Shown one piece after another: positions 1 through 32,163 of a stretch of 32,163 nucleotides of DNA. The notes under the pieces are model-generated. The model was not told the origin of the DNA. It made no database searches and saw only the letters and a program-made list of their open reading frames with translations. Each line of letters begins with the position of its first letter. Position 1 is the first letter of the stretch. Source of the DNA: Prevotella sp. (GTDB lineage Bacteria > Bacteroidota > Bacteroidia > Bacteroidales > Bacteroidaceae); contig JAFPZD010000113.1 in the NCBI GenBank assembly GCA_017417465.1, forward strand, positions 1 through 32,163. The letters are read 5' to 3'. A program made the position numbers and the translations under genes.

Positions 1-45
1 AGTGGATAGTGATTAGTGAATTGTGAATAGTGAATAGTGAATAGT
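1..45 (+). repeat. AGTGAAT heptamer tandem tract
   Basis: From the first base the sequence runs in an exact 7-bp period: six units of AGTGAAT or one-base variants, plus a partial unit. The left edge may continue outside the window. The same heptamer or its complement recurs at 342-357, 1176-1203, 3222-3255, 9667-9687 and 16255-16289. Confidence 0.9.
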
Positions 46-263
46 TGGCTGCGCCAGTGCAGGCCGCCAATGTAGGGGCAGGCCCCGTGCCAGCCCGTTG
101 GCCCGTCAATGTAGGGGCAGGCCTTGTGCCAGCCCGATGGCCCGTCAGGGCCAGTGTGCCCTTTCTTAAAAGACAACACAAACAACACGAACAACTCCCT
201 CCAATTACAGATCTAACAGAGACAACATCCTGGGCGCCAGCGCCCATCCGCAACAACGCATCG
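40..263 (+). repeat. REP/MITE-like element, left copy of an inverted pair
   Basis: This block is repeated in inverted orientation at 998-1187 with about five substitutions and one single-base indel over some 185 aligned bases. The left copy has an extra 39-bp unit: the motif TGTAGGGGCAGG occurs at 71 and again at 110. It contains short hairpins such as GGCCCGTCAGGGCC (139-152) and GGGCGCCAGCGCCC (232-245). An open frame runs through it (VGAGLVPAR-type peptide), but both copies can be read so and the palindromes explain the sequence better. I take it as a non-coding, REP-like mobile repeat. No transposase is present. Confidence 0.75.
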
Positions 264-341
264 GTGGTAGGCCGTTCAGATGCCCGCCACCAATGTAGGC
301 CGCCATTGTATCTCCGCCAATATAGGCAGGAAAGAGTAATT

Positions 342-357
342 AGTGAATAGTGAATAG
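342..357 (+). repeat. Short AGTGAAT heptamer tract
   Basis: Two exact AGTGAAT units plus a partial third follow the left inverted element, in the same orientation as the tract at 1-45. Confidence 0.75.
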
Positions 358-523
358 TTTGACTAACGCCATTCCCCCCACCCCAACAAACAAAAATTCC
401 CCCCTCCCATCACGGACGGCAGCAGGCTGGCGTAAATGTCGACCAGCAATGCCGTACGGTGGCGTGGGAGGTTGGAAAACGAAAGTATAAAGAAATTACT
501 TCGTTTTCCTCCTACTCGAGTTC

Positions 524-735
524 TGTTACAGATACAGATGTTACACTTGTTTCCATTCCCCGCTCTACACTCTTTCTCTTTTTATTCTATACCCCCAATT
601 TTCACCTTACAAAGTGTAAAAGTGTAACAAAGCAAAGAAAAGAGCACGCAGCACGTTGAAAATCAACACACTACGTCATGTTACACTTTCTGTTACACTT
701 TGTTACACATCCCTTCAGAAGTCCAATGTGTAACA
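524..735. repeat. Cluster of TGTTACA(CTTT) motifs
   Basis: TGTTACA appears on the plus strand at 524, 539, 679, 691 and 701, and inverted (AAAGTGTAACA at 619-629, TGTGTAACA around 727-735). The copies at 679, 691 and 701 are 12 and 10 bp apart, close to one helical turn. What binds here, if anything, is unknown. It could be a remnant of a mobile element, an operator cluster or simple repeat drift. Confidence 0.5.
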
Positions 736-778
736 ACTAACGGTTACCTGACACCTGCTATTAGCGGAATGGGAGGGT

Positions 779-912
779 GCTCGGAGGAGAGTGTCAGACT
801 GCTCGGAGGGGAGTGGGAGTCTGCTCGGAGAAATGTCGTGGACTTCTCGGAGATGTGTCGTGGACTTCTCGGAGATGTGTGGCGGACTTCTCGGAGATGT
901 GTGGCATGGAAG
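779..912 (+). repeat. 22-bp tandem array, six units (array 1)
   Basis: The core CTCGG recurs at 780, 802, 824, 846, 868 and 890, an exact 22-bp period. The last three units read GGACTTCTCGGAGATGTG; the first three are diverged. The core matches, in reverse complement, the units of the array at 26778-26879. Because 22 is not a multiple of 3, and the units are contiguous without unique spacers, neither coding nor CRISPR is a good explanation. Confidence 0.85.
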
Positions 913-997
913 GGGTAAAGTGTCAAAGCATGGTATGGGCGGTGTGAAGATTGTGGTTTGGAGGGCAGTGGTGGAGGGTGTCTGAACAGCGTAGTTT

Positions 998-1187
998 CGA
1001 TGCGTTGTTGCGGATGGGCGCTGGCGCCCAGGATGTTGTCTTTGTTAGATCTGTAATTGGAGGGAGTTGTTCGTGTTGTTTGTGTTGTCTTTTAAGAAAA
1101 GGCACACTGGCCCTGACGGGCCATCGGGCTGGCACAAGGCCTGCCCCTACACTGGCGGCATACACTGGCGCAGCCAAACTATTCACT
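998..1187 (-). repeat. REP/MITE-like element, right copy of an inverted pair
   Basis: This is the reverse complement of 40-263, lacking the extra 39-bp unit. The two copies bracket 734 bp of non-coding DNA. Both copies have a heptamer tract at the outer boundary (ATTCACT-type at 1176-1203 here, AGTGAAT at 1-45 there), which suggests the tract travels with, or marks the edge of, the element. Confidence 0.75.
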
Positions 1188-1256
1188 ATAAACTATTCAC
1201 TATTCTACTTTACCTCCTTTACCTCCTTTACCTCCTCAACTCCTCAACTCCTTTTA
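1176..1256 (+). repeat. ATTCACT heptamers followed by a TTTACCTCC tract
   Basis: ATTCACT-type units (to about 1203) are followed by TTTACCTCC repeated with a 9-bp period and TCAACTCC repeated with an 8-bp period. The tract ends a few bases before the acetylesterase promoter. The orientation of the heptamer is opposite to that at 1-45. Confidence 0.8.
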
Positions 1257-1262
1257 AAATAA

Positions 1263-1294
1263 TTTGGTAGTTTCGGAAAAAAGTCGTACCTTTG
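1263..1294 (+). promoter_or_regulatory. Bacteroidetes-type promoter of the acetylesterase gene
   Basis: TTTG (1263-1266) and TACCTTTG (1287-1294) are separated by 20 bp, matching the Bacteroidetes sigma-70 consensus TTTG-(19-21)-TAnnTTTG. Transcription would start near 1300, giving a leader of roughly 18 nt. This also argues against the TTG start at 1264. Confidence 0.8.
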
Positions 1295-1317
1295 CAGCCA
1301 AATTAGGAACAAACGAA

Positions 1318-2550
1318 ATGAGACGGATACTAATCACGATGCTGGCAGCGCTGCCGCTGGCGATGGCAGCCCAGACCTTCGACTTCGACCTTACGAACCC
1401 ACAACCGGTGTATAACGAGACGGACGGCTACGGCTACGACGTGGTGGCAGCCCCCGACAAGAAGGAGCCCGAAAAACCTTTCTACTTCTCGGTGCGCGTG
1501 CCCGACGGCAACTACCGTGTGCGCGTGGTTCTCGGCGGCAAGAAAGGCAGCGAGACGACGGTGCGTGCCGAGGGTCGGCGCCTGATGATGGACCACATCA
1601 CGACCCTGAAGGCGAAGGACACACAAACGGTGGAGTTCGTGGTGAACAAGCGTTCACCGCTGATCTCTGGCGACAAGCGCGTGAAGATTAAAGACCGCGA
1701 GAAAGGCTACCTGACATGGGACGACCGGCTGACGCTCGAGTTCAACGGCGCGAAGCCTGCCGTGCGGAGCATTCACATCGAGCGCGACGACCAAGTGCCC
1801 ACCATCTACCTGTGCGGCAACTCGACGGTGGTCGACCAGCAGTACGAGCCGTGGGCCTCGTGGGGACAGATGATCACCCGCTGGTTCGGGCCTGAGGTAG
1901 CCGTGAGCAACCACGCTGAGAGTGGGTTGACGGCACGGACGTTCATCGGCTCGTTCCGTCTGGACAAGATTCTCACGACGCTGAAGGCTGGCGACTACGT
2001 CTTTGTGGAGTTCGGCCATAACGACGAGAAGGAGAAGCGCCCGGGCGACGGTGCCTGGTACCACTACCAGTACGAGCTGAAGAAGTTTGTCGACGAGGTG
2101 CGGGGGAAGGGCGCACAGATCGTGTTCTGCACACCCACACAGCGGCGAGCTTTCAACGACGACCGCACGACGCTGAAGAACACCCACGGCGACTTCCCTG
2201 CCGCCATGAAGCAGGTGGCCGAGCGCGAGCAGGTGCCACTGATCGACCTGAACATGATGACGAAGACGCTGTTCGAGACGCTGGGCTACGAAGGCTCGAA
2301 GCGTGCACTGGTGCACTACCCCAAGGAGGTCTACGGCAAGGAGCTGGCCGACAACACCCACTTCAACCCCTACGGCGCCTACGAGGTGGCCAAGTGCGTG
2401 GTGATGGGCATGAAGCAGCTGGGACTGCCCCTGGTGCAGTATCTACGCAGCGACTGGCACGACTTCGACCCCAGTCAGCCCGACGACTGGCAGACGTTCA
2501 AGTGGGCTGAATCGCCCATGACAGAGAATGTGAAGCCCGACGGCAATTGA
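1318..2550 (+). CDS. SGNH/GDSL esterase, rhamnogalacturonan acetylesterase-like (CE12 type)
   Basis: This 410-residue secreted enzyme probably removes acetyl groups from rhamnogalacturonan or a related pectic glycan. A signal peptide (about residues 1-19, ending AMAAQ) leads into a beta-rich N-terminal domain (about 20-155), then the SGNH hydrolase domain. Block I reads YLCGNSTVVDQ with the nucleophile at about Ser169; the family's usual GDS is GNS here. Block II is NHAESGLTART, block III EFGHNDEKE, and block V DNTHFNPYG supplies Asp345 and His348. The ATG at 1318 is chosen over a TTG at 1264 because it follows the promoter and begins the signal peptide. A GH106 rhamnosidase follows 60 bp downstream on the same strand, supporting a pectin role. 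Exact substrate is inferred. Confidence 0.85.
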   Translation: MRRILITMLAALPLAMAAQTFDFDLTNPQPVYNETDGYGYDVVAAPDKKEPEKPFYFSVRVPDGNYRVRVVLGGKKGSETTVRAEGRRLMMDHITTLKAKDTQTVEFVVNKRSPLISGDKRVKIKDREKGYLTWDDRLTLEFNGAKPAVRSIHIERDDQVPTIYLCGNSTVVDQQYEPWASWGQMITRWFGPEVAVSNHAESGLTARTFIGSFRLDKILTTLKAGDYVFVEFGHNDEKEKRPGDGAWYHYQYELKKFVDEVRGKGAQIVFCTPTQRRAFNDDRTTLKNTHGDFPAAMKQVAEREQVPLIDLNMMTKTLFETLGYEGSKRALVHYPKEVYGKELADNTHFNPYGAYEVAKCVVMGMKQLGLPLVQYLRSDWHDFDPSQPDDWQTFKWAESPMTENVKPDGN

Positions 2551-2559
2551 TTTGTTGAA

Positions 2560-2608
2560 GGAGTTAGGAGTTAGGAGTTAGGAGTAAAGTAATAAAGGAG
2601 TAAAGTAG
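2560..2608 (+). repeat. GGAGTTA heptamer tract in the junction
   Basis: Three GGAGTTA units and a GGAGTAA variant run with an exact 7-bp period (2560-2587), followed by GGAGTAAAG. The tract fills the whole 60-bp gap between the acetylesterase stop and the GH106 start, leaving no room for a recognisable promoter. Confidence 0.85.
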
Positions 2609-2610
2609 GG

Positions 2611-5292
2611 ATGAAGAAAGTATTTTCAGCGATAGCATTGGCCTCGATGGCCATGACGACGTTTGCACAATCGTGGCCAACGCCAACGACTGAGGCTAAG
2701 GCGGGCGCCCGCTGGTGGTGGCTCGGGTCGGCAGTCGACAAGGAGAACCTGCAGTGGAACCTGCGGCAGTATGCCAACCACGGCATTGGGGCGGTGGAGA
2801 TCACACCGCTCTACGGCGTGCAGGGCAACCAGGCGAACAACATCGACTACCTCTCGGACAAGTGGATGGAGATGCTCCGCTACACGCAGGAGCAGTGCCA
2901 GCAGCAGGGCATCGAGCTCGACATGGCCACGGGTACGGGCTGGCCTTTCGGCGGGCCGTGGGTGCCGTTGGAGGAGAGCGCCTGCCGCGCCGTGTTCGTT
3001 GAGAAGACCATCGACAGCGAGGGTGTCTGGACAACGGTGAATGGCAACAAGGGGCTTCAGCCCGACACGCGGGACGCCGCGGTGGTCGACCTGTCGCCCT
3101 CGGAGAAGGATGCCAAGAACGCCGTGCTCCACAAGGTGATGCTCTACACCGCCGACGGCAAGGCTATCGACGTGACAAGCCAGGTGAACGACGGCAAGTT
3201 GAATGTTGTTAGCGCGGCAGCAAACTATTCACTATTCACTCTTCACTCTTCACTAAAAATTGTCGCCCTCTATATTAAATACGGTGTGATGCGCGTCAAG
3301 CGAGCTGCCCCTGGCGGCGAGGGACTGGTCATCGACCACTTCGACCGCAAGGCTGTGGCCAACTACCTGAAGCACATCGAGCAGGCCTTCGAGCGCACAA
3401 AGACCCCCTACCCTCACACCTTCTTCAACGACTCGTACGAGGTGGAGGCCGCCACGTGGACGCCCACCCTTTTTGCCGAGTTTGAGAAGCGCCGCGGCTA
3501 CAAGCTGGAGGAGCACCTGCCCGAGCTGTTAGCATCGGTAACTGATAAATCTCAAACCTCAAATCTCAACGCTCAAATCTTATCCGACTACCGCGAGACC
3601 CTTGGCGACCTGCTGCTCGAGAACTTCACCAACCAGTGGACCGCTTGGGCACACCGTCACGGCGCCATCACCCGCAACCAGGCGCACGGCTCGCCAGCCA
3701 ACCTCATCGACTGCTATGCGGCCGTCGACATTCCCGAGATTGAGGGCTTCGGCCTGAGCGACCTCGGCATCAAGGGGTTGCGCACCGACCCCGGCAAGAC
3801 GCGCAAGAACGACTCCGACTACTCGATGTTCAAGTATGCCCCCAGCGCGGCACACGTCTGCGGGAAGCCCTACACCTCGAGCGAGACCTTCACGTGGCTG
3901 ACTGAGCACTTCCGCACCAGCCTGTCACAGCTGAAGCCCGACCTCGACCTGATGTTCTGTGCCGGCGTGAACCACATGTTCTTCCACGGCACCGCCTACT
4001 CGCCCCAGAACGACGCGTGGCCCGGCTGGAAGTTCTATGCCTCCATCGACATGAGCCCCACAAACTCGATATGGCGCGATGCTCCCTACTTCATGCAGTA
4101 CGTGGAGCGCTGCCAGAGCTTCCTGCAATGGGGACAGCCCGACAACGACTTCCTGGTGCTGCTGCCTGTGCGCGACGCCTGGAAGAAGCCGACGGGCAAG
4201 CTGCTGATGCAGTTCTCGATTCACGCCATGGGCAAACTGATGCCCGAGTTCCGCGATGCCATCCTCGAGATCGACAAGGCAGGCTTCGACTGTGACTACA
4301 TCTCCGAACGACTGCTCATGCAGACCACCTGCCACGACGGACAGCTCGTCACCAGTGGCGGCACGCGCTACAAGGGGCTCATCATCCCCGGCAGTGGCGA
4401 GATGCCCGAAAGCGTCAGGCAGCACATCGACCGCCTGAAGGCTGAGGGTGCCCACATCATGTACGGCATCGACAAGGCGCAGATGGCAAGCGTCGCCAAC
4501 CCCGAGACGATGAAGACGCAGCTGGGCGTGAAAGCCATCCGCCGCAAGAACGCCAACGGCCACCACTACTTCATTGCCAACCTGACGCCCACCGACATTC
4601 ACCAGCAGGTGCGGCTGGCCGTGCCCTTCAAGGGTGCCAAGTGGTTCAATCCGCTCAATGGCGACATCACCGATGCCACCGTCACCGATGGCGCCGTCGA
4701 CATCTGCCTGCGCAGTGGTGAATCGCTGATTCTGCAGACCTTCACCGAGGCTGTCCCCGGCGATAGCAAGCCAGCGGTGCGAAAGGCTTCTGCCGGCGAG
4801 AAAACCATCACGGGGCCCTGGCAACTGTCGTTCGTCGACGAGGCTCCAAAGGTTGGGAAGACCTACCAGATGGACAAGCCTCAGACGTGGGAGACACTTG
4901 ACGAGCTGACGCGCGTGACGATGGGCACCGGCGTCTACACCACCACCTTCAAGCTCACGTCGAAAGAGGCAGCTGCCTCGTGGCTGATCGACCTCGGCGA
5001 CGTGCGCGAGAGTGCCCGCGTGTATATCAACGGTCAGTTCATCGGCTGTGCCTGGAGTGTGCCGTTTGTGCTCGACACCAGGGGCACGCTCGTAGCCGGC
5101 GAGAACACGCTGCGCATCGAGGTGACCAACCTGCCCGCCAACCGCATTGCCGACCTTGACCGCAAGGGCGTGCAGTGGCGCAAGATGGAAGAGATCAACG
5201 TCGTGGACATCAACTATAAGAAGACCCTCTACGACCAGTGGGAGCCCATGCCCAGCGGTCTGAACACCAGCGTCCGGCTCGTGGGTAAGTAA
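2611..5292 (+). CDS. Glycoside hydrolase family 106, alpha-L-rhamnosidase-like
   Basis: This 893-residue secreted enzyme is expected to release L-rhamnose from rhamnogalacturonan side chains or backbone. A signal peptide (about 1-19, ending TTFAQ) precedes the GH106 start pattern ARWWWLGSAVDKENL and NHGIGAVEITPLYG. Further family signatures are MATGTGWPFGGPW, VKRAAPGGEGLVIDHF, FFNDSYEVEAATWTP, NQAHGSPANLIDCYA and IPEIEGFGLS. A C-terminal beta-sandwich (about 720-890) resembles the sugar-binding modules of GH2-like enzymes. Two loops, residues about 205-215 and 313-323, are encoded by heptamer tandem repeats like those between genes. They sit where relatives have ordinary linkers, so the enzyme may still work. 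It probably shares a transcript with the upstream acetylesterase. No SusC/SusD genes are nearby. Confidence 0.88.
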   Translation: MKKVFSAIALASMAMTTFAQSWPTPTTEAKAGARWWWLGSAVDKENLQWNLRQYANHGIGAVEITPLYGVQGNQANNIDYLSDKWMEMLRYTQEQCQQQGIELDMATGTGWPFGGPWVPLEESACRAVFVEKTIDSEGVWTTVNGNKGLQPDTRDAAVVDLSPSEKDAKNAVLHKVMLYTADGKAIDVTSQVNDGKLNVVSAAANYSLFTLHSSLKIVALYIKYGVMRVKRAAPGGEGLVIDHFDRKAVANYLKHIEQAFERTKTPYPHTFFNDSYEVEAATWTPTLFAEFEKRRGYKLEEHLPELLASVTDKSQTSNLNAQILSDYRETLGDLLLENFTNQWTAWAHRHGAITRNQAHGSPANLIDCYAAVDIPEIEGFGLSDLGIKGLRTDPGKTRKNDSDYSMFKYAPSAAHVCGKPYTSSETFTWLTEHFRTSLSQLKPDLDLMFCAGVNHMFFHGTAYSPQNDAWPGWKFYASIDMSPTNSIWRDAPYFMQYVERCQSFLQWGQPDNDFLVLLPVRDAWKKPTGKLLMQFSIHAMGKLMPEFRDAILEIDKAGFDCDYISERLLMQTTCHDGQLVTSGGTRYKGLIIPGSGEMPESVRQHIDRLKAEGAHIMYGIDKAQMASVANPETMKTQLGVKAIRRKNANGHHYFIANLTPTDIHQQVRLAVPFKGAKWFNPLNGDITDATVTDGAVDICLRSGESLILQTFTEAVPGDSKPAVRKASAGEKTITGPWQLSFVDEAPKVGKTYQMDKPQTWETLDELTRVTMGTGVYTTTFKLTSKEAAASWLIDLGDVRESARVYINGQFIGCAWSVPFVLDTRGTLVAGENTLRIEVTNLPANRIADLDRKGVQWRKMEEINVVDINYKKTLYDQWEPMPSGLNTSVRLVGK
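3222..3255 (+). repeat. In-frame ATTCACT heptamer tract inside GH106
   Basis: Four heptamers (TATTCAC, TATTCAC, TCTTCAC, TCTTCAC at 3226-3253) encode the peptide NYSLFTLHSSL. The bases just before them match the junction tract near 1176. The reading strand is the one in which the heptamer contains no stop codon. Confidence 0.85.
3547..3580 (+). repeat. In-frame CTCAAAT heptamer tract inside GH106
   Basis: Four heptamers (CTCAAAC, CTCAAAT, CTCAACG, CTCAAAT at 3551-3578) encode SQTSNLNAQI between an LPELLASV segment and SDYRETLGDLLLENF. The composition is far more AT-rich than the surrounding coding sequence. The reverse strand of this heptamer would contain TGA. Confidence 0.8.
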
Positions 5293-5302
5293 CGAGGTTT
5301 TG

Positions 5303-5325
5303 GGGTAAAGTGGTAAAGTGGTATA
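5303..5325 (+). repeat. GTAAAGTG short tandem tract
   Basis: GTAAAGTG is repeated with an 8-bp period just after the GH106 stop codon. The rest of the gap to 5414 shows no TAnnTTTG promoter and no terminator that I can identify. Confidence 0.6.
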
Positions 5326-5414
5326 GCAGGTGTGTGAGCGCAGGCCGTCATACACGAATGCCACAGCCCCATCAAGACAAGCAACGAAACAAGCAACGAA
5401 AATAACAACAAAAA

Positions 5415-5603
5415 ATGTCAGAACATCAACATCATCATCATCACCATCATCACCGTCAGGAGGATGACTCCGAAATGATTCAGCGCCGCAGCCTCAACGC
5501 CATCAGATACCGCAAGTTAGCCGCCAAGTGGGGCTTCAGGTTCCTGCTGCTTGTGGCTGCAATCATGGCCATCGCCGTCGTCGTCGTCTACACGCTTCGC
5601 TAA
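5415..5603 (+). CDS. Small His-rich single-pass membrane protein, function unknown
   Basis: This 62-residue protein begins MSEHQ followed by eight consecutive histidines (residues 6-13). A charged, basic segment (about 14-38) and one hydrophobic helix of about 20 residues (about 40-60, ending VVVVYTLR) follow. From memory, similar short His-tract membrane proteins occur in other Prevotella-like genomes, but I know of no assigned function. The His tract is encoded by CAT/CAC codons and could bind metal. The stop codon TAA (5601-5603) overlaps the TAG of the convergent nitrilase gene (5600-5602), so the two genes share the bases CTAA. That tight packing and the clean membrane helix support a real gene. 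Confidence 0.7.
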   Translation: MSEHQHHHHHHHHRQEDDSEMIQRRSLNAIRYRKLAAKWGFRFLLLVAAIMAIAVVVVYTLR

Positions 5604-6343
5604 CATTCATCGCGGTCGTCGAGCACGCGGAAGCGGCTACGCAGCAGGGGCAGTTCCTGCAGGTCGACATCGACCACACAGCAGCTCTCGCCGACGGTTC
5701 GCCCCAGTGGGTCGACGATAGCCGAGCCGCCTTGGTAGCTGGTCTGCGGATCGCTGCCCTCGCGGTTGACGGCTAACACGTAGCACTGGTTCTCAATGGC
5801 CCGTGCACGGATGAGTGTGTCCCATGCCAACTGGCGCGATGCGGGCCAACTGGCCACGTAGACGAGCACGTCGTAGGTGTTGCCAGCGCGACCATAGCGG
5901 GCGAAGACTGGGAACCGCAGGTCGTAGCACGTCTGAAGCATGAAGCGGCAGCCCTGCCATTCGGCCACCACGGCCTGCTGGCCCGCGGTGTAGCGGCGAT
6001 GCTCTCCGCCATGTGTAAAGAGGTGGTGCTTGTCATAGAAAATACAACTATCGGGCGTCACGAAGTAGTGGCGGTTACGATAGCTGCCATCGGCCACCCG
6101 TACAGCCAGACTACCACTCAGTGCGCACTGGTGTTCATGGGCGAAACGCCGCATCCACGCCAAGGCTTCCGAACGGTTCTCATCGTCGACAACGCCCTCT
6201 GGCTCAACGACAAAGCCTGTTGCCCACATTTCGGGCAGCACGTAGAGGTCGCAGGGTTGTGCCGAGGCCAGTGCGTCAGCGTGTCGGATATTCTCAGCGG
6301 GACGGTTCCACGCCAAGTCCATTTGCAGGAGTGCTATTCTCAT
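5600..6343 (-). CDS. Carbon-nitrogen hydrolase, omega-amidase (YafV/Nit2-like)
   Basis: This 247-residue cytosolic member of the nitrilase superfamily carries the catalytic triad Glu38 (LPEMW), Lys105 (YDKHHLF) and Cys139 (QTCYDLRFP). The motifs FTHGGEHRRYTAG and YVASWPASR are typical of the omega-amidase branch, which hydrolyses alpha-ketoglutaramate or alpha-ketosuccinamate formed by glutamine and asparagine transaminases. The start ATG overlaps the TGA of trmN6 by four bases (ATGA at 6340-6343), so translation is probably coupled. Length is close to the family norm of about 255. Substrate is inferred from family. Confidence 0.85.
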   Translation of the reverse strand: MRIALLQMDLAWNRPAENIRHADALASAQPCDLYVLPEMWATGFVVEPEGVVDDENRSEALAWMRRFAHEHQCALSGSLAVRVADGSYRNRHYFVTPDSCIFYDKHHLFTHGGEHRRYTAGQQAVVAEWQGCRFMLQTCYDLRFPVFARYGRAGNTYDVLVYVASWPASRQLAWDTLIRARAIENQCYVLAVNREGSDPQTSYQGGSAIVDPLGRTVGESCCVVDVDLQELPLLRSRFRVLDDRDEC

Positions 6344-7080
6344 AAGTAAAAATCTTTGGTCAGTTGTTGATACCAGTCGGAACGCACGCCAGGGTGCTCC
6401 TCAATGATGCCCGTCGTCAGCTCAGGCGCGGCAGGATGGAGGGCGTAGGCCAGCAGATAGCGGCGAGGGAGCTTCCGGGGCGTTGTCCTGACGGCACACT
6501 CGCGCACCTTGAAAAAGCCTGCCAGCGAGGCTTCAGCATCGAAGCGCTGCCGACAGTCGAAGGGGATGACCACCGACAGCATCCCGTCGTCGGCTAGCAG
6601 GCGGCGTGCAGTGCTGAGCAGGTCGGCGTAGGTCAGCGTAGTGGCATGGCGAGCCATCGTGCGCCGCTCGTCAGGGGCCTGTAGGGCATCGACGAAGTAA
6701 GGCGGATTGCAGACAATGGCCGAATAGCGTGTCGCCGCTGCTGGCATCGTCACAGCGTCGCCCTCCTGGATGGTGATACGGTCGGCAAACGGTGAGGCGG
6801 CAACGTTCTCACGAGCCTGGCTGACGGCCTCGCCATCGATGTCGACACCCACGATGCGTGCGTGCGGAAAACGCTGTGCCATCATCAGTGCGATGAGCCC
6901 CGTGCCCGTGCCGATATCAAGGATGAGCGGATGGGCGGTGATGGGAATGGATGGGAGCGGATGGGAGTGGATGGGCAGGTCTGCCCATGCGCCGAGCAGG
7001 GTGCCGTCGGTGCCCACTTTCATGGCGCAACGCCCCTGACGGACGACGAATTGCCTGAACTGAAAATAGTCGTTTGCCAT
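6340..7080 (-). CDS. trmN6: tRNA1(Val) (adenine(37)-N6)-methyltransferase
   Basis: This 246-residue SAM-dependent enzyme methylates N6 of A37 in valine tRNA. Visible features are FRQFVVRQGRCAMKVGTDG at the N-terminus, the SAM-binding loop DIGTGTG (55-61), the acidic end of strand 2 (VGVDIDGE, Asp80) and the N6-adenine catalytic motif NPPY (125-128). Residues about 35-52 (PIHSHPLPSIPITAHPL) are extra compared with relatives, where the TDG...LLGAWA segment runs almost directly into the SAM loop. They are encoded by a 10-bp tandem repeat. The gene leads a two-gene unit with the nitrilase. Its promoter lies only about 11-18 bp upstream of the ATG, so the leader would be very short. Confidence 0.85.
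   Translation of the reverse strand: MANDYFQFRQFVVRQGRCAMKVGTDGTLLGAWADLPIHSHPLPSIPITAHPLILDIGTGTGLIALMMAQRFPHARIVGVDIDGEAVSQARENVAASPFADRITIQEGDAVTMPAAATRYSAIVCNPPYFVDALQAPDERRTMARHATTLTYADLLSTARRLLADDGMLSVVIPFDCRQRFDAEASLAGFFKVRECAVRTTPRKLPRRYLLAYALHPAAPELTTGIIEEHPGVRSDWYQQLTKDFYL
6921..6979 (-). repeat. 10-bp tandem repeat inside trmN6
   Basis: ATGGG recurs on the plus strand at 6931, 6941, 6951, 6961 and 6971, an exact 10-bp period with a variable second half. The insert is read on the minus strand as a Pro/His/Ile/Ser-rich loop before the SAM-binding motif. A unit length that is not a multiple of 3 means that gain or loss of one unit would shift the frame. Confidence 0.85.
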
Positions 7081-7090
7081 AATTTTGGTG

Positions 7091-7098
7091 CAAAGATA
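7091..7098 (-). promoter_or_regulatory. Promoter -7 box of trmN6
   Basis: The minus strand reads TATCTTTG, matching TAnnTTTG. No good -33 TTTG is seen 19-21 bp upstream. The predicted start site falls within about 8 nt of the ATG, so the transcript may be nearly leaderless. Confidence 0.6.
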
Positions 7099-7141
7099 CT
7101 AATTATTCATAATTCCTGATGCTTTATTCAGCATTTTTTTG

Positions 7142-7149
7142 TAACTTTG
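7142..7149 (+). promoter_or_regulatory. Promoter -7 box of lon
   Basis: TAACTTTG matches the Bacteroidetes -7 consensus and is followed by the common GCA. It lies 58 bp upstream of the lon ATG, and its upstream region overlaps that of the divergent trmN6 promoter. The -33 element is weak. Confidence 0.65.
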
Positions 7150-7207
7150 CACACCATTTTACAAATACGCACAGAAAAAAATAAGCAAAAAGGAGAACAA
7201 GAGAACA

Positions 7208-9685
7208 ATGTTTCAAAAAGTAGAATTCAGCGATAATCAAAATAACGCATTCTCATTGATAGCCGATTTCGACGGCGACTTCAACGACCTGCTGAAGAGT
7301 GAGTCACTGCCCAGCGAACTTCCGATACTGCCTGTCAGACACTTGGTGCTTTTCCCGGGTGTCGTCTCCCCTATCCTCATCGGCCGCGACTCGAGCATGC
7401 GTCTGGTACGTAAAGCCGAACGCGCTGGCAACCTGATAGGTATTCTCTGTCAGCACGACCCTGACGTGGAAGAGCCCGGCAAGGACGACCTCTGCGAGTA
7501 TGGTGTCTTTGCAAGGGTGGTGAAGCAGATCACTCTGCCCAACGGAGCTGTGACGGCCATCGTGCAAGGCTTGGGACGCCTGCGCCTGCTGGAGGTGACG
7601 AAGGAGATACCTTTCCTGACGGGACGCGTGGAGCCTGCACCTGAGCTGATGCCCGACAAGCACGACAAGGAGTGGAAAACGGCGATGGAAGACCTGCGAC
7701 GCCTCGCCGACCAGTACATCAACCTGAGCGAGGACCTGCCCGACGAGGCCGTCTTCGCCATTCGCAACATCACGAACAACGTGATGGCGCTGAACTTCAT
7801 CTGCTCGAACATGCCCTTCAACACGCAGGAGCGCATGAAGCTGCTCGCCGTGGAGTCGGTCAAGGAGCGCCTCTTCGGCACGATGAAAGCCATCAACCGC
7901 GAAATCAACCTGCAGCGCCTGAAGGCCGACATCCGTAACAAGACGCGCGAGGACCTGGACGAACAGCAGAAGAACTACTTCCTGCAACAGCAGATCAAGA
8001 ACCTGCAGGCCGAAATTGGCAACGACACAAACCCTGAGAAGACCGCCCTGAGGGAAAAGGCAAAGAAGAAGAAATGGTCAAGAGAGGTGGCAGCCACGTT
8101 CCAGAAGGAGATGGAGAAGCTCGACAGCCTGCAGGTGCAGTCGCCCGACTACAACGTGCAGCTGAGCTATCTGCAGACCTTCGTCGGACTGCCATGGAAC
8201 GAGTTCACTACCGACAATCTGAACTTGAAACGCGCCCAGAAGATTCTGGACCGCGACCACTACGGCATGGAGAAGGCCAAGGAGCGCATTCTGGAGTATC
8301 TGGCCGTGCTGTCGCTGCGTGGTGACCTGAAGTCGCCCATCCTCTGCCTCTATGGTCCTCCGGGTGTCGGCAAGACGTCGTTGGGCAAGTCGGTGGCCAG
8401 TGCCATGAAGCGCAAGTACGTGCGCATATCGCTTGGCGGACTGCACGACGAAGCCGAGATTCGTGGCCACCGCCGCACCTACGTTGGTGCCATGCCCGGC
8501 CGCATCATCACCAGCATCCAGAAAGCGGGCTCGAGCAACCCCGTCTTCATCCTCGACGAGATTGACAAGGTGACGCAGTCGACCTTCAACGGCGACCCGG
8601 CCTCTGCCCTGCTCGAAGTGCTCGATCCAGAGCAGAACTCTGCCTTCCACGACAACTACCTGGACGTGGACTATGACCTGTCGAAGGTGCTGTTTATTGC
8701 CACGGCCAACAATCTCTCGACCATCCCCAAGCCACTGCTCGACCGCATGGAAATCATCGAGCTGAGCGGCTACATCACCGAGGAGAAGATTGAGATAGCC
8801 AAGAATCACCTCATCCCGCGCGAACTGGAGAGCACAGGCCTGAAGTCGCTGAAGGACAAGCCCCGCTTCCCGAAGCCTGTCATCGAGAAAATCATTGAAC
8901 AGTACACTCGTGAGAGCGGCGTCAGACAGCTGGAGAAAGAGATCAATAAGGCCATGCGCAAACTGGCCTACAAGAGTGCGATGGAGGGAGAGGCCGTGGG
9001 CGGAAAGCTGACGCTCGACTCGCTTGAGGACCTCCTTGGCAAGCCGCCATTCTATCGCGACATCTATCAAGGCAACGACTATGCCGGCGTGGTGACAGGC
9101 TTGGCATGGACGAGTGTCGGTGGCGAGATACTGTTCATCGAGACGTCGCTCTCGAAAGGCAAAGGCCAGAAGCTGACGCTCACGGGCAACCTCGGCGACG
9201 TGATGAAGGAGTCGGCAGTGCTCGCACTGGAGTATGTCAAGGCGCATGCCGACGTGCTGGGCATCGACTACCGCATCTTCGACAACTGGAACATCCACAT
9301 CCACGTGCCCGAAGGTGCCACGCCCAAGGACGGCCCCTCGGCTGGCATCACCATCGCCACCAGCATCGCTTCGGCTTTGACGCAGCGAAAGGTGCGCAAG
9401 AACACGGCCATGACGGGCGAGATCACGCTGCGCGGAAAAGTGCTGCCCGTGGGTGGCATCAAGGAGAAGATCCTGGCTGCCAAGCGTGCCGGCATTACTG
9501 ACATCGTGATGTGCCGGGAGAACGAGAAGGACATTCGTGAGATTCCCGACATCTACCTCAAGGGCGTCTCTTTCCACTACGTTGAGAACATTCGGGACGT
9601 CTGGAACTTCGCCCTCACCAACGAGCTGGTGAAGAATCCCACAACCTTCGACATTCCGGAGGAAGAAGTGAAGAGTGAAAAGTGA
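7208..9685 (+). CDS. lon: ATP-dependent protease Lon
   Basis: This 825-residue AAA+ serine protease degrades misfolded and regulatory proteins in the cytoplasm. The N-terminal substrate-binding LAN domain (about 38-240, [14 protein letters not shown]) precedes a coiled region. The ATPase domain has Walker A GPPGVGKT (383-390) and Walker B FILDEIDK, and the protease domain has Ser711 (KDGPSAG) and Lys752 (GGIKEK). The ATG at 7208 follows a purine-rich AAAGGAG-type stretch and begins the expected N-terminus. The last residues (VKSEK) and the TGA stop are encoded by an AGTGAA-type heptamer repeat. The downstream tgt and permease genes lie on the same strand and may be cotranscribed. Confidence 0.97.
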
Positions 9686-9687
9686 AG
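9667..9687 (+). repeat. AGTGAAG heptamers forming the 3' end of lon
   Basis: Three units (AGTGAAG, AGTGAAA, AGTGAAG) run with an exact 7-bp period. The TGA that ends lon (9683-9685) lies in the third unit. Confidence 0.75.
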
Positions 9688-9724
9688 CGTTAGAATTTGC
9701 TGCCGCCCTAAATTGTACCCAGAC

Positions 9725-10870
9725 ATGACATTCGCAATCAACAGCAACGACCCCTACAGCAGCGCCCGTGCCGGTCTGATCACGACCGACCACGGCTCCA
9801 TCCAGACGCCCATCTTCATGCCCGTAGGCACATGCGGCTCGGTGAAGGGTGTCCACTTCAGTGAGCTGCGGGAACAGGTAAAAGCGCAGATTATCCTCGG
9901 CAACACCTACCACCTCTACCTACGGCCAGGACTTGAGACCCTGCGCATGGCTGGCGGCCTGCACAAGTTCAACACGTGGGACCGCCCCATCCTGACTGAC
10001 TCGGGTGGTTTCCAGGTGTTCTCGCTGACCAGCATCCGCAAGCTGCGTGAGGAGGGCTGCGAGTTCCGCAGTCACATTGACGGCTCGAAGCACATCTTTA
10101 CGCCGGAGAACGTCATGGACACCCAGCGCATCATCGGCGCCGACATCATGATGGCCCTCGACGAGTGTCCTCCCGGCGAGAGCGACTATCAGTACGCCAA
10201 GAAAAGCCTCGGACTGACACAGCGCTGGCTGGAACGCTGCATCAAACGCTTCAACGAGACCGAGCCTCTCTACGGCCACCAGCAGACGCTGTTCCCCATC
10301 GTTCAGGGCTGCAAATACAAGGACTTGCGGCAGGAGGCTGCCAAGCACGTGTGCGACCTGCTGCCCACGATTGGCGACGGACAAGGCGGCATGTCGATTG
10401 GCGGACTGGCCGTCGGAGAGCCCACCGAAGTGATGTACGAAATGATTGAGGTGGTCAACGCCATCCTGCCCAAGGACCGCCCGCGCTACCTGATGGGCGT
10501 CGGCACGCCGCAGAACATCCTCGAGGCCATCGAGCGCGGCGTTGACATGTTCGACTGTGTCATGCCCACCCGTAATGGACGCAATGCCATGCTCTTCACC
10601 TACCAGGGCACGATGAACATGCGCAACAAGAAATGGGAGCACGACTTCACGCCCATCGACCCCGATGGCTGCGACATCGACCGGCTCCACACCAAGGCCT
10701 ACCTGCACCACCTGTTCAAGGCGCAGGAGCTGCTGGCACTGCAGATAGCCTCCATCCACAACCTCGCCTTCTACCTCCGTCTGGTCACCGACGCGCGCCA
10801 GCACATCATTGCCGGTGACTTCACGCAGTGGAAGCGGACGGTCATTAACGACTTAGGGCGCAGAATATGA
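9725..10870 (+). CDS. tgt: Queuine/preQ1 tRNA-guanine transglycosylase
   Basis: This 381-residue enzyme exchanges guanine-34 of GUN-anticodon tRNAs for preQ1. The TIM-barrel catalytic residues are visible: Asp92 (TDSGGFQVFS), Asp146 (ALDECPPG) and the nucleophile Asp274 (VDMFDCVMPTRNGR). The usual zinc site CxCxxC is not kept. The aligned segment reads DGCDIDRLHTKAYLHH, so only one of the three cysteines (Cys316) remains, while the later His345 of IHNL is present. From memory, other Bacteroidetes homologues also lack this site. The ATG at 9725 is preferred to a TTG at 9713. The stop overlaps the next gene's start (ATGA at 10867-10870). Confidence 0.95.
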   Translation: MTFAINSNDPYSSARAGLITTDHGSIQTPIFMPVGTCGSVKGVHFSELREQVKAQIILGNTYHLYLRPGLETLRMAGGLHKFNTWDRPILTDSGGFQVFSLTSIRKLREEGCEFRSHIDGSKHIFTPENVMDTQRIIGADIMMALDECPPGESDYQYAKKSLGLTQRWLERCIKRFNETEPLYGHQQTLFPIVQGCKYKDLRQEAAKHVCDLLPTIGDGQGGMSIGGLAVGEPTEVMYEMIEVVNAILPKDRPRYLMGVGTPQNILEAIERGVDMFDCVMPTRNGRNAMLFTYQGTMNMRNKKWEHDFTPIDPDGCDIDRLHTKAYLHHLFKAQELLALQIASIHNLAFYLRLVTDARQHIIAGDFTQWKRTVINDLGRRI

Positions 10871-12006
10871 AAAAGATTACCACACGGCTGAACAAGGCCG
10901 CGATCAGACGACTGTTAGGGCTGAAACGACTCGATCAATACATCATCGTGAAGTTCATCGGCACCTACATCTTCTCTATTATCCTCATCATCTCCATCGC
11001 CATCGTCTTCGACTTCAACGAGAACCTGGCGAAGTTCTCGACCTACAATGCGCCGTGGCGAGCCATCATCTTCGACTACTACGCCAACTTCGTTCCTTAC
11101 TTCGCCTGCCTCTTCTCGCCGCTGTTCGTATTCATTGCCGTCATCTTCTTTACCTCGAAGCTCGCAAGCAACTCCGAGGTTATCGCCATGCTGGCCTGCG
11201 GCACAAGCTTCAAGCGACTACTGATGCCCTACATGCTGTCGGCTGCGCTCATCGCCGCCGTCAACTACTATCTCGCCGCCTACATCATTCCCCACGGCAA
11301 CATCATCAAGCAGAATTTCGAAACGCTCTACAAGAACAAGAAGAAGAACACGTCGGCACAGAATGTCCAGCTGCAGGTAGGCCCAGGCATCATCGCCTTC
11401 ATACAACAGTACGACAACCTGACGAAGCGCGGCTACGGTTTTACGCTCGACAAGTTCGAACAGAAGAAGCTCGTCAGTCACATGACGGCCAACGTCGTGC
11501 AGTATGACACCATCTCCGACTCACGCTACCACTGGAAAGCGCTGAACTACAAGATTCGCACACTGCGAGGCCTGCGCGAGCACATCAAGAGCGGCACCGA
11601 GATTGACACCATGATTATGATGGAGCCCATGGACCTGGTGTTCTCGAAAGGCCAGCAGGAGACCTTTACCTCGCCAGAGCTGAAACGCTACATATCGAAG
11701 CAGCAGGAGCGTGGCTCGGTCAACGTTGTGCAATACGAGGTGGAGTACCACAAGCGCATCGCCACCAGCTTCGCCTCGTTCATCCTCACCATCATCGGCG
11801 CATCACTTTCGGCACGTAAGCGTAAGGGTGGCATGGGCCTTGCGCTCGGCATCGGCCTCGCCCTCTCGTTTACCTACATCCTGCTGCAGACTGTTTCGGC
11901 AACTTTCGCCATTCAGGCCAACACGCCGCCGATGCTCGCTGCCTGGCTGCCCAACATCATCTACGTCTTCATTGCCTACTTCTGCTATCGACAAGCACCG
12001 AATTAA
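10867..12006 (+). CDS. LptF/LptG family lipopolysaccharide-export permease (YjgP/YjgQ)
   Basis: This 379-residue inner-membrane protein is the permease component that extracts LPS with the LptB ATPase and hands it to LptC/LptA. The order is a basic N-terminus, transmembrane helices at about 34-55, 70-98 and 116-136 (YIIPHGNIIKQNFE), a large periplasmic beta-jellyroll domain (about 140-290), then three C-terminal helices (FASFILTIIGASLSARKRKGG, LALSFTYILLQ, IIYVFIAYFCYR). The first helices and SARKRKGGMGLALGIGLALS are typical of the LptG-like branch. It overlaps tgt by four bases, and this tgt-permease pairing is common in Bacteroidetes. Whether it is LptF or LptG cannot be settled here. Confidence 0.9.
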   Translation: MKKITTRLNKAAIRRLLGLKRLDQYIIVKFIGTYIFSIILIISIAIVFDFNENLAKFSTYNAPWRAIIFDYYANFVPYFACLFSPLFVFIAVIFFTSKLASNSEVIAMLACGTSFKRLLMPYMLSAALIAAVNYYLAAYIIPHGNIIKQNFETLYKNKKKNTSAQNVQLQVGPGIIAFIQQYDNLTKRGYGFTLDKFEQKKLVSHMTANVVQYDTISDSRYHWKALNYKIRTLRGLREHIKSGTEIDTMIMMEPMDLVFSKGQQETFTSPELKRYISKQQERGSVNVVQYEVEYHKRIATSFASFILTIIGASLSARKRKGGMGLALGIGLALSFTYILLQTVSATFAIQANTPPMLAAWLPNIIYVFIAYFCYRQAPN

Positions 12007-12098
12007 TTGACGATTGGACGATTTACTATTTACGATTGGACGATTTACAATTTGACGATTTATTGGACGATTGGACTATTTACAATTAGACTATTTAC
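12007..12098 (+). repeat. GACGATTG/GACTATTT short-repeat filler before the helicase
   Basis: The whole 92-bp gap is built of 7-8 bp units such as GACGATTG, GACGATTT, ACAATTT and GACTATTT. The last unit runs straight into the helicase start codon. No TAnnTTTG promoter is seen, so the helicase may be read from upstream. Confidence 0.8.
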
Positions 12099-13379
<1,281 letters not shown>

Positions 13380-13407
13380 ACTTCCATCAACTTCCATAAC
13401 TCCGACC

Positions 13408-15633
13408 ATGAACGAACAGCTTGAGTTCACCACCGACGAACGTCAGCAGGTGCAGCAGTTCTACACCGAGCTGAAGGAGAAAATCGCCACCTCGCTCAAC
13501 CCTGGCGACGAGGGCCGATTGCACCACTACCTACAGGAAGTCACCGAACAAGGCAAACTGGAGCGCGACGTCTTCGGCTTGAACCCCGTCGTCAACAGCC
13601 TGCAGACAGCACTTCTCGTCGTCGACGAGATAGGCCTGCGCCGCGATGCCGTGCTCGCCGTCTTGCTACACCCCGCCGTTGCCTCCGGATTTCTCTCAAT
13701 CGACGAGGCTGGCGAGCAGTATGGGCTTGCCGTCGGACGCATTCTCCACGGGCTGCAGCGCATCCAGGAGCTCTACAAGAACAACCCCGTCGTCGAGAGT
13801 GAGAACTTCCGCAACCTTCTCCTCTCATTCGCCGAGGACATGCGCGTCATCCTCATCATGATTGCCGACCGTGTGAACCTCATGCGGCAGATTCGTGACA
13901 CGGAGAACGAGGAAGCCAAACGACAAGTCAGCGAAGAGGCCGCCTACCTCTACGCCCCGCTGGCTCATAAGTTAGGACTCTACAAGCTGAAGAGCGAACT
14001 CGAGGACCTCTCGCTGAAATACCTCGAGCACGACGCCTACTACCACATCCGCGAGAAGCTCAACGCCACGAAGCAGGCACGCGATGCCTACATCAAGCGC
14101 TTCATAGGCCCCATTGAGCGCAAGCTCACCGAGGCAGGACTGAAGTTCCACATGAAGGGACGCACCAAGTCCATCCACTCCATCTGGCAGAAGATGAAGA
14201 AGCAGCACTGCCAGTTTGAGGGCGTCTACGACCTCTTTGCCATCCGCATCATCATCGACTGTCCCGTCGAGAAGGAGAAGCAGCAGTGCTGGCAGACCTT
14301 TGCCATCATCACCGACATGTACACCTCGAACCCCAAGCGCATGCGCGACTGGCTCACCGTGCCCAAGTCGAACGGTTACGAGAGCCTTCACATCACCGTA
14401 CTCGGGCCTGAAGAGAAATGGGTGGAGGTACAGATACGTACCGAGCGCATGGACGCCGTGGCCGAGCGCGGTGTTGCCGCTCACTGGCGCTACAAAGGCG
14501 TGAAAGCCGAGGGCAGCATGGACGAATGGCTCAACGGCATTCGCCAAATGCTTGAGAACACCACTGGCATGGAAGCCATGGACCAGTTCCGCATGGACCT
14601 GAACACCGACGAGGTCTACGTCTTCACACCCCGTGGCGACCTGCTGAAGTTCCCCAAGGGTGCCACAGTCCTCGACATGGCCTATCATATCCACACCAAG
14701 ATAGGCTCCGCCTGCACCGGGGCACGCATCAACAACCGCGTAGTCACTTTCCGTCAAGAGCTGCGCTCTGGCGACCAGGTGGAGATACTCACCTCGTCGA
14801 CCCAGCGTCCCAAGCAGGAGTGGCTCAACATTGTCAAGACTTCGCGCGCCAAGGCCAAGATACGCCTATCACTGAAAGAGACTCAGCAGAAAGATGCCCT
14901 CTTGGTAAAGGAGATGCTCGAGCGTAAGTTCAAGAACCGCAAACTCGAACTCGAAGAGTCAATCATGATGCGCGTCATCAAGAAGCTCGGCTATAAGGAG
15001 GCCAGCGACTTCTACCGCGATCTGGCTACCGAAACGCTCGACGTGCAGACCGTCATCGACAAATACGTGGAGATACAGCAGGGACTGCAAAACAACAAGC
15101 ACTCGGCAACAGCCACCCTGCAGTCGGCCGAGGAGTTCGAGCTGACAGCCAACCCCTTGCAGGCGGCCCCCTCGTCGCAGCTTACCGACGATGTGCTCAT
15201 CATCGACCGCAACCTCAAGGGGCTCGACTACCAGCTGGCACGCTGCTGCAACCCTATCTACGGCGACGACGTCTTTGGCTTCGTCACCATCAACGGCGGT
15301 ATCAAGATTCACCGTTGCGACTGCCCCAACGCGCCTGAGATGCGCCGCCGCTTTGGCTACCGCATCGTCAAGGCCAAATGGAGTGGAAAAGGATCGTCGC
15401 AGTACAGCATCACCCTGCGCGTCATCGGCAACGACGACCTTGGCATTGTCAACAACCTGACATCCATTATTTCAAAGGACGAGAAGCTCGTGCTACGCTC
15501 CATCAACATCGACTCCAACGACGGACTCTTCCGCGGCAACCTCGTCGTCATGATCAACGACAACACACGCTTGGAGTCGCTCATCAAAAAGCTACGCACC
15601 GTCAAAGGCGTCAAGCAGGTAGAGCGCATCTAA
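13408..15633 (+). CDS. relA: RelA-type (p)ppGpp synthetase with degenerate hydrolase domain
   Basis: This 741-residue RelA/SpoT homologue makes (p)ppGpp during amino-acid starvation, probably on the ribosome. The N-terminal HD domain keeps its fold signature but has lost metal ligands. The usual HDxxED is HPAVAS (88-93), and the upstream His of the HP motif is Asn63. The synthetase domain looks intact (GRTKSIHSIWQKM, GVYDLFAIRIII, PKSNGYESLHI, VQIRTERMDAVAERG). TGS follows (DEVYVFTPRGDLLKFPKG), then helical and zinc-finger-like regions (ARCCNPIYGDDVFGFVT) and a C-terminal ACT domain (about 665-741). The ATG at 13408 lies 28 bp after the helicase stop; a longer frame from 13288 overlaps the helicase and is rejected. 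A separate SpoT-type hydrolase would be needed elsewhere in the genome. Confidence 0.92.
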   Translation: MNEQLEFTTDERQQVQQFYTELKEKIATSLNPGDEGRLHHYLQEVTEQGKLERDVFGLNPVVNSLQTALLVVDEIGLRRDAVLAVLLHPAVASGFLSIDEAGEQYGLAVGRILHGLQRIQELYKNNPVVESENFRNLLLSFAEDMRVILIMIADRVNLMRQIRDTENEEAKRQVSEEAAYLYAPLAHKLGLYKLKSELEDLSLKYLEHDAYYHIREKLNATKQARDAYIKRFIGPIERKLTEAGLKFHMKGRTKSIHSIWQKMKKQHCQFEGVYDLFAIRIIIDCPVEKEKQQCWQTFAIITDMYTSNPKRMRDWLTVPKSNGYESLHITVLGPEEKWVEVQIRTERMDAVAERGVAAHWRYKGVKAEGSMDEWLNGIRQMLENTTGMEAMDQFRMDLNTDEVYVFTPRGDLLKFPKGATVLDMAYHIHTKIGSACTGARINNRVVTFRQELRSGDQVEILTSSTQRPKQEWLNIVKTSRAKAKIRLSLKETQQKDALLVKEMLERKFKNRKLELEESIMMRVIKKLGYKEASDFYRDLATETLDVQTVIDKYVEIQQGLQNNKHSATATLQSAEEFELTANPLQAAPSSQLTDDVLIIDRNLKGLDYQLARCCNPIYGDDVFGFVTINGGIKIHRCDCPNAPEMRRRFGYRIVKAKWSGKGSSQYSITLRVIGNDDLGIVNNLTSIISKDEKLVLRSINIDSNDGLFRGNLVVMINDNTRLESLIKKLRTVKGVKQVERI

Positions 15634-15650
15634 CTGCTGTCTCCCGTCAG

Positions 15651-16259
15651 TCACGGCGTCACGCCAGCAACGACAAACCCCACCGACGCAACGAACTGAG
15701 TGGCCAGCACATAGACCACAAAGAGCGGGGCTGTGACAGCCACTCCCTGTGCCAGCGCCTGAACAATGGAGGCAACCGATGTGAAAGTCCGGGCAAGCAC
15801 CCCATAGCTGACAGCAAAGACAATCGTCCCTAAAGCCAGTAGCGGCACCAGCGCCCTACTGAAAGGCGAAGGCCACAGGCTACCCGTGGCACTAAGAAGC
15901 ACGCCCGGCGGAGCCACCACCAACAGCACCACACCCCCCACGAACAGACCCGTCAGAATCAGGGCACCACGCAATGGCGTCAGCACATGGCGATAGCGAC
16001 GGTGGTTGTCGTCTCCACTCACGCCCAGACAGCCGCACCCCTGCAGACAGCCATAGGCCATAGCCAGCAGCAGCAGCCAGACGAGCACTGGTGTCTGCAA
16101 GGCGTCAACGAAGCTGCCCAGCAGCCAGCGGATGCCCTCAGTTGACAGCAGCGAACGCACATTGCCCGCCATCGTTGCCGACAGCAGCCAAGACACCATA
16201 ATGAGCAACAGTTCGCCCACGACGAGCATCGCCACCAGAAAAGCCGTTACCTTTTTCAC
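15651..16259 (-). CDS. Small AbgT-like membrane protein, possibly a reduced transporter
   Basis: This 202-residue, highly hydrophobic protein has about five membrane helices. Two segments resemble the AbgT (p-aminobenzoyl-glutamate transporter) family by eye: VRSLLSTEGIRWLLGSFVDA and the region from PPGVLLSATGSL through SYGVLARTFTSV to ATQFVA. Full AbgT proteins are about 500 residues, so this would be under half, with the N-terminal and a C-terminal part joined by a short Cys/His/Arg-rich loop (GCLQGCGCLGVSGDDNHRR). Transport function is therefore doubtful. The GTG start is formed by a junction heptamer (AGTGAAAAAGG). It lies directly downstream of the response regulator on the same strand and converges on relA with a 17-bp gap. 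Confidence 0.55.
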   Translation of the reverse strand: MKKVTAFLVAMLVVGELLLIMVSWLLSATMAGNVRSLLSTEGIRWLLGSFVDALQTPVLVWLLLLAMAYGCLQGCGCLGVSGDDNHRRYRHVLTPLRGALILTGLFVGGVVLLVVAPPGVLLSATGSLWPSPFSRALVPLLALGTIVFAVSYGVLARTFTSVASIVQALAQGVAVTAPLFVVYVLATQFVASVGFVVAGVTP

Positions 16260-16289
16260 TATTCACTATTCACTAATCACTATTCACTA
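16255..16289 (-). repeat. AGTGAAT heptamer tract forming a gene junction
   Basis: On the coding (minus) strand, AGTGAAT-type units run with an exact 7-bp period. They contain the TAG stop of the response regulator (16287-16289) at one end and the GTG start of the AbgT-like gene (16257-16259) at the other. The entire intergenic sequence is repeat. Confidence 0.9.
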
Positions 16290-17003
16290 CTCCTCGTCGG
16301 GCACAAGGTTGTCGAGATCCAGAATGTGCAGCTCAAGGGCACGCACCACCAAGCGTGTGGCATTGACGCTGCGGCTGTCCGAGAAGAGCTTCTGCACCAG
16401 CTCGTTCTGACGCTTCTCGAGGCTCTTCACGCCGAAAGGCATGCCGCGCAACTGCGTAATCTGGTCCTTGGTGTAGCCTAATGCCAAGTGACGAAGGAAA
16501 CGCTCGTCGTACTCGTCAATCTCATAGTTCACGAGGGCCTCCTGCTTGGCCAGTTCCGAGCCGACACTGTGCTTGAAGCGCTCGACGATCTTACGCAGGA
16601 TAGGCTCGTTGAACACCAACTGCTTGCCCTCCATGACGGCACGCACATCGCCACGCGTCAGCAGCTCGCCCGTCTTCAGGATGATGCCGTCGGCACCAGC
16701 ATCGAGCACGTCGACCCACAGTTTCTCGTTCAGTATCTCACCGGTAAAAATAAGGATACGCACCTGCGGGTGCAACTCCTTCGTCTGGCGGCAGATCTCG
16801 ACGCCAACCGTAGTGGAGCCGCCAAGTCCCAGGTCGAGCAGCACCAGGTCGGGCAACTGCTGTTTGAGCAGCCGCCAATAGGCCGACTCGTTCTCCGCCG
16901 TGCCAATGACCTCGGCCTCGGGAATGTCGTTGCGGATGATGCCTTGTGTGCCTTTGAGTTCCAAGGGCACGTCTTCTACGATGATGACTTTGAAGTTTTG
17001 CAT
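16287..17003 (-). CDS. Response regulator, REC plus LuxR-type DNA-binding domain
   Basis: This 238-residue transcription factor is the probable partner of the adjacent sensor kinase. The receiver domain (about 1-130) has the acidic pair in [10 protein letters not shown], the phosphoacceptor Asp in LVLLDLGLGG, Thr in IFTGE and Lys in ILKTGE. The C-terminal segment (about 165-225) fits a LuxR-type helix-turn-helix (YDERFLRHLALGYTKDQI, GVKSLEKRQNELVQKLF), less canonical than typical LuxR regulators. Its ATG lies within the last 28 bases of the kinase gene, so the two are translationally coupled. The stop is supplied by a heptamer repeat. Target genes are unknown. Confidence 0.85.
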   Translation of the reverse strand: MQNFKVIIVEDVPLELKGTQGIIRNDIPEAEVIGTAENESAYWRLLKQQLPDLVLLDLGLGGSTTVGVEICRQTKELHPQVRILIFTGEILNEKLWVDVLDAGADGIILKTGELLTRGDVRAVMEGKQLVFNEPILRKIVERFKHSVGSELAKQEALVNYEIDEYDERFLRHLALGYTKDQITQLRGMPFGVKSLEKRQNELVQKLFSDSRSVNATRLVVRALELHILDLDNLVPDEE

Positions 17004-20000
17004 AATGGTAAAAGGATGATGATGGTTGTTGTCTGGTTGATGAGTTCTGCCCAGATGCCGCAGCCGCGACGTCCCGTGGCCTCGCCATGCTCACGAACGA
17101 TTTGTCGGCAGAGCAGATAGGGTATGTGGTCGGGATGCGGCATGAACAGCTGTGAGGCCTCAGCCTCGGTCAGGTGCAGTTGCGGCATGCTGACGCGCAC
17201 CTCGGCGTACTTGTCGTCACGCTGTCGGCAAACGATGGATGGCTGCCGCTCGCCCGACTGCTTACGGAGTATCTCAAACAAATAGCCGATGAGGTTAGGA
17301 TCGCCAAGAATGCAAACGGCATTGTCGCCGACAGCTCCTGGCGGGTCGATGGGTGTCAGGTGCAGCTTGGCACGCTCCGTCTGCCGACGGGCCTGCTCAC
17401 TCAGGATGCCATAGAGCTCACGATAGTAGGCCACAACGTCGGCCAGCGCCTCGTGACTGCTGCCCTCGGGCTGTCCGCCTGCCACAAGCTGCTGGATGCG
17501 ACTGGGGTAGTACATCGTCTCGTGCTTCAGCGTCGACAAGCAGTTGTCGAGCACGGCATTGCTCACGTGCAGGCTGCCCTCCTCCATCGCCAAGCGCGAC
17601 AGGTCGTCCTCCATCAGCTCAAGTTTCGACTGATAGGCCTGCTGACGCGCCGTCTTACGGCGTAGCGATGCCACCACCTGCCATACGACGGCGGCGATGA
17701 TGAGCAGCAACAGCATGACCAGCAGAACGATGGACGTGGTGATGTCGGCCTGCGTCTGTCCCATGGCGCGGCAATAGTCCTCGAGGGTGGCGTCGGCCGA
17801 CATCTCTTTATAGAGTTGCGTATAGATGCGGTTGTTATAGCTATAGTCCGTCCACTGGTGCAGGGCCAGAGCGGCTACGGCACTCTCATTGCGCATCTTC
17901 AGGATGATGTTGAAGTTCAGCTGCAGACTGTCGGTAAACCAGCGTATGTCGGGGGGCGTCACTGACAGGTCGCCCATCGCCAGCAGCGTGTCGACAGAGG
18001 CAGGGTTCAACTCACGGTAGTAGCGGTTCAGATAGCTACGGCAGGAGTCGGCAAAGACCATCGACTGGGCGTAGTGCCCATCGACATTTGAGAAGTAGAC
18101 GGAGTCGGCATACAGACTGGCCTGTGTCAGCAAGCCGATGGGCTCGGCGTTGACGGTCTGGCTCAAGCCCGTCGTCAGCAGCAGCACGGCCAACATGCGG
18201 GCCACGCCACGCGGAAGTCTGAAGAAGAAACGGCTGCCCTGCCCCACCCTGCTTTCAGCCGACAGCAGGCAGACGGAGAAGATCTGGCTGGTCTTGCGAT
18301 ACTTTTCGATGATGCCCTTACAGTTGAGCAGCCCAAAGCCGTGGGAGGGCTGTGAGACTGACGACGACGCGCCGACTGTCTCCTTCGTCGACGGAACGAC
18401 GGACGACGGCAGTGCACGCAGGGCTGCTTCCTCGTAGCCATGATTGAGCAAGCGGTCGAGCTGCTCGGCATCCAGGCCACACCCCGTGTCGCTGACTGAA
18501 ATCTCGATGCTGTCGGGGCGTTCCTCGGCACTGATGGTGACACTGCCACCCTGCGGTGTGAACTTGCGGGCATTGTCGGCAAGGGTGTTGATCATGAAGA
18601 GGGTCAGCACGCGGTCGGCCTTCACCAGGGCGTTGGTGGGCTGTACATCCAGCTCGACACCCTTCATGGCGAAGCTGGTGCGGCTCTTGCCGACGAGGTC
18701 GAAAAGGCTCTGCAGGGGGAACGTCTCGACATGCAGGCTCAGCTCGCCCTTACGTAGCTGAATCCAGTGGGTGAGCACGTCGTTCTGCTCGTTGATGGCA
18801 TCGGCCAGCTCGTTGATGTAGTCCAGGCGCTCAGCGGTGTGCGCAGGGTCGTCGTCCAGGTGGCGCACCTCATGGATAACGCGGTCGATGAACGGCAGGA
18901 TGCTGTTGACAAGCGAGATCTTGGCACGCTGCTCCAGGTTGCGCCGCTCGCCGTTCTCCACGTGGAGGCGTGCCAACGACAGCTGTTCCTGCAGTTCTTC
19001 CTCGCGCTCCTGCAAGGCGTGGTCCACCTGCTGGCTGGGCTTCCGCTTACGGTAGTGGTAGAAAAGCATCACCAACAGCACGATGAGGATAACGACGGCC
19101 ACGACCACAGCCAAGAGCAGCTTGTTGAGCTTCGACACGGCAGCATCGATCTGCCCCGCACGTGCCTCCAGCCAGCGGTCCTGGCGTGTCTGCTCCTGCA
19201 AGTCCAGATACAGGTTGCGATACTCGTCGCTGCTGGCCTTGTCGCCAAGGGCGGCACAGACGACGCTCAGCTGCTCGTAGATGCTGGCAACGAGGTCGGG
19301 GGCCTGGTAGATGAGCGTGTCTGACAGCGCCTCCTCAAGATTGTAGAGTGCCGACACGTCGTCGCCTTCGGCATGGTAGCAGGAGGCCAGCGTGCGGTAG
19401 GCACCGGCTATCTGGTAGACGTCCTCATACTCGCGGAACGTCACCAGTGCATTGTCGGCAAGCCAGAGCGCCAGTTCGTCGTCGGCCACGCCTTCGGGAT
19501 TGACTGTCTCCATGACCCGCGGATTGTCGGCGATGAGCTTTTCGCGGTACTGCGCATCCATGAAATGCTCGGCAAGTGCCTCTAAAGAGTTCGCCGCGAA
19601 GTAGGGGCAGCGGGCCTCACGCGACAGCATGAAGCAAGCGGCCAGATAGTCCAGCTCCTGCTGGTTGATCTCTTCCTGAGTGCCAGTGGTAATGATGCCG
19701 CCGGAGCCAATGTTGTAAAGGTAGTTGAGATACTGGGCCGTGTCGCGTTCCAACGACGGCGGCACGCTCTCGATGGCCTGGATCGACTGACGCTCCAGAC
19801 CGACATAATAATAATAGGTAGAGGTGACGATGGCCAGCTCGCTCTCAGCATAGAGCAGGCGGTCCTGATAGCGGGGCGACAGCGAGGCGCGCTCCTCATT
19901 GATGCGCTGCAGGGCCTGAAGGGCTTGCTCACGGCAGTCGTAGAACTCGCGGTTACTCGAACGGCGCACGCACAGGCGCATCTTCTGTACATTGCCGACA

Positions 20001-20302
20001 AGCAGCTCCACCTGGTTGTTGGTGGTCGACGCCACTTCGTCAAGATACTGCGACGCCTCGTCATACTGCATGCGGATGATGCTGACAAAGGCCAGATTGT
20101 TTAAAGCCTCGGCACGACCGTCGGCATAATGCTCCGACAGCCTTAAAGCCTCACGGGCCGCCACCTCCGCCGAGTCGAGGTTGCGGTAATGGTAGGCATA
20201 CGAAAGCGCATTCAGCCTGTCCACAGCACGTCGGTCGTGCTGTGAGCAAGCTGAAATGGTCAACAAAAGGACAAGCAGCTTAAGCGCGTGCCTTCTGAAC
20301 AT
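16976..20302 (-). CDS. Large membrane sensor kinase with TPR sensor and two kinase-like modules
   Basis: This protein has about 1,108 residues. It opens with a lipoprotein-type signal (LTISACS), then a periplasmic helical repeat (TPR-like) region to about 390 and a transmembrane helix (about 392-415). The first cytoplasmic kinase module follows, with a possible H-box VIHEVRH (about 460-470), N-box [10 protein letters not shown] (about 567), G1 DTGCGL and G2 [10 protein letters not shown]. After RLPRG comes a second hydrophobic segment (about 700-718), a second extracytoplasmic region (about 720-850), a transmembrane helix (about 852-878) and a second module. Its His region is [12 protein letters not shown] (about 926) and its ATPase-like domain has no N-box or DxG. 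It resembles Bacteroidales proteins annotated with DUF5112/DUF5113 (recollection). The ATG at 20302 overlaps the eda 3' end; the 3' end overlaps the regulator. Confidence 0.82.
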
Positions 20303-20948
20303 AGCCAAGTGCCTCCTTGCACTTGTCGGTGATGTATTGCCAGTCGCCGGCCTTCACTTTGTCGCCGGGGAACAGCTTCGAGCCCATGCCCACGCAGTAG
20401 ACGCCCGCCTTGAACCACTTCGTCAGGTTCTCCTCGTCGGGCGACACACCGCCGGTGACCATGATCTTCGACCAGGGCATCGGAGCCTTCAGGCCTTTCA
20501 CCATGGCGGGGCCTACGACGTCGCCGGGGAACACCTTCGTCAGGTCGCAGCCAAGCTCCTGGGCCTTGCCAATCTCACTGACGGTCATGCAGCCAGGGCA
20601 GTAGGGCACCAGCCGACGGTTGCAGACAGGGGCAATGTCGGGGTTGAACAGCGGGCCCACCACGAAGCAGGCACCCAGCTGGATGTAGAGGGCGGCTGTC
20701 GGGGCGTCGACAATGCTGCCGATGCCTAATGCCAGCTCAGGGCACTCCTTGTCGGCCCACTTCACCAGTTCGCCAAACACTTCCTGAGCGAAGTCGCCAC
20801 GGTTAGTAAACTCGAAGGCACGCACGCCACCGTCGTAGCAGGCCTTAACAACATTCTTACAGGTATCCAAGTCCTTATGGTAGAACACAGGCACCATGCC
20901 GGTTTCGCCGATTTTCTTCAGAACGGCTAACTTATCAAACTTTGCCAT
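20280..20948 (-). CDS. eda: 2-keto-3-deoxy-6-phosphogluconate (KDPG) aldolase
   Basis: This 222-residue class I aldolase cleaves KDPG to pyruvate and glyceraldehyde-3-phosphate, the last step after KDG kinase in uronate/pectin catabolism. It may also act on 4-hydroxy-2-oxoglutarate. The Schiff-base Lys138 lies in LTKVFPGD and the acid/base Glu46 in RAFEFTNRG; the phosphate-binding glycine stretch is [11 protein letters not shown]. The ATG at 20948 is used; a GTG 21 bases upstream would overlap the preceding small gene. It lies four bases after that gene, which itself follows kdgK. Its 3' end overlaps the sensor-kinase start by 23 bases, tying the kinase to this operon. Confidence 0.92.
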
Positions 20949-20952
20949 ATCA

Positions 20953-21096
20953 TTAACCTTTATACTCACGCTTCAGATAGAGGCGGCAGTCGAAAACGGC
21001 CACCAGCTCCCACCCTTCGAAGCCTAGCTTGTTCAGTTTCTTCTCCGTACCTACCACGGAGGAGATGACTTTGTATTCAAACTGTTTGTTTTCCAT
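20953..21096 (-). CDS. Small DUF4177-like protein
   Basis: This 47-residue cytosolic protein has the DUF4177 pattern: FEYKVIS near the start, [14 protein letters not shown] in the middle and a C-terminal YLKREYKG. Function is unknown for the family. The ATG at 21096 is chosen because residues before it are encoded by a G/C-rich repeat (21118-21153). It sits between kdgK and eda on the same strand, with four bases before the eda start, so it is probably in the operon. Confidence 0.75.
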
Positions 21097-21117
21097 TATT
21101 GTCTTGTTCTCTAAAGC

Positions 21118-21153
21118 ACCCTCCCTTTTTGGGGGGAGGGGCTGGGGGTAGGT
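21118..21153 (-). repeat. C-rich palindromic intergenic repeat between kdgK and the DUF4177 gene
   Basis: The sequence contains CCCTCCC, a T-run and GGGAGGG, followed by GGCTGGGGGTAGG. This resembles the CCCCAGCCCCTCCC-type extragenic repeats seen in many Bacteroidetes genomes (recollection). It can fold into a small hairpin inside the operon and might act as an mRNA stability element. Confidence 0.65.
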
Positions 21154-21154
21154 C

Positions 21155-22177
21155 TTAACGCTGCACGCGTCCGCTGGCATTGCCACCTGCGAGCGACTCC
21201 ACCTCGTCGATCGTGACCATGTTGAAGTCACCGTTGATGGTGTGCTTCAGGGCACTGGCGGCGACGGCAAACTCCAGAGCCTCGCCCTGCGTCTGCTTCG
21301 TCAGCAGGCCATGGATCAAACCACCCGAGAACGAGTCGCCACCACCCACGCGGTCGATGATGGGGTTAATCTCGTAGCGTTTCGACTGGTAGAACTCCTT
21401 GCCATCGTAGATCAGGGCCTTCCAGCCGTTGAACGTGGCCGAGTAGCTCTCGCGCAGCGTCGAGACGACATACTTGAAGCCGAACTCCTGCATCATCTGC
21501 TTGAAGATGCCCTCGTAGCCGGCAGCGTCGGTCTTGCCACCCTCGACGTCGGCGTCGGGCTTGAAGCCGAGGCACAGCTCAGCGTCCTCCTCGTTGCCGA
21601 TGCACACGTCGACATACTTCATCAGCGGGCGCATGATGCTGATAGCCTTCTCGCTGGTCCACAGCTTTTTGCGGAAGTTCAGGTCGACGCTGACCGTCAC
21701 GCCGTGACGCTTGGCAGCCTCGCAGGCCAGGCGTGTCAGCTCGGCAGCCTTGTCGCTAATGGCGGGCGTGATGCCGCTCCAGTGGAACCACTGTGCACCT
21801 TCCATGATGGCATCGAAATCGAAGTCCTCAGGATTGGCCTCGGCAATGCTCGAGTGGGCACGGTCGTAGATCACCTTCGAGGGACGCATCGAGGCTCCCG
21901 TCTCGGCATAGTAGAGTCCCACACGGTCGCCACCACGGGCGATGAAGCGGGTGTCGACGCCATAGCGGCGCAGTGCGTTGACGGCAATCTGTCCGATCTC
22001 GTGCTTCGGCAGCTTGCTCACGAAGTATGCCTCATGGCCGTAGTTGGCCACCGAGACGGCCACGTTTGCCTCACCACCACCGGGGATGATACGGAATGAC
22101 TCACTCTGGATAAAACGGTCGTTGCCTTGCGGCGACAGGCGGAGCATAATCTCGCCAAGGGTTACAATCTTTGCCAT
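21155..22177 (-). CDS. kdgK: 2-keto-3-deoxygluconate kinase (PfkB/ribokinase family)
   Basis: This 340-residue sugar kinase phosphorylates KDG to KDPG, feeding the aldolase encoded downstream. N-terminal features are GEIMLRLSP and the substrate-binding PGGGEANVAVSVANYG. The PfkB signature near the C-terminus is DRVGGGDSFSGGLIHGL, with the catalytic base at about Asp281. The kdgK-eda pairing makes KDG more likely than another sugar. It is the first gene after a promoter at 22245-22276 and heads a unit with the DUF4177-like gene, eda, sensor kinase and response regulator. Confidence 0.9.
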   Translation of the reverse strand: MAKIVTLGEIMLRLSPQGNDRFIQSESFRIIPGGGEANVAVSVANYGHEAYFVSKLPKHEIGQIAVNALRRYGVDTRFIARGGDRVGLYYAETGASMRPSKVIYDRAHSSIAEANPEDFDFDAIMEGAQWFHWSGITPAISDKAAELTRLACEAAKRHGVTVSVDLNFRKKLWTSEKAISIMRPLMKYVDVCIGNEEDAELCLGFKPDADVEGGKTDAAGYEGIFKQMMQEFGFKYVVSTLRESYSATFNGWKALIYDGKEFYQSKRYEINPIIDRVGGGDSFSGGLIHGLLTKQTQGEALEFAVAASALKHTINGDFNMVTIDEVESLAGGNASGRVQR

Positions 22178-22244
22178 TGTTTCTTTTCTCTTTTGAGTTT
22201 GTTATTGATTTGACTTGATTTGGTTCGGTTTGTCTTTTCGCCTA

Positions 22245-22276
22245 CAAAGGTACATACTTTTTGCGACTTAACGAAA
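22245..22276 (-). promoter_or_regulatory. Promoter of the kdgK operon
   Basis: The minus strand has TACCTTTG (22245-22252) with a TTTC (22273-22276) 20 bp upstream, one base off the TTTG -33 consensus. The leader to the kdgK ATG is about 60 nt. No riboswitch-like structure was recognised. Confidence 0.7.
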
Positions 22277-22330
22277 CAATTACGCGAAAAAGTTACGTAA
22301 ACGTTTGTCGACGGCTGCTGGCGGCGCAAC

Positions 22331-22375
22331 GAAAAAAAACGGCGGGCGCAAGAATCACTGCTGCGGCCCGCCGTT
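22331..22375 (-). terminator. Intrinsic terminator of rho
   Basis: On the minus strand a perfect 10-bp GC-rich stem (AACGGCGGGC with GCCCGCCGTT, plus-strand arms 22338-22347 and 22366-22375) begins five bases after the rho stop. It is followed by a run of T (plus-strand A run 22332-22339). This is the clearest intrinsic terminator in the window. Confidence 0.85.
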
Positions 22376-22379
22376 GTCA

Positions 22380-24467
22380 CTATCCGTTCATCGACATGAG
22401 GAACTCCTCGTTGTTGCGACTGCTCACCAAACGCTCGCGCAACGTGTTCATAGCCTCGATGGGGTTCATCTCGCTGATGAACTTGCGCACGATCCACATG
22501 CGGTTGAGCGTCGTCTGGTCCTGCAGCAGGTCGTCGCGGCGCGTACTCGACTGCACAAGATTGAGCGACGGGAAGATGCGCTTGTTCGACAGCATGCGGT
22601 CGAGCTGTATCTCGCTGTTGCCCGTGCCCTTGAACTCTTCGAAGATCACCTCGTCCATCTTCGAGCCCGTGTCGACCAGTGCCGTGGCAATGATGGTCAG
22701 CGAGCCGCCACCCTCAATCTTACGGGCCGCACCGAAGAAGCGCTTGGGCTTCTGCAGGGCGTTGGCATCGACACCACCGGTGAGCACCTTGCCCGAGGCC
22801 GGCGACACTGTATTATAAGCGCGCGCAAGGCGCGTAATGCTGTCGAGGAAGATGACCACGTCGTGTCCACACTCCACCATGCGCTTGGCCTTCTCGAGCA
22901 CGATGCCGGCAATCTTCACATGGCGGTCGGCGGGCTCGTCGAAGGTCGAGGCGATGACCTCGGCATTCACCGTGCGGCTCATGTCGGTGACCTCCTCGGG
23001 GCGCTCGTCGATGAGCAACATCATGATGTAAGCCTCGGGGTGGTTGGCGGCGATGGCATTGGCGATGTCCTTCATCAGGATGGTCTTACCCGTCTTAGGC
23101 TGTGCCACGATGAGGGCACGCTGCCCCTTGCCGATGGGTGCGAACAGGTCGACAATGCGTGTCGAGGGGTTGGTGGTGGCGGGGTCGCCCGTCAGGTTGA
23201 ACTTCTCCTCGGGGAACAGGGGCGTCAGATGCTCGAACGACACACGGTCGCGCACCTCAGCCGGGTTGCGCCCATTGATCATGTTCACGGTCGACATGGC
23301 GAAGTACTTCTCGCCCTCGTGGGGCGGACGGATGTTACAGTCGACGACGTCGCCTGTCTTCAGGCTCCACTTCTTGATCTGCTGGGCTGTGACGTAGACA
23401 TCGTCGGGCGACGACAGGTAGTTGTAGTCACTCGAACGAAGGAATCCGTAGCCATCCTGCCCGATCTCGAGCACACCGTTGGCAGTGATGATGCCATCGA
23501 AGTCGTAGCGCTGGGCCTGCTGGCCATTGGCGCGCTGTGGCTGTGCGACAGGCTGGAAGACGGGCTCCGGATGCTGCACCACCGGACGGTCGAAAATGTC
23601 GAGCGTGGGCAGAGCCGACTGGTCCTCGACGGGCAGGTCGACGACGGTGATGAAGTCGGTGCCGTCGCCAGGGTCACCCTCCCACACGTAGTCGGGGTCG
23701 ACCTGTGGCTGCAGCATCTCCTGGTTGTGCTGGGCCATACGCTCCTGCAGTTGCTCTAGCAGGTCGGCATCGGGCGCTTCGCCAGCGTCCTCAGTGGCGT
23801 CGGCCTCAGCCTCGGGAATAGCGGGAATCTCCTCGGCAGGCGCCTCGACAGCAGCCTCAGCCTCACCCTCACCCTCGGCAGCAGCCTTGGCAGCAGCTTC
23901 TTCTTCCTGCTTGCGGGCCTCTTCCTCCTGAGCGGCAGCAATGGCGGCAAGCTCAGCTTTCGACTTGCGGCCACGGCGCTTTGGGGCGGGCTTCTCTTCG
24001 GCGGGTGTCTCCTCGGCAGGCTTCTCTTCGGCGGGTTTCTCCTCGGCGGGCTTCTCTTCGGCGGGTGTCTCAGCCGCTGCTTTCTTACGGCGCTTCTTGG
24101 GGGCGGGAGCGGGCTCCTCGGCGACAGGTGCCTCGGCCGTCTTCACCGCCTCGGGCTCCTCCTTTGCCACGGGCGCGTCGCTGAACAACTGGGGCTGCTC
24201 AGCACGCTTCCTGGAACTTTTGACGTCGAAGTTCTCACCGTCCTTACCGTTAACGCTATATACATGGTCCGTCTCCTTCTTTGTGATGCGTGTGCGCTTG
24301 CGCTTGGGCGCAGCCTCTTCCTGCGAGACTTTGTCGGCAGCCGCATCAAGGATGGCGTAGATAATGGTCTCAGGGGCATCGTTTGGGGATACCTTCACGC
24401 CGAATTCGCTGGCGACAGCCATCAGCTGGGGCATCTCCATCTGCTCTAATTGTTGCTTGGTATACAT
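22380..24467 (-). CDS. rho: Transcription termination factor Rho with long disordered insert
   Basis: This 695-residue hexameric RNA helicase ends untranslated transcripts. A SAP-like Rho_N domain (about 1-45) is followed by a long Ala/Glu/Pro/Lys-rich disordered region (about 50-315). Then come the RNA-binding cold-shock-like domain ([20 protein letters not shown]), Walker A QPKTGKT (about 455), Walker [15 protein letters not shown] and the R-loop region [19 protein letters not shown]. Escherichia coli Rho is 419 residues, so about 270 residues are extra. Bacteroides Rho has a comparable disordered insert reported to drive phase separation. The start is ATG at 24467, where the Rho_N domain begins ([12 protein letters not shown]); upstream in-frame codons precede the promoter. 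Confidence 0.96.
23986..24075 (-). repeat. 15-bp tandem repeat encoding PAEEK units in Rho
   Basis: Six consecutive 15-bp units (plus-strand form GCGGGCTTCTCTTCG and variants) encode [10 protein letters not shown] pentapeptides in the disordered region. The period is a multiple of 3, so changes in copy number would lengthen or shorten the linker without a frameshift. Confidence 0.9.
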
Positions 24468-24556
24468 ACTATAAGTACAATGAATAACTAAATTCGTTGA
24501 AGTTAGATTTGAGATTATGACGCTTCGCAAGAGGAAACGTCCCTTAAAATCGAGTG

Positions 24557-24564
24557 CAAAAGTA
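24557..24564 (-). promoter_or_regulatory. Promoter -7 box of rho
   Basis: The minus strand reads TACTTTTG, matching TAnnTTTG. It lies about 90 nt upstream of the ATG, leaving a leader of roughly 85 nt. A T-run (minus strand) directly upstream replaces a clear -33 TTTG. A long leader would be compatible with autoregulation, which is inference. Confidence 0.65.
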
Positions 24565-24681
24565 CAAAAAAAAAGCCACCTGACGAAGCGAGCGGAGTTA
24601 AAAGGAGTTAAAGCGCCCCAGATTTTATAGCTTTTCAACAAAAAGGCGTGCCACCGACAACGCTACTTCATTCTTTTTTCG

Positions 24682-24689
24682 TAATTTTG
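24682..24689 (+). promoter_or_regulatory. Promoter -7 box of ruvC
   Basis: TAATTTTG matches TAnnTTTG and is followed by the common CAACC. It lies 58 bp before the ruvC ATG; the -33 box is not clear. Confidence 0.6.
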
Positions 24690-24747
24690 CAACCTATTCA
24701 CAACACGTCCATCGGCCACCCGTGGCCATAACTGACACATCCGCAAC

Positions 24748-25350
24748 ATGGAAAAAATCATCATGGGCATCGACCCCGGCACCAACATCATGGGCTACGG
24801 CCTGCTCCGTGTCACCAAAGACGAGCCACGCCCCGACGGGCGCATGGTGGCTCGCAAGACAGGCATGCAGGTTGAGATGCTCACCATGGGCATCATCGAC
24901 CTGCGCAAGTTTTCCGACGGCTACCTCAAGCTGGGGCACATCTTCGAGCGCGTCACCGGCATCATCGATGCCTACATGCCCGACGAGCTGGCCATCGAGG
25001 CGCCATTCTTCGGCAAGAACGTCCAGTCGATGCTGAAGCTGGGGCGCGCACAGGGCGTGGCCATCGCTGCTGCCATCCACCACGGCGTGCCCATTCACGA
25101 ATATGCGCCCATGAAAATCAAGATGGCCCTCACCGGCAACGGCTCGGCATCAAAGGAGCAGGTGGCCGGCATGCTGCAGCGTCTCCTGAAGCTCGACCCG
25201 ACCGAGATGTCGAAGTTCATGGATGCCACCGATGCCCTCGCCGCCGCCTACTGCCACTACATGCAGATGGGGCGACCTGATAACGACGCCCCACACTACC
25301 GCGGCTGGAAAGACTACGTGTTGAAGAACCAGGAGAAGGTGAAACGATAG
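24748..25350 (+). CDS. ruvC: Holliday junction endonuclease RuvC
   Basis: This 200-residue dimeric nuclease cuts four-way junctions during recombinational repair. The RNase-H-like fold shows the four acidic catalytic residues: Asp9 ([12 protein letters not shown]), Glu84 ([19 protein letters not shown]), Asp159 and Asp162 ([14 protein letters not shown]). The segment [22 protein letters not shown] also matches the family. It is slightly longer than the Escherichia coli protein (173), with an extra C-terminal tail. The gene is divergent from rho and stands alone, with no ruvA or ruvB beside it. Confidence 0.96.
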
Positions 25351-25543
25351 AGTTTTCGGGGGGACGGGGGGACGGGGGTACGGAGGTGCGAGGATAGACC
25401 TTGCGGGGTACGGAGGTGCGAGTTTTCGGGGGTACGGGGGTACGTAGGTGCGAGGATAGACCTTGCGCGGCCAGAACTATTCTCGTACCCCCGTATCTTC
25501 GTACCCCCGTACCCCCGAAAAAAAAACGTACCCCCGTAAACTC
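25351..25543. repeat. G/C-rich GGGGGTACG repeat block between ruvC and wecB-like gene
   Basis: The block consists of GGGGGTACG and GGAGGTGCGAGG type units. A 27-bp segment is directly repeated (25379-25405 and 25441-25467) with one mismatch. A perfect 22-bp inverted repeat pairs 25423-25444 with 25500-25521 across a 55-bp loop. The right part ends in ACTCCTAACTCCCCC repeats that reach the convergent gene's stop. No U-run follows the stem in either direction, so it is not a standard terminator. Confidence 0.8.
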
Positions 25544-26623
25544 CTAACTCCCCCTAACTCCCTCCAATATCCTCACAATGCGCTCAGCCGTGCGACCGTC
25601 CCATCGGTCAGGCAGGGCGCACTTCTTCCACTGTCCGCTCACCATGCGGCGCACCTCCTCGGCCAGCCGCACAGGGTCTTCGCCCACCAGCACGTTGCTG
25701 CCGACGGTCACCGTCTCCTGATGCTCCGTATAGCTGTTCAGCGTGATGCACGGCACACTGTTGAACGTAGCCTCCTCGGCCACATTGCCACTGTCGGTGA
25801 TGATGCCACGCGCATGAGCCGTCAGCCAGCCAAACTCCAGATACGACATTGAGCCCTGCACATTGAATGTCGTTCCCTGAACGTCGGCCAGCAGCCGCTC
25901 AACAACCTCGCGGGCCCTGCCACGCAGCGGCGCAACGATGGGCGTGCCACCGGCAGACTCGGCTATAGCAGCAAGCATCTGCCGCAGGTGCTCCTCGTCT
26001 TCCAGCAGCGCCTTGCGGTTGAGCGTGAACACCAGGTACTGCCCCTCGCTCACGTCGATGTCAGGGCGGCGGAAGCGCTGGTAGTTAAACCGCAGCGTGT
26101 CCATCAGGATGTTACCCACCATGTACGTGTCCGAGCCCTCCGCCTGCTCGCGCGTCGCCACGCTGTTGCTCTTCACGCCAGCGGTGAACAGGTAGTCGCT
26201 CAGGGCGTCGATCACCAGGCGGTTCACCTCCTTCGGCATCGTCATGTCGAACGAGCGGGTGCCGGCCACCAGGTGGGCCAGCTTCACACCGCGCTTCTTC
26301 GTCACAATGGCCGCAGCCATCGTCGAGGCTAGGTCGTCGACGACGATCACCACGTCGGCAGGCTCACGCTCCAGCAGGGCGTCGAATTCAGCCATCACGC
26401 GGCTCGTTATCTCGTTAAGGCTCGTGCTGTCAACGCCGAGGAACACCGATGGGCGGGGCATCTGAAGGTCGTCGAACAGCGACGCCTCCAGTGTCGGGTC
26501 ATCGGCACGTCCGGCATACACCAGTTGGTAGTCGGCATCCGCCGTCTTCTCAATGGCCCGCAGCAGCGGGGCTACTTTAATAAAGTTCGGGCGCGCGCCC
26601 GCGACAATACATATCTTTTTCAC
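25544..26623 (-). CDS. Divergent UDP-GlcNAc 2-epimerase-like protein (WecB family)
   Basis: This roughly 359-residue GT-B-fold protein resembles non-hydrolysing UDP-GlcNAc 2-epimerases, which make UDP-ManNAc for surface polysaccharides. The start KKICIVAGARPNFIKVAPL matches the family's GTRPExIKxAP, and YMVGNILMDTL and IITDSGNVAEEATF match later motifs. Key differences are visible: the usual TGQH is YAGRADDP, HGDT is VVDDLAS, and the glutamate of VEAGLR is Val119 (LVAGTRS). Thus one of the acidic catalytic residues known in the family is missing. The GTG at 26623 is chosen because it starts the MKKICIVAG pattern; upstream in-frame residues precede or overlap the promoter. Activity on UDP-GlcNAc is uncertain. 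Confidence 0.75.
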   Translation of the reverse strand: MKKICIVAGARPNFIKVAPLLRAIEKTADADYQLVYAGRADDPTLEASLFDDLQMPRPSVFLGVDSTSLNEITSRVMAEFDALLEREPADVVIVVDDLASTMAAAIVTKKRGVKLAHLVAGTRSFDMTMPKEVNRLVIDALSDYLFTAGVKSNSVATREQAEGSDTYMVGNILMDTLRFNYQRFRRPDIDVSEGQYLVFTLNRKALLEDEEHLRQMLAAIAESAGGTPIVAPLRGRAREVVERLLADVQGTTFNVQGSMSYLEFGWLTAHARGIITDSGNVAEEATFNSVPCITLNSYTEHQETVTVGSNVLVGEDPVRLAEEVRRMVSGQWKKCALPDRWDGRTAERIVRILEGVRGS

Positions 26624-26662
26624 TTTCAGTACCTTTTTCAGTTTAACACACAATGTCGGCTG

Positions 26663-26670
26663 CAAAGTTA
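26663..26670 (-). promoter_or_regulatory. Promoter -7 box of the WecB-like gene
   Basis: The minus strand reads TAACTTTG followed by GCAGCC. It lies 40 bp upstream of the chosen GTG start and rules out the ATG at 26689. The -33 box is weak. Confidence 0.65.
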
Positions 26671-26777
26671 CTACTTTTTTTTGAAACAAGAACCATTAAA
26701 CCCACATTTTTGTTTTCCACAACAACGAATTGGCGCCTTTGCCGCACGGATTGGCGGTGTGCGCCGAGCGGAATAGT

Positions 26778-26879
26778 CTTCTCCGAGAAGTCCCCTACTC
26801 TTCTCCGAGAAGTCTCTCACTCTTCTCCGAGAAGTCTCTCACTCTTCTCCGAGAAGTCTCTCACACTTCTCCGAGGAGT
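26778..26879 (-). repeat. 22-bp tandem array, five units (array 2)
   Basis: CTTCTCCGAGAAGT begins at 26778, 26800, 26822, 26844 and (one-base variant) 26866, an exact 22-bp period. Each core CTTCTCCGAGAAG is a 13-bp palindrome. The remainder of the unit is CTCTCAC-like. This is the reverse complement of the family at 779-912. The array lies between the divergent promoters of the WecB-like gene and the M28 peptidase. Confidence 0.92.
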
Positions 26880-26975
26880 CTGCCACGCTCTGGCGGATTA
26901 TCGATGCTCGCTGCTTTTGGGAAGGATTTAAAGTGTCTTAATTTGGCAAAAACTGCAAAATCACAATAAATAAGG
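26880..26975. other. Rest of the wecB-M28 divergent gap
   Basis: After the 22-bp array the sequence becomes AT-rich toward the M28 promoter. Nothing else recognisable is present, and the short open frames across the array are artefacts of its period. Confidence 0.5.
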
Positions 26976-27007
26976 ATTGCGGGAAAGAAAAAAAAGTTGT
27001 ACCTTTG
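26976..27007 (+). promoter_or_regulatory. Promoter of the M28 peptidase gene
   Basis: ATTG (26976-26979) and TACCTTTG (27000-27007) are spaced by 20 bp, close to the TTTG-(19-21)-TAnnTTTG consensus. The leader is about 20 nt. Confidence 0.75.
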
Positions 27008-27031
27008 CACCCGATTTTCAAACAATGTAAG

Positions 27032-28402
27032 ATGATGAGGATAAAATATATCGTATTATCACTGGCTTTCGCATTAGCCACGCCCATGCACGCGGAGGGG
27101 CTGCGGGAAGACAAGAAGACGCCCGGAGTGCAGCTGGCGCAGGGGCAGCGGAACACCGAGAAACACGCGGGACTGCAGCTGAACGACATGCGCAAGACGG
27201 TGGAGTACCTGGCTTCGCAGGAGCTGGGAGGACGGTTCCCTGCCACGCGCGGCGACACCCTCGCTTCGGACTATATCGTCGGGAAGCTGCGCGGACTGAA
27301 GCTTAAGCCGGTGGTGAAGGGGAAGAAGAAGACGGGATACTTCCATGACTTCAGCTACGGGAAGAAGGGCGTGGACGGCACGCGGCAGGAGGAGCGCACG
27401 ACGCATAACATCATCGCCGTGGTGCCGGGAAAGGACAAACGCCTGAAGAACGAATATATCGTTGTGGCGTCGCATTACGACCACCTGGGACTGGGTGGCG
27501 AAGGCTCTGGCTCACGCCGCCCTGACACGGTGGCGGTACACCCGGGTGCCGACGACAATGCCAGCGGCGACGCCGTGGTGCTCGAGCTGGCGCGGCACTT
27601 CAAGAAGGCGGGGACGGCACGCAGCCTCATCTTCGCATTCTTTGGTGCTGAGGAGCAGGGTCTTGTGGGCTCGAAGCAGTTCCTGGAATGGATGAAGCGG
27701 GCCGACAAGCGGCGCATCAACCTGCCCGACGACGTGAAGGGCATCGTGGCCATGGTGAACCTTGACATGGTGGGGCGCATGCGCGACCGGGCGATGAGCA
27801 TCTCGGGCACTGGCACCAGCAGCAGCTTCAAGACGATGGTTAAGGAGACGGCCGAGGCGCACAGCCTGAACGTCAGCTGCATTGCCGACGGCTACGGGCC
27901 CAGCGACCATGCGTCGTTCGTGGCGCAGGACATCCCCGTGCTGTTTCTCACCACGGGTGGGCACATGGAGTATCACACGCCGGCCGACAAGCCTGCGACA
28001 CTGAACTACGAGGGCATGCAGCAGACGCTGGACTTCGCACAGGAACTGATAGCCCAGCTGGCGGCAATGCCGCAGACGCCCGACTACATCAGCGTGCCGA
28101 GCAGCCAGAAGATGAGCCACGCCAAGTTCAAGGTCACACTGGGACTGATGCCCGACGTGATGGGCGCGAGCAGCGTGCCTGGCCTGCGTGCCGACATCGT
28201 GGTGGCGGGGAAGCCGGCGCACAACGCAGGCATCCGCAGCGGCGACATTATCCAGGAGATTGACGGCAAGCCGGTCAACGACATCGAGGAGTACATGGTG
28301 CGCCTGTCGGAGCTCACGGCTGGCACCACCATCCCGGTGAAAGTGCTGCGCGGCGAAGAGACGATCGTTTTTGAAGTACACTTAACACCCCCTGTGAGAT
28401 GA
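27032..28402 (+). CDS. M28-family zinc metallopeptidase with C-terminal PDZ domain
   Basis: This 456-residue secreted or periplasmic aminopeptidase-like enzyme has a signal peptide (about 1-22, ending MHAEG). The zinc ligands are in place: His148 (ASHYDHLG), Asp of HPGADDNASG, Glu pair of FFGAEEQGLVGS, Asp of VNLDMVGRM and His of MEYHTPADKP. A PDZ domain (about 370-450) has the carboxylate-loop region LGLMPDV and RSGDIIQEIDGKPV. The N-terminal region fits the usual cap (YLASQELGGRFPATRGD). ATG at 27032 begins the signal peptide. The stop overlaps the next start (ATGA at 28399-28402). The substrate is unknown; peptide processing in the periplasm is inferred. Confidence 0.92.
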   Translation: MMRIKYIVLSLAFALATPMHAEGLREDKKTPGVQLAQGQRNTEKHAGLQLNDMRKTVEYLASQELGGRFPATRGDTLASDYIVGKLRGLKLKPVVKGKKKTGYFHDFSYGKKGVDGTRQEERTTHNIIAVVPGKDKRLKNEYIVVASHYDHLGLGGEGSGSRRPDTVAVHPGADDNASGDAVVLELARHFKKAGTARSLIFAFFGAEEQGLVGSKQFLEWMKRADKRRINLPDDVKGIVAMVNLDMVGRMRDRAMSISGTGTSSSFKTMVKETAEAHSLNVSCIADGYGPSDHASFVAQDIPVLFLTTGGHMEYHTPADKPATLNYEGMQQTLDFAQELIAQLAAMPQTPDYISVPSSQKMSHAKFKVTLGLMPDVMGASSVPGLRADIVVAGKPAHNAGIRSGDIIQEIDGKPVNDIEEYMVRLSELTAGTTIPVKVLRGEETIVFEVHLTPPVR

Positions 28403-29184
28403 AGAAATACATGTACTGGCTGTTAGCCATTGTCATCACGCTGGCGCTGAGCGTCTACCAGCGCATGACGGGTCCCACCTACCCCAAGCGCGTGGTGGTG
28501 GAGGTGAATGAGGAGGGCTATAAGATGAAGCTGCCCCGTAGCGGCGTACGGCACGACGAGACGGTGAGGCTGAAGGGCGTCCCGCAGGAGGCGGAGGCGC
28601 AGCTGCACTACCGCCGCTACCCCTCGCACGACGACTACACGACGGTGGACTTCGCATGGCGCGAGGGCGCGTGGCAGGCAGCACTGCCCGTGCAGCCCGT
28701 GGCCGGCAAGCTGCAGTACTACATCACGGTCGGGGGGAAGGACTACCAGAAGGACGAGCCCGTGGTGATTCGCTTCCGTAACGATGTGCCTGCGGGCATC
28801 CTGATACCTCACATCCTGCTGATGTTTGCTGCCATGCTGCTGGCGGTGTACACGCTGCTGCTGGTGCTGACGGGTAAGCAATACGCCAAATGGCTGATGA
28901 TGACCGTGGGAACGCTCTTCGTGGGAGGGTTCGTCTTCGGGCCCCTGGTGCAGCATGCGGCCTTCGGCCCCTGGTGGACGGGGTTCCCCTACGGCACTGA
29001 CCTGACTGACAACAAGACGCTGCTGTCGTTCCTCTTTTTTGTAGCCGCGCTGGCCACGCTGAAGTGGAAGTACAACAAGTGGGTGGTCACGCTGGCGGTG
29101 CTGTTCATGATCGCCATCTTCAGCATTCCGCACAGCGCCTACGGCTCGGAGTATGACTACGAGAAGCAGGAGCTGAGGAGATAG
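28399..29184 (+). CDS. Conserved multi-pass membrane protein, function unknown
   Basis: This 261-residue protein has an N-terminal anchor (about 5-22) and an extracytoplasmic beta-rich domain (about 30-128). Four more helices follow: GILIPHILLMFAAMLLAVYT, WLMMTVGTLFVGGFVFGP, LLSFLFFVAALATL and WVVTLAVLFMIAIF. The motif FGPLVQHAAFGPWWTGFPYG and DLTDNKTL between helices looks strongly conserved, and I have seen similar motifs in uncharacterised Bacteroidetes proteins. It is translationally coupled to the M28 peptidase, so they may act together at the cell envelope. The TAG stop sits at the start of a GGAGTTA-type repeat tract. Confidence 0.75.
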   Translation: MKKYMYWLLAIVITLALSVYQRMTGPTYPKRVVVEVNEEGYKMKLPRSGVRHDETVRLKGVPQEAEAQLHYRRYPSHDDYTTVDFAWREGAWQAALPVQPVAGKLQYYITVGGKDYQKDEPVVIRFRNDVPAGILIPHILLMFAAMLLAVYTLLLVLTGKQYAKWLMMTVGTLFVGGFVFGPLVQHAAFGPWWTGFPYGTDLTDNKTLLSFLFFVAALATLKWKYNKWVVTLAVLFMIAIFSIPHSAYGSEYDYEKQELRR

Positions 29185-29320
29185 GAGTTTTTTTAGGGGA
29201 GTTAGGGGGAGTTAAGGGGAGTTAAAGGGGAGTTAAGGGACGATAGTTTGGAGGGAGGAGTTTTTTAGAAGGAGTTAGAAGGAGTTAGAAAGGAGTTAGG
29301 AGTAAAAGGAGTATAAGTAG
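29182..29320 (+). repeat. GGAGTTA/GGGGAGTTA tract
   Basis: Units of GGAGTTA, GGGGAGTTA and AAGGAGTTAG fill most of the gap before the lipoprotein gene. The first repeats contain the stop codon of the upstream gene (TAG at 29182-29184). The remainder, to 29342, is AT-rich with no clear TAnnTTTG box. Confidence 0.8.
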
Positions 29321-29342
29321 TTTAATCATTAAATACAAGTTT

Positions 29343-29840
29343 ATGAAGATCAAGAGTTTAATTGCAATGATGATGGCAGCAGTAGCCATCGTGGTAGGAA
29401 TGAGTTCGTGTAGCAGTGATGACGATGAGCCTGAAATGGCCCTGGCCGCACAGGTGGTAGGCTCGTATACAGGCACAGAGGTCATTACCATCATGGGAGA
29501 GCCCGAAGAGGACAACGCGACATTCGTGTTTAGCCAGTCGTCGGAAACTACGATTGACATGACCATCCCCCAGTCGGGAGAGGGCATGATGGTGATTCCC
29601 CCACTTACGGTGAAGAACATCCCCCTGTCGAAGGTCAACCAGAGCATCATGGGTAAGCTCGGCTCGTTTGCCGGCACAGTGACCACTGCCAACGGGTCGG
29701 AGAAAGCCTTTACCGTCAGCGACGTGACCGTGATATTCGAAGATGTGCCTAACGGCAAGGCCGTCGTTGCAAGCTTCACGCTGAAGTATGGCAGCATGCC
29801 ATTCGACATGGTAACAACGTTTACTGGAAACAAGAACTAA
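29343..29840 (+). CDS. Calycin-like lipoprotein
   Basis: This 165-residue outer-surface or periplasmic lipoprotein has a signal peptide with the lipobox MSSCSS (Cys at about 23), an acidic DDDEPE linker (typical lipoprotein export signal of Bacteroidetes) and a beta-rich domain. The beginning AAQVVGSYTGTEVITIMGE and the alternating beta strands fit the calycin-like proteins of gut Bacteroidetes. Function is unknown; ligand binding is plausible. The TonB-dependent receptor starts five bases after the stop, so the two probably form a uptake pair. Confidence 0.78.
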   Translation: MKIKSLIAMMMAAVAIVVGMSSCSSDDDEPEMALAAQVVGSYTGTEVITIMGEPEEDNATFVFSQSSETTIDMTIPQSGEGMMVIPPLTVKNIPLSKVNQSIMGKLGSFAGTVTTANGSEKAFTVSDVTVIFEDVPNGKAVVASFTLKYGSMPFDMVTTFTGNKN

Positions 29841-29845
29841 GAGCG

Positions 29846-31858
29846 GTGACGACACACTTGACGAGCATATTTTCACGCATCCTATTGGCTGGCACGGTGT
29901 TGACCGTGCCAGCTATCAGTCTGTCGGCACAGACGGTATTCCGCGACTCGGTGGAGCTGAACCCGATTGTGGTGACGGCTTCGCACTCGCCCAAGACGCT
30001 GAAGGACGCGCCCGTGGTGACGCGCCTCATCACACGCCACGACATCAAGATCAGTGATGCGACGAACATTCAGGACCTGCTAATACAGGAGGTGCCCGGA
30101 CTGGAGTTCGGGCTGGCCATGAGCCAGGAGACATCGCTCAACATGAGCGGGTTTGGCGGCAATGCCGTCCTGTTCCTCGTCGACGGTGAGCGTATGGCTG
30201 GCGAGACGATGGACAACGTGGACTACAACCGCATGAACCTGGACAATGCCGGGCGCATAGAGATTGTGAAAGGTGCTTCGTCGGCCCTCTACGGCTCGAA
30301 TGCCGTAGGCGGCGTGGTCAACATCATCAGCCGCGAGAACCTGGAGCCATGGACGGCCAACGTGAACTCACGCTACAACTCCTTCGGGCACGAATGGAGA
30401 AACGGCGCCAGCTTCTCGTTCAACACGGAGAAATGGAACTCGCAGACGAGCTTCCAGCAGAGCACGATCGACCCCGTAGACCTGCCGAAGGCACACTCGT
30501 CGGAAGAGATCGCCATCGAGCTGATGAAGAAGGCGCAGGGGCTGCCCTACGATGAGTCGGTGCTGATAGACGAGTCGAACGTGAGCCGACTCTACGGGCA
30601 GAAGACCTACAACGTGAAGGAGCGGCTGACATGGCGCGCCACCGACAGGCTGACACTGACGGGACGGGGCAGCTACTTCTTCCGTACCAGCGAGCGCGAC
30701 ACGCACGACTACCACCTGAATGGCTACAGCGGCGGCCTGAAGGGCAGGTATGCCTGGAACACGGACCGCCAGCTGGAACTGTCGTATGCCTACGACCAGT
30801 ATGACAAGGCCGACTTCATGCCCGACGGCACACGTACCCACGACCACGACTACAGCAACCGGCAGCACGTGGTGCACGCACTCTACAGCCACACGCTGGG
30901 CAAGAACAGCCTGCTGCTGGGTGCCGACCTGATGAACGACTACCTCACCACGTACCAGTTCGTCGCGGGCGCCAGCCACAGCCAGAACAACATCGACGGC
31001 TATGCCCAGTTCGACTGGAACATCACGCCGAGGCTTAACATGGTGGGCAGCATACGCTACGACTACTTCTCGGCATCGGCACAGAAGGCGCTAACGGAGC
31101 GCCTCGCCGTGGTCTACAAACTGCCGTGGATCACGCTTCGTGCCAACTATGCCAGCGGTTTCCGCGCTCCCACGCTCAAGGAGATGTACATGCACTTCGA
31201 CATGGGTAACATGGGATACATGATCATCGGCAACCCTGACCTGAAGCCAGAGAAGAGCAACAACTTCAACGTCGCCGTCGAGCGCCAGAACCGCATCCGC
31301 AACGCGGGCATCCTGGACGGCGTCTACAACTTCACGCTCGTGGGCTACTGTAACATCTTCGACAGGCGTATCACCACCATCGACTACCCGTACGAGGACA
31401 AGCCCGGCGCTCTCTACTGGAACGAAGATGGGGTCAACGTCTGGGGCCTCGACGCCAGCATGGGCCACTACTTTGACTGGGGACTGACACTCAAGCTGAA
31501 CTACTCGTGGATGCACGAGACGGGCAACGTGCTGTACTCACAGTTCTCGCAGCCACGCTCACACTCGCTGACATGGCGCATAGGCTATGGACACCGGTTC
31601 ACACGCCACTATGCACTCGACGCGGCACTCTCAGGGCGCAGCCAAGGCAAGCCGCAGTCGGGACGCAAGGATGTTGACCAGGGGTACACCATCTGGAAGC
31701 TGATGCTTCAGCACCACATCTGGCGCGGGGTGAACCTCAACACGGCCATCGACAATCTCTTCAATTTCAAGCCCAAGGCTTATTACTACTGCTCGCCGCT
31801 GACTACTGGAACGACCTTCAGCATCGGCCTGTCGGTGGACTTGGAGAAAATGCTGTAG
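29846..31858 (+). CDS. TonB-dependent outer-membrane receptor, possibly heme-type
   Basis: This 670-residue receptor has a signal peptide (about 1-28, ending LSAQ), a plug domain (about 40-155, with VVVTASHS-like TonB-box region LNPIVVTASHS and ALYGSNAVGGVVNIIS) and a 22-strand barrel ending in a SIGLSVDLEKML terminus. It lacks the SusC N-terminal extension. Near the barrel middle it carries FRAP (439-442), His450 and NPDL (463-466). The FRAP-His-NPNL arrangement is a hallmark of heme receptors such as HemR and HmuR, so heme uptake is a reasonable guess. Start is a GTG at 29846, five bases after the lipoprotein stop; a later TTG at 29858 is less likely. Confidence 0.88.
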   Translation: MTTHLTSIFSRILLAGTVLTVPAISLSAQTVFRDSVELNPIVVTASHSPKTLKDAPVVTRLITRHDIKISDATNIQDLLIQEVPGLEFGLAMSQETSLNMSGFGGNAVLFLVDGERMAGETMDNVDYNRMNLDNAGRIEIVKGASSALYGSNAVGGVVNIISRENLEPWTANVNSRYNSFGHEWRNGASFSFNTEKWNSQTSFQQSTIDPVDLPKAHSSEEIAIELMKKAQGLPYDESVLIDESNVSRLYGQKTYNVKERLTWRATDRLTLTGRGSYFFRTSERDTHDYHLNGYSGGLKGRYAWNTDRQLELSYAYDQYDKADFMPDGTRTHDHDYSNRQHVVHALYSHTLGKNSLLLGADLMNDYLTTYQFVAGASHSQNNIDGYAQFDWNITPRLNMVGSIRYDYFSASAQKALTERLAVVYKLPWITLRANYASGFRAPTLKEMYMHFDMGNMGYMIIGNPDLKPEKSNNFNVAVERQNRIRNAGILDGVYNFTLVGYCNIFDRRITTIDYPYEDKPGALYWNEDGVNVWGLDASMGHYFDWGLTLKLNYSWMHETGNVLYSQFSQPRSHSLTWRIGYGHRFTRHYALDAALSGRSQGKPQSGRKDVDQGYTIWKLMLQHHIWRGVNLNTAIDNLFNFKPKAYYYCSPLTTGTTFSIGLSVDLEKML

Positions 31859-31865
31859 CTTGGAA

Positions 31866-31885
31866 ACGCTAATGGAGGTTAGCGT
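31866..31885 (+). terminator. Possible weak terminator after the receptor gene
   Basis: ACGCTAA and TTAGCGT pair as a perfect 7-bp stem with a 6-base loop starting 8 bases after the stop. The following sequence (ATTGAACTTTTCC) has only a short T-run, so termination strength is uncertain. Confidence 0.4.
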
Positions 31886-32019
31886 ATTGAACTTTTCCTT
31901 AGAAGTTAAAAAAATAGCTTGATGTCGTTTTGAAAGAAATCAGCAAGAATGAGAAAGTATTATTTCCAACAATGAGAAAAAATATTATTTCTTTCAAGTT
32001 CTGCAAGTTCTGCACAGCC
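31886..32019 (+). other. AT-rich intergenic stretch
   Basis: There is no gene here. TGAAAGAAAT (31931-31940) is inverted at 31987-31996, and between them AATGAGAAA...TATTATTT is directly repeated. AAGTTCTGC then repeats with a 9-bp period before the palindromes. Confidence 0.5.
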
Positions 32020-32034
32020 GATGCCGTAGGCATC
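32020..32034. repeat. Palindrome GATGCC-GTA-GGCATC
   Basis: This is a perfect 6-bp stem with a GTA loop, the first of three palindromes ending the window. REP-like. Confidence 0.8.
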
Positions 32035-32046
32035 AGACAATGGTAG

Positions 32047-32087
32047 CCAGCCATACAGCTACCCCGTAGGGGTTGCGAAATGGCTGG
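32047..32087. repeat. Nested palindrome CCAGCCAT / ACCCC-GTA-GGGGT / ATGGCTGG
   Basis: An outer 8-bp stem (32047-32054 with 32080-32087) encloses an inner 5-bp stem with a GTA loop (32061-32073), separated by a 6-base internal bulge on each side. The inner hairpin has the same CCGTAGG centre as the palindrome at 32020. Confidence 0.8.
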
Positions 32088-32111
32088 GAAGAAGACGGGA
32101 CGGGGGGAAGC

Positions 32112-32163
32112 GTGCCTTTAGGTACGCGACAAGGGCGCAATGTTGTCGCGTACCTAAAGGCAC
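32112..32163. repeat. Perfect 21-bp inverted repeat at the window end
   Basis: Arms 32112-32132 and 32143-32163 are exact reverse complements with a 10-base loop (GGGCGCAATG). The right arm ends at the last base of the window, so the palindrome could extend. It could form a strong hairpin or be part of a REP-like array. Confidence 0.9.

Follow-up and report, generated by a model that had tools for sequence, protein, structure and literature searches.

Dispersed repeat elements with heptad arms and the in-frame loop inserts of a Prevotella GH106 gene

How does a gene for a glycoside hydrolase come to hold two runs of tandem heptamers, of two different families and both read in-frame, when the first of these families also lies at the gene junctions nearby? 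The question arises from the window, by which is meant the whole 32,163-nucleotide stretch analysed, contig C251 of a Prevotella genome of 4.42 Mb in 278 contigs (the own genome). The answer favoured here is that dispersed repeat elements with heptad arms, some of them copied into protein regions that tolerate additions, probably account for the inserts. This applies chiefly to the first insert, in what is termed loop 1; for loop 2, which has no leader, copying and slippage are harder to separate.

The GH106 gene, its inserts and its relatives

The features of the window, with strand and basis, are as follows.

2611..5292, + strand: GH106 alpha-L-rhamnosidase-like gene with both inserts inside (893-aa open frame, PF17132 match)
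3214..3224, + strand: leader GCGGCAGCAAA of the dispersed element, in-frame at the start of the loop-1 insert (12 own-genome places with leader then heptads, the GH106 copy among them; backwards control 0)
3227..3254, + strand: loop 1, four ATTCACT/CTTCACT heptads, residues ~201-216 (sequence, Tandem Repeats Finder, array scan)
3551..3578, + strand: loop 2, four imperfect CTCAAAT-family heptads, residues ~309-323 (sequence, Tandem Repeats Finder; family at 19 own-genome places)
1..45, - strand: copy of the first family, that of loop 1, outside GH106, AGTGAAT on the + strand (Tandem Repeats Finder; own-genome match C251:13-52)
332..361, - strand: first-family copy outside GH106 (Tandem Repeats Finder, 341-358; own-genome search)
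1176..1205, + strand: first-family copy after GGCGCAGCC (Tandem Repeats Finder, alignment of family places)
16255..16289, + strand: first-family copy at a gene 3' end (Tandem Repeats Finder, own-genome search, genome survey)
2559..2585, + strand: AGGAGTT heptad array between the stop codon of the upstream gene and the GH106 start (Tandem Repeats Finder, survey)

The 893-aa frame matches PF17132 (Glyco_hydro_106) at E 1.4e-55 with 189.6 bits against a cut-off of 29, and its product matches the solved chains 5mqm, 5mwk and 6q2f. Heptamer arrays of the ATTCACT and CTCAAAT families do lie in-frame within it, as the original prediction had it, at a level far above chance, and the readings NYSLFTLHSSL for loop 1 and SQTSNLNAQI for loop 2 hold in this open frame (NYSLFTLHSSLK is an example stretch for the peptides across the inserts). 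The CTCAAAT array had been placed exactly, at 3551-3578, with that of ATTCACT put one base too early, at 3226-3253. Its units are ATTCACT (3227-3233 and 3234-3240) and CTTCACT (3241-3247 and 3248-3254), those of loop 2 being CTCAAAC (3551-3557), CTCAAAT (3558-3564), CTCAACG (3565-3571) and CTCAAAT (3572-3578). Tandem Repeats Finder reports the loop-1 array at 3224-3255 with 92% matches and the loop-2 array at 3547-3580 with 77% at period 7 and 90% at period 14; the latter is imperfect, and a strict scan threshold detects period 14 only. Both arrays are short and interrupted. The loop positions rest on alignment.

Of 299 genomes of the same genus, 173 gave GH106 matches at E 1e-100 or better, and the named relatives are Prevotella or Prevotellaceae, mostly ruminant MAGs. 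The set compared comprises 80 genes, namely that of the window and 79 of 80 named orthologs, the remaining one, L110, being left out for its internal stop. At a score of at least 14 these hold 17 period-7 arrays and a single one of period 8, any others being of period 14, while ten codon shuffles of the same genes gave a single array, of period 6. Ten of the 17 are in loop 1, three in loop 2, two in loop 3, one in loop 4 and one in the signal peptide. With the score lowered to at least 10, period-7 sequence occurs within the four loops (18,420 nt summed), the limits of which were fixed after the arrays were known, in 19 of the 80 genes, against 1 of 80 for the remaining 191,841 nt; the control periods 4, 5, 8, 10, 11 and 13 gave at most 1 in the same loop test.

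What fills a given loop differs between relatives. In loop 1 TTCACT heptads are present in the window gene and in L039, with CTCAACT in L046, CTCCACT in L051, ACTCCTA in L052, CTCACCT in both L055 and L057, and CTCAAAT in L061; loop 2 of L083 has CCACATT-type heptads. G+C-rich palindromes, recognized by eye, occupy loop 1 in L042 and loop 2 in both L039 and L046. L115 has another of them in loop 3, a site at which L078, a relative with 94.5% identity, has unrelated sequence. Loop 2 is of 4-5 residues in 56 of the 80 genes, and this short form is read here as its presumptive empty state. The own genome has another GH106 gene, L217, in which an array is at a site other than loop 2. With rare exception the GH106 arrays are on the pyrimidine-rich, stop-poor strand, in keeping with the predicted stop-free orientation; one exception is an AGCAGTT-type array in L098.

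A dispersed element and its arms

When positions 3000-3800 of the window were compared with the own genome there were 49 matches, and all 48 besides GH106 itself fell on the two arrays (query ~205-270 and 540-596), so both heptad families are dispersed. Within the window the ATTCACT family had been said to recur at gene junctions, and it does (1-45, 341-358, 1176-1205 and 16255-16289). Aligned first-family places have in common the leader GCGGYAGCAAA. Leader followed by heptads is present at 12 places in the own genome (G000), 41 in the P. communis chromosome and 65 in G312, and in 14 of 18 genomes overall, with the backwards control 0 in all 18; a family-wide search found it in 18 of 201 genomes and 6 of 30 genera, again with a control of 0.

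The leader is one side of a palindrome, the plan of which is (AGTGAAn)k - TTTGCTRCCGC - mostly 28-31 nt - GCGGYAGCAAA - (nTTCACT)k. Five close pairs are found among the 41 P. communis leader places, in all of which the arrays face outwards, and 20 paired copies from five genomes, selected for a match in both arms, follow one plan with a loop of 28-31 nt in 18 and 11-12 nt in two. Two of the palindromes, folded with RNA parameters and without a shuffle control, gave strong hairpins of -52 and -27 kcal/mol. The element from four sources matched no family in Rfam, one tRNA apart. The window GH106 has only the right-hand half of the palindrome, in loop 1. Heptamers standing alone, as originally envisaged, are an incomplete description of loop 1, whose insert has the dispersed leader and belongs to a palindromic element. 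The leader is at many ATTCACT-type places; for loop 2 none was detected when CTCAAAT-family places were examined. Three GH106 arrays have the leader, namely that of the window, that of L039 and, if one mismatch is allowed, that of L046; allowing the mismatch also brought up conserved sequence of an ordinary kind in six orthologs (codon-shuffle control 1). Since loop 2 is leaderless and just three GH106 arrays have the leader, most coding arrays could be bare.

STRR of cyanobacteria are heptamer tandem repeats and, like long simple sequence repeats, are bare arrays not known to have a conserved flank. As for such repeats, the heptamer arrays of the own genome are dispersed and mostly intergenic. 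A sample of 614,672 bases (41 pieces, partly from contigs picked for matches to window 3000-3800) has 66 period-7 arrays, 24 within ORFs and 42 outside, as against an ORF coverage of ~90% by our own simple caller, and three block shuffles gave none. Seven is the commonest period there, followed, multiples of 7 aside, by period 22 (43 arrays) and period 8 (34). In 400 kb of the complete chromosome of the isolate P. communis E15-14 there are 20 period-7 arrays, seven of them in ORFs, with period 22 next at 8; small contigs of G301 (133,135 bases) have only two, both in ORFs.

Is a family found in a GH106 loop also common in the genome of that gene? Counted as pattern places, several per array, across 18 genomes, the L083 family is at 49 places in its own host and none in the other 17. 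CTCAACY is at 160 in the genome of L046, with no other genome above 79 (backwards control 37 in G300), and CTCAAAY at 80 in that of L061, 74 in that of L044 and 19 in the own genome, with controls of at most 2. For TTCACT the own genome has 17 and that of L039 has 45 (control 4 in each); its peak, 160, is in G301 though the GH106 of G301 holds a different family, and in two genomes the backwards control is no lower than the count (11 vs 10 in G250, 7 vs 0 in G314). CTCACCT, the family of L055 and L057, is at just 1 and 5 places in the respective genomes. Four of the five patterns tested are abundant in the carrier host, which amounts to a tendency.

Repeats inside genes and explanations weighed

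Where the arrays meet genes, strand counts. Of 31 coding arrays from two surveys 24 are stop-free in every sense frame, the other seven having at least one sense frame with a stop; read antisense, 23 of the 31 meet a stop in each of the three frames. Non-coding arrays number 55: 41 at gene 3' ends, eight near a start codon only and six elsewhere. At 3' ends the stop-rich strand is the sense strand for 13 of the 16 arrays that follow the stop codon (one is opposite and two are equal) and for 19 of the 25 that overlap it, the latter figure being partly forced by the ORF calling; for the eight near start codons it is antisense in five and sense in three. A 7-nt unit takes an array through all three frames, and with one strand stop-rich and the other stop-poor an element could either end a gene or extend it.

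GH106 is not the only host. In the own-genome sample 16 ORFs of at least 200 aa hold 21 arrays, and Pfam identities, sought for five of these 16 and for three ORFs from other stretches, include GH31, NAGLU (presumably GH89), C10 peptidase, another GH106 and a CarA-CarB fusion, L143 giving a weak match only. All seven array-bearing P. communis ORFs have Pfam domains, e.g. GH2, fucosidase, hybrid histidine kinase and peptidase. There are other leaders as well: CTAATCAT, for one, stands before AATTCTC heptads in GH31-type genes, in NAGLU, which is unrelated to them, and in intergenic sequence. Genes unrelated to each other hold in-frame copies of both types, the first leader with its heptads in GH106 and a CarA-CarB linker, and the CTAATCAT type in GH31 and GH89. 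Eight linkers of fused CarA-CarB (eight of 14 loci, in seven genomes) are readable, and every one of them looks assembled from repeats. That of the own genome has a whole palindrome with CTACACT heptads, that of G312 has TTCACTC heptads and that of G250 CTCACCT heptads; those of G300 (two copies), G301, G304 and G305 have G+C-rich palindromes, recognized by eye from the peptide. We discarded the notion that the element itself brought about the CarA-CarB fusion, since the fusion also exists in other genomes with different linkers. In 12 of the 79 named GH106 orthologs there are heptads within the first 40 codons (from the most upstream ATG), and in 11 of the 12, a count that includes the close relatives L073, L074 and L077, the heptads supply the codons for the hydrophobic signal-peptide core, e.g. 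LSFIICHLSFS, as judged by eye and without a shuffle control.

In the scheme that we propose, the repeat elements scattered through Prevotella genomes, of which the palindrome above is the best defined, have 7-bp tandem arrays as their outer arms, and copies, half-copies and arrays occur genome-wide, mostly outside genes and mainly at gene 3' ends, and in a minority of cases inside genes. The survivors within genes would be the frame-keeping, stop-avoiding copies at sites where extra length is tolerated: loops, domain linkers and the cores of signal peptides. In the window GH106, a half-element of leader plus array would have entered loop 1, and an array belonging to a second family would have entered loop 2. 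Leader and palindrome are both accounted for if the unit disperses as a composite, and the element probably spreads by copying as one piece; slippage may edit the arrays afterwards. That the arrays concentrate in loops, linkers and signal peptides is best put down to selection against insertions elsewhere, so that selection rather than targeting would be what places the element. The insert loops are likely to be at the protein surface, and they may well be close to neutral for the enzyme. A link to REP/RAYT systems by way of the tyrosine transposase Y1_Tnp was set aside for want of linkage to the leader or correlation with copy number: eight Y1_Tnp loci came from five of eight genomes, none with the leader core in the flanks fetched, and G312 (completeness not given), for all its 65 leader places, gave no Y1_Tnp. 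One of the eight loci, L222, does have a heptad-like array, from another family, ~0.9 kb from its Y1_Tnp match.

Could everything have arisen in place? By slippage a chance seed in each loop would have expanded, 7-nt units being favoured, with nothing moving and shared composition making families alike. That no period outnumbers 7 in the own-genome sample (the 66 arrays), as is also reported for long simple repeats elsewhere in the part of PMC4679880 drawn on, which cites Mrazek 2007, is congenial to this, as is the leaderless state of many arrays. So too is a comparison of the sister species G155 and G100, whose identity is 95% across 9.2 kb upstream and 87% across the GH106 stretch: in an array at a gene 3' end three units differ by one identical base change with unit number kept, which fits array turnover. 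Slippage in place does not lead one to expect a single leader before heptads at dozens of places in six genera, paired copies with common spacing and plan, or a family, that of L083, confined to one of 18 genomes and found there at 49 places, and we regard it as rather unlikely. The same sister pair bears on the suggestion, also made originally, that the arrays are switchable sites. As 7 is no multiple of 3, gain or loss of one unit shifts frame and might turn the enzyme on or off. Yet L055 and L057, the GH106 genes of G155 and G100, have the loop-1 array in common with four units and no gap, and the arrays of the window are short and interrupted; unit number appears stable and unit sequence able to change together. 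(Elsewhere the pair has a ~400-bp difference with a heptad array in G155 only.) Among the GH106 matches listed one has an internal stop; L110, the single named ortholog with a stop, has it at residue 873, away from any array. No frameshift linked to an array came to light. Same-species strain pairs are absent among the GH106 loci of the two genome sets, matches being identical contigs or at most 94.9% identical. Switching is not supported, which is an absence of support rather than disproof, and we hold it to be very improbable.

Two further explanations have next to no probability. Old protein loops with codons repetitive by chance might be entertained in that both sites are loops variable among relatives. 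Alignment to homologues had been named as the means of refuting the insert interpretation, and in it the residues of the inserts are not common to relatives, which instead have short loops or other repeats; with loop 2 short in 56 of 80 genes and different families in one loop between species, the arrays are, on these alignments, insertions and not ancient protein sequence. An artefact of assembly or binning comes to mind since most of the genomes are MAGs and contamination of the own genome is given as 5.5%, but the same pattern is present in the complete chromosome of the P. communis isolate and in many separate MAGs. Copying of dispersed heptad-armed elements is accordingly the reading retained. 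The proposal that an intergenic type of repeat also enters coding DNA and lengthens variable loops stood up well, the original interpretation as a whole being partly supported.

Meaning and kin of the element

Heptad-armed palindromes in Prevotellaceae might even be a running supply of in-frame modules for GH loops, for linkers of fused enzymes such as CarA-CarB and for signal-peptide cores, a generalization that we advance tentatively and with somewhat less than even confidence. What looks like junk seems to be a source of new protein pieces in rumen Prevotella. For the origin of protein segments from non-coding DNA there are here replicated cases, with one loop having differing repeats in different species and short alleles elsewhere. 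There is also a warning for annotators: such stretches of Prevotella enzymes as loops, linkers and signal peptides may derive from repeats and should not be taken for conserved function. Two curiosities, heptamer repeats and in-frame palindromic elements, are brought together in an abundant genus of gut and rumen. No described Prevotella counterpart was known to the original prediction, and none was found in the open-access literature, a scope outside which most subscription papers lie.

The nearest kin in plan are the Rickettsia palindromic elements, which according to the parts of the reports drawn on here are dispersed between genes and in-frame within unrelated conserved protein genes, with the element-bearing product Gmk remaining active (PMC2229807, PMC10969869). 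The Prevotella element is likewise a dispersed palindrome, intergenic and in-frame in unrelated genes, the likeness considered here being one of plan; it differs in that its arms are 7-bp tandem arrays, its families vary by species and genes often hold a half-element or bare array. GTAG/CGTC REPs, as described in the portion consulted of PMC3733652, are small palindromes, often paired oppositely, mostly downstream of ORFs and sometimes in-frame. Prevotella palindromes too are paired, mainly at gene 3' ends and sometimes in-frame, but the element is longer, with heptad arms and conserved TTTGCTRCCGC/GCGGYAGCAAA, and no tyrosine transposase was beside the leader or tracked copy number.

The heptamer repeats TAACTGA of Beggiatoaceae and GGGAATC of Xanthomonas form genome-typical, mainly intergenic families (PMC4679880, PMC4692102, in the sections drawn on). 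Prevotella arrays resemble them in 7-nt units, genome-typical families and one stop-free strand, but within those sections the heptamer repeats are described without a conserved palindromic core and with coding copies as exceptions, although some inverted arrangements are mentioned (PMC4692102). BrickBuilt, a MITE of Porphyromonas gingivalis, a related member of the order, has a leader, a tail and internal tandem repeats, and so shares leader and tandem repeats with the Prevotella element; its repeats, though, are of 23 nt, with 19 copies in one strain that in the part of PMC4596501 seen are always intergenic and never in genes. In-frame palindromic elements and heptamer arrays are each known, and we judge the Prevotella combination, an element of RPE/REP type crossed with heptamer repeats, to be a new variant.

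Heptads in coding sequence

As judged by eye, heptads of the TTTATCA or TTTCATC type encode the hydrophobic cores of signal peptides in 11 GH106 N-termini (fetched loci L039, L047, L055, L057, L062, L073, L074, L077, L080, L104 and L112), and further such cores are listed below. A repeat-derived peptide, NSAxKSNHNSQxPILNSQ, is common, together with the DNA coding for it, to two unrelated enzymes, a GH31 and a NAGLU, and a protein judged GH31-like by eye has a peptide resembling it. Purine-rich AACGGAG heptads lie in frame within genes of the contig's own genome and of Prevotella communis. The linkers of fused CarA-CarB proteins have the appearance of being made of repeats that differ from genome to genome.

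Repeat-associated coding features at fetched loci
L158:5782-6564, heptad-coded signal-peptide core (by eye)
L145:9721-10578, heptad-coded signal-peptide core (by eye)
L136:13690-13883, NSAxKSNHNSQxPILNSQ-type repeat, GH31
L145:5446-5569, the same type, NAGLU
L218:2741, similar repeat
L136:13690-13763, L145:5446-5472 and L169:8449-8477, in-frame AACGGAG heptads
L149:8785-11955, L228-L232, L235 and L238, fused CarA-CarB

Other repeats in the window and its genome

By eye, the gene at 1264 is preceded by a long imperfect inverted repeat (window 64-290 and 990-1170), and heptad arrays lie close to the outer ends of this repeat. Tandem repeats of 22 bp occupy window 778-902 and 26777-26881; if multiples of 7 are disregarded, the most frequent period after 7 in the own-genome sample is 22 (43 arrays, 8 of them in ORFs).

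Arrays at other loci

The Y1_Tnp match in P. communis has a 7-periodic TCTTCCC-type array (L222:2430-2538) at a distance of ~0.9 kb. Between the sister species there is a clean presence/absence site, where G155 has, and G100 is without, ~400 bp (L179:11544-11942) consisting of heptads and a small ORF, the product of which resembles a four-helix-bundle protein.
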